This document shows positions 1-64,000 of a stretch of 64,000 nucleotides of DNA, piece after piece; within the stretch, counting starts at the first letter, position 1; each line of letters opens with the position of its first letter. A model generated the notes under the pieces. That model was not told the origin of the DNA and did no database searches. It saw only the letters and a list, made by a program, of their open reading frames with translations. The translations under genes were made by a program, and so were the position numbers. This stretch comes from Halalkalicoccus paucihalophilus (GTDB lineage: Archaea; Halobacteriota; Halobacteria; Halobacteriales; Halalkalicoccaceae): contig NZ_LTAZ01000005.1 in the NCBI RefSeq assembly GCF_001593955.1, positions 210,001 through 274,000 of the forward strand, written 5' to 3'.

Positions 1-1158
1 CTCGAAGCCGTCGTCGTTGTGGACGGTGGAGGTGAGGGCAACGACGACTCGTTCGAGTCGCTTCTCGACGAGGGAGCAGAGGAGTGTGCGATCGCCGAGA
101 CGGACGCAGAGACCCCGGCGATCATCATCTACACGAGCGGGTCGACCGGTCCGCCGAAGGGCGTACTCCATTCGCATGGCGTCTGGGTGGGCCACTGTCC
201 GGCCTTTGCGATGTACTTCGAACTCGATGTCGATGGAACGTACTGGACGCCCGCCGACTGGGCGTGGATCGGCGCGCTGGGCGATCTCCTCTTCCCGGCG
301 TGGCACTACGGCCAACCGGTCGTGGGCTCCCCGTTGGGGAAGTTCAGCCCCGAGGAGGCGTTTTCGCTCATGGAGGAGTTCGACGTCACGGGAGCGTTCC
401 TCCCGCCGACCGCGATCCGCATGATGATGGGCATCGATTCCAGTACGTATGACCTCTCGGTCGAGGCGATCTGCTCGGGCGGCGAGCCCCTGACCCCCGA
501 GATCCTCGCGTGGGCCGACGAGGAACTCGATGGAACACCGGTCAACGAACTCTACGGCCAGACCGAGGCCAACCTGCTTGTGACCAACTGCCGGGAGTGG
601 TTCCCCGCGCGGGCCGGGAGCATGGGGAAACTCGTCCCCGGCCACGACGTCCGGGTCGTCGATCCGGAAACGGGCGAGGAGCTACCCGTAGGAGAGGTCG
701 GCGAGATCGCGGTCCGTCGGGAGGGCGATCCGGTCGTCTTCTCGGAGTACTGGAACCGGCCCGAGAAGACGGAGGCCACTCGAATAGGAGAGTGGCACCT
801 CACGGGTGATCTCGGCTCCGGCGACGAGGAGGGCTACCTCTGGTTCAAGTCCCGCGACGACGACCTCATCATCACCAGCGGCTATCGGGTTGGCCCCCGC
901 GAGGTCGAGGAGGTGCTGTTGGACCACGAGGCGGTCGCACAGGTCGGCGTGATCGGCGTCCCCGACGAAACCCGCGGCGAGATCGTCAAAGCGTTCGTCC
1001 AACCCGTGGGCGAGGGCTCCGAAACGCTCCGCGAGGAGCTACAGGACCTCGTGCGCGAGCGACTCGCGGCCTACGAGTATCCCCGTGAGATCGAGTTCCG
1101 CGACGAGCTCCCGCAGACGACCACTGGAAAGATCAGGCGAAAGGACCTGACCGACTGA
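1..1158 (+). CDS. Acyl-CoA synthetase (AMP-forming), C-terminal part, cut by the window edge
   Basis: The frame is open from base 1, so the N-terminal part lies outside the window; 385 codons remain before TGA. The enzyme adenylates a carboxylic acid and transfers it to CoA in the cytoplasm. Seen in the fragment: the P-loop-like ATP motif YTSGSTGPPKG at about residues 44-54, the YGQTE motif near 185, the LTGDLG and GYR hinge motifs, and the C-terminal TTTGKIRR motif carrying the catalytic lysine. These motifs in this order define the ANL adenylating superfamily. The sequence around HSHGVWVGH and PADWAW looks closer to medium-chain acyl or acetyl-CoA synthetases than to 4-coumarate ligases, but the substrate cannot be fixed. 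A small minus-strand gene converges on its end. Confidence 0.88.
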   Translation, partial: LEAVVVVDGGGEGNDDSFESLLDEGAEECAIAETDAETPAIIIYTSGSTGPPKGVLHSHGVWVGHCPAFAMYFELDVDGTYWTPADWAWIGALGDLLFPAWHYGQPVVGSPLGKFSPEEAFSLMEEFDVTGAFLPPTAIRMMMGIDSSTYDLSVEAICSGGEPLTPEILAWADEELDGTPVNELYGQTEANLLVTNCREWFPARAGSMGKLVPGHDVRVVDPETGEELPVGEVGEIAVRREGDPVVFSEYWNRPEKTEATRIGEWHLTGDLGSGDEEGYLWFKSRDDDLIITSGYRVGPREVEEVLLDHEAVAQVGVIGVPDETRGEIVKAFVQPVGEGSETLREELQDLVRERLAAYEYPREIEFRDELPQTTTGKIRRKDLTD

Positions 1159-1159
1159 T

Positions 1160-1345
1160 TCAGCCGTTTCCGAGGGTGTTATCGAGCAGTTCGCGGATCT
1201 CCTGTATCTCGGCGGCGTCGAAGCCGAACTCGCCCCTCTCGGGGCCGACGAGGTAGTAGTCGAACGGTTCGTTTCCGGCCTCGGAACTCCTGATCCCCAT
1301 CTCCCCGGAGTCGCCGACGAGGAGGTCGTCGTCTCGCGTGCTCAT
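1160..1345 (-). CDS. Small acidic hypothetical protein (61 aa)
   Basis: I do not recognise this protein. The ATG at 1345 gives 61 residues; an in-frame ATG at 1372 would add nine residues (MSRGNDTIP). The sequence is acidic, as expected for a haloarchaeal cytosolic protein, with a central FDYYLVGPERGEFGF stretch and a predicted C-terminal helix (AAEIQEIRELLDN). There is no signal peptide, membrane segment or cysteine. It ends 2 bp from the convergent acyl-CoA synthetase stop. The acidic composition and clean fit between two genes support it as a real gene; its function is unknown. Confidence 0.5.
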   Translation of the reverse strand: MSTRDDDLLVGDSGEMGIRSSEAGNEPFDYYLVGPERGEFGFDAAEIQEIRELLDNTLGNG

Positions 1346-1419
1346 GGGTATCGTGTCGTTCCCCCTGCTCATCAACCTGCGGCCTGTAGAGACGGAGTCC
1401 GAGCGGCGAATTCGGGCGA

Positions 1420-2466
1420 TTAGAGCCCGAGATACGCCGCGTTTGGCAATAGGCCGAGCAGATAGAGGACGCCGACGAGCAGCATCATGACCGTGATCGC
1501 CATCGCGGGCGGGTCGACATGCGTTCCCGAGTGGGCGTAGAAGACTCGCTGGGTGAACTCGCCGACGAGCGCGGTGACGACGCCGAAGAGGCCGGCAACC
1601 ACCAGAACGACGGGTTCGCTGCCTACGACCGGGAGCGCGATCATCGCACCCGCCGATCCGAGCAGCGTCATGTGGTGGGTGACGGGGATCTTCTCGACAC
1701 CGAGGTTCAAGAAGAGCAGGCTCGCCGCGGAGATCCCGTAGGCCATAAACATGCTCCCGGTCAGAAGCCAGGTCCACCCGCCGAGGATCCCGCCGACGAG
1801 ACCGATCGTCGCGACGCCGGACCATTTGTACTGGTGAGGGAGCCACGGTTCGACCGCCAGCCGATCGCTCCCAGCGCGCGTCTCGCCGCGCTCGAACGGC
1901 GACATATCGAGGTAGCCGTCGCCCGCCGGCGATCCGAGCAGCGGGTAGCCGAACGCGACGCGGGCGATGACCGCCGTCAGGAACACCGACAGGGCGATCG
2001 TATCGACCGGAAGGCCGATCCCCGCGCCGATCTGGTTGAGCAACATCCCGAGAATGCCGAACAGCGCACCAACGAGGAGGATGTCGGGCTTGGTCCCGAA
2101 GGCGTAGGGGATGTCCTTTCCGAAGTGGTAGTCCCATCCCGCGGGCTCCATCTCCGGGTACCGTTTACCGGCGTAGGCGGTCGCCGCGACACCGCCCGCG
2201 AAGGCGATATGCGGGCCGACGACCGGCCCGAAGCCGATGGTGCCGGTGATGTCGAGCGCCAGCGGGCCGGCCCCGGCCTCGGCGAGTTCGGCCTGAAGCG
2301 TCCCGACGGCCTCTCCGAGGAGGACGACGAAGCCCGTAAAGATGAACGAGGGTAGCGCGCCGAGCGCCGCGCCGAACGCGCCGCCCGCGAAGGCGGCGAT
2401 GAGCAGCGCGGCGAAGCGCTCGTACTCGAGTCCGAGGAGCGGCACCTGCAGTAGGATCTCTTGCAT
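1420..2466 (-). CDS. Polytopic membrane protein next to glpK, candidate glycerol uptake facilitator
   Basis: A 348-aa hydrophobic protein with roughly 8-10 predicted membrane segments, many rich in Gly and Ala. It starts 3 bp after the glpK stop on the same strand, so the two are almost certainly co-transcribed. In other haloarchaea (Haloferax) a membrane protein beside glpK is annotated as a putative glycerol facilitator, and this appears to be that family. It shows no paired NPA boxes, so it is not a classical aquaporin/GlpF of the MIP family. Conserved-looking polar motifs include FGPVVGPHIAFAG near residue 80 and VTHHMTLLGSAG near 265. Transport of glycerol is inferred from context only. 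Confidence 0.6.
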   Translation of the reverse strand: MQEILLQVPLLGLEYERFAALLIAAFAGGAFGAALGALPSFIFTGFVVLLGEAVGTLQAELAEAGAGPLALDITGTIGFGPVVGPHIAFAGGVAATAYAGKRYPEMEPAGWDYHFGKDIPYAFGTKPDILLVGALFGILGMLLNQIGAGIGLPVDTIALSVFLTAVIARVAFGYPLLGSPAGDGYLDMSPFERGETRAGSDRLAVEPWLPHQYKWSGVATIGLVGGILGGWTWLLTGSMFMAYGISAASLLFLNLGVEKIPVTHHMTLLGSAGAMIALPVVGSEPVVLVVAGLFGVVTALVGEFTQRVFYAHSGTHVDPPAMAITVMMLLVGVLYLLGLLPNAAYLGL

Positions 2467-2469
2467 CCG

Positions 2470-4005
2470 TCACTCCTCCTGTGCCCAATCGAGCGAGCGC
2501 TTGACAGCGTCGCTCCAGCGTCCGTACGTGCGGTCGGCCTCCTCGCGATCCATCTCTACCTCGAACTCCCGATCGATCTGCCAGTTGTCTCGGAGTTCGT
2601 CGACGGTCTCCCAGTAGCCCACCGCGAGGCCCGCGGCGTACGCCGACCCCAGCGCGGTGGTCTCGTCGACTTCCGGACGCACAATCTCGGTCCCGAGGAT
2701 GTCGGCCTGAAGCTGACAGAGGAAATCGTTTTTCACCGCGCCGCCGTCGACGCGAAGCGACCCCATCTCGATGCCCGAGTCGGCCTCCATCGCCTCGGCG
2801 ACGTCCCGGGTCTGATACGCGATCGCTTCGAGGGTCGCCCGGACGATGTGCTCTCTCTTGGTGCCGCGGGTCATTCCGACGATCGTTCCCCTCGCTCTGC
2901 CGTCCCAGTGGGGCGCGCCCAATCCGGTGAGCGCGGGGACGAAGTAGACCCCATCGGTGGAGTCGACCCGGCTTGCGAGTTCGGCGGTCTGGGCCGCGCT
3001 CTTGATCAGCCCGATGTCCTCTAAGAACTCGACGGCCGCGCCGGTGATGAAGATCGACCCCTCCAGCGCGTAGTTGATCGGCTCGCCCGAGCGTTGGAAC
3101 GCGACGGTCGTGAGCAGGCCGTGATCGCTCTCAACCGCTTCCTCGCCGGTGTTCATCAGGAAAAACGAGCCCGTGCCGTAGGTGTTCTTCGCGTCGCCGG
3201 GATCGAAGCAGGTCTGGCCGAACAGCGCGGCCTGCTGGTCGCCCAGCGCCCCCGCGACGGGCACCTCGGCTCCCAGAAAGCCGTCGGGGTCGGTGTGGCC
3301 GTAGTAGTCGTCGTCCGACGAGGGGCGTACCTCGGGAAGCGAAGCCTCGGGGATCCCAAACTCCTCGAGGAGTTCCTCGTCCCAGTCGGCGTCGTGGATG
3401 TTGTACAGCATCGTCCGCGAGGCGTTGGTGACGTCCGTGATGTGGTTGCCTGTGAGCTTCTGTATCAGCCAGGTGTCGATCGTGCCGAAGCGGACCTCGC
3501 CCTCCTCGGCGCGGTCGCGCACGCTCTGTTGCTGGGCGCGTTCGAGCTTCATCGGGTCGGCGTTCTCGAGGATCCACTCGGCCTTCGTCGCCGAGAAGTA
3601 CGCGTCGACCTCCAAGCCGGTCTTCTCGCGGATGGTCCCGGCCATCCCCGCGTCCTGAAGCTCCTCTACTCTGTCCGTTGTCCGGCGGTCCTGCCAGACC
3701 AGCGCGTTGTGGACCGGTGTGCCCGAGTCGCGGTCCCACAGCACTGTCGTCTCGCGCTGGTTCGTGACGCCGATGGCCGCCAACTGGTCAGCGTCGATCC
3801 CCGCCTCCGAGAGCGCGCCCGTCATCACCGACTGGGTGTTCTCCCAGATCTCGACGGGGTCGTGTTCGACCCAGCCGGGCTGAGGGTAGATCTGCTCGTG
3901 TTTCTCGTACGCGTTGGCGGCGACCTGTCCCGCGTGGTCGAACACCATAAAGCGCGTGCCGGTCGTCCCCTGGTCGATCGCACCGACGAATTGTTCGCTT
4001 GTCAT
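2470..4005 (-). CDS. glpK: Glycerol kinase
   Basis: GlpK phosphorylates glycerol with ATP to sn-glycerol-3-phosphate, the entry step of haloarchaeal glycerol catabolism. The 511-aa length matches the FGGY kinase family. The N-terminal phosphate-binding motif DQGTTGTR is at residues 10-17, and GDQQAALFGQ and GTGSFFLMNTG lie in the middle. The C-terminal half has GAPHWDGRARGTIVGMTRGT and the adenosine-binding DGGAVKNDFLCQLQAD. The ATG at 4005 is chosen because it places the DQGTT motif ten residues in; an upstream GTG/ATG extension to 4083 would run through the promoter repeats. The membrane-protein gene follows 3 bp downstream, and glpABC lies 1.5 kb away on the other strand. Confidence 0.95.
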   Translation of the reverse strand: MTSEQFVGAIDQGTTGTRFMVFDHAGQVAANAYEKHEQIYPQPGWVEHDPVEIWENTQSVMTGALSEAGIDADQLAAIGVTNQRETTVLWDRDSGTPVHNALVWQDRRTTDRVEELQDAGMAGTIREKTGLEVDAYFSATKAEWILENADPMKLERAQQQSVRDRAEEGEVRFGTIDTWLIQKLTGNHITDVTNASRTMLYNIHDADWDEELLEEFGIPEASLPEVRPSSDDDYYGHTDPDGFLGAEVPVAGALGDQQAALFGQTCFDPGDAKNTYGTGSFFLMNTGEEAVESDHGLLTTVAFQRSGEPINYALEGSIFITGAAVEFLEDIGLIKSAAQTAELASRVDSTDGVYFVPALTGLGAPHWDGRARGTIVGMTRGTKREHIVRATLEAIAYQTRDVAEAMEADSGIEMGSLRVDGGAVKNDFLCQLQADILGTEIVRPEVDETTALGSAYAAGLAVGYWETVDELRDNWQIDREFEVEMDREEADRTYGRWSDAVKRSLDWAQEE

Positions 4006-4037
4006 GGTTAGTGTCGTTCCCGGAACGCCCCGGTCCG

Positions 4038-4069
4038 ACGGTACCGTATTCTTTATCGATGGTACCGTA
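4038..4069 (-). promoter_or_regulatory. glpK promoter with two GGTACCGTA repeats 21 bp apart
   Basis: GGTACCGTA occurs at 4040-4048 and again at 4061-4069, exactly 21 bp (two helical turns) apart, in the 103-bp gap upstream of glpK. The first copy lies inside a perfect palindrome ACGGTACCGT (4038-4047). Read on the minus strand, the intervening ATCGATAAAGAAT could hold the TATA-like element. Same-face spacing suggests a dimeric regulator, for example a GlpR-type repressor; this is inference. Confidence 0.4.
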
Positions 4070-4108
4070 CTACCGATAACCAATACTGACGTTCATGATA
4101 AATCTTTC

Positions 4109-5284
4109 CTACCGCCCGTAGGTGGCGTCGAACACCTGCCGGAAGACGAGCGTGGGGAATCGCGGCTCGACGCGGCTCGGTGGCCGCCCGAGGCTGTCGG
4201 TCCGTTCGGCGCGCGTTCGGTGCAGAACGCCCGTTTCGGCCAGTTCGTAGAGGAAGCGTTTGACCGTCGCCGCCGAGAGATCGAGCGAGTCCTCGCGGAT
4301 GATCGTCTCGGCCGTCGCCCCGATCGATCGGTCCGTGGTATCGAGGTCGAGCAGTCGCCTGAGAACGCGCTGTCTGTTCTCAGGAAGCGCGAGGACCCGA
4401 CCGATGGCGACGCTCGGTCGGGGAACCGCCTCCATTCCGGCGTCGACAGTCGCGGCCTCGACCGTCCGTTCGCCCGCCTCGCTCGCCCGTACCGCCGCGC
4501 CGAACAGGGCGGCCAGCGCGTCGTGGGCGTCCCCCTCGGCCCAGGTGGCGATCCGGCGGAGCTCCTCGTGTGAGACGGCCTGATGGGCGAGCCCCCGGGA
4601 GGCCCGACTCGTCAGGATGTCCACGAGGGCGTAGCGCTGATAGACCGGCAGGTGGACGGTCGTTTCGATCCCCACGTCGTACTCCTCGGGTGGATCGCGC
4701 CCGATCGCGAGCCACGCAACCGAGTCGGGAACGCGACCGAGAAACGACTCGACGGTAGCGAGGGGGAACGTCTCGCGTTCGCCGAGGTGATCGACCGCCA
4801 CGACCGCCGTTCGGCCCGTTCGCGCGAGCCGTTCGTTCAGTAGCCCGACGAGGTGGTCGCTTCCGACCCCCTGTTTCGGGACGCGCTCGTCCAGCACCGC
4901 GTCGAGCAGCGCGTGCTGGAGGCCGAACTCGCTGCGGGTGTCCCTCGCGTCGACGTACGCGAACTCCGCCATTCCGGCGTCCTCGACGCGGGTACTCGTA
5001 TGGATACTCGAACGGGTGTCACGACCGACCCGATCGAGTTCGGAAAACAACGCCGTCACGAGTGCCGATTTCCCCGATCCCTTCGGCCCCCAGACGTAGG
5101 CGTTCGGCGGGAGAGCACCGCCGAACGCCGGTTCGAGGTGATCGAGCAACTGCTCCAGTCGGGATCCCCGACCGTCCGGGTCCCGGACGTGGGCAGCCGG
5201 ACTGAGCGCGTCGTAGCTCCTGATCAGCCGCGGGCCGTCGTCGGATCGTCGCCGCCTCGCGACGCGTTCTTCGATGTTCATCAT
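4109..5284 (-). CDS. AAA+ ATPase of the Orc1/Cdc6-like group
   Basis: A 391-aa protein. Walker A is GPKGSGKS at about residues 66-73. The Walker B strand reads VVAVDHL, with His where Glu is usual, which may lower ATP hydrolysis. A Cdc6-like lid segment follows (RIATWAEGDAHDALAAL), and then a C-terminal winged-helix region (LSAATVKRFLYELAETGVL). The order of P-loop, lid helices and winged helix matches archaeal Orc1/Cdc6 paralogues, but the protein is divergent. It sits between glpK and the divergent glpABC operon, with no AT-rich tract or obvious origin repeats beside it. Replication initiation is therefore not supported, and a regulatory role is possible. ATG at 5284 or 5281 could be used. 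Confidence 0.65.
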   Translation of the reverse strand: MMNIEERVARRRRSDDGPRLIRSYDALSPAAHVRDPDGRGSRLEQLLDHLEPAFGGALPPNAYVWGPKGSGKSALVTALFSELDRVGRDTRSSIHTSTRVEDAGMAEFAYVDARDTRSEFGLQHALLDAVLDERVPKQGVGSDHLVGLLNERLARTGRTAVVAVDHLGERETFPLATVESFLGRVPDSVAWLAIGRDPPEEYDVGIETTVHLPVYQRYALVDILTSRASRGLAHQAVSHEELRRIATWAEGDAHDALAALFGAAVRASEAGERTVEAATVDAGMEAVPRPSVAIGRVLALPENRQRVLRRLLDLDTTDRSIGATAETIIREDSLDLSAATVKRFLYELAETGVLHRTRAERTDSLGRPPSRVEPRFPTLVFRQVFDATYGR

Positions 5285-5561
5285 ATCACGGATCGAGGGC
5301 CGAGACCGGCCGTCCGACCGCCCGAGACACGCCAGCTTGGCGTCCTCGATTGAGGGAGTTGCCCGCAGGTTGCGAACACGAAGGAAAAAACCCGTGGATT
5401 CGACCGACTCTCACGAATCGGTAGTCGTGACGCCGCCGGTTCGACGGGAAATCGGTTCGGAACGGCCACTACTACCCTAACAATCAGTCGTGTGAGAAAT
5501 AGTTTACTCATGATCCGCGATGAGGGGTAAAGTAAAGTGGACGGCCACGAACCACAGTACG

Positions 5562-7256
5562 ATGGCAGATCCAGTCGACGTACTCGTCGTCGGCGGTGGC
5601 TCTACGGGCTGTGGCATCGCCCGCGATCTGGCGATGCGCGGGCTCTCGGTCACCCTCGTCGAGCAGGGCAACCTCACCCACGGGACGACGGGGCGCATGC
5701 ACGGCCTGCTCCACAGCGGCGGGCGCTATGCGGTCTCCGATCAGGCCAGCGCCCGCGAGTGTATCGAGGAGAACCGGGTGTTACGCGATATCGCCGGCCA
5801 CTGTGTGGAGACCACCGGCGGGCTGTTCGTCCAACTCGAGGACGACCCCGACGAGTACTTCGAGCAGAAACTCGAGGGGTGTCGGGAGTGCGACATCCCG
5901 GCGGAGGTCCTGACCGCCGAGGAGGCCCGCGAGCGCGAACCGTACCTCACCCGCGAGGTCAAACGCGCGATCGCGGTGCCCGACGGGGCGGTCGATCCCT
6001 TCCGGCTCTGTGTCGCGAACGCCGCCGACGCGGTCGAACACGGCGCGCGCGTCGAGACCCATGCGCCGGTGACCGACGTCCTCGTGGAGGGTGGCGAGGT
6101 TATCGGCGTCGAGGTCGAACACGAGTCGGGCCCGGGAAAGCGCGTTCACACGAAGCCGGGAACGACCGAGGAGATCCGCGCGGATCACGTGATCAACGCG
6201 ACGGGCGCGTGGGCCGGGCGAGTAGGAGAAATGGCCGGCGTCGACGTCGAGGTCCGCCCCTCGAAGGGCGTGATGATGATCATGAACGTCCGCCAGGTCG
6301 ACACCGTCGTGAACCGCTGTCGGCCGAAGGGCGACGCCGACATCGTCGTCCCCCACGAGACGACGGCGATTCTGGGGACCACGGACGTGGAAGTCGAGGA
6401 CCCCGAGGACTACCCCGAGGAGCGCTGGGAGGTCGACCTGATGATCGAGACGCTCTCACAGCTCGTGCCGATCCTCAGCGAGGCCCGGACCATTCGCTCC
6501 TTCTGGGGCGTTCGCCCTCTCTACGAGCCGCCAGGGACCGGCACGACCGATCCCACGGATATCACACGGGACTTCTTCTTGCTGGATCACGAGGACCGGG
6601 ACTCGCTGCCAGGGATGACCAGCATCGTCGGCGGGAAGTTCACCACCTACCGGCTGATGGCCGAGAAGATTTCTGACCATGTGTGTGAGAAACTCGGCGT
6701 TTCGGCGGCGTGTCGAACCGCCGAGGAGCCCCTGCCCGGCAGCGAGGACTTCTCCGTACTGCGCGAGTACATGGACGAGTTCGGCCTTCGCTCCCCGATC
6801 GGGCGCCGGAGCGTCCAGCGACTGGGCTCGCGGGCCGACGAGGTCCTGAAGACCGCCGAGCCGAACCCGGTGGTTTGTGACTGCGAGGCGGTCACGCGCG
6901 CGGAGATCCGAGACGCCATCGAGGGCGCTGGCTCGGATCTCAACGCCGTGCGGATCCGCACGCGCGCGTCGATGGGCAACTGTCAGGGCGGTTTTTGCTG
7001 TCACCGGATGGCGAGCGAACTGCATCCCGAATACGACGAGGAGACCGTCAGTGCGGCGTGGGACGAACTGGTCCAGGAGCGCTGGAAGGGCGAGCGCCAC
7101 GCGCTGTGGGGCGAGGGGCTCTCGCAGGCCGCCCTGAACTACCAGCTGCACGGAACGACCATGAGTCTGGATCGCGAGCCCGCAGTGGCCGACTTCGCGG
7201 CGTTCGATTCCGGTACCGAGACTGCGACTGACGGGGGCAAGAGCGATGGCGATTGA
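5562..7256 (+). CDS. glpA: Anaerobic-type glycerol-3-phosphate dehydrogenase subunit A
   Basis: GlpA is the FAD-dependent catalytic subunit that oxidises glycerol-3-phosphate to dihydroxyacetone phosphate. The 564-aa product starts with the Rossmann dinucleotide motif [16 protein letters not shown] near residues 6-21. A DAO-type fold follows, with [14 protein letters not shown] and [14 protein letters not shown]. The C-terminus holds a BFD-like [2Fe-2S] region with [11 protein letters not shown] and GNCQGGFCC cysteines. The ATG at 5562 is chosen because it is directly before the FAD motif; an in-frame upstream ATG at 5520 would add 14 residues. glpB overlaps its end by 11 bp. A GTTTAC TATA-like box lies at 5502-5507. 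Confidence 0.95.
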
Positions 7257-8517
7257 GTCGGACGTGCTGGTGATCGGGGGCGGGCTCGCGGGCGCGAGTG
7301 CGGCCATCGAGGCCGCCCGCGGCGGGGCGAGCGCTCGGCTCGTCACGCACAAGGAGAACACGCTGCGCAACGCCAGCGGGCTGATCGACGTGCTGGGATA
7401 TCACGGGAGCGACGAGCCGATCGTCGAGCCGTTCGAGGCGATCCCCGACCTTCCCGATCACCATCCCTACCGGAAAGTCGGTGTCGACGCGGTGCGGGAG
7501 TCGCTGGCGTTGTTCGACGAGATCACTGAAGGTCTCTACGAAGGGGGCCACACCGAAACGAACGCGCTCTCACCGACCTACGGTGGGCGGGTCAAGCCCA
7601 CCAGTCGGTATCCGAAGAGTGCGGCGGCGGGGCTGGCGAGTCGAGCCGAGGACACCCTGTTAGTGGGCTTCGAAACGGTCACGACCTTCGACGCGCCGCT
7701 TTCGGCCGAGCGTCTCGATTCCTCAGTACCCTTCGAGGTACGCGGCGTGACGATCCCGTTCCCCGGCGAGTTCCGCGCGGACGCCCGGATCACCCGGTTG
7801 GCCCGCGCGCTTGACGCGGACGAACTGCTCGATCGCGAAAACCGGACCGGTACCCGCGAGGCGCTCGCCGAACGGGTAAGCGAGCACCTCGGCGATGCGA
7901 AACGTATCGGATTCCCCGCAATACTGGGCGACGAGGAGCACCGCGAGGTACGCGAGACCCTCGAAGACGAACTCGGCGTACCGGTCTTCGAGGTGCCGAT
8001 GGGGCCGCCGAGCCTGCCGGGGATGCGCCTCGAAGACCGTCTCTACGAGGCGCTGGAGACGGAAGGCGTCCGCGTCGAGTCGGGCAACCCTGTCGTGGGC
8101 TACACGGCGGATGAGGGCCGGATCACGGCCGTTTCGGTCGACCGGGGCCGCCGGGAGATCCCATACCACGCAGACCAGTTCGTGCTCGCGACCGGCGGGC
8201 TGGTCGGCAAGGGGATCGATTCCACTCGCGAGGGCGTGTTCGAACCCGTCTTCGACTGTCACGTCCCCCAGCCCGAGGAACGCTACGAGTGGTTTCACGA
8301 CGAAGCCTTCGACGACCAGCCCTACGCCCGGTTCGGCGTCGCGGTCGACGACGACCTCCGGCCGCTCGATCCCGAAGGAGATCCGGAGTTTTCGAACTTG
8401 CGGGCGGCGGGGGCGGTGCTCGGCGGCTACGACATGGCTCGCGAGAAATCGGCAAGCGGCGTCTCGCTTTCGACCGGGCAGGTGGCGGGCAGAAACGCGA
8501 ACGAGGACCTACAATGA
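7246..8517 (+). CDS. glpB: Glycerol-3-phosphate dehydrogenase subunit B
   Basis: A 423-aa flavoprotein subunit of the GlpABC complex, thought to pass electrons from GlpA toward the GlpC membrane anchor and quinone pool. The N-terminal dinucleotide-binding motif [17 protein letters not shown] is at residues 6-22. A second flavin-contact region near the C-terminus reads [12 protein letters not shown]. Its ATG overlaps the last 11 bp of glpA and its stop overlaps the glpC start (ATGA), so the three genes form one operon with probable translational coupling. Confidence 0.93.
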
Positions 8518-9794
8518 GTGACGCAGAATCCACTGACGAGTTCGAACCGGTACAGGTGTTCCCCGAATCCGAGGAGATGGACCTCCGACCGGGGGCCGAC
8601 GACTGCTACAAGTGTTCGACCTGCGACAGCGAGTGTCCGGTCGCCGCGGTCGACGACGAGTTTCCGGGCCCGAAGTTCCAGGGGCCCGAACAGTGGCGGC
8701 TCAAACGGAAGGACGACACCGAGACCGACGACTCGGTGATGAGCTGTTCGAACTGTATGCGCTGTGACTCGGCGTGTCCCTCCGGCGTTCCGCTGAGCCA
8801 GATGCACAACACCGCGCGCGGTAGTTTCGTCGAAAACCAGATGGACAAACTCTCGCGGGAGTACATCAGGAATAGAATCCTTTCGAATTACGGGACGCTC
8901 GCGTGGTTCGGTTCGAAGGTCCCCCGACTGGCCAACGCCGTGATGAGTAGTTCAGTAGTCCAGACGGTCAACGAGAAGGTGATGGGGATCACCGCCGAAC
9001 GGGAGTTCCCCGAGTTCGCAGAGCAGACCTTCCGGGAGTGGTGGTCCGAGAGGGACGGAGCCACCGTACAGAGCGACGAGAAGCGCGTCGCGTACTTCCA
9101 CGGCTGCTACTCGAACTACAACACGCCCGAGGTCGGCAAGGCGATGGTGCGGGTCTTCGAGTCTTTCGGCTACGAGGTCATGGTACCTCCGCAAAAGTGT
9201 TCGGGCACCCCGATGTTCGCGAACGGGATGCTTCCGGACGCCCGGCGCGCCGCTGAAACGAACGTCGCGGAACTCTCGGCGGCCATCGAGGACGGGGCCG
9301 ATATCATCGCCTCGTGTACCTCCTGTTCGCTCTCGCTTCGCCAAGAGTACCCTGAGCTGTTCGATCTCGAGGGCATCGAAGACGTTTCGGCGCACACCTA
9401 CGAGGCCCTCGAATACCTGCGCATCCACGAGGACCTCTCGGGCGCGCTCGAAGAAAGCGAGGTCGATCCTCGAAAATTCGCGTACCACGCGCCGTGTCAC
9501 GCGCGCAATCAGGGGCTGGCCGGCCAGGCCATCGAGTTGCTCGACGGTGTCGAGGGCGCGGAAGCCGAGGACGTTGGCGATTCGTGTTCGGGGATATCGG
9601 GGACTTACGGCTGGAAGGAAGAGAAGTACGACACCTCGATGAAGATCGGCGCGGAGATGTTCCACCACATGGAAGAGGCCGAGCCCGACGCGGGGATGAC
9701 CGAATGTCCGACCTGCGCGATGCAGATGGAACACGGGACGGGCTACGAGATCCGCCACCCACTCGAAGTCATCGCCGAGGCGCTGGTCGAGTGA
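8514..9794 (+). CDS. glpC: Glycerol-3-phosphate dehydrogenase subunit C (iron-sulfur/CCG protein)
   Basis: A 426-aa protein that anchors GlpAB and carries electrons. Two [4Fe-4S] ferredoxin motifs are visible: CYKCSTCDSECP near residues 30-41 and CSNCMRCDSACP near 78-89. Two CCG-type domains follow, with HGCYSN, CSGTP and CTSCSLSL in the first and HAPCHARNQ, CSGISG and CPTCAMQ in the second, as in heterodisulfide-reductase-like subunits. The ATG at 8514 overlaps the glpB stop. An open frame extends 75 codons upstream inside glpB but has no supporting features. Confidence 0.94.
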   Translation: MSDAESTDEFEPVQVFPESEEMDLRPGADDCYKCSTCDSECPVAAVDDEFPGPKFQGPEQWRLKRKDDTETDDSVMSCSNCMRCDSACPSGVPLSQMHNTARGSFVENQMDKLSREYIRNRILSNYGTLAWFGSKVPRLANAVMSSSVVQTVNEKVMGITAEREFPEFAEQTFREWWSERDGATVQSDEKRVAYFHGCYSNYNTPEVGKAMVRVFESFGYEVMVPPQKCSGTPMFANGMLPDARRAAETNVAELSAAIEDGADIIASCTSCSLSLRQEYPELFDLEGIEDVSAHTYEALEYLRIHEDLSGALEESEVDPRKFAYHAPCHARNQGLAGQAIELLDGVEGAEAEDVGDSCSGISGTYGWKEEKYDTSMKIGAEMFHHMEEAEPDAGMTECPTCAMQMEHGTGYEIRHPLEVIAEALVE

Positions 9795-9803
9795 TCGAGT
9801 AGC

Positions 9804-10058
9804 TCACTCGCGGTCGTCCCACCAGTCGAGCCACGCAAAGAGCGGGCCCGAAAGCCCCTCGGAGCTGATCCTGACGGTCCCGTTGAGCCGGACCCTCGCC
9901 GGCGGGCTCTCGCCGAACTCCGTGGGAACGTCGATAGCGAGGTCCTCGGCGGTGAACTCGATGGTCTCGTCGCGCGCGAGGTTCCGGTCGATCACCGAAT
10001 CCGCGGTGTCGAGCCACGTCGTCGGTTTTCGCCGTTCGGTGGGTTCGGCGTCGCTCAT
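9804..10058 (-). CDS. Small hypothetical protein (84 aa)
   Basis: I do not recognise a family. The protein is acidic and soluble, with a predicted helical start (WLDTADSVIDRNLARD), a β-rich middle (ETIEFTAEDLAIDVPTEFG, ARVRLNGTVRISSEG) and a tryptophan-rich C-terminus (FAWLDWWDDRE). It converges on glpC with a 9-bp gap and lies upstream of the DUF368 gene in the same direction as aglB, but is probably a separate unit. Typical haloarchaeal composition and an ATG start at 10058 support it as genuine. Confidence 0.6.
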   Translation of the reverse strand: MSDAEPTERRKPTTWLDTADSVIDRNLARDETIEFTAEDLAIDVPTEFGESPPARVRLNGTVRISSEGLSGPLFAWLDWWDDRE

Positions 10059-10100
10059 ACACGAGGTACCGAACCGAAGGCTCCTGTAGTTTCCTGTCGA

Positions 10101-11045
10101 TCAAACCGTCGTCTCCTCGGTGTAATCGAGCGAGTCGGTGTAGTAGTCGAGTCCGAGGACGACCGCCGCACCGAGGACGACCGCGAGCACGATTGCGGCG
10201 ATCAGACCCGTTGTCCAGACGTCGGTTTCGGCGGCGGCCTCCTCGACGGGCAGGCGAAGCGCACCGATCATCAGCCCGACGAGGAAGCCGAGCGTCGCCA
10301 TCCGGTTTCGGTCGAAGGCACGCTTGACGAGGCGGGCCATCGTCAGCAGGCCCAACAGTGCACCCATCATGAACACGACGACGACGACTCCCGGCTCGAC
10401 GGCCACCGCCACCGACCCGCCGCCCAGCAGTCCGACCAGCGCGTCGACGAACGCGGTGAGCGAGCCGAGCATGTACTCGTACTGGCCGAGGATGTAGAGG
10501 AAGGCTGCCCCCGAGATACCGGGAAGCACCATCGCGGAGATGGCGATCGCCCCGGCGAGGAAGACGAGCAGGAGGCTCGCTTGCCCGTCGGATTCCGCTG
10601 CACCACTGACGACGAACGCGAGTATCGCACCGACGAGAAGCGCGCCGATCCGGCCGGGCGTGTTCACGTCGGTCACCCGGTAGATCACCACGGCCGAGGC
10701 GGCGATCAGCCCGAAGAAAAAGCCGTTCAAGACTGCTGGATAGGCCTCGAAGGCGGCGTGGATCAGCCGCGACATCAGGAGGACGGCCGTTCCGATCCCC
10801 GCCCCGAGGACGAGCAGGAAGGGGACGTCCATCTCGAAGAGGTCCTCGCGAAAGCGGGTACGGCCCTCCGTGCTCGCGAGCCCGGGTATCGTCGCGAGGA
10901 TCCGGGGATCCAGCGCGGCGATGGCGGCGATCAACCGGTCGTAGATCCCCGCGATGAGCGCGATCGTTCCCCCGGAGACGCCGGGGACGATGTCGGCCGC
11001 ACCCATACAGACGCCTTTCAGATAGATCGAGAGCCACTCGCGCAT
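10101..11045 (-). CDS. DUF368 membrane protein, candidate polyprenyl (dolichyl) phosphate recycling translocase
   Basis: A 314-aa polytopic protein with about eight hydrophobic segments. The DUF368 signatures ADIVPGVSGGTIALIAGIYD (near residues 15-35) and VLPGISGAAFLYILGQYEY (near 185-205) form an internal repeat, typical of an inverted-repeat transporter. Bacterial DUF368 members (PopT) have been shown to return undecaprenyl phosphate to the cytoplasmic face. This gene lies 38 bp downstream of aglB on the same strand. AglB releases lipid phosphate on the outer face, so a role in recycling dolichyl phosphate is a natural inference. The ATG at 11045 is preferred to an upstream extension to 11087, which would overlap aglB. 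Confidence 0.85.
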   Translation of the reverse strand: MREWLSIYLKGVCMGAADIVPGVSGGTIALIAGIYDRLIAAIAALDPRILATIPGLASTEGRTRFREDLFEMDVPFLLVLGAGIGTAVLLMSRLIHAAFEAYPAVLNGFFFGLIAASAVVIYRVTDVNTPGRIGALLVGAILAFVVSGAAESDGQASLLLVFLAGAIAISAMVLPGISGAAFLYILGQYEYMLGSLTAFVDALVGLLGGGSVAVAVEPGVVVVVFMMGALLGLLTMARLVKRAFDRNRMATLGFLVGLMIGALRLPVEEAAAETDVWTTGLIAAIVLAVVLGAAVVLGLDYYTDSLDYTEETTV

Positions 11046-11083
11046 TGTCGTTCGTTCTCCACAGGGGGACAAAACCGCACCGA

Positions 11084-13798
11084 TCACTCGCCGTCAACCG
11101 ATTCGCCCTCGTCGGGTGTCCCGCTCTCGACCGCGACCGTCTCGCCCGCGTAGATCGCCTCCTCGGGCACCGCGACGGTGGCGGTCTCTCCGCCGGTGGA
11201 GACCGTATAATCGCCCTCGCTGGTCACGGCGCTGTCGGTGTAGCCCGTCGCGGGGCCGGAGCCGTCGGTGGTCGCATACGGTACCGTCATCTCGTAGTTC
11301 CCCTCGTCGTCGGCGGTCGTCTCCTGGGTGTAAGTGAACGTCCGGTCCGAGGACTCGACGGTGAGTTCGATCTGTGCAGTGACCGTTTCACCCGGCTGGG
11401 CCTCGCCCGTCAGGGTCGCGCCCTCGACGCGCTCGTAGGTCTTGACGGCGTGGCTCTCGCGCTGGTCGTAGACCTGTACGTCGACGTTGGGGCTCTGTTG
11501 AAGTTGGGCGATGCGGAACTGCAGGGAGGGGGTGTACTCCTGATTAATCACGAGCGGTCGCCACTGGCCGTCGTCGACCCGGTAGGCCACGCTCACGAAC
11601 TGAGTGGTCTCGGGGCTCTCGTGGACCAGCCGGTAGTGTTCCATGCCCGCCGCGTCGCCGTAGTACAGCCGCGAGAGGGCGGTCTCGTCGTAGCTCTCGC
11701 CGAGCCCCTGGACGGTCGCGGTTCCGTCGTCGGTCTGGATCGTCCTCGGTTCGAGATACGACCCGTAGCCCGGGCCGGCCCACGTCGCGATCGCCGAGAA
11801 CTTCCCGCCGGCCATCTCGTCGTCGATCATCACGTAGCGGATCCCCGCGCCGTCGTCCTCGGATCCGTCGGCGATCGCCTCGAGTTCCGCCGTCGAACGG
11901 TCGTCGAGCGTCCCGTTCGGGGCGGCGGGGATCGCCCCCGCGACCGCCTCGGCGCGCTCCTCGGAGCCGGCCGTCAGGAACGCCGCCGCGCTCTTTGCGT
12001 TCTGCTGGAAGGGGTTCGCGTGGGGGATCCGCTCGCCCTGGACGGTGATCAGGTGGCCGTAGTCCCACCACGACAGCACCCCGTAGCTCCCCTCGGGGTA
12101 CGCGAAGTCACCGTCTGCCGGGCGCTCGTAGGTGCCGTAGTACGCGAGGTCCTCGTCCGCACCGTCGTAGTGGCCCTCCTCGGGGGTGTTGTTCGCGAGC
12201 CAGTCGTTCGATCCCGCCCACGTCGCAGCGTCCCCGCTGGGGGCCGCGCTCGCGCCGACCCCGACGGCCGTCGCGCCTACTGCGGGGACCACCAGCGGGA
12301 CGAACAACAGCAGCGCCACGGCGACACCGATCAGGATCTGATAGCTCTGCAGGCCGCCGAGTCGGAGGCCGTCACCGGAGCCGGCGGACCCGGCGGAACC
12401 GAACCAGTCGACGAGCGTCCCGATCAGTGCCGCGTTACAGACGGCCACGGCGACCGCGAGGTAGTAGTTGAAGCGGATCTGCGTAAAGGCCATGCTCGTC
12501 ACGAACAGCGCCCAGACCGCCACCAGCAGGTACTCGTCGCGGTAGGTCCGGTCGAACAGCGGTCGGGCGAGAAGGCTGAGGAAGCCCAGTGCGCCCGTAT
12601 AGAAGGCAAATCGGTACTCGGAGAAGGCCTTCCCGAGCGGGTTCTCGGGGGGCTGGGCCTCGACGATCGTCAGGGTCGTGCTCGTCTGACCGAACAGGAG
12701 GCGCTGGCGGACGTTGCTCGCGATCGTCCCGAACACGTCGGGGAGGACGAGGGCGGTGATCGCCGTGAGCAGCGCGATCAGCCCGAGGACTGCCAGCGGA
12801 TAGCCCTGCCTCGGAAAGCCGCGGGCGTCCCACTGGCGCGCGAGCCACGCCATGAACAGACAGCCCGCGGCGACCCCGAACGCCAGAAGCGGCTGGAGGT
12901 AGCCGAACGTCGTCGCGCTCGCGGACCACCGGTCGATGACCGCCGCGGTGAGGATCCCCGTGACCGCGAGCGCGAGCGCGCCGACGAACGTGGCGTGGTC
13001 GGGGCTCATACCCCGCCAGTAGTCGACGCTCAGCGAGATCGCGAAGAAGACGCCGAAGATCCCGATCAGGATGACGCCCGGGGGCCACGTCCAGACGTAC
13101 AGCGCGAGCGCGACGCCCGCGAGCGCGCCGTACCCCAGCGGTCGTTTGAGCCCCGCGAAGTCACGATCGGCGAGCTGTTCGTAGACCGGGCGCTCGCGGT
13201 GGGCCACCCGGAGCGCGGCCATCATTGCGAAGACGGCGGTCGCCATGAACAGCACCTCGGCGACGTGGTGATCGAGCGTCCCGACCGTGCTACGGCGCAG
13301 GAAGGTCCCGGGAAACAGCGCGAGCAACGCCACCCCGAGGAGCCCGCCGAGTCGTCCGCCCAATCGCGCCCCGATCGCGTAGGTCGGAAGCGCGACCAGC
13401 GCGCCCATCACCGGCACCGAGAGCAGCGCGACCCGGTAGATGGTCGCCTGGGAGGGATCGCCGAGGCCGACGACCAGCGCCGCGGTGGCGATGAGCTGGT
13501 CGAACAGGGTGCCGAACTGGCCGACGTACGCGCCAGAGGGGTAGCCCGTCCAGACGTCGTAGGACAGCGCCGACGGCCAGTTCTCGACCGAGTAGACGAT
13601 CGTGCGCCAGTGATACCACGGGTCGACTGCGCTGAACGCGAGCCCGCGACCGGTGAAGGTACCGTAGGCCCGGACCCGCACCCACAGCATGAACGCAACG
13701 AGAGCGCCCAGTACCGGAACGTGATACCACCGCCGCAGTCCGCCGATCGCCGCGTTCGTATCGGGGTTCTCGTACGCCCGTTCCGTGCGCTCTCCCAT
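11084..13798 (-). CDS. aglB: Archaeal dolichyl-phosphooligosaccharide-protein glycotransferase AglB
   Basis: AglB transfers the lipid-linked glycan to Asn in N-X-S/T sequons of S-layer and other surface proteins. The 904-aa protein has about 13 membrane segments (residues 30-480) followed by an extracellular domain. Catalytic features of the STT3 family are present: the first acidic motif VDPWYH (D59), the second DHH at 176-178, and the signature WWDYG at 577-581. A C-terminal β-rich portion (about 740-890) resembles a surface domain. The ATG at 13798 is chosen; a TATA-like box (ATAAAC on the + strand, 13825-13830) lies 29 bp upstream, fitting a leaderless transcript. A further upstream start at 13843 would include the promoter. 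Confidence 0.95.
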   Translation of the reverse strand: MGERTERAYENPDTNAAIGGLRRWYHVPVLGALVAFMLWVRVRAYGTFTGRGLAFSAVDPWYHWRTIVYSVENWPSALSYDVWTGYPSGAYVGQFGTLFDQLIATAALVVGLGDPSQATIYRVALLSVPVMGALVALPTYAIGARLGGRLGGLLGVALLALFPGTFLRRSTVGTLDHHVAEVLFMATAVFAMMAALRVAHRERPVYEQLADRDFAGLKRPLGYGALAGVALALYVWTWPPGVILIGIFGVFFAISLSVDYWRGMSPDHATFVGALALAVTGILTAAVIDRWSASATTFGYLQPLLAFGVAAGCLFMAWLARQWDARGFPRQGYPLAVLGLIALLTAITALVLPDVFGTIASNVRQRLLFGQTSTTLTIVEAQPPENPLGKAFSEYRFAFYTGALGFLSLLARPLFDRTYRDEYLLVAVWALFVTSMAFTQIRFNYYLAVAVAVCNAALIGTLVDWFGSAGSAGSGDGLRLGGLQSYQILIGVAVALLLFVPLVVPAVGATAVGVGASAAPSGDAATWAGSNDWLANNTPEEGHYDGADEDLAYYGTYERPADGDFAYPEGSYGVLSWWDYGHLITVQGERIPHANPFQQNAKSAAAFLTAGSEERAEAVAGAIPAAPNGTLDDRSTAELEAIADGSEDDGAGIRYVMIDDEMAGGKFSAIATWAGPGYGSYLEPRTIQTDDGTATVQGLGESYDETALSRLYYGDAAGMEHYRLVHESPETTQFVSVAYRVDDGQWRPLVINQEYTPSLQFRIAQLQQSPNVDVQVYDQRESHAVKTYERVEGATLTGEAQPGETVTAQIELTVESSDRTFTYTQETTADDEGNYEMTVPYATTDGSGPATGYTDSAVTSEGDYTVSTGGETATVAVPEEAIYAGETVAVESGTPDEGESVDGE

Positions 13799-13831
13799 CG
13801 TGCTACGGAGCGCCCAACGCGCGCATAAACC

Positions 13832-13862
13832 TTGTGTTCCCACTGTCGGTGTCCGAACACAA
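13832..13862. promoter_or_regulatory. Perfect inverted repeat between aglB and the divergent glycosyltransferase operon
   Basis: TTGTGTTC (13832-13839) and GAACACAA (13855-13862) are perfect 8-bp inverted arms separated by 15 bp. They lie between the TATA-like box of aglB (13825-13830, minus strand) and the probable TATA of the + strand operon (CTTATC, about 13867). The position, abutting the aglB BRE/TATA, is that of a shared bidirectional operator. Function is inferred. Confidence 0.4.
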
Positions 13863-13906
13863 ATGACTTATCGTCGCGCTCGATAGGTGAGGGCGATGAA
13901 GGGGCC

Positions 13907-15058
13907 ATGAGACGGAGCAGGTCTCTCGCCGGCGCCGCGGGACTGCTCTCGCTGACCGGGCTGCCGTATCTCGCCTACCTCGGGGCCTACGCGCTGAAAC
14001 GACCACACGGCTCGCCGGCCGCAAAACGCCCCGCAGAACCCACCGTCAGTATCGTCCTGCCCACCTACAACGAACAGCGGATCGTCGAGAGCAAACTCGA
14101 AGAGGTCGTTGCCCTCGGCTACCCCCTCGAAAAGGTCGAGGTCGTCGTCGTCGACTCCAGCGACGACCGCACCCCCGAACTCGTCGAGGAGTTCTTCGAC
14201 GGTCGGGAGGCGCCCGCTCTCACGCTGATCCGCGAGGACGAACGGCGAGGGCTGGCCCACGCGCTCAACGAGGCGTACGCCGCGGCGAGCGGCGAGATGG
14301 TCGTCAAGACCGACTGTGATTCGCGGATCGCCGCCGCCGCGCTCCGGGAGGCGGCTGCCAACCTCGCGGACCCGGCGGTCGGCGCGGTCACGGGCCGCAA
14401 CGCCGAGGTGCTCGGCGGAAGCGGCGTCGAGCGGGGCTATCGCGACGTTCAGGCGGTCGTCCAGACGCTCGAATCGCACCTCGACTCGACGCTGATCTTC
14501 CACGGTCCGTTCTGTGCGTTCGAGCGCGAGGCGATCGTGCCCATCGACGAGGACTCGATGGCCGACGACTCGGAGTTGGCGTTGAAGATCCGAAAGGGAG
14601 GAAAACGCGCGGTGTTCGATCCCGACATCGAGTACAAGGAGGCGGCCCACTCGGGCTTCAGAAAGCGGCGCAAACAGAAGGACCGTCGCGCGATGGGACT
14701 GGTGCGCCTGCTGTGGCGCCAGCGGGACATGCTCGGGGGCTACGGCGCCTACGGTCGGGCGGTCTTGCCGTTCAACTGGTGGTTCATGGTCGTCTCGCCG
14801 TGGCTCACGGTCGCGATCCTCGGACTGCTCCTCGTCGGCGGCCTCCTCGCTGGCGTCCTGCCGGGACTTGTCGTCCTCGCCGGCGGCCTCCTGACGGTGC
14901 TGCTCGGCTCACGGGACGCGCTCGGCCCGCTCCAACCGCTCTACGCGGTCTTCGACACGCAGGTGTCGCTGTTCCGGGCGTGCCTCCGACTCCTCGGCGG
15001 CGAGGGCGACGGGACCTGGGAGGTCGACCTCGAACTCAGGGAGGTCTACGATGAGTGA
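13907..15058 (+). CDS. Family 2 glycosyltransferase with membrane segments
   Basis: A 383-aa membrane-associated GT2 enzyme. An N-terminal hydrophobic helix (residues 8-22) precedes the GT-A domain starting SIVLPTYNE near residue 40. The metal-binding DxD-like motif TDCDSR is near residue 132, and the acceptor-site region shows GPFCAFER and DDSELALKIRKGGK. The C-terminus has about three membrane helices (near 285-340). It probably adds a sugar to a lipid-linked intermediate at the cytoplasmic face; the sugar is unknown. The ATG at 13907 starts the first gene of the + strand glycan operon, divergent from aglB, and the next gene overlaps its end by 8 bp. Confidence 0.85.
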   Translation: MRRSRSLAGAAGLLSLTGLPYLAYLGAYALKRPHGSPAAKRPAEPTVSIVLPTYNEQRIVESKLEEVVALGYPLEKVEVVVVDSSDDRTPELVEEFFDGREAPALTLIREDERRGLAHALNEAYAAASGEMVVKTDCDSRIAAAALREAAANLADPAVGAVTGRNAEVLGGSGVERGYRDVQAVVQTLESHLDSTLIFHGPFCAFEREAIVPIDEDSMADDSELALKIRKGGKRAVFDPDIEYKEAAHSGFRKRRKQKDRRAMGLVRLLWRQRDMLGGYGAYGRAVLPFNWWFMVVSPWLTVAILGLLLVGGLLAGVLPGLVVLAGGLLTVLLGSRDALGPLQPLYAVFDTQVSLFRACLRLLGGEGDGTWEVDLELREVYDE

Positions 15059-16217
15059 GGACCGCGACGAGGGTGCGGGAACGAACCCCGGCTCGCCCCG
15101 GGTGGCGATCCTCCACGACCGATTTCCGGGGATCGGCGGCGGAGAGGCCTTCGCGATCGAGGCCGCCCGCGTCCTCGACGCTCCGATCTACACGGCCTAC
15201 GTCGCAGAGGGAACCGAGATCCCCGAGGACGTCACCGTGATCCCCTTCAGACAGTCGAAGTACACCGCCCTCCCGTTCGGGCCGTTTCTGGAGTGGAAGA
15301 ACGAGGGCATGAACCCCTTCGAAACGCTCAACGTCGCCCTCGACATGACCGACGCCCACCCGGAACTGGGCGAGTACGACGTGATCCTCGAGAGCGCCCC
15401 GCTTTCGAAGTACTACGTCCCGGACGTAGATCAGCGGATCGTCCACTACCCCCACAGCCCGCCGCGGTGGCTCTACGACCTCTACCGGGACCGGCTGGCG
15501 TCGTTTCGCCGGCCCGGCGTGGAGGCAGTTATCAAGGGGTATGCTAAACTGTGGCGCGCGCTCGATAAGGAGGCCAACGACTACGTCGATCGGTTCGTCG
15601 CCAACAGCGAACTGGTACGCGATCGCATTCGCCGGTACTACGACGAGGACGCTACAGTGGTGTATCCGCCGGTGACCGGCGACTGGCGCAACGAGGGCGA
15701 CGAGGGCTACTTCCTCACGTGGTCGCGTCTGGCCCCCGAAAAGCGGATCGACCTGATCGCCAAGGCCTTCACGAGACTCGACGAACGGCTCGTGATCGCG
15801 GGCGACGGCCAGCAGCGCGAGGCGATCGAACGGATCGCGGCGGGTCACGACAACATCGAAGTGAGGGGCTACGTCGAGGACATCGAGACGCTGGTCGCGC
15901 GCTGTCGGGCGGTCGTCTACGCACCGAAGCAGGAGGACTTCGGGCTCGTCGGGGCCGAAGCCATGTCGGCGGGCAAGCCCCTGGTCGGTGTGAACGAGGG
16001 GTTTACGACGTATCAGGTCGAGCCCGGAGTGACGGGCCTGCGATTCGAGCCGACGGTCGGATCTCTCCGGGAGACGGTTCGGGCGTTCGATTCCAGGGAC
16101 TTCGATTCACGCGAAATCCGAGAGGTCGCCGAACGCTACAGGTATGAGCGATTTGAACGCGATCTCCGGGAAGTCGTCGAGGAAGCTAATACCGCGAACG
16201 AAGGTGAGAACGGATGA
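15051..16217 (+). CDS. Family 4 glycosyltransferase (GT-B)
   Basis: A 388-aa soluble GT-B enzyme. The N-terminal domain begins VAILHDRFPGIGGGEAFAIE. The C-terminal donor domain has the characteristic FLTWSRLAPEKRIDLIAKAF start (near residue 222) and the E-x7-E retaining-transferase motif within EDFGLVGAEAMSAGKPLVG (near 300). Such enzymes often use GDP-mannose or similar donors, but the substrate is not deducible. The ATG overlaps the preceding gene by 8 bp and the stop overlaps the next start (ATGA), placing it inside the operon. Confidence 0.85.
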   Translation: MSEDRDEGAGTNPGSPRVAILHDRFPGIGGGEAFAIEAARVLDAPIYTAYVAEGTEIPEDVTVIPFRQSKYTALPFGPFLEWKNEGMNPFETLNVALDMTDAHPELGEYDVILESAPLSKYYVPDVDQRIVHYPHSPPRWLYDLYRDRLASFRRPGVEAVIKGYAKLWRALDKEANDYVDRFVANSELVRDRIRRYYDEDATVVYPPVTGDWRNEGDEGYFLTWSRLAPEKRIDLIAKAFTRLDERLVIAGDGQQREAIERIAAGHDNIEVRGYVEDIETLVARCRAVVYAPKQEDFGLVGAEAMSAGKPLVGVNEGFTTYQVEPGVTGLRFEPTVGSLRETVRAFDSRDFDSREIREVAERYRYERFERDLREVVEEANTANEGENG

Positions 16218-16900
16218 GCGTTCAGCGTCCGATAACGGCGCCGTCGCCCGAGATCTCGGTCGTCATCCCCACGCTTCCATCGAACGACACCGCCACGGTC
16301 GTCGAATACCTCGAACGCCAGACGTTCAATGGTTTCGAGGTGATCGTCGTCAACGACGCCGATCTCGACATCTGTGAGGCTCGAAACGAGGGAATCAAGG
16401 TATCTAATGGTGCCGTCGTCGCTCTGACCGATGACGACTGTCAGCCCGGACCGGACTGGCTCTCGACGATCCGGAACGCATTCCAGAGCGAGACGGATCT
16501 CGTCTGCCTCGAAGGCTCGGTCCATGGTGGACGGACCTACGAGGGGACTCGGCGATACGTCGGCTGCAATTTGGCGTTCGACCGCGAGGCAGCCCGCACG
16601 GTCGGCGGGTTCAGGAGTGACTACGCGGGATGGCGCGACGACACCGAGTTCGGCTGGCGAATGGAACGGGACGCCAGTGGTCAATGTGGGTATTCCGGTC
16701 GGGTACGGATGCACCACCCACCCGTGCCGCGAGCGAAAATCGATGAGGACATCGAGGCCCGCCTCCGATCGGAGTACCCCGATCGGTACGAGGAAATCAT
16801 CGTTCCGAATTCCGCTCTCGCGCGGATCAACGACTGGCTGTGGCGACGGGGCATCTGGGACGCAATCGACCGGATACGATACAGAGGTGACTACCAATGA
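16214..16900 (+). CDS. Short family 2 glycosyltransferase
   Basis: A 228-aa GT-A enzyme, short for the family and without membrane helices. ISVVIPTLPSND marks the nucleotide-binding strand near residue 15. The acidic metal-binding motif is LTDDDCQP near residue 75, and the WRDDTEFGWRME region near 140 corresponds to the catalytic ED motif. It lacks a C-terminal extension, so it probably acts on a soluble or already lipid-linked sugar with help from partners. It overlaps its neighbours by 4 bp on both sides (ATGA junctions). Confidence 0.82.
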   Translation: MSVQRPITAPSPEISVVIPTLPSNDTATVVEYLERQTFNGFEVIVVNDADLDICEARNEGIKVSNGAVVALTDDDCQPGPDWLSTIRNAFQSETDLVCLEGSVHGGRTYEGTRRYVGCNLAFDREAARTVGGFRSDYAGWRDDTEFGWRMERDASGQCGYSGRVRMHHPPVPRAKIDEDIEARLRSEYPDRYEEIIVPNSALARINDWLWRRGIWDAIDRIRYRGDYQ

Positions 16901-18213
16901 CGAACATCGCTTTGGTTGTACTCGATACGCTGCGCAAGGACTCCTTCGACGAACACTTCGACTGGCTTCCCGGCACTCGCTTCGAGAACGCCTGGAGTAC
17001 GAGCCACTGGACGGTGCCGGCACACGCGTCGCTGTTCACCGGGAAGTACGCGAGCGAGGTGGGGGTGTATTCGGGAGCCGAATCATTGGACTACCCTGGA
17101 CCCGTTCTGCCGGAGCTCTTCAGTGATTCGGGGTTCGAAACGCGGGCGTTCAGCGCGAACGTCAATATCTCGAAGAAATTCGACTGGCACCGCGGGTTCG
17201 ACTGGTTCGAGGGGAGCTGGCGGCTCCGAGCGCTCGACGAGAACGTCTTCGACTGGGACGAGTTCATCACGAACAACCGAGACCGCGGTCCGGAGCGGTA
17301 CCTCTCCGCTCTCCGACAGTGCGTACTGGGCGACTGTGATACCGTACCCTCGCTGAAACGGGGTGCGTTGATGAAGATGCGTGATCTCGGCATCGGTGAC
17401 GAGACTCGCGACGACGGTGCGACTCGTGCCTTGGACCTCGTTCGAGAGTGGGAGTTCGGGGACGAGGAGTTCCTGTTCGTCAACCTGATGGAAGCTCACA
17501 GCCCGTATGCGCCACCTGAGGAGTATCGAGACGTGGAGCCGCCGGAGATTGATAGCCTCGAAGCGACGTATCGAAGCGAGGACGTCGACTTCGAACACAT
17601 CCGGCGTGCGTACGACGGGAGCGTCCGCTATCTCTCCGATATGTACCGGCGCATCTTCGACGAACTCAGGACCGACTTCGACATCGTCGTCACCATGGGC
17701 GACCACGGGGAGTTACTCGGCGAGCACGACGCCTGTGGCCACCTCTATGGCATCTATCCGGAGCTCACTCACGTTCCGCTTTCGGTCTGGACCGGCGGGA
17801 GCGAAACGACCGTCCGAGACGAGGGCGTGAGTCTTCTCGACGTGCACGCAACGGTTCTCGAAGCGGGCGGCCTCGATTCGAAGCGGAGCCGCGGTCGTGA
17901 CCTCCGCGAGAAACGGGCGGATTCGGACTGGCTCACGGAGTACCACGGCATTGCCGACCGCCACTCCCAGTCCCTAGCGAACAAGGGTATCACCGACATT
18001 GACGAACTGAAACGGGAACTCTCGGGGTTCGCTCGCGGAAAGCATTACTTCTACGAGACATTCGACGGCTACGACGGAGCGATGCCGCCGTACGACGATC
18101 CAACCGATCGGCTCGCCACCCTCCTCGCCGACCGACGGAGGCGCCACGTCGAGGAAGACGGAGAGATCGACGACGCCGTGCTGACGCAATTGGAGGACTT
18201 AGGCTATGCGTGA
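16897..18213 (+). CDS. Sulfatase-fold (alkaline phosphatase superfamily) enzyme, pair 1 member A
   Basis: A 438-aa protein. The metal-binding N-terminus is NIALVVLDTLRKDSF (residues 3-17), followed by the active-site segment WTVPAHASLFTGKYA near residues 42-56 and TMGDHGELLGEHDACGH near 265. In true sulfatases the nucleophile is a formylglycine made from Cys or Ser in C/S-x-P-x-R; here Thr occupies that position and His replaces Arg. It is therefore unlikely to be a formylglycine sulfatase and may be a phospho-, phosphoalkyl- or other transferase/hydrolase acting on glycans. It ends with LEDLGYA, a tail shared by neighbouring genes. It overlaps the next gene by 8 bp. Confidence 0.8.
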   Translation: MTNIALVVLDTLRKDSFDEHFDWLPGTRFENAWSTSHWTVPAHASLFTGKYASEVGVYSGAESLDYPGPVLPELFSDSGFETRAFSANVNISKKFDWHRGFDWFEGSWRLRALDENVFDWDEFITNNRDRGPERYLSALRQCVLGDCDTVPSLKRGALMKMRDLGIGDETRDDGATRALDLVREWEFGDEEFLFVNLMEAHSPYAPPEEYRDVEPPEIDSLEATYRSEDVDFEHIRRAYDGSVRYLSDMYRRIFDELRTDFDIVVTMGDHGELLGEHDACGHLYGIYPELTHVPLSVWTGGSETTVRDEGVSLLDVHATVLEAGGLDSKRSRGRDLREKRADSDWLTEYHGIADRHSQSLANKGITDIDELKRELSGFARGKHYFYETFDGYDGAMPPYDDPTDRLATLLADRRRRHVEEDGEIDDAVLTQLEDLGYA

Positions 18214-19138
18214 GGAAGCGGACTCGTCGGGAACGCTGGTGGTCATCGCCCTAGATGCGGCCGACTACCGTCTCGCACGGCGGTGGGACTGTGGGAATAT
18301 CCTGCTCGATAACCACGGTCGCATCGAGACGTTCGCGTACTCGAAGGACGAACCCATCACGCTCGAAGTATGGACCTCGGTCGCAACGGGCGTCCATCCG
18401 GAAGAACATGGCATGTCCTCGACCGGCGAGCAACAGGAGTGGGAGAGTCCGCTGCTTCGAGCCGCGGGCACCGTCGCCCCGTACGTTCTTTCGAAGGACC
18501 TTCGGGTTCGGCTCGGAACTGCTCTCCGTGGTGACGAAGACGCGGCGGGAATGACGTTCGGCCGGACCAAGGTCGATCACGTGTTCCCCGAGGGCGGTGT
18601 CTACGGGTGGCCGGGAATCTCTTCTGCGACCCACCTCTCACAGACCTGGCACTGGCTGAATCTCGCCCAGCGCGGCGAGATAACCGACGTGGAGCTCTGG
18701 CGACGCCTGTATGCGAATGCGGGCAAGGAACTCGGATGGGCGATAGGCATGGCCCGAACCGACCTCTCCCTCGTCGGCGTCCACATGCACATCCTGGATG
18801 CGGCGGGCCACGCGTACGCGAACCGCGAGGAGAAGCTGCGCGCAGTCTATGAGCACGTCGACGACATGCTCGGGGCCCTCCGCGAGCGGGTCGGGACGCT
18901 TGTCGTACTCTCGGATCATGGGATGCAGGTGTCGACGATCCCAGGGGACGACAGACCGGGCGATCACAGTTGGCGGGCGACGTTCGCGACGACGGCCGAC
19001 GGTGACCGGCCCGAGAGCGTCTTCGAGGTCCGTGAATGGCTCGAAGCCCGCATCGACACCGAACGCGAACAGTCTCGAACGGAAGCCGCCTCGCTCGATA
19101 CGACCCGCGAGCAACTCGAAGACCTCGGATACCTATGA
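18206..19138 (+). CDS. Alkaline phosphatase superfamily (type I phosphodiesterase-like) protein, pair 1 member B
   Basis: A 310-aa protein of the nucleotide pyrophosphatase/phosphodiesterase-like branch. It starts LVVIALDAADYRL (metal ligand Asp), followed by the nucleophile region ITLEVWTSVATGVHPEEHG near residue 52. Further metal ligands lie in HMHILDAAGHAYA, LSDHGMQ and PGDHSW. The layout matches a complete active site with a Thr nucleophile, but it is shorter than most family members (about 400 aa). It ends LEDLGYL. It is paralogous to the gene at 20288, and each follows a sulfatase-fold gene, giving two tandem pairs. Confidence 0.78.
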   Translation: MREEADSSGTLVVIALDAADYRLARRWDCGNILLDNHGRIETFAYSKDEPITLEVWTSVATGVHPEEHGMSSTGEQQEWESPLLRAAGTVAPYVLSKDLRVRLGTALRGDEDAAGMTFGRTKVDHVFPEGGVYGWPGISSATHLSQTWHWLNLAQRGEITDVELWRRLYANAGKELGWAIGMARTDLSLVGVHMHILDAAGHAYANREEKLRAVYEHVDDMLGALRERVGTLVVLSDHGMQVSTIPGDDRPGDHSWRATFATTADGDRPESVFEVREWLEARIDTEREQSRTEAASLDTTREQLEDLGYL

Positions 19139-19190
19139 ACGCACTCATCCAAACCGAGTTTCGAACGACCGTTTCCGAGGGGGATCACCC

Positions 19191-20291
19191 ATGAACACCC
19201 TGTTGCTCACCGTCGACTCCCTCCGGCACGACCACTTCCAACACATGCCCGCGACGCAGGCGTTCCTCGATCGGACCCACGACCGTGCCTTTGCGACCAG
19301 CACCGCGACGATGGGGAGTTTCCCCGCCATCGTCGGTGGCGAGTACGCCACGGGGACCGGCCTTGAGGGCGAGTCGGTCGCCAGTACATTTGAGAACTAT
19401 AGCGTCGGGATCACGACCAACCACCTGCTCTCCGAGTCGTACGGCTACGACGTCGGTTTCGACGCGTTCACGTCGCCGAAGGGCGGCGGCGAGACGATCA
19501 AGGACAAGGGTGCGATCCACCTCACGAGGGGGACGATTCCCTACGAGATCGTAAGATGGGGATGGGGTCGCTACCAGCAACTACAGGGTTTCATCGGTGA
19601 TGTCGAGAAGTCGTTCCGGCCGGCCGAGGACGTGATCGAGGAGTTTCTGAGCGAAACCGAGCCCCACGAGGAGTGGTTCGGCTGGCTGCACTTCATGGAG
19701 CCCCACCACCCCTACGATCCCGACGGCGCGTCGGTGAGCCGGGCGGAGGCCCAGCGCGTCACGCGAAAGGTCCTCGCGGGGAAGAGCTCGGAGGACGACG
19801 AGGAGCTGGTCCGCGAACTCTACGCGCGGGAAATCCGGGAACTCGACGAGAAACTCGAAGCGCTCTGGGAGGCGATCCCCGCCGAGACGCGGGTCGTCTT
19901 CTGTGCGGACCACGGGGAACTGCTCGGCGAGGGCGGACTGTGGGGTCATCCCGGCAAGATGCGCCCCGATCTCCTCCGGGTGCCCTTCGCGACGAAAAAC
20001 GCGCCCGAACTCGGCGAGGTCGTCTCGCTGATTGACGTGCCCACGATCCTCCGGGGCGAGAACCACGGGCTGGGAACGCTCGGCCGAGAGGTCGCCTTCG
20101 CGGCCTACGGCGACCGGAAGGCCGCGATGAACGCCGAACACATCGCTACGGCGGAGGGAACCTGCCGGCTGACCGACGGCGAGCGGACGAGCGATCCGGA
20201 TCTGGAACGCGCCCACGACCGGTTCGACCCCGAGTACGTCGTCAAGGAGGACGCGCTCCGGGAGGACCTGGAGGATCTGGGATACGTATGA
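19191..20291 (+). CDS. Sulfatase-fold (alkaline phosphatase superfamily) enzyme, pair 2 member A
   Basis: A 366-aa protein. The N-terminus NTLLLTVDSLRHDHF carries the metal ligand Asp. The probable active-site segment is STATMGSFPAIVGGEY (near residues 33-48), and the metal-site motifs FMEPHHPYD and VVFCADHGELLGEGG are later. No Cys lies at the nucleophile position, so formylglycine chemistry is not expected. The ATG at 19191 follows a purine-rich GAGGGGGA that could act as a Shine-Dalgarno site; the frame remains open 131 codons upstream but only as a shadow of the previous gene. It ends LEDLGYV and overlaps the next gene by 4 bp. A 52-bp gap separates it from pair 1. Confidence 0.8.
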   Translation: MNTLLLTVDSLRHDHFQHMPATQAFLDRTHDRAFATSTATMGSFPAIVGGEYATGTGLEGESVASTFENYSVGITTNHLLSESYGYDVGFDAFTSPKGGGETIKDKGAIHLTRGTIPYEIVRWGWGRYQQLQGFIGDVEKSFRPAEDVIEEFLSETEPHEEWFGWLHFMEPHHPYDPDGASVSRAEAQRVTRKVLAGKSSEDDEELVRELYAREIRELDEKLEALWEAIPAETRVVFCADHGELLGEGGLWGHPGKMRPDLLRVPFATKNAPELGEVVSLIDVPTILRGENHGLGTLGREVAFAAYGDRKAAMNAEHIATAEGTCRLTDGERTSDPDLERAHDRFDPEYVVKEDALREDLEDLGYV

Positions 20292-21193
20292 CGCTGGTCG
20301 TCCTCGCGCTCGACGCGCTGGATGCCGGGCTGGTCGAGCACTTCGACATCGAGGCGTTCCGATTGAACTCGGGTGGCGGAATCGAGACGTTCGCCCACAC
20401 CCAGGACACCCCCTACACCCCCGAGGTCTGGGCGACCGTCGCGACCGGCCTCCCGCCCGAGGACCACGGCGTCACGGGAGCGGGAACCAGCGAGTGGGAC
20501 AGCGCCGTTCTCTCGGCACTCTCGCGGGTCAGCGGGCGGTTCAGCGAGTCCACCCGCGGGACGCTCGGCGGGTTCGTCCGCCGACACACGGGCGAGCGCG
20601 AACGAATCGGGGAGACCGACGCCGACTCGGTGTTCGACCGCGACGGCGCGGTGGTTCACAACTGGCCCGGCATCCACGACGGAAGCTACCTCCAGCGCGC
20701 CTGGGACCTGATGAACGCGGCCTCGGAGGGGGCCCCCCGCCACGAGTTCGAGCGCGACCTCTTCGGGCTCTGTGCCGGGCAGTTCGGCTGGGCCCGGGAG
20801 ATGCTGAACCACCCTGTCTCGCTGGCCGGCGTCCACGTCCACACGCTCGACGCCGCGGGCCACGCCTACGCTGACGACGAGGCAGCCCTCCGGCGGGTCT
20901 ACGGGCGCGTCGGGGCGTTCGTCGCGGGGATCGAGGCGGCCCTCGGCCCCGACGACGACCTCCTGCTTCTGAGCGACCACGGGATGCGAACGGCCTTCTA
21001 TCCGGGCGACGAGGGCGAGGATCCCGCGGGTCACTCGTGGCGGGCCTATGCGAGCACGACGGCTGACGACCATCCGACGTCGGTCTTCGAGGTCCGGGAG
21101 TGGATCGAGGCGCGGGTCACCGATACACGCGTCGAACGCGAGGAACTCGACATGCCGACCGAGCGGTTGCGGGAACTGGGCTATCTCGAATGA
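20288..21193 (+). CDS. Alkaline phosphatase superfamily (type I phosphodiesterase-like) protein, pair 2 member B
   Basis: A 301-aa paralogue of the product at 18206. Shared landmarks are LVVLALDALDAGL at the start, YTPEVWATVATGLPPEDHG near residue 42, HVHTLDAAGHAYA, LSDHGMR, and HSWRAYASTTAD followed by VFEVREWIEAR. The active-site Asp/His/Thr set looks complete. It ends RELGYLE, a variant of the LGY tail. It is linked by ATGA overlaps both to its sulfatase-fold partner upstream and to the flippase downstream, which supports a role on lipid-linked or exported glycans. Confidence 0.78.
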   Translation: MTLVVLALDALDAGLVEHFDIEAFRLNSGGGIETFAHTQDTPYTPEVWATVATGLPPEDHGVTGAGTSEWDSAVLSALSRVSGRFSESTRGTLGGFVRRHTGERERIGETDADSVFDRDGAVVHNWPGIHDGSYLQRAWDLMNAASEGAPRHEFERDLFGLCAGQFGWAREMLNHPVSLAGVHVHTLDAAGHAYADDEAALRRVYGRVGAFVAGIEAALGPDDDLLLLSDHGMRTAFYPGDEGEDPAGHSWRAYASTTADDHPTSVFEVREWIEARVTDTRVEREELDMPTERLRELGYLE

Positions 21194-22638
21194 CCGGGAC
21201 CGACGCCTCGAGCGTCAGCCTCGGCGGTGAAACGGTAAAGGCGACGGTCGCGAAGTTCACGATGGCGGCCATCGGGTTCGTCGGGACGATCGTCTTCGCC
21301 CGCGTTCTGGGCCCGACTGGCTTCGGCGGGTTCTACCTCCTGTTCTCGCTGGTCAAACTCGCCGACCGGGCCGTCTCCGGGTGGGGGTCGGCGACAAAGA
21401 AACGTTACTCCGAGGCCACGGCGAACGGAAACGAGATCCTCGGCGGTCTGCTCGCCTTTACCGTCGTCTGGGTCGCCCTGGCGGGGATCGCCCTCCTGAT
21501 CGGCTCGGAGTGGCTGATCGACTATACGGGGCTTCCGGCGGCGCCGGTCATGTTCGCGCTGTTGTTGGTCGCGGTCACGCTGTACGAACCGGTCGAGCAG
21601 GTGGTCCAGGCCCGGGGACTCGTCGGCGCGGCGACGTGGATCGACACCGTCAGGTCCGCGCTCACGTTTCCCTTGCAGGTAGCGTTCGTCCTCTTGGGGT
21701 TCGGGGCCGCCGGGATGGCCTACGGGCTGGCGGCCGCGACCCTGCTTGTGATTCCCCTCCTCTGGCGGTTCGTCGACGGACGACCGACGCGCCCCTCCCG
21801 CGGGACCCTCCGGAGCCTGTGGTCCTATGCCAGATACAGCATTCCCAACTCGTTTCTCGGGCAGGCCTACGACCGCTTCGACGTCCTGCTGTTGGGATTC
21901 CTCCTGACGCCGGCGGTCGCGGGCTACTACGAGGTCGCGTTCAAACTCACCCTCCCCGCGGCGTTCGTCATGATGACCGCCGCGAGCGGACTGATGGCCC
22001 GCGTGAGTCACAAACACAGCCGGGACGAGCCCTTCGCCGAGGACGTCTCGAACACGCTTGCGTTCTCGAGCGTGCTGGCCGTCCCCATGGTCTTCGGCGC
22101 GTTCGCCCTCTCTCGACCGCTCGTCGTCACCCTGTACGGCCCCGAGTACGCCCCCGCGGACACCTTCCTGATCGGACTGGCCGTCTACCAACTGCTGACG
22201 ACCCAGCGGGGCCCGCTCTCGCGGACGATCGACGCCATCGACCGGCCCGACGTCAACACCGTCCTCTCGGTGCTGACCCTCGGGATCAACGTCGTCCTCG
22301 GGATCGCTCTCGTCCTCGAGATCGGCGCGATCGGGGTCGTCGTCGCGACCGTGATCGCCGAATCGCTCCGCTACGCCGTCTCGGCGGCGTACGTCCGCCG
22401 GACGCTCCCAGATGTCGACCTCCTCCCCCGAACGCTCCTCGAACAGGTCGGGGCCGCAACGGTGATGGTCGGCGTCGTCGTCCTCTTCCGCGGGACGATC
22501 CCGATTCAGCGATGGTACCACCTGCTCGCCGTCGTCGCCGTCGGGGCGCTCGTCTACGGCGTCGTCCTCCTGATCGGGAGTCCGAAACTCCGAGTAACCA
22601 TCGAGGGCGTCGTTCGTGAGTCGCGTCTCGGGCGGTAA
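21190..22638 (+). CDS. Polysaccharide/oligosaccharide flippase (Wzx/MATE-like)
   Basis: A 482-aa membrane protein with about 12-14 predicted helices, typical of the MOP flippase superfamily. The N-terminal helix pair with FARVLGPTGFGGFYLLFSL is the usual family signature. It probably moves a lipid-linked glycan across the membrane, upstream of AglB or of surface-polysaccharide assembly, as AglR-type proteins are proposed to do in Haloferax. The ATG at 21190 overlaps the previous stop (ATGA); an open upstream extension to 21100 is a shadow of the preceding gene. The run GTAAAAAAAGGCTTTTAC just after the stop could form a weak hairpin. Confidence 0.87.
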   Translation: MTGTDASSVSLGGETVKATVAKFTMAAIGFVGTIVFARVLGPTGFGGFYLLFSLVKLADRAVSGWGSATKKRYSEATANGNEILGGLLAFTVVWVALAGIALLIGSEWLIDYTGLPAAPVMFALLLVAVTLYEPVEQVVQARGLVGAATWIDTVRSALTFPLQVAFVLLGFGAAGMAYGLAAATLLVIPLLWRFVDGRPTRPSRGTLRSLWSYARYSIPNSFLGQAYDRFDVLLLGFLLTPAVAGYYEVAFKLTLPAAFVMMTAASGLMARVSHKHSRDEPFAEDVSNTLAFSSVLAVPMVFGAFALSRPLVVTLYGPEYAPADTFLIGLAVYQLLTTQRGPLSRTIDAIDRPDVNTVLSVLTLGINVVLGIALVLEIGAIGVVVATVIAESLRYAVSAAYVRRTLPDVDLLPRTLLEQVGAATVMVGVVVLFRGTIPIQRWYHLLAVVAVGALVYGVVLLIGSPKLRVTIEGVVRESRLGR

Positions 22639-22676
22639 AAAAAGGCTTTTACTCGGGGTCGCCGTGCCCTTCGACG

Positions 22677-23585
22677 ATGGACGACGGCGACGTCTGTGTG
22701 CTGTTGCCGACCCTGGATGAGGCCGAAACCATCGGCGACGTGGTCCGGGGGTTTCGCGAGCAGGGGCTCTCGAACGTCCTCGTGGTCGATGGCGACTCGA
22801 GCGACGGGACCCGGGAGATCGCCGCCGAGGCCGGCGCGCGCGTCATCACGCAATCAGGTACGGGTAAAGGACAGGCGGTTCGGGAGGCCCTCTCGCACAT
22901 CGAGACCCCCTACGTGCTGATGGCCGACGGCGACGGCACCTACTCGCCGGAGGACGCGGGCGCGATGCTCGAACCGCTCCGCTCCGGCGATTACGAACAC
23001 GTCATCGGGGACCGGTTCGCCGATATGGCCGACGGCGCGATGGGGCGGCTGAACCGTGCGGGCAACGGCCTGATCAACCGCGCCTTCGCCTACATCCACG
23101 GGCGGGACCTGGGCGACATCCTGAGCGGCTATCGGGCATTTACCCGCGAATCGGCCGAGCGCATGGCCCTCGCGGAGGACGGGTTCGGCATCGAGACCGA
23201 ACTCGCAGTCGAGTGTATGCGCCGGAACGTCCCGACCGCGGTGGTGCCGATCCGCTACGAGCCGCGCCCCGACGCCTCGGACACCAACCTTCGGCCGTTT
23301 CGCGACGGGAGCGTCATCGTGCTGACTCTGTATCGGCTGGCGCGCACCCATAACCCGCTGTTCTACTTCGGCAGCGTCGGGTTCGCCTCGATGCTCGTCG
23401 GCGTGACGGTCGCCTGCTGGGTCGCCTACGAGTGGTTCGTCCGGTCGATCCCCCACGAGGTGCTCGCGCTGTTTGCCGCCTCCTCGTTCCTCTTCGGGAT
23501 GCAACTGATCATGTTCGGCCTGCTCTCGGACCTGATCGTCACGCTGCATCGCGAACAGATGCGCCGGCTCGACCGGGAGCGATAA
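22677..23585 (+). CDS. aglJ: AglJ-type dolichyl-phosphate glycosyltransferase
   Basis: AglJ charges dolichyl phosphate with the first sugar of the S-layer N-glycan in haloarchaea. This 302-aa GT2 protein starts DVCVLLPTLDEAETIGD. It has VVDGDSSDGT near residue 38, the metal-binding MADGDGTYSPED near 80, and the conserved GDRFADM and LSGYRAFTR motifs. Two C-terminal hydrophobic segments (near 230-285) anchor it at the membrane. Length, start sequence and proximity to aglB all match AglJ. It begins 38 bp after the flippase and the AATAAG-poor gap shows no clear promoter, so it probably belongs to the same transcript. Confidence 0.8.
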   Translation: MDDGDVCVLLPTLDEAETIGDVVRGFREQGLSNVLVVDGDSSDGTREIAAEAGARVITQSGTGKGQAVREALSHIETPYVLMADGDGTYSPEDAGAMLEPLRSGDYEHVIGDRFADMADGAMGRLNRAGNGLINRAFAYIHGRDLGDILSGYRAFTRESAERMALAEDGFGIETELAVECMRRNVPTAVVPIRYEPRPDASDTNLRPFRDGSVIVLTLYRLARTHNPLFYFGSVGFASMLVGVTVACWVAYEWFVRSIPHEVLALFAASSFLFGMQLIMFGLLSDLIVTLHREQMRRLDRER

Positions 23586-23617
23586 CGGCTTTGGGCCTCG
23601 GCCGTAAGCCCGAGAAC

Positions 23618-23827
23618 GTGACCGAGTATACCACCGTCTCGATCCCGAAGGACCTCGCCGAGCGCGTCGAGGAGACCATCGAGGGCACGAGCTTCCAGTC
23701 CACCAGCGATCTCGTGCGATTTCTCCTCAGGAGTATCGTCATCCAACACCAGAAGCGAGGCGAACTCACCGAGGCGGAGTTCGAGGAGATCGCGGATCAA
23801 CTCAGGGATCTGGGCTACCTCAAGTGA
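23618..23827 (+). CDS. Ribbon-helix-helix (CopG-like) small protein with an LGY tail
   Basis: A 69-aa protein from a GTG start at 23618. The β-strand YTTVSIPKDLAERVEETIEG and helices (STSDLVRFLLRSIVIQ) match ribbon-helix-helix DNA-binding proteins. It ends DQLRDLGYLK, strikingly like the C-termini of the four alkaline-phosphatase-superfamily proteins encoded just upstream. An open frame runs back to 23432 inside aglJ but is a shadow. It lies 32 bp after aglJ and may regulate, or be co-regulated with, the glycan operon. It is convergent with the next gene with a 1-bp gap. Confidence 0.7.
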   Translation: MTEYTTVSIPKDLAERVEETIEGTSFQSTSDLVRFLLRSIVIQHQKRGELTEAEFEEIADQLRDLGYLK

Positions 23828-23828
23828 T

Positions 23829-24239
23829 CTACAGCGTCTCCATCGGCGGCTCGGCCTCGATCAGATCGAGCGGTTGGCGGTCGCCCCGCCTGCCGAAAAC
23901 CGCGAGTTCGTCGAACCCCCACGGCGGTACCGCGACGAACATCGTCGCGTGGAGGTCGTCGGTGAGTTCGACCTTCAACTCGCCCTGTGGGTGCGAGACG
24001 AACCGTCCGTGCGTCCGACCGGCCGGGGTGGAAAAATCCATCCCGAAGACCGCGCTCACCGACCCGCCCGCGTCGGGGTGATAGAAGTGCGTGAAGACCG
24101 GCGTTTCGGGGGGACAGTCGAGGGCGACCTCGAACTCGCCTGCGGGCGTCGTTCCGAGGCCGGCGCTGAAGGGCTCGGGTTCGGCCTCCTCGGCGAATTC
24201 GAGCAGGGCCGTCGCCAATCCGCGCGTGATGTGGGCCAC
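23829..24239 (-). CDS. Conserved hypothetical protein, possibly a degenerate JAB/MPN-like domain
   Basis: A 136-aa acidic protein from a GTG start at 24239; a stop lies four codons upstream, so no other start is possible. The helix ITRGLATALLEFAEEA at the N-terminus and the segment GRFVSHPQGELKVELTDD resemble the start and the JAMM region (H-x-H-P...D) of MPN-domain proteases. However, the first metal-binding His is Val, so metal-dependent isopeptidase activity is doubtful. The alternative is an unrelated haloarchaeal family. A TATA-like element (minus strand, about 24258-24270) is placed for a leaderless transcript. Confidence 0.55.
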   Translation of the reverse strand: MAHITRGLATALLEFAEEAEPEPFSAGLGTTPAGEFEVALDCPPETPVFTHFYHPDAGGSVSAVFGMDFSTPAGRTHGRFVSHPQGELKVELTDDLHATMFVAVPPWGFDELAVFGRRGDRQPLDLIEAEPPMETL

Positions 24240-24281
24240 TCGCGTTCCCTACTCGCTCCACAAACATAACTATTCTGCCAG

Positions 24282-24962
24282 TTACAGTGGGAGGAACGTC
24301 TTCAGACTCTTCGCGTAGAGCCGCGGCGAGTTGCGCCGCGAGCCCGCGAGTGCCTCCCGAAGCGCCGCCGGTGCCTCGTCCGTGATCGGCTCGCCGTGGC
24401 CGACGAGGATCCGCTCGGGGACGAAGCCGCGAAGCGCCGTCGGCGGGAACAGCCGCCGGGCGGGATGGACCCCGAGGCGCTCGCCCGGCGCACGGAAGAA
24501 CTCGGCGGTACCGACGCTCTCGGCGACCACCAGAGTACCGGTCTCGTCGTTGTACAGCCCCGCCTCCGTCCAGACGGGCGTGTCGAGAACGGTGAAGACG
24601 CGATAATCGGTCCCGGGAAGCGTCTTCGAGAACGTCTCGACGGGCGCGTCGATCTTCCGTCGGGCGTCGGCAAGCGCCTCCGGGAGGTACACCGATACCC
24701 CGTGGCGGTTCGCGACCTCGGCGGCGTCGCGCGTGTGGCGATCGAGTAGCAGAACGACGCCCGCGAGGTCGCCCGCCTCGGCGATCCAGTCGTCCAGATC
24801 GGGTGCGTCGACCGGGTCGACCAGCCAGACGTCCCCGTCGGAGACGAGCGCGTGGCTCGCCCGTTGCATCTCCTCGTCGGGATAGGCGATCCAGGCGAAC
24901 CCGCCGTCGAACTTGAGGACCTTGTGTGCGTCGCGCGCCTCGCCGCCCTGTTTCATCGGCAT
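24282..24962 (-). CDS. Haloarchaeal metallo-beta-lactamase-like protein with degenerate metal site
   Basis: The ATG at 24962 gives 226 aa; ATG 24956 and a TTG at 24983 are alternatives. The order of β-strands and motifs resembles the metallo-β-lactamase fold: VSDGDVWLVDPVDAPDL near residue 40, LLLDRHTRDAAEVANRHG near 73, and a late VGHGEPI. The canonical HxHxDH motif reads DRHTRDA, so the first His is missing and a dinuclear zinc site is probably incomplete. The substrate is unknown. It is oriented with the downstream hypothetical gene and follows the aldehyde dehydrogenase by 37 bp. Confidence 0.6.
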   Translation of the reverse strand: MPMKQGGEARDAHKVLKFDGGFAWIAYPDEEMQRASHALVSDGDVWLVDPVDAPDLDDWIAEAGDLAGVVLLLDRHTRDAAEVANRHGVSVYLPEALADARRKIDAPVETFSKTLPGTDYRVFTVLDTPVWTEAGLYNDETGTLVVAESVGTAEFFRAPGERLGVHPARRLFPPTALRGFVPERILVGHGEPITDEAPAALREALAGSRRNSPRLYAKSLKTFLPL

Positions 24963-24999
24963 GGGCGAGGGTAGGTCTCCCAACCGGATAAAACCCGCC

Positions 25000-26468
25000 T
25001 CAGAAGGGGTACTCGCGTTCCTCGCGCTGGATCGAGATCCACTTGGTCGTCGTCAGTTCGTCCTTGATCGCGTCGCCGTTGTACCGGCCGATCCCCGAGG
25101 CCCCGACCCCGCCGAAGGGGATGTGGGGCTCGTCGTTGACCGGCTGGTCGTTGATGTGGATCATTCCCGTCTCCATCCGGTCTGCGACCCGCTCTGCGCG
25201 CTCGCGGTCGCCCGAGTGTACCGAGCCCGAGAGGCCGTACTCGGTGGCATTGGCCAGTTCGATCGCCTCTTCGTCGTCCGAGAACGGGATCACCGGTGCG
25301 ATGGGACCGAAGTGCTCGTTGCATGCGGCGGCCATGTCGTTTTCGACCCCCGAAAGCACCGTCGGCTCCAGCACCAGCTCATCGACCTCGCCGCCGGCTT
25401 CGAGGGTCGCACCCTGCTCGATAGTTTCCTCGATGTACTCGATCATCTGGTCGCGCTGGCTCTCGTTGATGATCGGCCCGACGATCGTCTCTTCGTCTTT
25501 CGGGTCGCCCGTCGGGAGCGACTCCGCCTTGTCTGCGAGCACCGCGACGTAGTCGTCGTATAGCGACTCGTGGACTAGGTGGCGGTTGATCGAGATACAG
25601 ACCTGGCCCTGGTGGACGAAGCTGCCGAAGGCACCGGCGTCGACCGCTTGGTCGAGGTCTGCGTCCGAAAGGACGATGTGGGCGTTGTTGCCACCGAGTT
25701 CCATCGCGGGTTCCGAGAGGGCTTCTGCGGCCCGGCTCGCGACCCCGCGCCCGACCGGCGTCGAGCCGGTAAAGGCGATGACGCGGGGGATCTCGTGGCC
25801 CGCGACGCGGTCGCCGATCTCCGAACCCCGGCCGGGGACGACGTTGAGAAGCCCCTCAGGTAAGCCGGCCTCCTCGAAGATCCGCGCGATCGCCAGCCCG
25901 CCCGTGATCGGGGTGTCCGAGGCCGGCTTCAAGACCACTGCGTTGCCGAGCGCCAGCGCCGGCGCGACCGCGCGCGCATCGAGAGGTGGAACGGGAAGTT
26001 CCACGGCGAGATCACGCCCACGACGCCGACGGGCTCGCGCTTGACGATGTTCTCCTTGCCTGGGGTGACTGAGCGGTCGTGCTGGCCCGGCGAATCGAGT
26101 GGGAAGCTCGCTGCGAGCTCCATCATCCCCGTCGCCGTGTCGAGTTCGACCTCGGCCTTTAAACGGGTGCCCCCAGCCTCGCGGGCCAACAGCTCGACCA
26201 GTTCCTCGTGGCGCTCCTCGATGACTTCAAGCGCGTTCTGGATCACCGCGGCACGCTCCTGTGGCGGGGCTTCCTCCCATTCGGTCTGGGCCTCCGCCGC
26301 GACCTCATAGGCCTCGTCGACGGTTTCCTCGCTTGCCGCCGAAACCGAGACGAGTTCCTCGCGCTCGTAGGGGTCCTCGACAGCGAGGCGGTCCTCGCGC
26401 GTCTCCCACTCCCCGTCGAGGTAGAGCAATTCCCACCCGTCGCCGCCCAGTCGCGGTAGTTCGCGCAT
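25000..26468 (-). pseudogene. NAD(P)-dependent aldehyde dehydrogenase, frameshifted
   Basis: Two overlapping frames together encode one aldehyde dehydrogenase of about 488 aa. The first (26468 to about 25970) carries the N-terminus and SPWNFPFHLSMRA. The second (about 25970 to 25000) carries VAPALALGNAVVLKPAS, the cofactor motif FTGSTPVGRG, the general base region MELGGNNAHIV, and the catalytic cysteine in HQGQVCISINR. The break falls in a CG-dinucleotide run (25968-25979, + strand) and is repaired by removing one CG or adding one base. All catalytic residues are otherwise intact, so this is either a sequencing error or a very recent inactivation. Confidence 0.85.
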
Positions 26469-26562
26469 AGGAGGAAGCAGGGCCGCGAGGTTCAAGAGTT
26501 CCCGGCCGCTCCCTCGGGATTGCCGCCTCACGACTTATGATGGTCCGTGAGAATTCCCGTCC

Positions 26563-27243
26563 ATGCTCGACTCCCTACGGTGGCTTGCCCTCGAGGTCAC
26601 GTATCTCGACCGGGCCCGCGAGTTCTACACGACGCGTCTCGACCTGCCCGTCGAACGGGAGAACGACACCGAGGTCGTCCTCCGGGCGGGCGAGACGGAG
26701 GTGATACTGCGCCGCCCGAAACGCGTTCCGCGTGGCGGTCTCCACACCCACTACGCCTTCTCCGCGCCGGCCGAAGAGTACGACGAGTGGTGGGAACGCT
26801 TGGAGGATCTCGATCCCGACGAACACACCTTCGGATCCGCGCGCTCGCTGTACGTCGACGATCCCGATGGCCACTGCGTCGAGATCGGGGAGGTGGGTGA
26901 CGAAAGCGAGGGCGAGGGGATCACCGGGATCTTCGAGGTGGTCCTGGAGGTGGCAGATCTCGGTCGCGCCGAGGACTTCTACACCGATCTCGGCTTCGAG
27001 GTCACGGATCGAGGGAGCGAGCGCCGTCGGATCCGGCTGGCGGGCCCGATGGATCTGGAACTCTGGGAGCCCCAACTGGGACTGGCGGACGCCCGCGGCG
27101 GCGTCCACGTCGATCTGGGCTTCGGAAGCGACGATCCACAACCGCTCGTCGATCGGGTCAGAGACCGCGCCTGCGCGGTCGAGTCGCTCGACGGTGGGGT
27201 TCGCGCTCTCGACCCCGATGGCCACTATCTGACGTTCGAGTAG
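26563..27243 (+). CDS. Two-domain vicinal oxygen chelate (glyoxalase/dioxygenase-like) protein
   Basis: A 226-aa protein made of two tandem VOC modules (about residues 1-112 and 118-226). Each begins with a β-strand and the YLDRAREFY or DLGRAEDFY helix and ends with D-P-D-G-H-x2-E/T: DDPDGHCVEIGE in the first and LDPDGHYLTFE in the second. Such proteins bind a divalent metal through His and Glu and act as ring-cleaving dioxygenases, glyoxalases or isomerases. The substrate is unknown. It is divergent from the frameshifted aldehyde dehydrogenase, with 94 bp between the starts. Confidence 0.78.
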   Translation: MLDSLRWLALEVTYLDRAREFYTTRLDLPVERENDTEVVLRAGETEVILRRPKRVPRGGLHTHYAFSAPAEEYDEWWERLEDLDPDEHTFGSARSLYVDDPDGHCVEIGEVGDESEGEGITGIFEVVLEVADLGRAEDFYTDLGFEVTDRGSERRRIRLAGPMDLELWEPQLGLADARGGVHVDLGFGSDDPQPLVDRVRDRACAVESLDGGVRALDPDGHYLTFE

Positions 27244-27287
27244 CTACGTTTCGAAACGGCTATGCCGGGCCCCTCGCGAGAGCCGAT

Positions 27288-28566
27288 GTGGACGACGACT
27301 CCCTCCAGTTTCTCACGCTCTACACCACGCGATTCGCCGAGGGCTTTGGCTTCATCACGCTGATCACGCTGCTGCCGTACTACATCAACACGCTCGATCC
27401 CTCCGGGACGACCGTCCTCGGCGTGACCGTCGGCGCCGGGTTCGTCATCGGGATGTACACCTCCGGTTTCACGCTCGCCCAGACCGTCGCCGTGATACCG
27501 ATCGCGTGGGCCGGCGACCGGTTCGACAAACGGCTGGTCCTGCTGGTCTCGCTCGGGATCGGAATCGTCGCCTACGCCCTGTTCCCGCTGGTCGATTCGA
27601 GCGCCTCGTTCGTCCTGGCACGCGGGCTTCAGGGGGTCGCCGTGACCGGCGCGGCGTTGATGAGCCTCTCGCTGGTCGGGCAGATCGCCGACGCCGGCAC
27701 CCGGGCGAACTACATCGGGAAGGCAAACGCCGCGAGTTTCGCCGCCTCGATCCTCGGAAGCCTCTCGGCGGGCGCGCTCTACGAGGCGTTCGGTTTCACC
27801 CCCGTCTTCGCCGTCATCGTCGTCCTCACCACGGCGGCGTGGACCGGCGGGTTTCGCTACCTGAACCCCGACGAGACCCGCATTCCGGGCTTTCCTTTCA
27901 CCGACCTCGCACTCAATCGGCGGATCCTCACCGTGACCTCCTTCCGGGTGCAGTACGCCTTCGCCGTGACACTCGTCCGAACCTGGGTACCGATCTACGC
28001 CGGCGTGGCTGCCGCCCAGGGTGGGCTTGCCTACGGTGCGCTCGCGGTCAGCCTCACCGTCGTCGCCGAGAAGTTCACCAATATGCTCTGTCAGCCCTTC
28101 ACCGGCCGGCTCTCGGACTCGTATGGCCGGGCCGCGTTCGTCTTCGTCGGCGGCGGTCTGTACGGGATAATCGCCCTCGTGGTGCCCTTCTCGCCCGCGA
28201 TCGGAGCGGCCGCCGGGTTGCCCGCGAGCTACCCGGTCTTCGGTGCGCTCTCGCCGGCGTTCGTCCCGCTGATCGTGCTCTCGGGGCTGCTGGGGGGTCG
28301 TCGACAGCCTCCGCGAGCCCGCGAGCATGGCGCTCTTCGCCGACGAGGGCACTGCGGACGGTGGCGTGGCCTCCAGTTTCGGGATCCGCGAGCTCGTCTG
28401 GCGGCCCGGTAGCGTGATCGCACCGCTTCTCGGTGGGTGGCTGATGACGGCCGTGAGTATGGCCTCGGTGTTCTACGTCGGCGGCACGTTCGCCATCACG
28501 GGCGTGCTGACCTTCCTCGTCATTCTCGTACGCGATCACGGGACGAGCGCGCTCGCCGAGTGGTAG
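27288..28566 (+). pseudogene. Major facilitator superfamily transporter, frameshifted near the C-terminus
   Basis: From a GTG at 27288 the frame encodes about 335 residues of a 12-helix MFS transporter, including GDRFDKRLVLLVSLGIG between helices 2 and 3 and GRLSDSYGRAAFVFVGGG in the second half. It then runs into an arginine-rich shadow. The missing last two helices (SFGIRELVWRPGSVIAPLLG onward) continue in the +1 frame to 28566. The switch falls in a run of six G at 28292-28297; five G would restore one 425-codon frame. The substrate cannot be predicted. As with its neighbours, an assembly error is possible. Confidence 0.82.
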
Positions 28567-28675
28567 GGATCGGGATCGACGGCAGGCGACCTTGTCACGC
28601 CCCCGATCCGCCCGCGATCGTGGATGAGCGTGTCGGTCCGGAGTCCGGGTCGTGAGTCGGATCCTCCCGGGCGCC

Positions 28676-28969
28676 TCAGAGACGGTCGGTATCGACGGTC
28701 ACGTCCACGGGAGTGACGATCAAAAAGTCCCGGAAGTGAACGAGTTCGCCGCCCGATTCGCTGATCTGGCGGGCGAACCCGCTTGCGAGTTCGTTCAGGT
28801 CGCCGTCGACCGCCAGCACGAGCACCTCGCCGCGCTCGGACGCGTCGATCCACTCCTCGGGAGGGGTGGTCCCGTCGAGCACGCCGAGCGTGATCTTCGC
28901 GTCCTCCTCGCCCTCCTCGTCGTCGATGTGCTCCTCGACGGATCTGAGGTCGAGATTGAAGTCAGCCAT
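28676..28969 (-). CDS. DUF5779-like haloarchaeal small protein
   Basis: A 97-aa acidic soluble protein. The N-terminal helix (DFNLDLRSVEEHIDDEEGE) is followed by an α/β core with TLGVLDGTTPPEEWID, VLVLAVDGDLNELASGFA and LVHFRDFLIVTP. To my recollection this matches the haloarchaea-restricted DUF5779 family, whose function is unknown. There is no membrane segment or cysteine. It converges on the MFS gene with a 109-bp gap; the 126-bp gap to the ferritin-like gene downstream shows nothing distinctive. Confidence 0.7.
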   Translation of the reverse strand: MADFNLDLRSVEEHIDDEEGEEDAKITLGVLDGTTPPEEWIDASERGEVLVLAVDGDLNELASGFARQISESGGELVHFRDFLIVTPVDVTVDTDRL

Positions 28970-29094
28970 ACGCGGGGGTGGTCCCGGTCCGCAAAAAACC
29001 TAGCGTCGTCGCCGGCTCGTACGGACGGTCGTCGTCTCTCGTCGTCGATCGCCCGTGCGGTCGAGATGTCCGCGGTCGGATGCGAGCGACCGTC

Positions 29095-29547
29095 TCAGTC
29101 CTTGTACTCTCGGCGGAAGCCGCGGAACTCCGCGCGGTGGGCTTCCTCGTCGCTCAGCAGTTCGACCGCCAGATCCTCGGTGACGGGGTCGTTTGCCTCC
29201 TCGGCGGCGTCTATCAGCGAGCGGTACGTCGAGATGGCGTCGTCCTCGGCCGCGATGACGCCGTCGATCACGCTGAGGATGTCCGTGCTGTCCTCGGGGG
29301 GCTGGAGTCCCTCCTGGGCCGCCTCGAAGTCGAAGGAGGCCGGCGGGCGGGCGTCGAGCTGTTTCAGTCGCTGGCCCAACATCCGGGCGTGGTTCAGCTC
29401 CTCGTCGACGTCGAGATCCAGACTCTCCTTGATCCCCTCGGCGTGGACCCCATCGAGGACGATGGAGTTCGTCAAGTAGTTCATCACCGTCTCGAGTTCG
29501 TCGTTGTACGCCTCCTGCAGGAGGTCGATGACCTGATCGCTCGTCAT
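29095..29547 (-). CDS. Ferritin-like four-helix diiron protein
   Basis: A 150-aa protein predicted to form a four-helix bundle of the ferritin/rubrerythrin superfamily. The candidate diiron ligands are E18 in AYNDELETVMNYL, E-x2-H in DEELNHARML (near 50), E in AAEDDAISTYRSLI (near 103), and E-x2-H in SDEEAHRAEFRGF (near 133). It probably handles iron or peroxide. It is transcribed alone from an AT-rich region that also serves, in the other direction, as the far upstream of leuA. Confidence 0.8.
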   Translation of the reverse strand: MTSDQVIDLLQEAYNDELETVMNYLTNSIVLDGVHAEGIKESLDLDVDEELNHARMLGQRLKQLDARPPASFDFEAAQEGLQPPEDSTDILSVIDGVIAAEDDAISTYRSLIDAAEEANDPVTEDLAVELLSDEEAHRAEFRGFRREYKD

Positions 29548-29883
29548 ACGGTTCCCCTTCGAGTGCCAGCCTCTTCAGTGTGTCCGGTGGCTCGGATCCC
29601 ATCGGAACGATGAGGGGATACCGAACGGTCGGTTTCGGAGCGCGCGCCACCGATGGGATTATACATTTCATTAAAATATACTCGTAATTTATTCTATCGT
29701 CGGCAGTGTATCGGTATCGACTGCGATACCGTTTCCAGACGACTAATGAGATTAAGGTCATTATATGTCGCCTCCCTCTTGCGGTTTTCCGACAGATGAC
29801 CGTGTAGCGAACTGGAGGGTCAGCCAGGGGTGACCGTCACAACGGAGGGTTTATATAGTGGGGAGGTGCTGGAACCGAGTACC
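29548..29883. other. Intergenic region between ferritin-like gene and leuA, partly AT-rich
   Basis: No convincing gene is seen in this 336-bp gap. The stretch 29658-29765 is markedly AT-rich for this genome (for example ATTATACATTTCATTAAAAT) and contains several potential TATA-like elements. The leuA promoter is at the right-hand end. Confidence 0.5.
29850..29857 (+). promoter_or_regulatory. leuA TATA box
   Basis: TTTATATA is centred 30 bp before the leuA ATG at 29884, the spacing expected for a haloarchaeal TATA box driving a nearly leaderless mRNA. Confidence 0.6.
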
Positions 29884-31108
29884 ATGTCTAATAACAACAT
29901 GGACGCCTCCGACACCAGTCGGGGGGGTCGAGTTCTTCCAGGGCACGTTAGCTTCCAGTGACGAGATCGAGACGGTACGGATTTTCGATACCACACTACG
30001 TGACGGAGAGCAGACGCCGCGGACGTCGTTCAGCTACGACGACAAGCGCGAGATAGCAGCGGTGCTGGACGAGATGGGGACTCACGTCATCGAGGCCGGG
30101 TTCCCCGTCAACTCGGAGGCGGAGTTCGAGGCGGTCAGCGACATCGCCGCCTCGACCACCTCGACGGTCTGCGGGCTGGCCCGCGTCGTCGAGAAGGACG
30201 TCGAGAGCGCCATCGACTCGGGCGTGGGGATGATCCACGTCTTCGTCTCGACGAGCGACGTCCAGATCGAGGACTCGATGCACGCCACCCGTGAGGACGT
30301 AAAGCGGCGGGCGGTCGAGTCCATCGAGCGAGTAAACGACGCGGGCGTCGAGGTGATGTTCTCGCCAATGGACGCCACGCGCACGGACAGCGAGTTCCTG
30401 ATCGAGATCCTCGAGGCCGTCGACGAAGTCGGCGTCGACTGGGTCAACATCCCCGACACCTGCGGGGTCGCGACCCCCAGTCGGATGAGCGCGCTAGTGA
30501 AGCTCGTCCGCGAGCACACCGACGCACGGGTCGACGTCCACGCCCACGACGACTTCGGGATGGCGAGTGCGAACGCCATCGCCGGCTTCGAAGCCGGCGC
30601 CGAGCAGGCTCAGGTCAGCGTCAACGGGATCGGCGAGCGCGCGGGCAACGCCGCCTACGAGGAGGTCGTGATGGCCGCGGAATCCATCTACGGGGTGGAT
30701 ACCGGCATCGACACGACCCGGATCACCGAGCTGTCGCGCCTGATCGAGGACAAAAGCGACGTCCCGGTGCCGGCGAACAAGCCGATCGTCGGGGCCAACG
30801 CCTTCAGCCACGAGAGCGGGATCCACGCCGCGGGCGTGATCGAGAACTCCGATACATTTGAACCGGGGATCATGACCCCCGAGATGGTCGGCGCGAAGCG
30901 CGAACTCGTCTTGGGCAAACACACTGGGACCCACTCGGTGCGGGAGTTCCTGACCGAGGCGGGCTTCGACCCGACCGAAAGCGAGGTCAGGGAGATCACC
31001 CGCCGAGTCAAGGACTACGGCGCGGAGAAGAACCGCGTCACACGCTCCGACGTCGAGCGGTTCGCCCGCGAGATCGACGTCGCGCGCCACGAGGAGGTCA
31101 GAGCGTAA
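29884..31108 (+). CDS. leuA: 2-isopropylmalate synthase (or citramalate synthase), with an apparent frameshift near codon 15
   Basis: LeuA condenses acetyl-CoA with 2-oxoisovalerate, the first step to leucine; citramalate synthase is the close alternative. The HMGL-type TIM barrel is clear: RIFDTTLRDGEQTPRTSF, VDVHAHDDFGMASANAI, and SVNGIGERAGNAAYEE. The product is about 405 aa and lacks the C-terminal LeuA allosteric domain of full-length enzymes. The start MSNNNMDASDTSRG from ATG 29884 fits the TATA box, but continuation into VEFFQGTLASS needs removal of one G from a seven-G run (29921-29927). As the sequence stands, an in-frame start at 29858 upstream would bypass it. A short leader ORF and ilvB follow. 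Confidence 0.88.
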
Positions 31109-31171
31109 GATGCCCCCTCGGACGCCCGCCGTCCAGCGACGCCGCGGCAACGATTGTTCGACTCGCAAGGG

Positions 31172-31179
31172 TTATTATC
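31172..31179 (+). promoter_or_regulatory. TATA-like box of the ilvB leader
   Basis: TTATTATC is centred about 28-29 bp before the ATG of the 27-codon leader ORF at 31204. This predicts transcription starting at or within a few bases of that ATG, giving a leaderless small ORF and about 220 nt of mRNA before ilvB. Confidence 0.5.
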
Positions 31180-31203
31180 CCCGGCTGCCGACCCGTGAGG
31201 TAG

Positions 31204-31287
31204 ATGCAGACGACCACCGCTTTCGAGGGAGCCCCCTCCGACAGCGACGCGGTCGTGGCGCGCGGACTCATTATTGTAGGGGTCTAG
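31204..31287 (+). CDS. Candidate 27-aa leader peptide rich in Leu/Ile/Val, upstream of ilvB
   Basis: ATG to TAG encodes 27 residues. The last twelve read [12 protein letters not shown], so eight of twelve are branched-chain amino acids, the products of the downstream operon. The codons before this point end mostly in G or C, but the key residues use ATT ATT GTA, forms that are uncommon in such GC-rich genomes. The ATG is at leaderless distance from a TATA-like box, and the TAG lies in the loop of a perfect hairpin. These are the hallmarks of a leader peptide for attenuation, though that mechanism is not established in archaea to my knowledge. A basic 106-codon open frame (31110-31430) overlaps it but looks like a shadow. 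Confidence 0.5.
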
Positions 31288-31295
31288 CCCCTACA
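31275..31295 (+). promoter_or_regulatory. Hairpin overlapping the end of the ilvB leader ORF
   Basis: TGTAGGGG (31275-31282) pairs perfectly with CCCCTACA (31288-31295) across the 5-nt loop TCTAG, which contains the leader's TAG stop. The 5' arm starts right after the tandem ATT codons, so a ribosome paused there would block stem formation. No strong T-run follows (only CTTTCCT at about 31304-31310), so a classic intrinsic terminator is not evident. Confidence 0.55.
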
Positions 31296-31426
31296 CCACC
31301 CACCTTTCCTGATCCGTTCGAATCGCTTTCGAGACCCACAGCACGCGCGCTCCCAATGTACCATCCACGACCCACCCGCTGTCGACCGTCGTATCGCCCG
31401 CAAACCACAGCCGAACCGGCAGGAAC

Positions 31427-33187
31427 ATGAGCGAGCAACCACCCGCCACGATCGAGGGAACGGAGGACGAACCGCTTGATGGGGACGACCCGATCCCGAC
31501 GCCGGTTTCGACCGGTGCAGGGTCGGTGATCCGCGCGCTCGAAGTCGCGGGCGTCGAGACCTGTTTCGGGGTTCAGGGCGGGGCGATCATGCCCGTCTAC
31601 GACGCGCTGTACGACTCCGAGATCCGCCACGTCACGATGGCCCACGAGCAGGGCGCGGCCCACGCCGCCGACGCCTTCGGGATCGTCGCCGGCGAGCCCG
31701 GCGTCTGTCTGGCGACCTCGGGACCCGGCGCGACGAACCTCGTGACCGGGATCGCCGACGCCTCGATGGACTCGGACCCGGTGGTCGCGCTCACCGGGCA
31801 GGTGCCGACGGCGTTCGTCGGCAACGACGCCTTTCAGGAGACCGATACGACCGGTCTAACCGCGCCCATCACGAAGACGAACTACTTCGCGACCGATTCG
31901 GACTCGGTGGGAGATACCGTTGGCGAGGCGTTTGCGGTCTCGGGATCGGGGCGACCCGGTCCCACGGTCGTCGACCTGCCGAAGGACGTGACGAACGGCC
32001 CCACTGAAAAGGAACCGGGCGAACCCCGAACGCCGAGCACGTACGACCCGCAGACCGAGGCCGACGACGAGGCCGTCGAGCGGGCGGCCCGGACCATAGA
32101 ACGTGCCGAAAAGCCCGTCATCTTGGCGGGCGGCGGCGTGATCAAGGGCGAGGCCAGCGCGGAACTGCGAAAGTTCGCCACCGAGTACGGAATCCCCGTC
32201 GTGACGACGATGCCGGCCCTCGGAGCCTTTCCCGAGGACCACGAACTCGCGATGGAGATGGCCGGGATGCACGGCACCGGCTACGCCAACATGGCGATTA
32301 CCCACTGTGACGTGATGCTCGCGGTCGGCTGTCGGTTCGACGACCGTCTGACCGGTGGCGTCGAGACGTTCGCACCCGACGCACAGATCCTCCACGTCGA
32401 CATCGATCCCGCCGAAATCTCGAAGAACGTCGAGGCCGACGTCCCGTTGATCGGCGACGCCGGGACGGTGCTCGAACAGTTGGCCGCGGAGATGGCACGC
32501 GCGCCCGACGTTCCCGAGTGGCGTGAACAGTGTCAGACGTGGAAAGACGAGTACCCGATGGACTACGCCGCGCCCGAGGACCGGCCGCTGCGCCCGGAGT
32601 TCGTCGTCGAGGCCCTCGACGAAGCCACGCCCGAGGACGCGATCGTCACCACGGGCGTCGGTCAACACCAGATGTGGGCGTGTCAGTACTGGACCTATCG
32701 CCACCCCCGGACGTGGGTCTCTTCTCACGGGTTGGGGACGATGGGCTACGGGCTGCCCGCCGCGATCGGCGCGAAGGTGGCCGAACCCGACAGGCAGGTC
32801 GTCTGCTTCGAGGGCGATGGCTCCTTTTTGATGACGTGTCAGGAACTGGCCGTCGCGGTGCGGGAGAACCTCGACATCACCGTCGCGGTGCTCAACAACG
32901 CCGCGGTCGGGATGGTCCGCCAGTGGCAGGACGCCTTCTTCGAGGGTCGGCACTCCGCGTCGCAGTACCCGTGGGTGCCCGCGTTCGACAAGCTCGCCGA
33001 GGCGTTCGGCGCGCAGGGCTTTGCGGTCCACGAATACGATGAGGTCGCAGAAACCATCGAGGCGGCCGTCGCCTACGACGGGCCATCCGTGATCGACTTC
33101 CACATCGACCCCGGCGCGAACGTCTACCCGATGGTTCCCAGCGGCGGGGACAACGGGCAGTTCGCCCTCTCGGAGGACCAGCTATGA
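31427..33187 (+). CDS. ilvB: Acetolactate synthase, large (catalytic) subunit
   Basis: IlvB is the ThDP-dependent enzyme that makes acetolactate or acetohydroxybutyrate, the first common step to Val, Leu and Ile. The 586-aa protein has the N-terminal Pyr domain with the catalytic Glu in [15 protein letters not shown] (near residue 75). The central domain has the FAD/nucleotide region VILAGGGVI, and the C-terminal PP domain has the [19 protein letters not shown] metal/ThDP motif (near residue 465). The N-terminal 25 residues are an acidic extension. The ATG at 31427 follows AGGAAC, a weak Shine-Dalgarno site, and its stop overlaps ilvN (ATGA). The leader ORF and hairpin upstream probably control it. 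Confidence 0.95.
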
Positions 33188-33855
33188 GCGAGCAAGGACC
33201 ACAACAGGTCAATGGGCTACAGGGGCCCGCACCCGAGGAACGCCCCCGACCGACGGGACGGCGAAACAGTCAGGGGATACGGATCGATCCCGAGGTCGAG
33301 GCCGAACCCGAGCCCCGTCGGACGGTCATCTCGGCGCTGGTCGAGAACGAACCCGGCGTGCTCGCCAAAGCGTCGGGGCTCGTCTCCCGGCGCCAGTTCA
33401 ACATCGAGAGTCTCACGGTGGGAACGACCACGAATCCGGAGACCTCCCGTATCACGCTCGTCATCGAGGAGCCCGAGCCGGGGATCCGGCAGGTCGAAAA
33501 GCAACTGGAGAAACTGATCCCCGTGATCTCGGTTCAGGAGCTGAGCGCGGACGCGATCCGGCGCGAACTCGTGGTGCTGAAGGTCCACGGCGACGAGCCC
33601 GATAAGGTCCAGGCGGTCACGGAGATGTACGACGGGACCGTGCTGGACGCCGGTCCGCGAACGATCTCGATCGAGATCACCGGCGACGAGGGGAAGATCG
33701 ACGACGCGATCGACGCCTTCCAGCAGTTCGGTATCCGCGAACTCGCCCGAACGGGCCAGACCGCGATGGCTCGGGGCGACGTCTGGACGACCGACATCGA
33801 GGAGGAACGGTACGAACGAATGCACGAAGATTGGCGGAAACACGACCAACAATGA
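33184..33855 (+). CDS. ilvN: Acetolactate synthase, small (regulatory) subunit
   Basis: A 223-aa regulatory partner of IlvB that gives feedback control, normally by valine. An acidic/Pro-rich N-terminal tail of about 38 residues precedes the ACT domain ([23 protein letters not shown], residues about 40-110). The C-terminal ALS small-subunit domain follows ([19 protein letters not shown] and later). The ACT-domain effector loop ENEPGVL is intact. Both ends overlap neighbours by 4 bp, so translation is likely coupled to ilvB and ilvC. Confidence 0.93.
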
Positions 33856-34889
33856 CAGACGACGCATCCATCTACTACGACGAGGACGCACAGCGCAGCC
33901 AGATCGAGGACAAGACCGTCGCCGTACTCGGCTACGGCAGTCAGGGCCACGCCCACGCACAGAACCTCGCCGACAGCGGAATCGACGTCCGGGTCGGGCT
34001 GAAGGAGGGGTCGTCCTCCCGCGAGGCCGCCCGCGAGGACGGACTGGAGGTCGGAACCCCCAAAGAAGTCGCGGCGGGCGCGGACATCGTGAGCGTGCTG
34101 GTGCCCGATACGATCCAGCCCGCCGTCTACGAGCAGATCGAGGAGGAACTCGAACCGGGCAATACCCTGCAGTTCGCCCACGGCTTCAACATCCACTACA
34201 ACCAGATCAAGCCCCCCGAGGACGTCGACGTGACGATGATTGCGCCCAAGACGCCCGGCCACCTCCTCCGGAGGAACTACGAGAACGACGAGGGCACACC
34301 GGCGCTGCTCGCGGTCTATCAGGACGCGACCGGCGAGGCCAAAGAGGAGGCGCTCGCGTACGGCCAGGCGATCGGCTGTACCCGCGCGGGGGTCGTCGAG
34401 ACCACCTTCAGGGAGGAAACCGAGACGGACCTCTTCGGCGAGCAGGCGGTGCTCTGTGGCGGGATCGCGAGCCTGATCAAGCAGGGCTACGAGACGCTGG
34501 TCGACGCGGGCTACAGCCCGCAGATGGCCTACTTCGAGTGTCTCAACGAGATGAAGCTGATCGTCGACCTGATGTACGAGGACGGGCTCGGCGGAATGTG
34601 GGACTCGGTCTCCGATACTGCCGAGTACGGCGGCCTGACGCAGGGTGACGTGGTTATCGACGACCACGCCCGCGAGAACATGGAGCAGGTACTCGAAGCC
34701 GTTCAGGACGGCACCTTCGCCCGCGAATGGATCGCGGAAAACCAGGCCGGCCGGCCGAGCTACACCCAGCTTCGACAGGCCGAGAAGGACCACGAGATCG
34801 AGGCGGTCGGCGCGGAACTGCGGGCGCTGTTCGCGTGGGCCGAAGAGGAAACCGAGGACGAACAGGAGAAAGTGACCGCGGATGACTGA
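33852..34889 (+). CDS. ilvC: Ketol-acid reductoisomerase
   Basis: IlvC isomerises and reduces acetolactate or acetohydroxybutyrate to the dihydroxy acids of the Val/Ile pathway, using NAD(P)H and Mg. This is a 345-aa class I enzyme. The Rossmann motif [17 protein letters not shown] is near residues 26-42. The knotted C-terminal domain has acidic metal ligands in [16 protein letters not shown] (near 200) and the following helix [17 protein letters not shown]. The ATG at 33852 overlaps the ilvN stop; an upstream open extension to 33831 is inside ilvN. The next small gene overlaps by 8 bp. Confidence 0.95.
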
Positions 34890-35136
34890 CGACACCACTA
34901 ACGCACAGCGGATGAAGGACATCGACCACACCCACCCCTACGATGACACGAGCGCGGGCGCGCTGTTCGCGCGCGGGCCGGTCGTGGTCGCTGATGGAGG
35001 GAGACGGGACGCCGAAACCAAAGACCGAATGAAGGACGTCGACCACACCCCGCCCCACGACGACGAGGGCGCCAAACGCGTCTTCGAGCGCGGCGAGGAG
35101 TACGACGAGGACGTGGAACTGGTAGTAGAGGAATGA
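34882..35136 (+). CDS. 84-aa acidic protein with an internal duplication, between ilvC and leuC
   Basis: I do not know a function. The sequence contains two copies of a 23-residue unit of the pattern RMKDxDHTxPxDDxxAxxxFxRG, at about residues 10-32 and 49-71, joined by a short linker and followed by an acidic tail. Each copy carries a conserved D-H-T-x-P and a conserved D-D pair, possible metal or phosphate contacts. The gene overlaps ilvC by 8 bp and leuC by 4 bp, so it is an integral member of the branched-chain operon. It may be an assembly or regulatory subunit of one of the enzymes; this is inference. Confidence 0.75.
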
Positions 35137-36554
35137 GCGAAGGAACCCTCTACGATAAGGTCTGGGACAGACACGCGGTGACCGAACTGCCCACGGGCCA
35201 GACCCAGCTGTTCGTGGGGCTCCACCTCATCCACGAGGTGACTAGCCCACAGGCCTTTGGCATGCTCAAAGAGCGCGACCTCGAAGTCGCGTATCCCGAG
35301 CGCACCCACGCGACCGTAGATCACATCGTTCCCACCGCCGACCAGTCGCGGCCCTACGGCGACGACTCCGCAGAGGAAATGATGCGCGAACTCGAGGAGA
35401 ACGTCCGCGAGGCGGGCATCGAGTTCGATAGTCCGGATACCGGCGATCAGGGGATCGTCCACGTCATCGGCCCCGAGCAGGGGATCACCCAGCCGGGAAT
35501 GACGATCGTCTGTGGCGATTCACACACCAGTACGCACGGCGCGTTCGGCGCGCTCGCGTTCGGGATCGGCACCAGCCAGATCCGCGACGTGCTCGCGACC
35601 GGCACCGTCGCGATGGAGAAACAGAAAGTCAGGAAGATCCAGGTCACGGGCGAACTCGGGCCCGGCGTCACCGCCAAGGACATCGTCCTGACGATCATCC
35701 GCCGACTGGGGACCGAGGGCGGCGTCGGTTACGTCTACGAGTACGCCGGCGAGGCCATCGAGAGCCTCGGGATGGAAGGTCGTATGTCGATCTGTAACAT
35801 GTCGATCGAGGGCGGCGCTCGCGCGGGCTACGTCAACCCCGACGAGACCACCTACGAGTGGCTCGCTGAGACGGACGCCTTCGAGGACGACCCCGAGCGC
35901 TTCGATCGGCTCAAACCGTACTGGGAGTTGGTTCGGAGCGACGAGGACGCCGAATACGACGACGTCGTCACCATTGACGGCAGCGAGATCGAACCCACCG
36001 TCACGTGGGGAACCACACCCGGGCAAGGGATCGGGATTTCCGAGCCGATCCCGAAGCCGGAGGAGCTTCCGGCGGACAAACAGGATACCGCCCGGCGCGC
36101 ACAGGAACACATGCGCGTCTCGCCCGGCGAGACGATGGCGGGGTACGGGATCGACGTGGCCTTCCTGGGATCGTGTACGAACGCCCGACTGCCCGACCTC
36201 CGGGCGGCCGCGGAGATCGTACGGGGTCGGGAGGTCGACCCCGACGTGCGCGGGCTCGTCGTGCCCGGCAGCCAGCGCGTCCAGCAGGCGGCCGAGGAGG
36301 AGGGCCTCGCTGACGTCTTCCGCGAGGCCGGCTTCGAGTGGCGAAACGCCGGCTGTTCGATGTGTCTCGGGATGAACGAAGACCAGTTAGAAGGCGATCA
36401 GGCCTCCGCCTCCTCGTCGAACCGCAACTTCGTCGGCCGTCAGGGATCGAAGGACGGCCGGACGGTACTGATGAGCCCCGAGATGGTCGCGGCCGCCGCG
36501 ATCACCGGAGAAGTGACTGACGTGCGAGAACTGGAGGAGGTGGTCTCGGCATGA
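35133..36554 (+). CDS. leuC: 3-isopropylmalate dehydratase, large subunit
   Basis: LeuC with LeuD isomerises 2- to 3-isopropylmalate. The 473-aa aconitase-family subunit has [20 protein letters not shown] near residue 128. The three [4Fe-4S] cluster cysteines are in [12 protein letters not shown] (near 347) and GCSMCLGMN (near 407-415). The C-terminal [13 protein letters not shown] substrate-site motif is intact. The length and DKVWDRHAV start match the long bacterial-type LeuC rather than the shorter archaeal homoaconitase-like form. It overlaps the preceding small gene and leuD by 4 bp each. Confidence 0.94.
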
Positions 36555-37183
36555 GCGACGACGCACCGGTCGAGACGATCGAGTCCGTCTCGGGGACCGG
36601 CATCCCGGTCCGCGGCAACGACATCGACACCGACCAGATCATCCCCGCCCGGTTCATGAAGGTCGTCACCTTCGACGGCCTCGGTGAGTTCGCCTTCTTC
36701 GACCAGCGGTTCACCGGCGAGGACGAACCCAAGGACCACCCGTTCAACGAGGAGCGCTTCCAAGAGGCGAACGTGCTGGTCGTCAACGCCAACTTCGGCT
36801 GTGGCTCCTCGCGCGAACACGCCCCACAGGCGCTCCAGCGCTGGGGAATCGACGCCATCGTCGGGGAGTCGTTCGCGGAAATATTTGCGGGCAATTGCCT
36901 CGCGCTCGGGATCCCGACCGTGACCGCGAGCACCGAGGAGATTGGCGCGCTGCAGGCGTACGTCGAGGAGAACCCCGACGCCGAGATCGAGATCGACGTC
37001 GAGCGCGAACTCGTCACCTACGGGTCGGGCGACGAGGAGAAGGCCGTCAACGCCGACGTCGCATCCGCCCAGCACAAGGCGCTGGTCGAGGGAGTCTGGG
37101 ACACCACGGCGCTCATGAAGGCAAACGAGACCGCCGTGCGCGAGACCGCGAACTCCCTGCCGTATATGGAAAGCGATGACTGA
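36551..37183 (+). CDS. leuD: 3-isopropylmalate dehydratase, small subunit
   Basis: The swivelling-domain partner of LeuC, 210 aa. [16 protein letters not shown] (near residues 20-35) and the conserved [15 protein letters not shown] loop (near 80-94) form the substrate-recognition part of the active site. Its length matches the bacterial-type LeuD, consistent with the type of its LeuC partner. The start overlaps leuC and the end overlaps leuB by 8 bp, so the complex subunits are translated together. Confidence 0.93.
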
Positions 37184-38153
37184 GGAGATCGCCGTCATCC
37201 CCGGCGACGGGATCGGCCAAGAGGTGACGCCCGCCGCGATCGAAGTGCTGGAAACAGTAGGAAAATTCGAGTTCGTCGAGGCCGAGGCGGGCGACCGCGT
37301 CAAAGACGAGACCGGCGAGGCCCTTCCCGAGGAGACCTACGAGTTGGCCGCGAGCGCGGACGCGACGCTGTTCGGGGCCGCGGGCGAGACGGCCGCGGAC
37401 GTGATCCTTCCGCTGCGGGAGGCCGTCGGCTCCTTTGTCAACGTCCGGCCCGCCCGCGCCTATCCCGGCGTCGATGCGCTGCGTCCCGAAACCGACCTCG
37501 TCTTCCTTCGGGAGAACACCGAGGGCGTCTACTCGGGCCACGAGAACAGGTTGAGCGAGGACCTCTCGACGCTGACCCGCGTGGTGACGAGTTCGGCCTC
37601 CGAACGCCTCGCGGAGTTCGCCTGCGAGTACGTTTCCGACGGTGAGTACGACGGTTTTACCGTCGCCCACAAGGCCAACGTGATGCGCGAGACCGACGGA
37701 CGGTTCCGCGAGGACGTGCTGCGGGTCGCCGACGAGCGTGGCGTCCACGCCGACGAGGAGTTGATGGACGCCTTTGCGACCCACGTCTGTCTCGACCCCG
37801 AACAGTTCGAGGTGATCGTCTGTCCGAACCTCGCGGGCGACGTGCTGTCCGATCTCGCGGCGGGGCTGGTCGGCGGGCTCGGCCTGCTGCCCAGCGCGAA
37901 CATCGGCGAGGATAACGCGCTGTTCGAGCCGGTCCACGGCACCGCCCCGGACATCGCGGGCGAGGGGGTCGCCAACCCGACCGCGGCGATCCTTTCTGCG
38001 GCGATGCTGCTCGACCATCTAGGCTATGCCGAGGAGAGCGCTCGTGTCGATGAGGCGATAACGAGCGTGCTCGAGGAGGGGCCGCGCACCGCCGATCTGG
38101 GCGGCGAGGCGAGCACCGAGGACGTCACGAGCGCGGTCGTCGAACGGCTGTAA
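37176..38153 (+). CDS. leuB: 3-isopropylmalate dehydrogenase
   Basis: LeuB oxidises and decarboxylates 3-isopropylmalate in the third step of leucine synthesis. The 325-aa enzyme is of the short archaeal type. It starts [21 protein letters not shown]. The substrate/NAD region [14 protein letters not shown] lies near residue 110, the catalytic lysine is in [13 protein letters not shown] (near 165), and the NAD-binding C-terminal [21 protein letters not shown] is near 250. The family also contains isocitrate and homoisocitrate dehydrogenases; the operon decides for leuB. Its stop directly abuts that of the convergent gldA. Confidence 0.93.
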
Positions 38154-39242
38154 TCACAGCCGTTTCCCACCGAGATCGTCGGCGGCGACCATCGCGTCGC
38201 GGACGTCGTCCGCGGTCACGTCGAAGGCGTTGTGGATCGTCTCTCCGTCCGCGAGCGCCGCCTCCGCGACGCGATCGAGGTCGGCCGTCGAGGGGTCCTC
38301 GACGCCGAGTTCCGCGAGCGTCACGGGAAGCCCGAGTTCGACCGAGAAGTCGATCACGTCCTCGATGAAGGCATCGTCACGCCCTTCGAGCACCAACTGA
38401 GAGACGATCCCGAAGTTCACCTTCTCGCCGTGGGTCGCGTGGTGGGTCGCCTCGAGTTGGGTGAGGCCGTTGTGGACCGAGTGGGCCGCCGCGATGCCGC
38501 CGTTTTCGAACCCGAGCCCACTGAGAAGGGTGTTCGCCTCGGTGACGGCCTCGACGCTTTCGGTGACGATCCCCGCCTCGACCGCCTCGACCGCCGACGC
38601 GCCGTGCTCGCGCAGCAGTTCGTAACAGAGCTTCGAGAGGCGGTGGGCGGCACGGGTCGGGCCCTCGCCGAAGAAGTTGTCCCCGCTCGCTCTGTGGACG
38701 GCGTCAGCCTCGAACCACGTCGCCATCGCGTCGGCGATCCCCGACCGGAAGAAGCGTGCGGGCGCACCGGCGATCACCGCCGTATCGGCGAGCACGAGGT
38801 CCGGGTGGTCGTCGTAGAACCAGTAGCGTTCGAACTCCCCGTCCTCGCTGTAGATCACCGACAGGCTCGACGTCGGCGCGTCGGTCGAGGCGATCGTCGG
38901 CATCGAGACCATCGCCCCGCCCGCGTTCTCCCGGACGGCCTTCGCGGTGTCGAGCGCCTTCCCGCCGCCGGCGCCGATGACCGCCTCAGTACCGAGATCC
39001 TCGGCGAGCTCCGTGATCCGGTCGATCTCGACCTGGGAACTCTCGCGGCCGAACTCCTCGATGGTCGTATCGACCCCGTGTCCTTCGAGGTTCGATTCGG
39101 CATCGGCTCCGACGATTTCGAGGACGTCGCTGTCGCCGATCAACAGCGCCGAGTCCGCAAGCGGCGCCACTCGTTCGCCGAGCTGGTCAATCGCGTGCCG
39201 TCCCTGCACGTACTCCGCCGGCGATTCGAACGTCCGTATCAT
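38154..39242 (-). CDS. gldA: Glycerol dehydrogenase (NAD-dependent, metal-containing family)
   Basis: GldA oxidises glycerol to dihydroxyacetone with NAD. The 362-aa protein has the nucleotide motif GAGGGKALDTAKAV near residue 92. PTIASTDAPTSSLSVIY is near 119, and the metal ligands are expected from D in GIADAMATWFEAD (near 168) and two His in the AAAHSVHNGL and THGEKVNFG segments. The family match is closer to glycerol dehydrogenase than to glycerol-1-phosphate dehydrogenase. Together with glpK/glpABC the window encodes both glycerol oxidation routes. Its stop codon is immediately adjacent to that of leuB. Confidence 0.85.
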   Translation of the reverse strand: MIRTFESPAEYVQGRHAIDQLGERVAPLADSALLIGDSDVLEIVGADAESNLEGHGVDTTIEEFGRESSQVEIDRITELAEDLGTEAVIGAGGGKALDTAKAVRENAGGAMVSMPTIASTDAPTSSLSVIYSEDGEFERYWFYDDHPDLVLADTAVIAGAPARFFRSGIADAMATWFEADAVHRASGDNFFGEGPTRAAHRLSKLCYELLREHGASAVEAVEAGIVTESVEAVTEANTLLSGLGFENGGIAAAHSVHNGLTQLEATHHATHGEKVNFGIVSQLVLEGRDDAFIEDVIDFSVELGLPVTLAELGVEDPSTADLDRVAEAALADGETIHNAFDVTADDVRDAMVAADDLGGKRL

Positions 39243-39401
39243 AGTCGTCGTAGTATCGCGTTCGATCCAGTTATAGCTATACTGTGACCGCCGACGCTGA
39301 AAAACCGTCTCACGTACTGCGTCGGAAGACGAACGCGAGGTACCACGAGCGCGGCTATCGAACGTCCCTATGGGTAGTAACCCATCTCGGACCGGCTCCG
39401 A

Positions 39402-40883
39402 TTACCCGTCGAGCGGCTCGATCAGGTCGATCCGCTCGGTTTTGCCGTCCTTCCCGTTTTTCCCGCCCGTCTCGCCTCGCGTTCGGTCGAACTCGGCCTC
39501 GCGGTCGGGGAGCGGGCGGACCCGCCCGTCGAATTTCTCTAAGGCCTCCCGAACGCGCATGATCCCCCAGAGACCGCCCTCGAGGTAGTACTTGGTCTTT
39601 CGCTCCTGGTAGACGTAGTCACCGGTCCCGTTGGCGCCGCCCTCGAGCACGAACTCGCGGGCCGCGCCCGTCGAGAGGTCGGCCTGCATGCCGACCAGTC
39701 GCGCCTCGGGGACGTTGTTGCGCCGCCAGTAGTGGCCCGCACAGTGGAACGAGATCCCGTTGGCCCGATCCGCGGGCTGGCTCACGCGCAGGGTCACCGG
39801 GTCATCGGTGTAGGTCTCCAACACCGGCGTGTTCGGATCGCCGTGGACCTCCGAGCTGTAGACCTTGTACTGGCGCTCGTCGTTCGCAAAGCGCCGGGCG
39901 AACGGCTCCGAGCGGTAGTTGATCCCCTGGAAACCCTGATTCTCCTGCTCGCCGATCCGGTTACAGGGTTCGTCCCCGTCACCATCGGCCTCTTCCTCGA
40001 GTCCGACTCGCGGGATCGGACAGCTCCCGTCGTCGTTGACGATGTACATCCCTTCGGTGAATAGCAGGGCGAATTCCCGGTAGTCCTCGCCGTCGTGGCC
40101 CGTGATCATCGCCCGCGTGCCGTTCCGGACGGGCTCGCCCGTCTCGGGGTCGAGCCACTCCGATCCTTCGGGTTCGACGATCAGGTTGCCAAACGCGCCG
40201 TGGTGGCGGTTGCTGCGCACGTCCGCGAAATCCGAGAGAATCCCCGTGCCGAGCGATCGGGCCAGAGGGCCGTTGTCGTTCTCGGCGCCGTTGACCGGGG
40301 CTGGGTCCGCGAACCAGCGGTAGGTCTTCGTCTCGCCGGGCGCGACCGTCGAGTCGAAGTTGAACCCGACGGCCATGCCGGCCGAGCCCTGGTCGTCGAA
40401 CAGCAGGTTCTGGGGCGACAGCGAGATGCGCTTCGAGCGGTCCCAGTCGGCGTCCGGCTGGATGTCGAACGTCGGGTGGGCGTGGTCGTCGTGGAGGTCG
40501 CCAAGCGCGTTGGTGAGGTTGATCTCGATGCAGTCGCCGACGTTCGCCCGGATCACGAGCGGCTCGGGGTTCATCTCGCCGTTTCGCACCGCCTCGGCGT
40601 CGTCCTCGAGGACGTAGACCTTCCCCTCGGGGTCGTGATCGCCGGCGTCATTATAAACGACCTCGGTCGGCAGCGCGACGATCGTGTACTCGCGGGTCTT
40701 GCCGATCACCTCGGGGTCGATCCCCTCCGGATCACATGGATCCTGATACGGTGCCCCCGAGACGATCTCGCCCTGACGAGTGAGTGCGGCTTCCTCCCCG
40801 GGCTCGTCCGCTTCACGACCGTTCCTTTCCGATCCCGGCGTCCGGGGGCGGACGAACGCGGTGACGGACCGGGCTCCCGCCAC
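39402..40883 (-). CDS. Multicopper oxidase-like protein, probably lacking its N-terminus
   Basis: A 493-codon frame from a GTG at 40883; an in-frame stop lies 14 codons further upstream and no ATG is available. The sequence resembles the cupredoxin part of large haloarchaeal multicopper oxidases (EPLVIRANVGDCIEINLTN, DSTVAPGETKTYRWFADP). Late copper-type motifs include NRHHGAFGNLIVEP and SFHCAGHYW. The first copper-binding segment, where HxH is expected, reads DHAHPTFDIQ and LSPQNLLFDD, and no signal peptide is present. This suggests truncation or degeneration at the N-terminus. Whether it folds or binds a full copper set is doubtful. Confidence 0.6.
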   Translation of the reverse strand: MAGARSVTAFVRPRTPGSERNGREADEPGEEAALTRQGEIVSGAPYQDPCDPEGIDPEVIGKTREYTIVALPTEVVYNDAGDHDPEGKVYVLEDDAEAVRNGEMNPEPLVIRANVGDCIEINLTNALGDLHDDHAHPTFDIQPDADWDRSKRISLSPQNLLFDDQGSAGMAVGFNFDSTVAPGETKTYRWFADPAPVNGAENDNGPLARSLGTGILSDFADVRSNRHHGAFGNLIVEPEGSEWLDPETGEPVRNGTRAMITGHDGEDYREFALLFTEGMYIVNDDGSCPIPRVGLEEEADGDGDEPCNRIGEQENQGFQGINYRSEPFARRFANDERQYKVYSSEVHGDPNTPVLETYTDDPVTLRVSQPADRANGISFHCAGHYWRRNNVPEARLVGMQADLSTGAAREFVLEGGANGTGDYVYQERKTKYYLEGGLWGIMRVREALEKFDGRVRPLPDREAEFDRTRGETGGKNGKDGKTERIDLIEPLDG

Positions 40884-40949
40884 AGCGTCCGCTCCGGAGT
40901 CGGCGTCGTCGTAGCGAGCAGTCAGGGCGGCGAGATCAGGGTGGAACGG

Positions 40950-41438
40950 TCACTGGGAGGAGTCCAGTTCGTCCATCGCGTCCCCGCCGTTGGTCTCGAT
41001 CCGAAACCGCAGGTCCTTGCCGCTGAGTGCGATCCGGAACCGTTCAAGCGAGGCATCGTCGAGAAGCAGGTCGTCCGAGAGCGTTCCGGAGCTGTTCGAC
41101 CGGATCCGGGCTTCGAATCCGGTGGGACCGATCCGGAGCGTGATCTCGCGGCCCGTCGTCTCGAACCGTCGTTGCTGCTGGTTTCCCTCGGCCAGCGTCA
41201 TCGATTCCTCGATGAGTCCGAGATCGATGAGTTCGTTGACCCGCCGGTAGATCGTCGTTCGAGACACCTCACAGGCGTCGAGGAGGTCGTCGATGGTGAT
41301 CGGTTCCGTGGCCGCTTCCGTGAGGATCGTGCGCGCCGATCGGTTGCCGAGCGTATCGAGTAACGCCGAGCAATCCGTCGAGATCACGGCGTAGGTCTGC
41401 TGTTCGTCAGGTTCGTGTGTGCTGTCGTTCCCAATCAT
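40950..41438 (-). CDS. Winged-helix transcriptional regulator
   Basis: A 162-aa protein from ATG 41438; the open frame extends to 41573 but the extra part is basic and shadow-like. A helix-turn-helix is visible at about residues 45-75 (ITIDDLLDACEVSRTTIYRRVNELIDLGLIEE), in the style of haloarchaeal ArsR/TrmB-like regulators. The C-terminal domain (about 90-150) is β-rich and may be a sensor (GREITLRIGPTGFEARIRS). It starts divergently from an apparently empty 637-bp region and lies just upstream of the multicopper oxidase-like gene in the same direction. Confidence 0.72.
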   Translation of the reverse strand: MIGNDSTHEPDEQQTYAVISTDCSALLDTLGNRSARTILTEAATEPITIDDLLDACEVSRTTIYRRVNELIDLGLIEESMTLAEGNQQQRRFETTGREITLRIGPTGFEARIRSNSSGTLSDDLLLDDASLERFRIALSGKDLRFRIETNGGDAMDELDSSQ

Positions 41439-42075
41439 TGTCGTATTCGGTCCATCGGTCTGTCGAGCGTGGCTGTACTCCGCCGTTCGGGGCCGACTCG
41501 CCGAACGGCGTCCCGGTTCCGCTCCGTTCGTCGACGGAGGACCCGAGAGGTACCTTTTCAGGCGGCGTGGCACGGCGACACCCGACTATGACCCGCCTGC
41601 CGGGAAGTAATGCGGCGACTACTGCACCCTCCCGACGGGACGGTCGTGGCCCGCTCGCCGTAACCCGCCGTTTCACCCTTCCCTTGTGACTGGTTGGATA
41701 AATAACTATTCCGTCCCGGCGGGCGGGATCGTCCCCCGGTAAACCACTCGTTTATCGGCTACCTCTCCGATATCGGAGACGACGGATCGAGAATCCCGTC
41801 TATAACAATGGTCGCCGACGGCCGATCCTGCGCCCAGAGCTCTGATTACAGCGCATGACCATACCCGGTGTCGGATTCAACAGTAACACTCCTCGCTCGC
41901 GGCGGGTCGACCCGCCGATCCGAGCGGACGCGTCGAACCGTGCGACGGACAGCGATCGAGGCGGCGGCTGGACGAGGCTGTCGCCGGCTCGCCCACGGGA
42001 ACGGAACGCGCGCTGCGGTTCGAGCGGGGTGCGTCGACGGCAGTGGCGGGGATTGCGGCGCTTCAAGGTGAACCG
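41439..42075. other. Long intergenic region upstream of the FemAB-like gene
   Basis: No gene here is convincing. An Arg-rich 74-codon ORF (41855-42079) ends in an ATGA overlap with the next gene. A 16-codon ORF (41808-41858) overlaps that one the same way. Both have un-haloarchaeal basic composition. ATAACTATTC (about 41701-41711) and ATAACAA (41802-41808) match the promoter box used by several genes further on. Confidence 0.4.
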
Positions 42076-43074
42076 ATGAGCATCGAGATCCGCGAGGCGA
42101 GCGATCCGGCGGCGTGGAACGGGTACGTCGAGCGCTCGCCGCAGGGAACGGTGTTCCACCGCGCGGAGTGTGTCTCGGCGCTTGCCGACCACGCCGACGG
42201 CCGGGCGCACCTGCTCGTCGGCTACAAGGGCCAGGAACCCGTGGGGATCTTCCCGGTGACGACACTCTCGAAGGCGAGGATCACGACGGCCTTTTCGCCA
42301 CCGCCGGGGTTTCTGATCCCGTATCTCGGCCCGGCGCTCCTCTCGAACGGGAACCTGAAACAGCGCAAGGCCGAAAAGCGCCATCACCGGTTCGTCGAGG
42401 GCTGTCTTTCGTGGATCGAGGACCGCTACGCGCCCAAATACACGCACGTCCGGACCGCCTGTGGCTACGCGGACGTGCGCCCGCTCGCGTGGAACGGGTT
42501 CGACGTCACCCCACAACACACCTACGCGGTCGACCTCGGCGAGGACGAGGAGGAACTCCTGATGGGCTTCAGCAGCGACGCGCGGAGCAACGTCCGGAAC
42601 GCCGACGACGACGCCTACGAGATCGACCTCGGCGGGCGCGAGGCGATCGAGCGGGTCGTCGACCAGCTCGACCGGCGCTACGACGAACAAAACGAGTCCT
42701 ACCTCCTCGATGCGGGGTTCGTCACCGACCTGTACGACCGTCTCGGCCCCGAGTACGTCGAGCCGTACGTCTGTCGGGTCGGCGGTGAGTTCGTCGGCGG
42801 GATGATCGCGCTCGCGGACGACGAACGGGTGTATCGCTGGCAGGGCGGCGCGAAATCGACCGGCGACCTCCCGGTCAACGACCTGCTCGACTGGCGGATC
42901 ATGCGCGATGCGATCTCGGCCGGCCGTCGGGAATACGACCTCGTCGGGGCAGACACCGAGCGTCTGAACGGCTACAAGGCGAAGTTCAACCCGTCGCTTC
43001 GGACCTACTACAGCACCGAGCGCGGGAGCCGCCCGATGCGGATGGTGGCCGGCATCTACAAACAGTTCCGCTGA
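42076..43074 (+). CDS. FemAB-like / GNAT-type acyltransferase
   Basis: A 332-aa protein with the FemAB/BioF2 double-GNAT layout. The N-terminal half contains HRAECVSALADHADG and GYKGQEPVGIFPV. The C-terminal half contains the acetyl- or aminoacyl-transfer signature YRWQGGAKSTGDLPVNDLLDWRIMRDAI and the family-typical DLVGADTERLNGYKAKFNP. Homologues in surface-polysaccharide clusters acylate or aminoacylate sugars or lipid-linked precursors. The ATG at 42076 is chosen by similarity of MSIEIREAS to family starts. It opens the second glycan-related region. Confidence 0.8.
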   Translation: MSIEIREASDPAAWNGYVERSPQGTVFHRAECVSALADHADGRAHLLVGYKGQEPVGIFPVTTLSKARITTAFSPPPGFLIPYLGPALLSNGNLKQRKAEKRHHRFVEGCLSWIEDRYAPKYTHVRTACGYADVRPLAWNGFDVTPQHTYAVDLGEDEEELLMGFSSDARSNVRNADDDAYEIDLGGREAIERVVDQLDRRYDEQNESYLLDAGFVTDLYDRLGPEYVEPYVCRVGGEFVGGMIALADDERVYRWQGGAKSTGDLPVNDLLDWRIMRDAISAGRREYDLVGADTERLNGYKAKFNPSLRTYYSTERGSRPMRMVAGIYKQFR

Positions 43075-43171
43075 CCCGGAACCGATCGGTCATCCGTTGC
43101 TATCGCCCGTTATACCGGTTGTAGGCCGATCCTACGCCGGGTAGCTCGGTGCTACCCCTCGTACTCACGGC

Positions 43172-43178
43172 ATAACAA
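43172..43178 (+). promoter_or_regulatory. ATAACAA promoter box
   Basis: ATAACAA is centred 33 bp before the ATG at 43208, consistent with a TATA-like element and a very short leader. Confidence 0.4.
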
Positions 43179-43207
43179 GATGTAAACGAGATGTTGTGTG
43201 TGACGGA

Positions 43208-43783
43208 ATGTCAGTTGAGTCACTCACACAGACCCGTTCGATCGGGGCGCGCGACCTCCTCGAGTGCGTTCCGGAACCCCTCCAGGCGCTCGTCCACACG
43301 GAACACCGACTGGAGAAAGAGGAGGTCTTCGATCTCCTCTACAACCCGCGCCGACGCGCCACGCTGCAGTTTCTGGCCCGGCGCGACCGACCCCGCTCGC
43401 TGACCGAACTCGTCGAGCTGATCGCCGCCGAGGAAAACGGCGTTCCGATCGGCGAGCTAGAGCGCCAGCAGCGACGGCGCGTCCACGTCTCGCTGTACCA
43501 GACGCACCTGCCGCTGCTCGACGACGTCGGCGCGATCGAGTACGACCGGGAGACCGGAGCGATCACACCCGGACCCTGTATGGACGAACTGCTCCCGTAT
43601 CTCGACCTCCCCGGTGTGAGGCGGATCCCGTGGCGGTCGTACTACGGGCGCGTGCTGATGGGATATTGCTGTCTCGGGGCGGTCGTTCTCGGGGGCGTAC
43701 TGAGTGCACTCTCGCTGCCGACGCTCGCGTTCGCGACGACGGTCCTGTTTCTCGGGCTCGCGCTGGTACAGGGGCGCTACTAG
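43208..43783 (+). CDS. DUF7344-like winged-helix protein with C-terminal membrane anchor
   Basis: A 191-aa protein of a haloarchaeal group with a cytoplasmic winged-helix domain and two C-terminal membrane helices. Seen: the EVFDLLYNPRRRATLQFLARR helix pair (near residue 40-60), the RRRVHVSLYQTHLPLLDDVGAIEYD segment (near 95-120), and hydrophobic stretches at about 148-168 and 170-187. The same architecture recurs at 52328-52996. Such proteins are thought to be membrane-tethered regulators, but no regulon is known. The ATG at 43208 is preferred over a GTG at 43196 because it follows the promoter box at leaderless distance. Confidence 0.7.
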   Translation: MSVESLTQTRSIGARDLLECVPEPLQALVHTEHRLEKEEVFDLLYNPRRRATLQFLARRDRPRSLTELVELIAAEENGVPIGELERQQRRRVHVSLYQTHLPLLDDVGAIEYDRETGAITPGPCMDELLPYLDLPGVRRIPWRSYYGRVLMGYCCLGAVVLGGVLSALSLPTLAFATTVLFLGLALVQGRY

Positions 43784-43810
43784 CACCGTGTACGGTGCCG
43801 TAAGCGACGG

Positions 43811-43817
43811 ATAACAA
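43811..43817 (+). promoter_or_regulatory. ATAACAA promoter box
   Basis: ATAACAA is centred 50 bp before the ATG at 43864. A nine-codon ORF (ATG 43844) starts 30 bp downstream of the box, and GGGAGGG (43851-43857) forms a Shine-Dalgarno-like site for the main gene. Confidence 0.4.
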
Positions 43818-43863
43818 GGCCGATTCTCGGCGAGAGCACGACAATGAGACGGGAGGGATACCG

Positions 43864-45684
43864 ATGGCACTGACCGACCGCCCCGCCGATCGGCACCAGA
43901 AGACCGAAGTGACGCTCGCGATCGGCTATGCAGCGCTGGCCGTTGCGATCGTCCTCGCCCGTCTGAATCCGGCGACGGGCCACGAGGTATCGATCTACAC
44001 GGCGACCCCGCCCGGCGTCTGGGTCGGGGTGGCGATCGCACTTTTGATCGCGCTGTTCGTGGCGCTGTACGCCGATTCGGGCCGGTTCAGGGCGCTCGCA
44101 CTCGGCCTCGCCGGGCTGAGTGGCGTCGTCTTCGTCTCCCTGCCGGTGATCCGCGGGTACCGCTTTTACGGGCTGTACGACTCGCTGACCCATCTCGGCT
44201 GGGCCAACGACATCGCGAGCGGCGCGCTCGAACCGACCGGGCTGATATATCCCGGTATCCACCTCGTCTCGCTGTTCATCGCCACCGTCACGGGCTTTGC
44301 GACCTCGACGGCGATGTTGCTGATGGTCGTCTGCATGTTCACGGTCTTTTTGGTGTTCGTCCCGCTGTGTGTGTGGACGATCGTCCCGGGGCGAGACGCG
44401 CTGGTCGTCGGGACGTTCTCGGCGCTGTTGTTGTTGCCGATCACCCACATGAGCACCCACGTGAACCCCCACACGATGTCGCAGGCGATCCTCTTCTCGA
44501 CGCTGCTCGTGTTCCTGCTTGTGCGCTTTCTCGCGACGCCGAACGACAGTCCGGCGCTTGCCCCGTTGTCGCTTCTCCTCGCGCTCGTCGCCGGGGTGGT
44601 CGTCGTCTTCCATCCCCAACTCTCCGTCCATCTGCTCGTGGCGTTCATCGGAATCTGTGCCTTCCAGTTGCTGTATCGGATCGTCGCGTCCAGCCGCGCG
44701 TTGCACATCTATCCGACCGTCTACGGCCACACCGTCTTCCTCACGGGCGTGTTCGTCCTCTGGTCGGCCAACCACGACCTCTTTTCGGGGATCGCCACGC
44801 AGGCGGCCTCCTCGGCGATCGCGTTCATCCTCGGGACGGGCACCCAGCAAGCCGGCGCGTCGATCGCCTCGCAGGGGTCGTCGCTGCTCGCAATCGGTGG
44901 AAGCCTCGGGGTCGTCTTCTTCAAGCTCTTCTTCGTGAGTCTGGTGTTCTGTGTTCTCAGTTTCGGGCTGTTTCTTGCGACGTTCAGTTCGTGGGGCAAG
45001 CGCGCCGGGTACACCTCGACGCAGATCCAGTACCTCTCTGCGGGCCTCGGGGCGCTCTTTCCGGTGTTCGTCTTCTACTACATCGGGACGCTCTCGGAGA
45101 TGTACTTCCGGGTGTTCGGGCTGATGATGCTGTTCGTGACGATCCTCGGGGCGGTCGCGATCACGGTCGGTGCGAGAGGGCTCACGAACCGCTTCTCGCG
45201 GCGGTCGATCAAGCCGCTCGTGGCCGGCGTGTTCGTCGTCCTGCTCGCCCTTGCGCTCGTGGCCGCCTTCCCCTCGCCGTACGTCTACCAGCAGTCGCCC
45301 CACGTCACCCAACAGCAGATGCACGGCCACGCGCTGGCCTTCGAGAACCAAGAGGGTGACACCCGATTTGCCGGGGTACGACAGGGGCCCTACCGGTACG
45401 TCGACGCCATCGAGGGCGGCGGACGGACCAGCGAGCACAGCGAACAGGTCCCGGCCGAACGCATGCACGACGACTTACCGGCGTACTTCGAGGGTGATCG
45501 GTACGTGGTCGTCACGGAAGTCGACGAGCAACGCGAGGTCGAGGCGTATCACGAACTCCGGTACGCAGAGGAAGACTTCGCCGCCATCGAGGCTCAAGAG
45601 GGGGTCCACAACGTCCAGTCGAACGGGGAGTTCGACCTCTATATGGTCCCGGCCCAACGCGAGGCGAACGAGCCGCCCGCATGA
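43864..45684 (+). CDS. Large polytopic membrane protein, GT-C-like, possible polysaccharide polymerase or transferase
   Basis: A 606-aa protein with about 13 predicted membrane helices (residues 20-470) and a soluble C-terminal domain of about 120 residues facing outside. The first extracytoplasmic loop contains GYRFYGLYDSLTHLGWANDI, an acidic/His cluster as in GT-C glycosyltransferases. Another loop has HMSTHVNPHTMSQ. I do not recognise a specific family; the layout suggests a lipid-sugar-dependent glycosyltransferase or a polymerase. It lies between two regulators in the surface-glycan region. A 34-codon ORF overlaps its stop. Confidence 0.6.
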   Translation: MALTDRPADRHQKTEVTLAIGYAALAVAIVLARLNPATGHEVSIYTATPPGVWVGVAIALLIALFVALYADSGRFRALALGLAGLSGVVFVSLPVIRGYRFYGLYDSLTHLGWANDIASGALEPTGLIYPGIHLVSLFIATVTGFATSTAMLLMVVCMFTVFLVFVPLCVWTIVPGRDALVVGTFSALLLLPITHMSTHVNPHTMSQAILFSTLLVFLLVRFLATPNDSPALAPLSLLLALVAGVVVVFHPQLSVHLLVAFIGICAFQLLYRIVASSRALHIYPTVYGHTVFLTGVFVLWSANHDLFSGIATQAASSAIAFILGTGTQQAGASIASQGSSLLAIGGSLGVVFFKLFFVSLVFCVLSFGLFLATFSSWGKRAGYTSTQIQYLSAGLGALFPVFVFYYIGTLSEMYFRVFGLMMLFVTILGAVAITVGARGLTNRFSRRSIKPLVAGVFVVLLALALVAAFPSPYVYQQSPHVTQQQMHGHALAFENQEGDTRFAGVRQGPYRYVDAIEGGGRTSEHSEQVPAERMHDDLPAYFEGDRYVVVTEVDEQREVEAYHELRYAEEDFAAIEAQEGVHNVQSNGEFDLYMVPAQREANEPPA

Positions 45685-45785
45685 CGAACGACGACGGAGC
45701 AGGCCACGGGAACGGCGAACGGGCTGAACCCGCTTATACCCCGCCGCGACGAGCGGACACCGCTGAGATCGCGTTCGACCGATAG
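45681..45785 (+). CDS. Possible 34-aa mini-protein
   Basis: ATG overlaps the stop of the large membrane protein (ATGA) and runs to TAG at 45785. The product is hydrophilic and mildly acidic (MTNDDGAGHGNGERAEPAYT at the start), with no motif. An ATGA overlap alone is weak evidence in GC-rich DNA. Confidence 0.22.
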   Translation: MTNDDGAGHGNGERAEPAYTPPRRADTAEIAFDR

Positions 45786-45847
45786 CGGGTGGCTAAGTGG
45801 ACGTTACCACCTCGTTAGTAAGGCCCCTTCGACGCGATGAACCGTCC

Positions 45848-46132
45848 ATGAACGTATCGACGACGGTTCAGCGAGACCTCCTGTACGTGATCGCCGGACA
45901 CGAGGATCCCACCGAACGGACCCTCAAGCGAACGCTCGAGAGCTATTATCGAACGGAGATCCGTCCCGATCGCCTCGCGTCCAGTCTGGATGCCCTCTGC
46001 CAGCGGGGTCTCGTCGAGCGCGTCGACCGCGCTGAGACGAACTACTCGCTCACGAAACGGGGCCGTCACGAGATCGAGGCGCGCCGCGAGTGGGAATCGG
46101 GCTATTTCGATCCCAAACGGGAGAACAAGTGA
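45848..46132 (+). CDS. PadR-like winged-helix regulator, paralogue 1
   Basis: A 94-aa protein with the compact PadR winged helix: QRDLLYVIAGHEDP in helix 1, RLASSLDALCQRGLVERV for the recognition helix and wing, and YSLTKRGRHEIEARREWE at the end. It shares this start and end with the products at 48443 and 51769, and is the most divergent of the three in the middle (YRTEIRPDRLAS). The ATG at 45848 is chosen to match the paralogues; upstream codons to 45797 are not conserved. The target is unknown. Confidence 0.8.
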   Translation: MNVSTTVQRDLLYVIAGHEDPTERTLKRTLESYYRTEIRPDRLASSLDALCQRGLVERVDRAETNYSLTKRGRHEIEARREWESGYFDPKRENK

Positions 46133-46150
46133 CCATCCCTGACGAGTGAG

Positions 46151-46438
46151 TTACGGTCGGCGGTCGTGCTGACCGTGGAGCTCACTGACACATTCCCTGC
46201 AGTAGGTGTAGACGGGGTCGTTCTCGGTTCGGCAGGCCCGACACCGCACCGCCGAGGGTGGGTCTTGCGCTCGATCCGAATCGGATGAGGGGTGTGTTCG
46301 GGTCCAACCGACCGGGGTCGGTGTCGTGTTCGACTCGTCGTCCGTCCCGCCTCGTCCCTGCCCGAGACAGTAGTTTCCCACCACGTAAAAGAACGTACAG
46401 GCGAACAGGACGACGAGCAGTTGGCCGGTGGGTGCCAT
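46151..46438 (-). CDS. Membrane-anchored zinc-ribbon protein
   Basis: A 95-aa protein. One hydrophobic segment at residues 7-24 (LLVVLFACTFFYVVGNY) probably spans the membrane. A linker rich in Thr, Asp and Pro follows, then a C-terminal zinc ribbon with CRACRTENDPVYTYCREC (near residues 65-82). Such anchor-plus-ribbon mini-proteins (DUF7577-like) are common in haloarchaea and have no assigned role. It converges on the PadR-like gene with an 18-bp gap. Confidence 0.65.
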   Translation of the reverse strand: MAPTGQLLVVLFACTFFYVVGNYCLGQGRGGTDDESNTTPTPVGWTRTHPSSDSDRAQDPPSAVRCRACRTENDPVYTYCRECVSELHGQHDRRP

Positions 46439-46543
46439 ACTCTATCGTGATGTATGTTATCACAGCGTATAGAAACCTTCGATTCGACCCCCTCTCGGGA
46501 GCCCCGATTCCGATCCACCCCGGACGAGCAGGGAACCGATCGT

Positions 46544-47941
46544 TCACGCGGTCGGCTCGACGTTCTGGTTCATCCGGAACAGGTTGGTCGGGTCGTACTC
46601 GTTCTTGCATTCGACCAGCCGGTCGTAGTTCTCACCGTAGGCGAGTTCCTCTTGGCCGCTCTCCTCGCTGATGAAGTTCACGTAGACGCCGCCGGTCGCG
46701 GACGGTGCCATGGCGTCGTAGAACTCCCGGGCCCACGCGATACACTTCTCGTCGTCCGCGGGGTCCTCCCACCGGGTGTGGACGTTCATCGCGTACTCGG
46801 CGTCACGGTGGGGATAGGCGGTCGCGTCGGCCGGAACCCGGGCCATCGCGCCGCCGATCTGCCCGAAGAAGATCTCCGAGAGCGGCGAGGGGAGTTCGGC
46901 CGCGTACTCGACGGCGGTGTCGATGGCCTCGTCCGGGAGTTCGTGGAAGTTGTGGGACTTCCAGTAGTTGCGGGCTCCCTCTGTGAGCAGCGGATCGAAC
47001 GACTGCTGAAACGTCGCATACTCGTGGGGACTGACGGCGTCGGCGATCGGATCGCCGTACTCGCGGATCGGGGCCAGCACCTCTTCGCCCTCCTCAATGT
47101 CGCCCGCGTAGAACGCGACCACGATGGCGACGCCGACCCCGTGGACGTCCTCCGGGAGGAACGCAAGCGGCGGCGCCCCCCGAAGGACCGCCCAGACGGA
47201 CGACTCGTCCGGCGCATGGGCGTTGAAATCCCGCAGGTTCCGCAGGACCTCGGGCGCGTCCTCACCCCGGTAGACGATCGGCCCACAGAGCACCTCGGGG
47301 CCGACCTCGTGGAGGTCGAACTCGAAGGAGGTGACGATACCGAAGTTCCCGCTTCCGCCGCGGATCGCCCAGAAGAGGTCGGGGTTCGTTTCCTCGCTCG
47401 CGTCGAGGAGGTCGCCCGCGGCGGTGACGACGTCGGCCGAGCGCAGGTTGTCGACCGTCATCCCGTACTTGCGGGTGAGCCACCCGAAGCCGCCCCCGAG
47501 CGTGAGCCCCGCGACGCCGGTCGTCGAGTTGATGCCCAGCGGCGTCGCGAGGCCGAACGCCTGGGCCTCGTGGTCGAAGTCGGCCAGCGTCGCGCCGGGT
47601 TCGACGCGGGCGGTCTTCGTCTCCGGATCGACCCGAACCGAATCCATCGCCGAGAGGTCGATCACGAGGCCGCCGTCACAGACCGCCTTGCCGGCGATGT
47701 TGTGGCCACCGCCCTTCACCGCGACCAGCAGGTCGTTCTCGCGGGCGAACTCCACGGCCCTCATCACGTCCGCGACACCCTGACACTGAGCGATGTAGTC
47801 GGGAGTCCTGTCGATCATGCCGTTCCAGATCGACCGGCCCTCGTCGTAGCCCGGATCGTCCGGTCCGAGCAGGGCCCCACGAAGCCGAGCGTCGAACTCG
47901 GTAGCGATGCTCCCCGTCACAGGTGTGTCTTCGGTAGCCAT
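46544..47941 (-). CDS. FAD-linked oxidoreductase (berberine bridge enzyme-like)
   Basis: A 465-aa protein from ATG 47941 (an ATG at 47992 would add 17 basic residues). The FAD-binding PCMH-type domain has VKGGGHNIAGKAVCDGG (near residues 75-92), whose His can bind FAD covalently. It is followed by GLTLGGGFGWLTRKYGMT and RGGSGNFGIVTSFEF. The C-terminal BBE domain ends YDRLVECKNEYDPTNLFRMNQN, the conserved family tail. Such enzymes oxidise alcohols, sugars or aldehydes. No sugar specificity can be read from the sequence, and it has no signal peptide, so it acts in the cytoplasm. Confidence 0.85.
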   Translation of the reverse strand: MATEDTPVTGSIATEFDARLRGALLGPDDPGYDEGRSIWNGMIDRTPDYIAQCQGVADVMRAVEFARENDLLVAVKGGGHNIAGKAVCDGGLVIDLSAMDSVRVDPETKTARVEPGATLADFDHEAQAFGLATPLGINSTTGVAGLTLGGGFGWLTRKYGMTVDNLRSADVVTAAGDLLDASEETNPDLFWAIRGGSGNFGIVTSFEFDLHEVGPEVLCGPIVYRGEDAPEVLRNLRDFNAHAPDESSVWAVLRGAPPLAFLPEDVHGVGVAIVVAFYAGDIEEGEEVLAPIREYGDPIADAVSPHEYATFQQSFDPLLTEGARNYWKSHNFHELPDEAIDTAVEYAAELPSPLSEIFFGQIGGAMARVPADATAYPHRDAEYAMNVHTRWEDPADDEKCIAWAREFYDAMAPSATGGVYVNFISEESGQEELAYGENYDRLVECKNEYDPTNLFRMNQNVEPTA

Positions 47942-48442
47942 CCCGTCCCTATTTCGTTCCCCCTGTCCATGTAGTTTGTTGACATTCATCATACTCTACG
48001 ACGAATAACCGTAACGAACGGTAATCCGGAGGGAGACTGATGGCAGAGCGGGTCGTCGCGACCGTCCTGTTGGCCACCGGGTCGCGTGGATCGGGCGTCG
48101 TCGGTACCTCCGGGAGGGCGTTCGAGATCCTTCGCCGGGGTGAGATCCGATCACCCCTGACCGATCATGCCTCCTCGCGGCCACCGATACTTTGATAACT
48201 ATTCGTGTTATAAAGTAACATGGGTCAGCACACATACACCGTGATTCCTCTGGCTGGCCCGGGTCACGTGGTCGTCGACCCCGTCACCAGGGACGTGACC
48301 CGTCGCCGTTTTCCGCGTCCGATAGTCGGTGCTCGGGGCCATCCCGTTACTCGGGTGGGCCGAATCCGTACTCCGACTTCCGACACATGATATATTCGTA
48401 AGGAGAGAGATTGATAACGACTGCGAGCGTATAGCCGGTGTT
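47942..48442. other. Intergenic region between oxidoreductase and PadR-like gene 2
   Basis: Five hundred bp without a firm gene. A 56-codon ORF (48220-48390; MGQHTYTVIPLAGPGH at its start) begins about 23 bp downstream of an ATAACTA box at 48195-48201 and could be a leaderless mini-gene, but its second half is Arg-rich and shadow-like. The promoter of the PadR-like gene is at the right-hand end. Confidence 0.4.
48414..48420 (+). promoter_or_regulatory. ATAACGA promoter box
   Basis: ATAACGA is centred 26 bp before the ATG of the PadR-like gene at 48443, ideal for a leaderless transcript. Confidence 0.45.
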
Positions 48443-48730
48443 ATGCACGATCTGACTGGCTTCCAACGGGACCTCCTCTACATCATCGCCGGGTTGGACG
48501 AACCCCACGGTCTCGCGCTCAAGGCCGAACTCGAGGAGTACTACGACAAGGAGGTCCATCACGGACGGCTGTATCCCAACCTCGATACCCTCGTGGACAA
48601 GGGGCTCGTCGAGAAGAGCCACGCCGACAAACGGACGAACATCTACGCGCTCACCGACCGTGGGCGCCGGGAGATCGACGCCCGCCGGGATTGGGAACGA
48701 CAGTACCTCCCGTCCGGACTCGCCGCTTGA
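48443..48730 (+). CDS. PadR-like winged-helix regulator, paralogue 2
   Basis: A 95-aa PadR-family protein. MHDLTGFQRDLLYIIAG starts the winged helix, GLALKAELEEYYDKEVHHGRL carries the turn, and YPNLDTLVDKGLVEKSH the recognition helix; it ends GRREIDARRDWERQYL. It is very close to paralogue 3 at 51769 (shared HDLTGFQRDLLY, YYxxExHHxRLYPNLDTL and DKGLVEK). The ATG at 48443 follows the ATAACGA box at leaderless distance; the frame upstream to 48329 is not supported. Confidence 0.85.
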   Translation: MHDLTGFQRDLLYIIAGLDEPHGLALKAELEEYYDKEVHHGRLYPNLDTLVDKGLVEKSHADKRTNIYALTDRGRREIDARRDWERQYLPSGLAA

Positions 48731-49026
48731 GATCCCCGAGGTACCGATTCCATAGCGAAACGAGCCAAAAACACTATAACGATTGGCGATCGTAATCGAA
48801 CCGTAGGAGGTGCCTCTGGCTGTGGAAACAGCGTACACTTCCTACGTGGATGAACTCGGAGACGGACTGAGCACCCGTCTTCTTTCTTGCGGGTACCGGA
48901 GTTCGGCGTTCGAAACGACCGACGATACCGTCGGATCGCACCTACTGGGATGGACACGCGATCCGTCCGCACGGACGTTCTCGCGGAAAACACAAAGGCT
49001 ATGTGAACCTGCTCACTGCCACCGGT

Positions 49027-49263
49027 ATGGACGGGTTCATCGAACTGCTGATCCACGGCCTCCTTCTGGTCGGATACGGTGTGCTGACCGTGGTCCTGAC
49101 CGCCGTGAGTACGTTCGTCGAATACAACAGCTATCTGAGCCTGAGTACGGGTGAGAGTCTCCTCGGGGGCTGGATGGCACTCATCGGTCTGCTCGTGTTC
49201 GTATTCGCGTATTTCGTCCTCCGGGATAAGGTCGTCGCGGAATATCGGTACCTCGTCGGGTAA
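49027..49263 (+). CDS. Small two-helix membrane protein
   Basis: A 78-aa hydrophobic protein from ATG 49027 (a GTG at 49003 would add eight residues). Two membrane helices are predicted at about residues 5-30 (FIELLIHGLLLVGYGVLTVV) and 47-68 (LGGWMALIGLLVFVFAYFVL), linked by an acidic/Ser loop, with a charged C-terminal tail. I do not recognise the family. It is isolated between a PadR-like regulator and a convergent hypothetical gene. Confidence 0.6.
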   Translation: MDGFIELLIHGLLLVGYGVLTVVLTAVSTFVEYNSYLSLSTGESLLGGWMALIGLLVFVFAYFVLRDKVVAEYRYLVG

Positions 49264-49308
49264 TCCTCCCCGGGAGGGCGGTGGTCCACTACCGGGCAGA
49301 TCTCCGTC

Positions 49309-49821
49309 TCATTCCGAATGCGCCCCCTCGAGGTCCGCGACCGATGGTTTCGGGATGACCCGTCGGACCAACTGCTGGCGTCGATCGTTCCGTGGCACGT
49401 ATTCGCTCGCGTAGTGACCGGACCCGTCGAGATAGTCGCGTCGGAGATACGGTCCGTGAAGGGTCTCCGGACGACCGTCGGCACAGTCACAGCTCTCGCT
49501 GCCACATTCGATGAGCTGCCAGGAGAACGATCCGAGGAGGTCGCCGATCGCCTCGTTCGTCCGCTCGTTGGCCCCGAGGGTCGAAAGCACCGCTTGCCCC
49601 GTCGTTTCCGAGAGCACGACGCTCGGGAGGTCCACATCCGAACGCCGCCGACGCCTGTAGGCGATCACGTCGTCGATCCACTCCCGAAGGGCCTCGAGCG
49701 TTTCGACCTCCCGGTTCGGGAGTTCCTCGCACACGTCCGCCGAAAGCGCTTGTTCGGCTCGATCCGGTGGCAACGGCGGAGTATGTCGGTCCATACCGGC
49801 CGAGACGCCCTCCACTCCCAT
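49309..49821 (-). CDS. Hypothetical protein with a Cys-cluster/GPY motif
   Basis: A 170-aa protein from ATG 49821 (ATG 49794 is an alternative). The N-terminal half is helical (ADVCEELPNREVETLEALREW). The C-terminal part has CGSESCDCADGRPETLHGPY followed by a basic strand ending YASEYVPR. This arrangement of a C-x4-C-x-C cluster, HGPY and a Y-V strand resembles the small DUF6788-type domain seen near some transposases and integrases, but no mobile element is found here. Function is unknown. Confidence 0.5.
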   Translation of the reverse strand: MGVEGVSAGMDRHTPPLPPDRAEQALSADVCEELPNREVETLEALREWIDDVIAYRRRRRSDVDLPSVVLSETTGQAVLSTLGANERTNEAIGDLLGSFSWQLIECGSESCDCADGRPETLHGPYLRRDYLDGSGHYASEYVPRNDRRQQLVRRVIPKPSVADLEGAHSE

Positions 49822-50121
49822 TGTAACTCGCTCCGAACACCGTGAAACTGTTTCGCACACAGTCGATCGAACGGGGCTCTCACGCGCGAGAGTCCTCGAT
49901 ATCGAAGGGTTCGGCGTGAAACGGTGTTCTACCCGGCGTTCGCGAGACGGGCCGCCGCACACGGCGCGACGATCGTTCGCGCGGTCACCGAACCGTCACG
50001 GCGACGCCGACCGACAAAATACGGGGTCGGACGGGACGGTAGGGTGCGACTGCAGACCTCCCGTATGGCGTATGTGTCGGATAACAATCACTCATGTAGT
50101 CGATAGTACCGGTCGACCCTC
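49822..50121. other. Intergenic region upstream of the polysaccharide deacetylase
   Basis: About 300 bp between divergent genes, with no supported gene. It contains the ATAACAA box at 50081-50087. Confidence 0.45.
50081..50087 (+). promoter_or_regulatory. ATAACAA promoter box
   Basis: ATAACAA is centred 38 bp before the ATG at 50122 of the deacetylase lipoprotein, consistent with a TATA-like element and a leader of about 10 nt. Confidence 0.4.
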
Positions 50122-51363
50122 ATGACTCAGAACCGACGCAGGTTTCTCGCCGCCGTCGCCGCCATCGGCGTCGCGGGATGTACTGACAGCACAAACGAAC
50201 AGGCGGACGTCAATGGCGGTGACCCCACGGAATCCGATACCGACGCCGCATCGGAGTACGAGGTGGCCCGCGAGACCACTGAAGAGCCCCTGTTCGACTT
50301 CCGGGATATCGAGGAGTGGGACGCGGTGTCGGGAACCCTCGCTCCCGACGAGTCCGCGTTCGTCACCGGCGATCGTTCGGCCCGTCTCGATGGGGCGCAC
50401 GCCCCGGTCCTCCGGATCGAACGGAGCGGTCTGGACCTCGACCTCACCAAGCGGCGGTTCTCGATCGTCAGCCGGCTTCACTCCACCGCCCCGTCGGAGG
50501 CGTTCGATATCGTCGCGACCGACGCGGACGGCAACGATATGCAGTTTCGAACCCGGTTCTTCAAGACCGCCGAGGACACCGAGTTCATGCCGCTCGATCT
50601 CGGGATCCACGAGTGGGACGAGACGGTCGACCTCGCCGCGATCGACACCCGCCGGATCCAGATCCGGTTCGGCGAGGAAACGAGCGGCACGCTCTGGGTG
50701 GATTCGATCCGTCTGGAACCGATACCGGAGACGCCGAAGCTCATGGTCCAGTGGGACGACGGCTTCGCCTCCCAGTACACGAAGGCGCTCCCGATCCAAC
50801 ACGAGTACGACATCCCGTCGACGACGTTCATCAACACCGCAAACCTCGGCGGGGACCGCCTGACGGTCGAGCAGCTCGACGACCTGCACGACCACGGCTG
50901 GGAGATCGGGAGCCACCTCATGACCCACGAGAACCTCCGGGAACTCCCCCAGCGAGAACAGGAGTCCCAGATACGGGGGGCAAAGGAGTGGCTCGTCGAC
51001 AACGGGTTCGAGGAGAGCGCGGCGTTCCTCGCGTACCCATACGGCACGTACGACCAGTCGAGCTACGATCTGGCCGAGGAGCACCACACCTACGCGATGG
51101 TCGGCGGTAATCCCGGCTACGGACTGCCCCGGAGTCCGGCCCACCTCGGGCGGTCCTCCGAACGCACCCTGCCGGCGGCGCGGACGTACGTCGACACGCT
51201 GGTTCGGTGGGGTGGGACCGGCGGGCTGTTCTGGCACGAGATCCCCGCCGAGACGCCGGTCGCGGAGTTCGACGCGATCATGAGCTACATCGGCGACCGG
51301 TGTGACGCCGGCGAACTCGACGTGATCACGCTCTCGGAGCTGGCCGACCTCCAGGGACGGTAG
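50122..51363 (+). CDS. Tat-exported lipoprotein polysaccharide deacetylase
   Basis: A 413-aa secreted protein. The N-terminus carries a twin-arginine motif NRRRFLAAVA and a lipobox ending AIGVAGC (Cys20), so it should be exported folded and lipid-anchored. A β-sandwich domain (about residues 50-205, possibly carbohydrate-binding) precedes the NodB deacetylase domain. That domain has metal ligands in VQWDDGFASQY (near 210) and HGWEIGSHLMTHENL (H-x3-H, near 255), and FLAYPYGTYD near 303. It probably removes N-acetyl groups from surface glycans on the cell exterior. Confidence 0.87.
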   Translation: MTQNRRRFLAAVAAIGVAGCTDSTNEQADVNGGDPTESDTDAASEYEVARETTEEPLFDFRDIEEWDAVSGTLAPDESAFVTGDRSARLDGAHAPVLRIERSGLDLDLTKRRFSIVSRLHSTAPSEAFDIVATDADGNDMQFRTRFFKTAEDTEFMPLDLGIHEWDETVDLAAIDTRRIQIRFGEETSGTLWVDSIRLEPIPETPKLMVQWDDGFASQYTKALPIQHEYDIPSTTFINTANLGGDRLTVEQLDDLHDHGWEIGSHLMTHENLRELPQREQESQIRGAKEWLVDNGFEESAAFLAYPYGTYDQSSYDLAEEHHTYAMVGGNPGYGLPRSPAHLGRSSERTLPAARTYVDTLVRWGGTGGLFWHEIPAETPVAEFDAIMSYIGDRCDAGELDVITLSELADLQGR

Positions 51364-51420
51364 CTCGAACCATCGGATCGTCGGGGGCGAAATCCGGACC
51401 ATCCCGGTGAAAGGCGACGA

Positions 51421-51427
51421 ATAACTA
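51421..51427 (+). promoter_or_regulatory. ATAACTA promoter box
   Basis: ATAACTA is centred 31 bp before the ATG at 51455 of the small zinc-ribbon gene. Confidence 0.4.
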
Positions 51428-51454
51428 TCGACGCTGTGCCCGTATCCTCCGGGT

Positions 51455-51616
51455 ATGCGTTCGATCGAACTCCCCGTGAACTGCCCTCACTGTACCACGA
51501 GAGCCGTCGTCGACTGCGATCCGTCGCGGTTCGCTGCTGACCGCTCCGATCGGCTCAAAGGGACGGCTATCGACTGCCGTGGCTGTGAGAACGAATTCGA
51601 TCTCTACTACTACTGA
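51455..51616 (+). CDS. 53-aa zinc-ribbon mini-protein
   Basis: ATG to TGA encodes 53 residues with a clear pair of CxxC knuckles: NCPHCTTRAVVDC (Cys10, Cys13) and DCRGCENEFDL (Cys41, Cys44). It ends in three tyrosines. Such two-knuckle mini-proteins are abundant in haloarchaea and several have roles in growth or stress. A promoter box lies 31 bp upstream, and the ORF sits cleanly in the gap between the deacetylase and the next PadR-like gene. Confidence 0.62.
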   Translation: MRSIELPVNCPHCTTRAVVDCDPSRFAADRSDRLKGTAIDCRGCENEFDLYYY

Positions 51617-51768
51617 CGCGCTCGGGTAGAATAGGCCGTGCCATCTCGATCCCGTATCATCGGCTTACGCCGTTCGCTCCCGGTCCACCCGATCGGTAGG
51701 CCACGATCTCGATCCGCTCGGCTGCTAACGTCCATATACTACTATGGCTGGCGCGTCATGGCGAGTTC

Positions 51769-52065
51769 ATGCACGACCTGACGGGATTCCAACGTGACCT
51801 TCTGTACGTCGTCGCCGGCTACGACCACCCCAACGGGCTCGGGATTAAACGGGATCTCGAATCGTATTACGAACAGGAGATCCATCACAGCCGGCTGTAT
51901 CCCAACCTCGACACGCTCGCCGACAAAGGACTCGTCGAGAAGGGCGAGCAGGACCGGCGAGCAAATTATTACTCGCTGACAAGACGCGGGTGGCGCGAGA
52001 TCGAGGCGCGCCGCGAGTGGGAGTCCGAGCAGCTGCCCGATCGAGAAGAGGCGATCGATCAGTAG
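51769..52065 (+). CDS. PadR-like winged-helix regulator, paralogue 3
   Basis: A 98-aa PadR-family protein nearly parallel to paralogue 2. Shared segments are HDLTGFQRDLLYVVAGYDHP, YYEQEIHHSRLYPNLDTLADKGLVEKG and the tail RGWREIEARREWE. Differences are concentrated in the region YDHPNGLGIKRDLES and the C-terminal tail, which could set DNA or ligand specificity. The box CATATACTA (about 51732) lies 33 bp upstream. It is followed by 262 bp with no clear gene. Confidence 0.86.
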   Translation: MHDLTGFQRDLLYVVAGYDHPNGLGIKRDLESYYEQEIHHSRLYPNLDTLADKGLVEKGEQDRRANYYSLTRRGWREIEARREWESEQLPDREEAIDQ

Positions 52066-52327
52066 CCGTCCGATTCGGTCACGGCGCTCGTCTCCGTCGC
52101 CGGACCGAATCCGAAACGCAACGCATGGGGCGGGACGAACAGGTGTGGGTCAAACGAATCAGGGTGGGATCGTTCGGACCGTGTTCGGGTGCCGCCCCGT
52201 TCTCCCATCGGGTGGCCAGCACCACCAGTACTGTCGGCTTATCGTCGACGCGGGACCGATCCCCGAACGCGCAGATCGGTAAACACGCGGTATCACGAAC
52301 GGGCGGCGAAACACCCGGCCGCACCGG

Positions 52328-52996
52328 TCACTCGGGGGACTCCGACTCCATCGCCACGGTCGAGCGGGCGATGGCGGAGTGACCGAGCAGAATCGCACCG
52401 AAGACGAGCAAAACGAGCAGGAACAACGCCACGTCCGGAACGGCGGAGAAGGGAAACACCGCGAGTTGATTCAGACCGAGGACGCTCACGCCGCCTGCAC
52501 CCCCCAGCATGTAGAGTCGATGCCACAGCAACGTTCCGCCGTGGGAACGATTGAGATACCCCTCTATGTAACGGTAGTCCGGACCGAGCTCGACGGTCCC
52601 CCTCGGTTGGTTGTACTCGACGATGCCCGCCCGGTCGAGCTTCGGAAGGTGTGTCTGATACAGCGAGACGTACGCGCGCTTTCGGTCCCGGTGTGTGATA
52701 TAGGCGTCCTCGTCCTCGCTCTCCCAGTTCGCGAGCTCTTCGGCGAGTTCGCTCAGTTCGACGACGCTCTCCTGGTCGCTCAGATACCCGAGTACGTACC
52801 GGCGACGGCGGTTCCGGAGGATGTCGAAGACGTCGTCCTTCGTGGGTTGCTCGCCGGACCGGGACGACCGGAGACGTGCCTGTAGCGACTCGTAGCCCGG
52901 AAGCTGTGTGATCCCTTCGAGTATCGTTTCGTCCGGCTCTGTCGGTTCGTTCGCGTTCGGTTCCTCGGTCGTGTCGGTGTAGGTCTCGTAGCTCAT
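52328..52996 (-). CDS. DUF7344-like winged-helix protein with membrane anchor, second copy
   Basis: A 222-aa protein. An acidic disordered N-terminus (about 45 residues) precedes the winged helix: DVFDILRNRRRRYVLGYL (near 55-72), SELAEELANWE, and RKRAYVSLYQTHLPKLDRAGIVEYN (near 108-132). Two membrane helices follow (about 160-178 and 184-207). It shares RRR and the YVSLYQTHLP/YHVSLYQTHLP core with the product at 43208, so the window has two such tethered regulators. It may act on the adjacent glycan genes; that is inference. Confidence 0.78.
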   Translation of the reverse strand: MSYETYTDTTEEPNANEPTEPDETILEGITQLPGYESLQARLRSSRSGEQPTKDDVFDILRNRRRRYVLGYLSDQESVVELSELAEELANWESEDEDAYITHRDRKRAYVSLYQTHLPKLDRAGIVEYNQPRGTVELGPDYRYIEGYLNRSHGGTLLWHRLYMLGGAGGVSVLGLNQLAVFPFSAVPDVALFLLVLLVFGAILLGHSAIARSTVAMESESPE

Positions 52997-53459
52997 TTGA
53001 AGTGGTGTCTCATTGTCACCTTCCCTCGCTGAACTACCTACTCGCTAGGGGACAATAAACAGCGACTGTCATATTCAGTCGTTGTGAATCGTATGGGCGT
53101 TTCTCATGGATCGAAAACGCTAATATACAGTCGAGCAAGTGAGAAATCATCACGTCCTCGATCGGCGCCTACCGATCTACACGGTCTATCCCGGCCGAAT
53201 ACCCGCGTTAGAGTGGAGTTCCGATCCTGCCGAACCGACCGGCCGTTCCTGAGCCGATCCCGGAACCCGCCAATAACACCCCCCATACCGACAGCCGTAC
53301 CCGCTTGATCGTTGACCGGTCGCTGATCCCGCTATGGGATCGACAGACGTGGCTTCCGGTAACATACACCTACTACCGCTAACGCGGGCATAACAAGCAT
53401 CACCTAGCCACACCGTCCGTCATGGTCGGTCGTGTCGTCCGACACGCCGATCGAATACC
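52997..53459. other. Intergenic region between the DUF7344-like gene and the GT4 gene
   Basis: A 463-bp gap with no supported long gene. A TTTATTG box on the minus strand (53048-53054) may serve the DUF7344-like gene. ATAACAA at 53390-53396 lies upstream of a 13-codon ORF (53422-53463) that overlaps the GT4 start. Confidence 0.45.
53390..53396 (+). promoter_or_regulatory. ATAACAA promoter box
   Basis: ATAACAA is centred 29 bp before the ATG of a 13-codon ORF at 53422 and 67 bp before the GT4 gene. Confidence 0.4.
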
Positions 53460-53463
53460 ATGA
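53422..53463 (+). CDS. Possible 13-aa upstream ORF coupled to the GT4 gene
   Basis: MVGRVVRHADRIP, starting 29 bp after the ATAACAA box and ending in an ATGA overlap with the glycosyltransferase start. If transcription is leaderless from 53422, the main gene would be reached by re-initiation. Evidence is positional only. Confidence 0.25.
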   Translation: MVGRVVRHADRIP

Positions 53464-54524
53464 CCGATGATCTCTCGGTGCTCGTCCTCGCGAACCACTC
53501 GGATGCGGGTCGGTTCGAGCGCCACTACGGGCCGTTAGCCGATGTAACGGGCGAGACGAAACTGCTCTGTCTGAACGACGGGGCGAACGTCGAGAACGCC
53601 GAGACGGTCGTCGTCCCGACGTTCGGCCATCACGTTCTCGGCCTTCTCGCGCTCTCGATCCGGGCGCTGTACGAGGGCCATCGCGGCGAGTACGACGCCG
53701 TCGTCTCCGTTTCGCTGTTTCCCTACGGCTGTCTCGCGCTGGCGCTGAAGGCGCTGTATGGCTATCCCGCCCACCTCGGGATCATCGGTATCGACCTCGA
53801 TCACCACGCCGAGGCGTGGTACGGGGCGTTCCCGCGTCGGCTCCTTCACCGCTTCGATACGCTTTCCGTACCGGGTCCGACCCACGTCGAGAAGCTCCTT
53901 GAACTCGGGCACACGCGAAACCGCGTCTGCATACTGACGAACGCCGTCGATATCGAAACGTACGCACCGGCCGACGGCGAACCGACCTACGACTACGTTT
54001 GGGTCGGGCGTTTCAGCCCCGAGAAAGATCCCTTGCTGTTCGTGCGGGCACTCGCGGTGCTGGCACGGGACGGCGAGGAGTTCCGCGCGGCGATGCTCGG
54101 TTCGGGCCGCCTCGAAGGCGAACTCCGCGAGCGCATCGAGGCGGATGGCCTCGCCGAGGCGATCGATCTACCCGGCTGGGTCGAGTCGCCGATCGAGTAC
54201 TACCACCGCTCGCGGGTGTTCGTCTCGACCTCGCGGCGGGACGCGCTCCCACTGACCCTGATCGAGGCGATGTCCTCGGGGCTGGCCTGCATCGCCCCGC
54301 CGGTCGGGTCGATTCCCGACGTCGTCGAGGACGGTCACAACGCGGTACTGCTTGCCGAGCGCGATCCCGAGACGATCGCCGCGACGCTGCGAGAACTCCG
54401 GGCGAATCCGAACCGAACCGACCGGCTCGGAAAACGGGCAACGGCGGTCCGCTCGGAGTTCTCCTACGCCAACGCCCGCGAGGACTGGCGGCGTATTCTC
54501 GACGTACTCGTCGAAAGGTGTTGA
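53460..54524 (+). CDS. Family 4 glycosyltransferase
   Basis: A 354-aa GT-B enzyme. The N-terminal acceptor domain includes LGIIGIDLDHHAEAWYG. The donor domain starts VWVGRFSPEKDPLLFVRALA near residue 180, and the E-x7-E-like region RRDALPLTLIEAMSSGLACI (near 265) is complete, followed by PPVGSIPDVVEDGHNAVLL. It has no membrane helices and acts at the cytoplasmic face, transferring a nucleotide-activated sugar in the surface-glycan pathway. It is isolated from the next glycan genes by an AT-rich 468-bp gap. Confidence 0.85.
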   Translation: MTDDLSVLVLANHSDAGRFERHYGPLADVTGETKLLCLNDGANVENAETVVVPTFGHHVLGLLALSIRALYEGHRGEYDAVVSVSLFPYGCLALALKALYGYPAHLGIIGIDLDHHAEAWYGAFPRRLLHRFDTLSVPGPTHVEKLLELGHTRNRVCILTNAVDIETYAPADGEPTYDYVWVGRFSPEKDPLLFVRALAVLARDGEEFRAAMLGSGRLEGELRERIEADGLAEAIDLPGWVESPIEYYHRSRVFVSTSRRDALPLTLIEAMSSGLACIAPPVGSIPDVVEDGHNAVLLAERDPETIAATLRELRANPNRTDRLGKRATAVRSEFSYANAREDWRRILDVLVERC

Positions 54525-54992
54525 ATAACCAACTGTTAATCGTCAGTTCTAGTCATATGTGATGTCGATAAACTAGCACTATATTTTTATTAAACTAGCG
54601 TTCTAAACGCGGAAACGGACGTTACGGCCGGTTCTCGACAGGATACCGTCTCCAAACTGAGAACAGTAGTATGTCTGTAAAAAATACTGTCTACTAGAGA
54701 ACATTAACCGATATGGATACATTATCATTCCGTTCAAAAATAATGTCTGACGCCGGATGTGGGGTGCGTCTCTCGGTTCCCGTCCGTAGGGATAGGATAA
54801 CAAGGCACGAGGACGCCGACCGAAACCGTATCGTCACGGGGTCTCAGGCCTCGGCGACGTCCCCTACACTATGTCCGATGTTCGCCTCACGACCGTTCCC
54901 GCCCGTCGATCCGCCGCCGTGGTCGCCCTCCCCATCCACGCCGAACCGTCCCGTTCCGATCGCGATCCCAGCGGGCCCGAGGGGGCAGACGA
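54525..54992. other. AT-rich intergenic island downstream of the GT4 gene
   Basis: The segment 54530-54750 is far more AT-rich than its surroundings. It holds the direct repeat AAACTAGC (54570-54577 and 54592-54599) and several poly-A or poly-T runs. An ATAACAA box lies at 54797-54803. A 41-codon ORF (54871-54996) ends in an ATGA overlap with the next gene; it is not otherwise supported. Confidence 0.45.
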
Positions 54993-56192
54993 ATGAGCCA
55001 GCAGCGGGTCGATCCCCGGACCGTCACCGACCGGTGTGAGACCGCACTCGCGTGGGCGCGGGAGAACGAGTATGCGGGGTGGGACCCCTACGACGGCCTC
55101 AGCTCGCCGATCCTGCCCGACAGCAACTGGCTGTTCCGGCTCTGTAGCCTGCACGCCGTCAGAATCGCACCGCTCAACCTCCGGCCGCTGGTCGGGATTC
55201 CGAAGGAACGAAACCCGAAGGGGATCGCCCTGTTCGTGCTCTCGTTTCTCGACCTCTACGAGGTGACCGGCGACGAGAGTCACCTCTCGGAGGCGACACG
55301 GCTCCTCGACTGGTTACTCCACAACACCTTCCCCGACTACGCCCAGCCGAGTTGGGGCTACAACTTTGACTGGCAGAACGGCCGGGAGTTCTTCTTGCCG
55401 GCGTATCACCCCTCGGTCGTCGTGAGCGTCTTCTGCGGGCGGGCCTTCCTCAGGTACTACGAGGTCACCGGCAACGAACGGGCGCTCGAGATCGCCGACG
55501 ACGTCACCCGGTTCGTTCGGTGTGAGATCGGTCAGGAACGGGCCGACGGCCATCGGGTGTACGCCTACACGCCCTACGACTCGTTCGTGGTGGTGAACGT
55601 CAACGCGCTCGCGGCGAGTTTCTTCGCGGAGGTGGCGGCCCACACCGACGACGACGGACTCGGCCGCCGGGCGGACGAACTCATGGAGTTCGTCTGCGCC
55701 CAGCAGATCGAGAGCGGAGCGTGGTACTACTCGAGTCCCCCGGAGCGATCGCACATCTCCCACGACAACTTTCACACCGGCTTCGTGATCGAATCGCTCG
55801 ACCGGTACATGGCGGCCCGCTCGCCGACCGAGGATGTCGAACGGGCCTATACCCGTGGACTGGAGTTCTATCGCGACGCCCTCTTCGAGTCGGACGGCGC
55901 ACCCCGGTACGAACACGATACGCCCTACCCGCGCGACGTCCACGCCGCCGCCCAGGCGATCGTCACGTTCGCCCGCCCGCGCGCCGAGAGTCACGACCTC
56001 GCAGCGCGCGTCCTCGAGTGGACGCTCTCGAACCTCTATGACTCGCAGGGGTACTTCTATCGACACCGCGGTCGGCTGGTGACCGACCGGACGCCCTACA
56101 TCCGCTGGAGTCAGGGCTGGATGTGTTTCGCGCTGGCGTCGTACCGCCGTCTGACGACGAAACCGTGGCAGTCGACCGCCGAGCAGCGGTAG
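54993..56192 (+). CDS. (Alpha/alpha)6-barrel protein of unknown specificity
   Basis: A 399-aa soluble protein with repeated helix pairs such as ATRLLDWLLHNTF, AFLRYYEVTGNERALEIADDV and HDNFHTGFVIESLDRYMA, the pattern of six-hairpin glycosidases and related epimerases or lyases. Aromatic-acidic segments (QPSWGYNFDWQNGREF, SGAWYYSSPPERSH, RWSQGWMCFALASY) would line the barrel. It may modify or cleave uronate-type glycans. Databases sometimes label this haloarchaeal family as an ABC-transporter permease, which the soluble helical sequence does not support. It lies in the glycan gene run. Confidence 0.6.
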   Translation: MSQQRVDPRTVTDRCETALAWARENEYAGWDPYDGLSSPILPDSNWLFRLCSLHAVRIAPLNLRPLVGIPKERNPKGIALFVLSFLDLYEVTGDESHLSEATRLLDWLLHNTFPDYAQPSWGYNFDWQNGREFFLPAYHPSVVVSVFCGRAFLRYYEVTGNERALEIADDVTRFVRCEIGQERADGHRVYAYTPYDSFVVVNVNALAASFFAEVAAHTDDDGLGRRADELMEFVCAQQIESGAWYYSSPPERSHISHDNFHTGFVIESLDRYMAARSPTEDVERAYTRGLEFYRDALFESDGAPRYEHDTPYPRDVHAAAQAIVTFARPRAESHDLAARVLEWTLSNLYDSQGYFYRHRGRLVTDRTPYIRWSQGWMCFALASYRRLTTKPWQSTAEQR

Positions 56193-56199
56193 GGCGCGG

Positions 56200-56206
56200 A
56201 TAACAA
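56200..56206 (+). promoter_or_regulatory. ATAACAA promoter box
   Basis: ATAACAA is centred 31 bp before the GTG start at 56234, fitting a leaderless mRNA. Confidence 0.42.
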
Positions 56207-56233
56207 TGCGCGATTCCGGCGATTGTAGCGACC

Positions 56234-57328
56234 GTGAATATATCGTCTACTAAGACAACGGGGGAATCGGCACCCGCCACCGCAGGCGGGAGACGGGTCG
56301 CGTGGGTCGACCTCGTCAGCCCCTCGCATCCCTTCTTCTTCGAAGGGCTGCTCTCGGGGCTCTCGGGGCTCTCGGTCGAGCCGACGGTCCGAAAGAAGAC
56401 CGAAACCGTCGCGCTGGGCCGGGCGGCGGGGTTCGACGGCCGGGTGATCGGCCGGGATTTCGGGACGCCAACGCTACGGAAGGCCGGGATCGGGATCCGT
56501 ACGGCGGAACTCGCGCTCCGGATGCCCCCGTGTGATGTCTCGCTGTCGGCCCGCAACGCGATGTGCGTCCTGGCCTCCCACTGCCGGGGGGTGCCCTCGA
56601 TCCACTTCACGGACAACGACATCACGGCCTACGCCGACGGGCTGGTCGCCGAACGCCTCTACAATCGGATCGAGGCGAGCGCGACCCACAGCGTCGTGCC
56701 CGAGGCGTTCCGGACCGAGGAACTGATCCGGTGGGGGATCGATCCCGATCGGGTCCACACCTACGACGGCTACAAAGAGGACGTCTCGGTCGCCTGCTTC
56801 GAGCCCGATCCGGCGTTCCCCGAGCGCCTGCCCATTGAGGACTACCTTGTCGTCAGACCCGAGGCACTGAGCGCGGCCTACGTCGACGAGAGCGAGGGGA
56901 CGCTCGTGTTGGACCTGCTTGACGGGGCGCTCGCGCGGGGCTACGACGTCGTCTACCTCCCCCGGGACCGGGGTGACGCGCGCCTCGCTCGGGGCTATCC
57001 CGACGACCGGGTGTTCGTCCCCGACGGGACGGTTGACGGGCGCGATCTGGCGTGGCACGCCCGGTGTGTGCTGACCGGATCGGGCACGATGGCACGGGAG
57101 GCGGCATGTATGGACAAACCCGCTGTCTCCTTCTTCCCGGGGCCGCTGCTCTCGGTCGACCGCCGACTCCGCGAGGAGGGGCGCCTCGTCCACTCGCGTG
57201 ACCCACGGGAGATCCTCGGGTATATCGACTCGCTCGACGGTCGCGACACGAGACCGGATCGGGACCGTTCGAGGGCGGTGCGGGCCGAGATCGCGGCCCT
57301 CACCGCGGAGCTGATCAACGACCTATGA
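56234..57328 (+). CDS. DUF354-like GT-B-fold protein
   Basis: A 364-aa protein from a GTG at 56234. The sequence matches DUF354-type proteins found in archaeal and bacterial glycan clusters: VDLVSPSHPFFFEGLLSGL at the start, the CDVSLSARNAMCVLASHCRGVPSIHFTDND core (split here by residue ~105), and the C-terminal VLTGSGTMAREAACMDKPAVSFF. The last segment resembles the UDP-binding part of UDP-GlcNAc 2-epimerase and GT-B enzymes. It probably acts in nucleotide-sugar or glycosyl transfer. The downstream methyltransferase overlaps by 4 bp. Confidence 0.75.
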   Translation: MNISSTKTTGESAPATAGGRRVAWVDLVSPSHPFFFEGLLSGLSGLSVEPTVRKKTETVALGRAAGFDGRVIGRDFGTPTLRKAGIGIRTAELALRMPPCDVSLSARNAMCVLASHCRGVPSIHFTDNDITAYADGLVAERLYNRIEASATHSVVPEAFRTEELIRWGIDPDRVHTYDGYKEDVSVACFEPDPAFPERLPIEDYLVVRPEALSAAYVDESEGTLVLDLLDGALARGYDVVYLPRDRGDARLARGYPDDRVFVPDGTVDGRDLAWHARCVLTGSGTMAREAACMDKPAVSFFPGPLLSVDRRLREEGRLVHSRDPREILGYIDSLDGRDTRPDRDRSRAVRAEIAALTAELINDL

Positions 57329-58341
57329 TCCTGCTTGACCGGATCCGACGGGCGATCAACGACCCGTCGTTGGTGTCGGCGTTCGTGAAATGGAAAATCA
57401 GTGAGATGACACTACTCGCACGCCAAGGACGCGTGGGCGCGCTCGCGAGCTATGCCGTCGCTGGGGTGACCGGCCGGCGTCCGTACGACTACTACCTGCG
57501 CCATCTGGTGCGCACAACCGAGGGACAGCCGGTGTGCTCCATTGAGGGCCTCGAGATGTCGCTCGATCTGACCGACGACGGGATCTCACGCGAGTTGTTC
57601 CTCTATCGCACCCGCGAGCAGACCACCGTCGAGTGTTTCCAGCGCGAACTCCGGGCGCTCCGGGCGGAGGTCGAGGGGCCGATCCACGTCCTCGAGATCG
57701 GGGCCAACATCGGCTACTTCGCGCTGATCGAGGCCCGCGCGCTCGGGGATCGCGCGGAGATCCACGCCTTCGAGCCCGACGCGCGGAACCTGCCGTTGCT
57801 CTGCGAGAACATCGCGCGAAACGGCTACGCGGAGCGGATTCACGTCAATCCGGCCGCGATCGGTCCGGTGAGCGGGCGCGCGCTCCTCCAGCGCTCCTCG
57901 CACTCGAACCGCAACCGGCTGGCCTCCGACGGCGGCGTGGCCTACGCCGAGGCGCTCTCGCTGACCGGCGAGACGCGACCCGTCGACGTCTGGTCGGTCG
58001 ACGACTACCTCGCGGACAACGGGATCCCCTCCGAGTCGGTCAACGTCGTCCGGATGGACGTTGAGGGCTACGAGACCGAGATCGTTCGGGGGATGGAGTC
58101 GGTCCTGGCCGCCAGCGGGCCGCTCGTCCTGTTCGTCGAGATCCACCCCCACCTCCTGAGCGACGCGGAGTACCACCGGTTCGTCGCGACCCTCGACGCC
58201 GCCGGCTTCGAGGTGGTCGACGTAATCTCCGAGCGGATCACCGCCCGACCGTTCGACGGCAGCCTCGATGTCGAGCGGTTGCTCGACCTCCGCGACGTGA
58301 AACAGAGCGGGTACAAGCTCGTCGCCAAGCGATCGGCGTAA
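57325..58341 (+). CDS. FkbM-family methyltransferase
   Basis: A 338-aa SAM-dependent methyltransferase. The SAM-binding motif LEIGANIGYFALIEAR is near residues 124-139, and the acidic ribose contact is in IHAFEPDARNLPLLCENI. The FkbM domain continues through VNVVRMDVEGYETEIVRGMESVL (near 240), with the typical VEIHPHLL. An N-terminal helical extension of about 110 residues may bind the substrate. O-methylation of sugars in surface glycans is the usual role. It overlaps the DUF354-like gene by 4 bp. Confidence 0.85.
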   Translation: MILLDRIRRAINDPSLVSAFVKWKISEMTLLARQGRVGALASYAVAGVTGRRPYDYYLRHLVRTTEGQPVCSIEGLEMSLDLTDDGISRELFLYRTREQTTVECFQRELRALRAEVEGPIHVLEIGANIGYFALIEARALGDRAEIHAFEPDARNLPLLCENIARNGYAERIHVNPAAIGPVSGRALLQRSSHSNRNRLASDGGVAYAEALSLTGETRPVDVWSVDDYLADNGIPSESVNVVRMDVEGYETEIVRGMESVLAASGPLVLFVEIHPHLLSDAEYHRFVATLDAAGFEVVDVISERITARPFDGSLDVERLLDLRDVKQSGYKLVAKRSA

Positions 58342-58705
58342 CGACCGCTCGGTCGTGTCGTGATCGGCGGTCCGTTCGAACTGATAAAAAGCGGTCGAGC
58401 CCGAGGACCGTCACATCGGACGACGGTCGCCGTCGTGTGTCGCCCGACTGAACCGGCGATCCGCGGGAGTCGTTCGGTGAGCCATGTGGGTTCGAGAGCG
58501 ATTCGATTTCGATGTCGGACAGACGTCCTCGCGCACGCGGGCATCGGGCGGCGCGAGGAGCGATTCGGGTACCGACTCGTGACCGTCAACCGTGGGTCCG
58601 ATCCGTCCCACGGTACCTGTTGGGAGGTGCGTTGAGGAGGTTGTTATTGGCGTCGTACCTTGTTCGTCACTGCATACCACGAACGGTCGGCACCGTAACC
58701 GGAGG
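58342..58705. other. Intergenic region between FkbM and ATP-grasp genes
   Basis: About 360 bp between convergent genes with no supported gene. A GATAAAAA stretch (58382-58389) is the only AT-rich spot. The hairpin at the ATP-grasp stop forms the right-hand end. Confidence 0.5.
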
Positions 58706-58711
58706 TTACGG
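58693..58711 (-). terminator. Hairpin over the stop codon of the ATP-grasp gene
   Basis: CCGTAACC (58693-58700) pairs perfectly with GGTTACGG (58704-58711) across a 3-nt loop. The ATP-grasp TAA stop (58706-58708) lies inside the stem. On the minus strand no long T-run follows, so it may act as a 3'-end stabiliser or processing site instead of an intrinsic terminator. Confidence 0.45.
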
Positions 58712-59872
58712 GCGCTCCGCCTGTCTAATCGCCTCCCGAGTCGTGTTCCACAGATCTGCGAGGAACGGTCGCGGGTCGTCGAGCGAGCAGTAATCGAACT
58801 CGGGATGTGTGAGGACCGATCGCACCACGGCCGCGAGTTCCGAGCCGAGCGCCGGCCGTTCGCCGGGCGAACCGTCGTCCCGAAGGAGGCTCAGGAGGTA
58901 GACCAACTCGCCGCGGAGGACGTGGCTCGAAACGCCGACCTCGTAGGTCGGTGGGCGCTCGACGGGATCGCCCGCCGCGAGTCGGTAGTAGTGGTACGGG
59001 AAGTCGACGCCGGCGTGGATCGCGAGCGCGAGCGAGCCCCAAAATCGGGGGTTTACCTCCATGAGCGTGAGCGCTCCGGTACGGGGATCGCGCTTGAACT
59101 CGACCATCGCCGGGCCGTGCCACTCGAGCGCCTCGAGCACCGCCAGCCCCGCAGACCGGCTCTCGGGATCGTCGACGGCGACCCGGTAGACGCTCGCGCC
59201 GCCGGTGTAGTGGTAGCTTCGGACCCGCCGGTGTTGGAACGTTGCGAGCGGGGTTCCACGATCGAACAGGGCGAAAAAGCCGACCTCCTCCGTTCCGGGG
59301 ACGTACTCCTGGACGAGCGGGGTGTGGTGCATCCCCTCGCGGAACGCGTCGCGGTCCGGTTCTGTCCCGCCGGGGAGGAGTCGGACCTCGGGACTGTCGG
59401 CCCGTCCGTCCACCTCGAGGACGGTGTAGCGGGGCTTGACCACCGTCGGGCCGTCCCATCTGTCGTACTCCGCAAGGGTCGTCGTCCGAGGGACGGTGAG
59501 GCCGGCGGCCCGAGCGACCTCGAACAGCCGGAGGCGGTCCTGTGCCGTTTCGACCGTCTCGGAATCGGGCCACAGGGTGGCGATGTGCGGGGAGAACTCC
59601 TCCCGGCGCGTCGCGAGGACGTAGACGTCCGCCTCCGTCAGCGGAACAATCGTCAAGACGTCCGGACGTCTCGAAAGTGATAGCAAGGCATCGCCGTAGC
59701 CCGCGAGATCCACCGCGGGCGCGGGGACGCCCACCCGCTGGTCACAGTATTTCGACGCACCCGCGGGACTCCAGCCGTGGTCGGCGACGATCGTTCCGAT
59801 GCCGTGTCGGCCGAGCGACCGAACCGCGGCGGTGCTGCTCGGCGTGTCGATCCCCGGGACGATCACGCTCAC
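58706..59872 (-). CDS. ATP-grasp ligase-like protein
   Basis: A 388-aa ATP-grasp enzyme that probably joins a carboxylate to an amine with ATP. It starts VIVPGIDTPSSTAAVRSLG. The nucleotide-binding lysine strand is TVVKPRYTVLEVDG (near residue 143), and the Mg/ATP-binding Glu/Asn set is in MVEFKRDPRTGALTLMEVNPRFWGSLALAI (near 258, split). It resembles carbamoyl-phosphate-synthase-type ATP-grasp proteins that sit in polysaccharide loci. Its start overlaps the stop of the phosphatase gene by 4 bp, so the two are translated together. Confidence 0.8.
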   Translation of the reverse strand: MSVIVPGIDTPSSTAAVRSLGRHGIGTIVADHGWSPAGASKYCDQRVGVPAPAVDLAGYGDALLSLSRRPDVLTIVPLTEADVYVLATRREEFSPHIATLWPDSETVETAQDRLRLFEVARAAGLTVPRTTTLAEYDRWDGPTVVKPRYTVLEVDGRADSPEVRLLPGGTEPDRDAFREGMHHTPLVQEYVPGTEEVGFFALFDRGTPLATFQHRRVRSYHYTGGASVYRVAVDDPESRSAGLAVLEALEWHGPAMVEFKRDPRTGALTLMEVNPRFWGSLALAIHAGVDFPYHYYRLAAGDPVERPPTYEVGVSSHVLRGELVYLLSLLRDDGSPGERPALGSELAAVVRSVLTHPEFDYCSLDDPRPFLADLWNTTREAIRQAERP

Positions 59873-60453
59873 GAGTCGATCACCCGGGCTAGCTTCTCGA
59901 CCGCGTCGGTGACCTCGTCGAACACCCGCCGAAACGTCTCGGCGTCCTTCCGATGGGGGTCCTCGATCTCGTAGGCGTTCGGCTCGCCGTCGGCGCGTTC
60001 GAGGAGGGGTTTGAGGTAGTAGACTTTCCCGAGCGAGTCGCCAAAACGCGAGGCGAACGCGTGGTAGTTCCGGGCGTCCATGACGAAGACGAGGTCGTTT
60101 CGATCGACCTGCTCGCGTCCCACGGGCGTCGAACGGTGCGTCGAGAGGTCGATCCCGTACTCCGCTGCGGTCTCGACGGAGAGAGCGGGACTTTCACGCC
60201 CCGTCCTATCGAGCAACCCCGCCGACTCGGCTCGAACCCCGGTGCCGTCGATCCGTGCGCCGAGGGCGCGTTCCGCGAGCGGGCTCCGACAGACGTTGCC
60301 GGTGCAGACGAACAGCACGCGGCTGTTCGGGCCGATCGCCCGCCGGATCCGCGCGGGGTCGATCGGGCGGGTCTCGCGACCGGACCGGACCGCCAGCCGA
60401 TGGCGTTCGATCCCCAGCCGAGTTCGGCCGTCCCGGAGGTACGAACTGAGCAT
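59869..60453 (-). CDS. Low-molecular-weight protein-tyrosine phosphatase-like protein
   Basis: A 194-aa protein. After an N-terminal basic extension (about 40 residues) comes the P-loop VLFVCTGNVCRSPLAERAL (near residues 46-64), which contains the C-x5-R-S active site. The general acid is expected in DPHRKDAETF (near 165). LMW-PTPs such as Wzb control polysaccharide export in bacteria; an archaeal arsenate-reductase role is the alternative. The ATG at 60453 is preferred over a basic extension to 60642. It is coupled to the ATP-grasp gene downstream, and a promoter box lies 35 bp upstream. Confidence 0.82.
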   Translation of the reverse strand: MLSSYLRDGRTRLGIERHRLAVRSGRETRPIDPARIRRAIGPNSRVLFVCTGNVCRSPLAERALGARIDGTGVRAESAGLLDRTGRESPALSVETAAEYGIDLSTHRSTPVGREQVDRNDLVFVMDARNYHAFASRFGDSLGKVYYLKPLLERADGEPNAYEIEDPHRKDAETFRRVFDEVTDAVEKLARVIDS

Positions 60454-60484
60454 ACGATGAGTCCGATACGGTGCCTGCGATCCA

Positions 60485-60491
60485 TAGTTAT
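60485..60491 (-). promoter_or_regulatory. ATAACTA promoter box (minus strand)
   Basis: TAGTTAT on the + strand reads ATAACTA on the minus strand, centred 35 bp before the phosphatase ATG at 60453. Confidence 0.4.
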
Positions 60492-60647
60492 CCCCTCGTT
60501 GCGCTCCGGTCGACCGCACCATCTGGCGTTCTGAATACCCGATATGGCCCGCGATCACGCCGTAAGCCCGCGATAACGATACCTGTCGCCGAGAGAGGCA
60601 TGAGTGCCCGCTGACGCGGCGCTCTCCAGCGGACGACGGCACGACCC

Positions 60648-61484
60648 ATGACCTACGACGACTATCTCGCCGGTAAGAAAGTCATCCTGACGGTGGCAAC
60701 GACCGGCGGCGTCCACGGCAAGGACGCCAACCTGAACCTCCCCGAACAGCCCGCGGAGATCGCCCGCGACGTCCGCGAGTGCGAGCGCCTCGGGGCGTCG
60801 ATCGCACACGTCCACGGGCGCGACGAGTACGGCGAGAACTCCGCGGCGCACCTCCAAGCGGTAAACGACGCCATCCGCGACCACTGCGAGGACGTCATCA
60901 TCCAGAACACGACCGGAGGCCAGAGCGCCTACGAGTCGCGCGTTCGGGGGATCAGGACCGATCCGCCCCCGGAGATGGCGAGCCTCGACATGGGGCCGTT
61001 CAACCGCGGGCAGCACATCATCACCGAACACACCCGCCACAACATCGAGTCGCTTGCGCGCGAGATGCGCGAGCGGGGGATCAAGCCCGAACTCGAGGCG
61101 TTCAACAACGGCCATCTGAACGAGACCCACCGGCTGATCGATCTCGGGTTGCTCGAGGAGCCCTACTACGTCAACCTGATCTTCGGGGGCGGTACGTTCT
61201 CGATGCCCAGCCCGCGAAACCTGCTGAACCTCGTGGACAACCTCCCCGAGAACGCGGAGTTCAACGTGCTCGCGACCGGACGCCACCAGCTCCCGCTGAC
61301 GACGATGGCCGTCCTCCTCGGTGGTCACGTCCGGGTCGGCATGGAGGACAACCTCTACTTCGAGCGGGGCCGGCCCGCAGAGAACAACGCCCAGCTCGTC
61401 GAGCGCTCGGTCGAAGTCATTGAGCGCCTCGGCCGCGAGATCGCCACACCCGAGGAGGCCCGTTCGATCCTCGGGATGGACTGA
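60648..61484 (+). CDS. Beta-keto acid cleavage enzyme (BKACE, DUF849)
   Basis: A 278-aa TIM-barrel enzyme of the family that cleaves β-keto acids with acetyl-CoA, known from 3-keto-5-aminohexanoate cleavage. The metal-binding HVHGRDEYGENS (near residue 48) and QNTTGGQS strands are present, with EAFNNGHLNETHRLID near 150 and FNVLATGRHQLPLTTMAVLLGGHVRVGMEDNLYF near 205 (split). The Zn ligands are the two His of HVHGRD and a Glu. The substrate is unknown. It is divergent from the phosphatase gene; ATAACGA lies at 60573-60579 and a five-codon ORF starts at 60600. Confidence 0.87.
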   Translation: MTYDDYLAGKKVILTVATTGGVHGKDANLNLPEQPAEIARDVRECERLGASIAHVHGRDEYGENSAAHLQAVNDAIRDHCEDVIIQNTTGGQSAYESRVRGIRTDPPPEMASLDMGPFNRGQHIITEHTRHNIESLAREMRERGIKPELEAFNNGHLNETHRLIDLGLLEEPYYVNLIFGGGTFSMPSPRNLLNLVDNLPENAEFNVLATGRHQLPLTTMAVLLGGHVRVGMEDNLYFERGRPAENNAQLVERSVEVIERLGREIATPEEARSILGMD

Positions 61485-61498
61485 GACGTATCCCCCAC

Positions 61499-61505
61499 AT
61501 AACAA
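61499..61505 (+). promoter_or_regulatory. ATAACAA promoter box
   Basis: ATAACAA is centred 29 bp before the ATG at 61531, ideal for a leaderless transcript. Confidence 0.45.
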
Positions 61506-61530
61506 ACGTGCTCGGCCCGGTAGCGCGCCC

Positions 61531-61731
61531 ATGGTCTGTCCGTACCTCGAATACCGAACCCACGACGAGTCCCACGAGTTCGACCACCCGCGGGCGTACT
61601 GCGGGGCCTCGGAGGCGTTCGTCTCGCCGATGCAAGCCGACGTCTGTAACGACCGCGATCGCTTCGATCACGCCAGCTACTGTAGCGTCTATCGGCGACT
61701 CGTCGCCGAGATCGAAAGCGGGGACGACTAA
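61531..61731 (+). CDS. 66-aa Cys-containing haloarchaeal protein
   Basis: A small acidic protein with four cysteines and several His/Asp: VCPYLEYRTHDESHEFDHPRAY at the start (split), ADVCNDRDRFDH, and SYCSVYRRLVAEIE at the end. The spacing of Cys and His suggests a metal-binding knot, but no known motif fits fully. Small proteins of this type are widely conserved in haloarchaea without a known role. The ATG at 61531 sits 29 bp after a promoter box. It converges on the GNAT gene with a 4-bp overlap. Confidence 0.65.
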   Translation: MVCPYLEYRTHDESHEFDHPRAYCGASEAFVSPMQADVCNDRDRFDHASYCSVYRRLVAEIESGDD

Positions 61732-62852
61732 CGGGCGTCCTGCTCGCAGAACGACAGCGACCAGTTTTCGGGTTCCAGCAGGCTCACTCCGTTGACTTTC
61801 CACTCGGAGAAGGCCTCGTCGCCGAGCTCGTGTGCGACCAGCAGGTTCGGACGTGCCAGCCACGACAGCGGCGGCCGGTCGTCGCGACGGAAGCCGGCGG
61901 CCGCGAGGATGCCCTCGGGGATCGCCCGGCCGCTGTAGGCGAGCAGGTCGGCATCGTCCGCATCCTCGACGATCCGCCCTACGAGCGCCGCGAACGCGTC
62001 CCGCCGGTCGTCGGTTCCGGCCATTGGGACGGCCTCCGCGAGCGTCGTGACGGTCGCGCCGTCGATCCGTCGGGTGCCGGTGACGATCCCGGCGACCGGC
62101 CCCTCGGCGTGGGCGACGTAGGTCCGATACTCCCACTGGGGGTTTCGGAACCGCCACGCGTAGAACTCCGGCGTTCGCTCGGCGTGGATCCCCGCCGGTG
62201 GCCCGGCCTCGTACAGCGCGGCGAGCGTTTCGGCGGGTGTCGTGGCGTGGCGCGTGACGGAGATCCCCGAGTCGGACGACAGCGAGAGGCGAGCGCGACC
62301 GTCGAGGTACGCCCGCGCCAGCGGCGTCGTCGCCGAGACGCCAACCGCGGCGGGGCCGTCGACTCGCCCGTCGGCGAGGGCGGCGGGGTTCTGGACCCGA
62401 TAGGCGACCGGAAACCGCCCGATTACGCGCCCGCCCAGTGTCCGGTAGCCGGGCAGGGAGTTCTCGTTGGGGTGGTTGAACCCGAAGGCCGTATCGAGCG
62501 CGGCGTAGTACTCGACCGTCCGCTGGGTCATCCGGGTGAACAGCCCCCGGCGGCGGTGGTCCGGATGGACCATCGTGTCCCCGAAGCGGATCGCCTCGAC
62601 GGTCCGGTCGCCGACACGCATTCGAAACGGTACACACGGACGCGCTCCGACCAGTTCGCCGTCGTGGGTGGCGACGACGATCGGGACGTATCCCGCCGCC
62701 GGGTTCTCCGTGTACTTCCACTCGAACCACTCCTCGCTGCCGTCGCCGAACGTCTCGTCGTAAAGCGAAATGAACGCCGCCTCGTCGAGCGGTTCGAAGA
62801 GTCGGAACGCGTAGCGATCAGCCTGCCCCCCCGTCTCGACTGATTGGGCCAT
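61728..62852 (-). CDS. GNAT-family N-acetyltransferase (Eis-like)
   Basis: A 374-aa acetyltransferase. The acetyl-CoA-binding motif is in FGDTMVHPDHRRRGLFTRM (near residues 90-108; the Q/R-x2-G-x-G/A element reads RRRGLF). A second GNAT-like half spans residues 200-360 with WRFRNPQWEYRTYVAH. The two-lobe layout and length match Eis-type or haloarchaeal GNAT proteins that acetylate amines or amino sugars. It is likely to modify surface sugars here, but a drug or protein target is possible. It overlaps the small Cys-rich gene end to end. Confidence 0.83.
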   Translation of the reverse strand: MAQSVETGGQADRYAFRLFEPLDEAAFISLYDETFGDGSEEWFEWKYTENPAAGYVPIVVATHDGELVGARPCVPFRMRVGDRTVEAIRFGDTMVHPDHRRRGLFTRMTQRTVEYYAALDTAFGFNHPNENSLPGYRTLGGRVIGRFPVAYRVQNPAALADGRVDGPAAVGVSATTPLARAYLDGRARLSLSSDSGISVTRHATTPAETLAALYEAGPPAGIHAERTPEFYAWRFRNPQWEYRTYVAHAEGPVAGIVTGTRRIDGATVTTLAEAVPMAGTDDRRDAFAALVGRIVEDADDADLLAYSGRAIPEGILAAAGFRRDDRPPLSWLARPNLLVAHELGDEAFSEWKVNGVSLLEPENWSLSFCEQDAR

Positions 62853-62877
62853 ACCACCGCCACACCCCGTCGGCAGA

Positions 62878-62884
62878 TTGTTAT
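62878..62884 (-). promoter_or_regulatory. ATAACAA promoter box (minus strand)
   Basis: TTGTTAT on the + strand reads ATAACAA on the minus strand, centred 29 bp before the GNAT ATG at 62852. Confidence 0.45.
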
Positions 62885-63018
62885 CCGTCCCCTAGTTAGG
62901 TATTCGGTCCTTGCAGCCCCTCGCGAGGTAAATCGACGTCTCTGCGCTTGAGTTTCGGGTCCGTCCTGCCGGTAGGAACGGGGTTACAAAGTCACCCTCG
63001 TTCGATGTAAGTCGTATA

Positions 63019-63960
63019 ATGGGAACGGTCGTCCTCTCGATCGACGCCGAGCTAGCCTGGGGGTTTCACGACCTCTCCGACCCGCCGCGCGAACGGATCG
63101 CGGCCGCAAGACCGGCGTGGTCGCGCCTGCTCTCGATCCTCGAGGAGTTCTCGGTTCCGGCGACGTGGGCGATTGTCGGCCACCTGTTTCTCGAGGAGTG
63201 TGACGGCCTGCATACCGGGCATCCCGGCTCGCCGGAGTGGTTCGTCCGCGACCCCGGCGGGACCGCGAGCGAACACGACGACTGGTTCGGGCCCGACCTC
63301 GTCCGGGCGGTGCGAGACTCGCCCGTTGGCCACGAGATCGCCTGCCACAGCTTTTCGCACGTCCAGTTCGGGGATCCCGAGACGACACGGGAACTCGCGG
63401 CCGCGGAAGTCGAAGCGAGCATCGAGGCGGCCGACGGGACTGGTATCGAGCTTCACTCGTTCGTCTTTCCCCGGAACAAGGTCGGCCACCGCGACGTGCT
63501 TGCCGCCTACGGCATCCGGAGCTATCGCGGCGTCCGTCCCCGACAGTGGTTCGATACGTCCCGCGCGCGTCGTACGGGCAAGTTCCTCGATGCGGCGCTC
63601 GTGCGCAGCCCGCCCCCGCTCGTCACACCGACCGTCGACGAGTACGGTCTCGTGAACCTCCCCGCCTCGCTCGACCTGTTCGGGTTCGAGGGGCTCGCAC
63701 GGAGGGTCCTCACGTCGACCATCGGGGATCCGGTCGTCCGACAGGCGAAGGCGGGGATCGACCGTGCGGTCGAGGACGATGGCGTCTTTCACTGCTGGCT
63801 CCACCCAAACAACCTCCTGACCGAGCGCGACGTCGAGCGCCTGCGACGGGTCCTGTCGTACCTCGCGGCACGACGCGAATCGACGACGCTCACGGTCGAG
63901 ACGATGCGAACGGTGAGCGAGCGTGTCGATTCCGTGGGAACGTGCCCGACGACGGGCTAG
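63019..63960 (+). CDS. NodB-like polysaccharide deacetylase, cytoplasmic type
   Basis: A 313-aa protein without a signal peptide, unlike the exported deacetylase at 50122. The NodB core is present: VLSIDAELAWGFHD with catalytic Asp (near residues 5-18), FSVPATWAIVGHLFLEE, and HEIACHSFSHVQFGD with the H-x3-H metal pair (near 111-118). SFVFPRNKVGHRDVLAAYGI and FHCWLHPNNLL are near 150 and 255. It probably deacetylates a nucleotide- or lipid-linked N-acetyl sugar inside the cell. A TATA-like GTATAA lies only a few bases before the ATG. It ends the glycan region at the window edge. Confidence 0.86.
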   Translation: MGTVVLSIDAELAWGFHDLSDPPRERIAAARPAWSRLLSILEEFSVPATWAIVGHLFLEECDGLHTGHPGSPEWFVRDPGGTASEHDDWFGPDLVRAVRDSPVGHEIACHSFSHVQFGDPETTRELAAAEVEASIEAADGTGIELHSFVFPRNKVGHRDVLAAYGIRSYRGVRPRQWFDTSRARRTGKFLDAALVRSPPPLVTPTVDEYGLVNLPASLDLFGFEGLARRVLTSTIGDPVVRQAKAGIDRAVEDDGVFHCWLHPNNLLTERDVERLRRVLSYLAARRESTTLTVETMRTVSERVDSVGTCPTTG

Positions 63961-64000
63961 CGCAGCGCCGAGACTGTCTCACGAACGTCGAGCAGGCCAC
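63957..64000 (-). CDS. Possible C-terminal end of a minus-strand gene, cut by the window edge
   Basis: The minus frame from 64000 reads GLLDVRETVSALR and stops at TAG (63957-63959), overlapping the deacetylase stop. The end resembles a normal acidic haloarchaeal protein terminus, but 13 residues are too few for a family call. Confidence 0.3.
   Translation of the reverse strand, partial: GLLDVRETVSALR

Follow-up and report, generated by a model that had tools for sequence, protein, structure and literature searches.

A short ORF lies between leuA and ilvB in the window, that is, the whole stretch of 64,000 nucleotides from Halalkalicoccus paucihalophilus that was analysed, and it ends in codons for isoleucine and valine. 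It raises the question of whether the decoding of these codons controls the branched-chain amino acid genes that follow, as in the ribosome-mediated attenuators of the bacterial ilv, leu, trp and pheST operons. From sequence comparisons, we consider it likely (probability around 0.8) that decoding of the leader Ile and Val codons controls ilvB by ribosome-mediated attenuation.

The leader ORF ahead of ilvB and its conservation

The region comprises the following features:
31172..31177, + strand, TATA-like box of the leader promoter (TTATTA), its centre about 29 nt before the ATG
31204..31287, + strand, leader ORF (uORF1), 27 codons and a TAG stop, between leuA and ilvB, probably leaderless
31270..31278, + strand, candidate regulatory codons ATT ATT GTA (GTA in 197 of 199 leaders, Ile at codon -1 in 190 of 199)
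31427..33187, + strand, ilvB, first gene of ilvBNC-leuCDB (Pfam match)

The original prediction, made from the sequence alone, was of a 27-codon ORF upstream of ilvB that starts 28-29 bp after a TATA-like box, and both were found where it had placed them. The last codons of uORF1 are ATT (31270-31272), ATT (31273-31275), GTA (31276-31278), GGG (31279-31281) and GTC (31282-31284), followed by TAG (31285-31287), and the genes downstream were identified in the window by Pfam matches as ilvB, ilvN, ilvC, leuC, leuD and leuB. Seven of the 12 terminal residues of the leader are Val, Ile or Leu, and not eight as first counted. Since GTA accounts for 6 of the 188 Val codons and ATT for 5 of the 102 Ile codons in the ilvBNC-leuCDB genes of the window, the leader codons are rare as proposed, but the tandem ATT ATT, presented as part of the same signature, is not fixed across loci. 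The window LeuA has Pfam matches to HMGL-like and HCS_D2 only, with none reported to the LeuA dimerisation (allosteric) domain, in agreement with the claim that this domain is lacking.

The conservation of the element was examined at 221 haloarchaeal ilvB places, of which 141 come from 138 of 146 relative genomes (including three second ilvB copies, the second fragments of split genes being dropped) and 80 from named contigs, the best 80 of 416 found; some organisms are present in both sets. An absence of the ORF or hairpin from related genomes had been named as evidence against the leader, and the element is present at 215 of the 221 places. These reduce to 203 unique sequences, and the counts are not independent of kinship; conservation of the leader element with ilvB is far beyond chance. 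When the third positions of the Val and Gly codons were left unconstrained, an in-frame ORF end of this kind was found at 203 of the 221 places, and every one of the 203 had GTA GGG.

The remaining 18 places comprise 12 variants, four ilvB places without the element, in families f10 and f12, and two contigs that are too short, ending before the element region (L241 and L075). Among the variants, the leader stop has become a TGG sense codon in L010 with the hairpin retained, Val, Leu or Phe precedes GTA in L193, L196, L205, L226 and L208, the hairpin is shifted (GTACGGGCC...GGCCC) in L210 and L213, and the leaders end in SVGA or FVGA in the AT-rich genomes L229 and L230. In the second ilvB copies L173 and L217, ATT ATT GGGG replaces ATT GTA GGGG, so Ile-Ile is still encoded; these two and the second copy L208 each carry their own leader. 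The leader of Haloferax profundi (L104), for example, ends in ...AVRSLIIVGA. The pattern TWGTAGGGGY..TARCCCC matched in 15 of 196 genomes, 14 of the matches being the ilvB leader by coordinates; the fifteenth (L242) lies elsewhere, and no ilvB-like ORF is present in the L242 ORF list. The pattern ATTGGGGY..TAGCCCC was found in 0 of 117 genomes; to match the two known ATT copies, its spacer would have to be one base longer.

The reading frame is conserved as well. Of the 203 unique loci, 199 have an ATG in frame at 8-45 codons upstream, without an intervening stop; the other two frames give 5 and 33. Two of the four loci that lack it show by eye a GTG after a TATA box. In about 70-80% of the 199 loci, the nearest in-frame ATG is preceded by TTAT at -32 to -29 and by AA at -37/-36, positions that agree with the haloarchaeal promoter (PMC4983044). 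This promoter-to-ATG spacing suggests that the leader transcript probably begins at the start codon, and the TATA box found some 30 nt ahead of the ATG across haloarchaeal loci supports the predicted leaderless start as probable.

Within the 199 leaders, GGG is present in 196, Ile occupies codon -2 in 87 and ATC codon -1 in 33; in sampled ilvB starts, GTA represents only 32 of 2056 Val codons. The Ile/Leu/Val share is 62% at codons -5 to 0 versus 11.6% in the leader body, where substitutions are equal over the three codon positions (0.182, 0.193 and 0.199 per site in 399 pairs). The peptide body thus drifts and the Ile/Val end stays.

Phe and Trp leaders, and Val/Ile leaders in a second family

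Among the long 5'-UTRs mapped in Haloferax volcanii, those of pheS and a trpS contain short ORFs of 26 and 23 residues, respectively (PMC4983044), and the upstream regions of these genes were therefore searched here. Phe-rich leaders of the GFGFFF type, with promoter boxes, are present before pheS at 14 of 30 loci (L272-L301, for example L283, L287 and L298) and at 0 of 218 other loci. Trp leaders (W-R-W) precede 14 of 16 bacterial-type trpS genes, a set chosen as such from 30 fetched trpS loci, with W-x-W in 8 of 232 other loci; L319, which was left out of this set, has the leader, and L302 and L311 are without an ATG version. By the same comparison, Ile-Val-Gly leaders are found at 40 of 52 ilvB loci and at none of 196 other loci. 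The Trp leader loci (L303-L317 and L319) include the window's own genome (L305), in which no Phe leader was found before pheS.

A stem of 9-13 contiguous pairs surrounds the Trp codons at 15 of 15 motif loci, in the same place in 12, as counted without a shuffled control, and it takes compensatory forms such as CCGCTCCC/GGGAGCGG, CCACTTCCC/GGGAAGTGG and CCGCTTCCCA/TGGGAAGCGG. In the haloarchaeal loci examined, no His leaders were found before hisG or hisS, no Trp leaders before trpC, no Phe leaders before pheA and no Ile/Val leaders before ileS. As in known attenuators, the short leader ORF carries codons for the amino acid made downstream. The best argument for decoding being sensed by the ilvB leader is this match between leader amino acid and gene.

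Similar leaders were identified in family f21 (loci L254 and L482-L501), which belongs to the same phylum but to another order than Halobacteriales. A Val/Ile/Leu-rich ATG ORF lies before ilvB in all 21 genomes examined (of 32), compared with about 21% in shuffled sequence, whereas in other families the same test is passed by 3 of 59 genomes of 20 families, as by chance, in a survey that left out f22 and f37. The f21 leaders end 28-46 nt before the start of the ilvB match, and each of the 21 has an AT-rich promoter box upstream of its ATG. Of the 77 Val codons near their end, 67 are GTA, and of the 30 Ile codons, 28 are ATT; over the first 20 codons of ilvB, by comparison, GTA makes up 3 of 23 Val codons. 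Leader termini like ATT ATT GTA GTA resemble the haloarchaeal ATT ATT GTA GGG, and this family keeps the GTA and ATT codons but, unlike haloarchaea, not GGGG. The likeness may reflect common descent or convergence.

Putative read-out downstream of the leader

Between the Ile codons and ilvB, the following elements were delineated:
31275..31295, + strand, hairpin P2 around the leader stop, 8 Watson-Crick pairs and a closing U-G, -14.4 kcal/mol, z -3.5
31288..31310, + strand, C-rich, G-free tract after the leader stop, from the sequence
31251..31264, + strand, 5' strand of helix P1, in leader codons upstream of the Ile codons, clade-limited
31344..31350, + strand, first part of the P1 3' strand, just 5' of the uORF2 start
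31366..31372, + strand, second part of the P1 3' strand, just 3' of the uORF2 start
31356..31430, + strand, second ORF (uORF2), whose TGA overlaps the ilvB ATG as ATGA

The stop codon indeed lies inside an 8-bp hairpin as originally described, with the U-G pair in addition, and the region 31195-31400 has a folding z of -4.4. Across loci, the P2 pairing shows a coordinated swap: A precedes the first CCCC in 15 of the 36 loci with T after GGGG, compared with 1 of the 164 with C there (Fisher p 5e-12, uncorrected for kinship), a change seen in six genera and five named loci. The stem length of P2 is only modestly above that of shuffled sequence. In 158 of 201 loci, the 18 nt after the stop contain at most one G, whereas the mean 60 nt downstream is 3.47 G. 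A role of this C-rich tract as an FttA site was set aside from the main reading and counted with the transcriptional alternative below; FttA prefers U-rich and not C-rich RNA (PMC11616081). A further conserved motif, YGYAYCG, is present in 141 of 199 loci (25.4 expected) at 28-45 nt beyond the leader stop, for example in L143 and L034; in some clades TTTTC comes after it.

No T-run follows P2 in the window, and a search for an intrinsic terminator (a stem with a T-run) after the leader stop found none; without a T-run, P2 is no classical terminator. No member of a T-box or riboswitch family was recognized either, with no Rfam 15 match up to E 5 over 30900-31700 and none at the gathering score in L305, L287, L007 and L180.

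The long-range helix P1 would pair leader codons -7 to -3 with bases immediately upstream of the uORF2 start or surrounding it, and in the window the uORF2 AUG falls in a bulge (31351-31365) between the two P1 segments. P1 takes the forms GTAGCGCGCG/CGCGCGCTAC or GTGGCGCG/CGCGCCAC in genus g1, GTCGAGCGCGTG/CACGCGCTCGAC in g18 and GTGGCTGTCGG/CCGACAGCCAC in g25, and alignments of these three genera recover it. In a contiguous-helix test, P1 scored 16.0 with its own strands versus 13.6 in cross-family swaps (p 1e-7); of four shifted controls, three were flat (p 0.87, 0.71 and 0.5) and one gave p 0.02. In a coarser whole-segment duplex test, P1 gave no signal (p 0.48) and a control region gave a slight one; several genera have a weak P1 or none. 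Judged from these alignments and tests, P1 appears real in some clades and is unproven in general. P1 and P2 nest and are not mutually exclusive.

An ATG frame of the uORF2 type that ends on the ilvB start was identified in 157 of the 198 loci with an ATGA or GTGA ilvB start, versus 20 and 4 for the other frames; 41 of the 198 show no ATG uORF2. Its median distance from the leader stop to its start is 71 nt and its median length 21 residues, and in the same 198 loci no G-rich stretch precedes it and its residues are not conserved. In H. volcanii and Escherichia coli, 13 of 14 tested overlapping gene pairs are strictly coupled (PMC6728339), which makes a translational read-out natural for an ATGA overlap, and the combination of uORF2 overlapping ilvB with the longer-range helix P1, both absent from the original prediction, suggests the same. 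The architecture (ATGA, 157 of 198) is that expected for the coupling of an opened ORF to the main gene in translational attenuators.

From the conserved ORF, codons, frame, promoter spacing, P2 and uORF2 overlap, we infer leader translation, stalling and a switch with the following direction. Transcription would start at the leader ATG or no more than a few nt away, as the promoter spacing suggests, and ribosomes would load on the leaderless uORF1 before decoding its terminal Ile and Val codons, which sit between the 5' strands of P1 and P2. With ample charged tRNA, the ribosome would reach the stop and leave, P2 and, where present, P1 would form and close the uORF2 start region, and ilvB translation would fall, as uORF2 ends on the ilvB start. 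With Ile or Val in short supply, the ribosome would stall on these codons and cover both 5' strands, and termination-reinitiation on the open uORF2 would carry ribosomes into ilvB. We give this translational read-out through uORF2, in the form described, about an even chance of being correct.

A rather doubtful alternative is that leader decoding instead sets the termination of RNA polymerase past the leader stop, via a hairpin or T-stretch, in the manner of the bacterial ilv and trp leaders. Termination at T-stretches and some hairpins is known in H. volcanii (PMC7237163), and some loci carry candidate signals: GCAYCGNTTT about 30-40 nt past the stop in 31 of 199 loci (0.1 expected), TTTT in 61 of 199 (28.9 expected) and a weak terminator-like match at 31253-31265, followed by ACTCATTATT, which lies upstream of the Ile codons and of which 0.1 is expected in shuffles. 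Moreover, a T-run between leader and ilvB is found in 20 of 21 f21 loci, in some of them after a G+C stem. However, P2 has no such run in the window, TTTT is missing from most haloarchaeal loci, the RNA preference of FttA does not fit the C-rich tract, and the uORF2 overlap and P1 point to translation. A translational output is favoured over a transcriptional one at haloarchaeal ilvB; termination may still play a part, more so in f21.

Remaining alternatives and relation to known systems

The near invariance of GTA GGG at the base level, even where GTA is unpaired, could mean that GTAGGGG...CCCC is an RNA or DNA site for a protein, or a riboswitch, and that the ORF is incidental. This seems very unlikely, as the start codon and frame are conserved, the second ilvB copies carry ATT GGGG, the Phe and Trp leaders match their genes, f21 has the GTA and ATT codons without GGGG, and no Rfam match was found. 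A functional small protein acting in trans is less plausible still, for although the ORF is conserved and has its own promoter, its body residues drift, all three codon positions changing equally, and only the last residues, in near-fixed codons, are constant.

Decoding of the Ile and Val codons as the probable control of ilvB has close parallels in bacteria, where the attenuators and the Corynebacterium ilvBNC uORF, with its ilvB-II motif (PMC10272879), likewise combine a short leader ORF with product codons and a hairpin ahead of ilvB. The present case differs in lying in an archaeon, in its probably leaderless leader, in the near-fixed GTA GGG with the stop inside the hairpin, in the lack of an intrinsic terminator after the window leader and in the second, putatively coupled ORF overlapping ilvB. 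Erm-type translational attenuators, in which a drug-stalled leader ribosome opens a downstream start site, would share this last step, but the stall here would come from a lack of charged tRNA rather than a drug, and the opened start would be that of uORF2.

In H. volcanii, the 5'-UTR uORFs before pheS and a trpS have lengths like those of the leaders here, but the uORF section of PMC4983044 gives no sequences, amino-acid match or attenuation reading, and ilvB is absent from its table. The ATGA pairs of this species resemble the uORF2/ilvB overlap, but those of PMC6728339 are annotated genes, whereas the upstream partner here is a short, fast-changing ORF. HVO_1508 (ilvB1) is dealt with in terms of auxotrophy in PMC4300041 and also occurs in PMC2945643. 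No archaeal leader-peptide attenuator was found among the open papers searched, although an earlier notice in H. volcanii small-proteome work is possible.

Taken as a class, the Ile/Val leaders of ilvB in Halobacteriales and a second family, the Phe leaders of pheS and the Trp leaders of a second trpS are rather more likely than otherwise to be amino-acid-specific ribosome-sensing leaders of archaea, with GTA and ATT shared between the two lineages and a terminator-free read-out by reinitiation at haloarchaeal ilvB. If so, ribosome-mediated attenuation would exist in another domain of life, being either old or evolved independently of bacteria, in organisms whose termination and transcription-translation coupling differ from those of bacteria. 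The sensor would be placed on a leaderless start, with ribosome loading independent of a Shine-Dalgarno site. An order-wide leader, together with the Phe and Trp leaders and the f21 counterpart, makes ribosome steering of amino-acid genes testable in H. volcanii, for which genetics exist.

A minor observation concerns leuA. At 29884-29930 of the window, an ATG about 30 nt past a TTTATATA box is out of frame with LeuA, with a run of seven G between, and this frame mismatch may reflect a sequencing slip or a different LeuA start.
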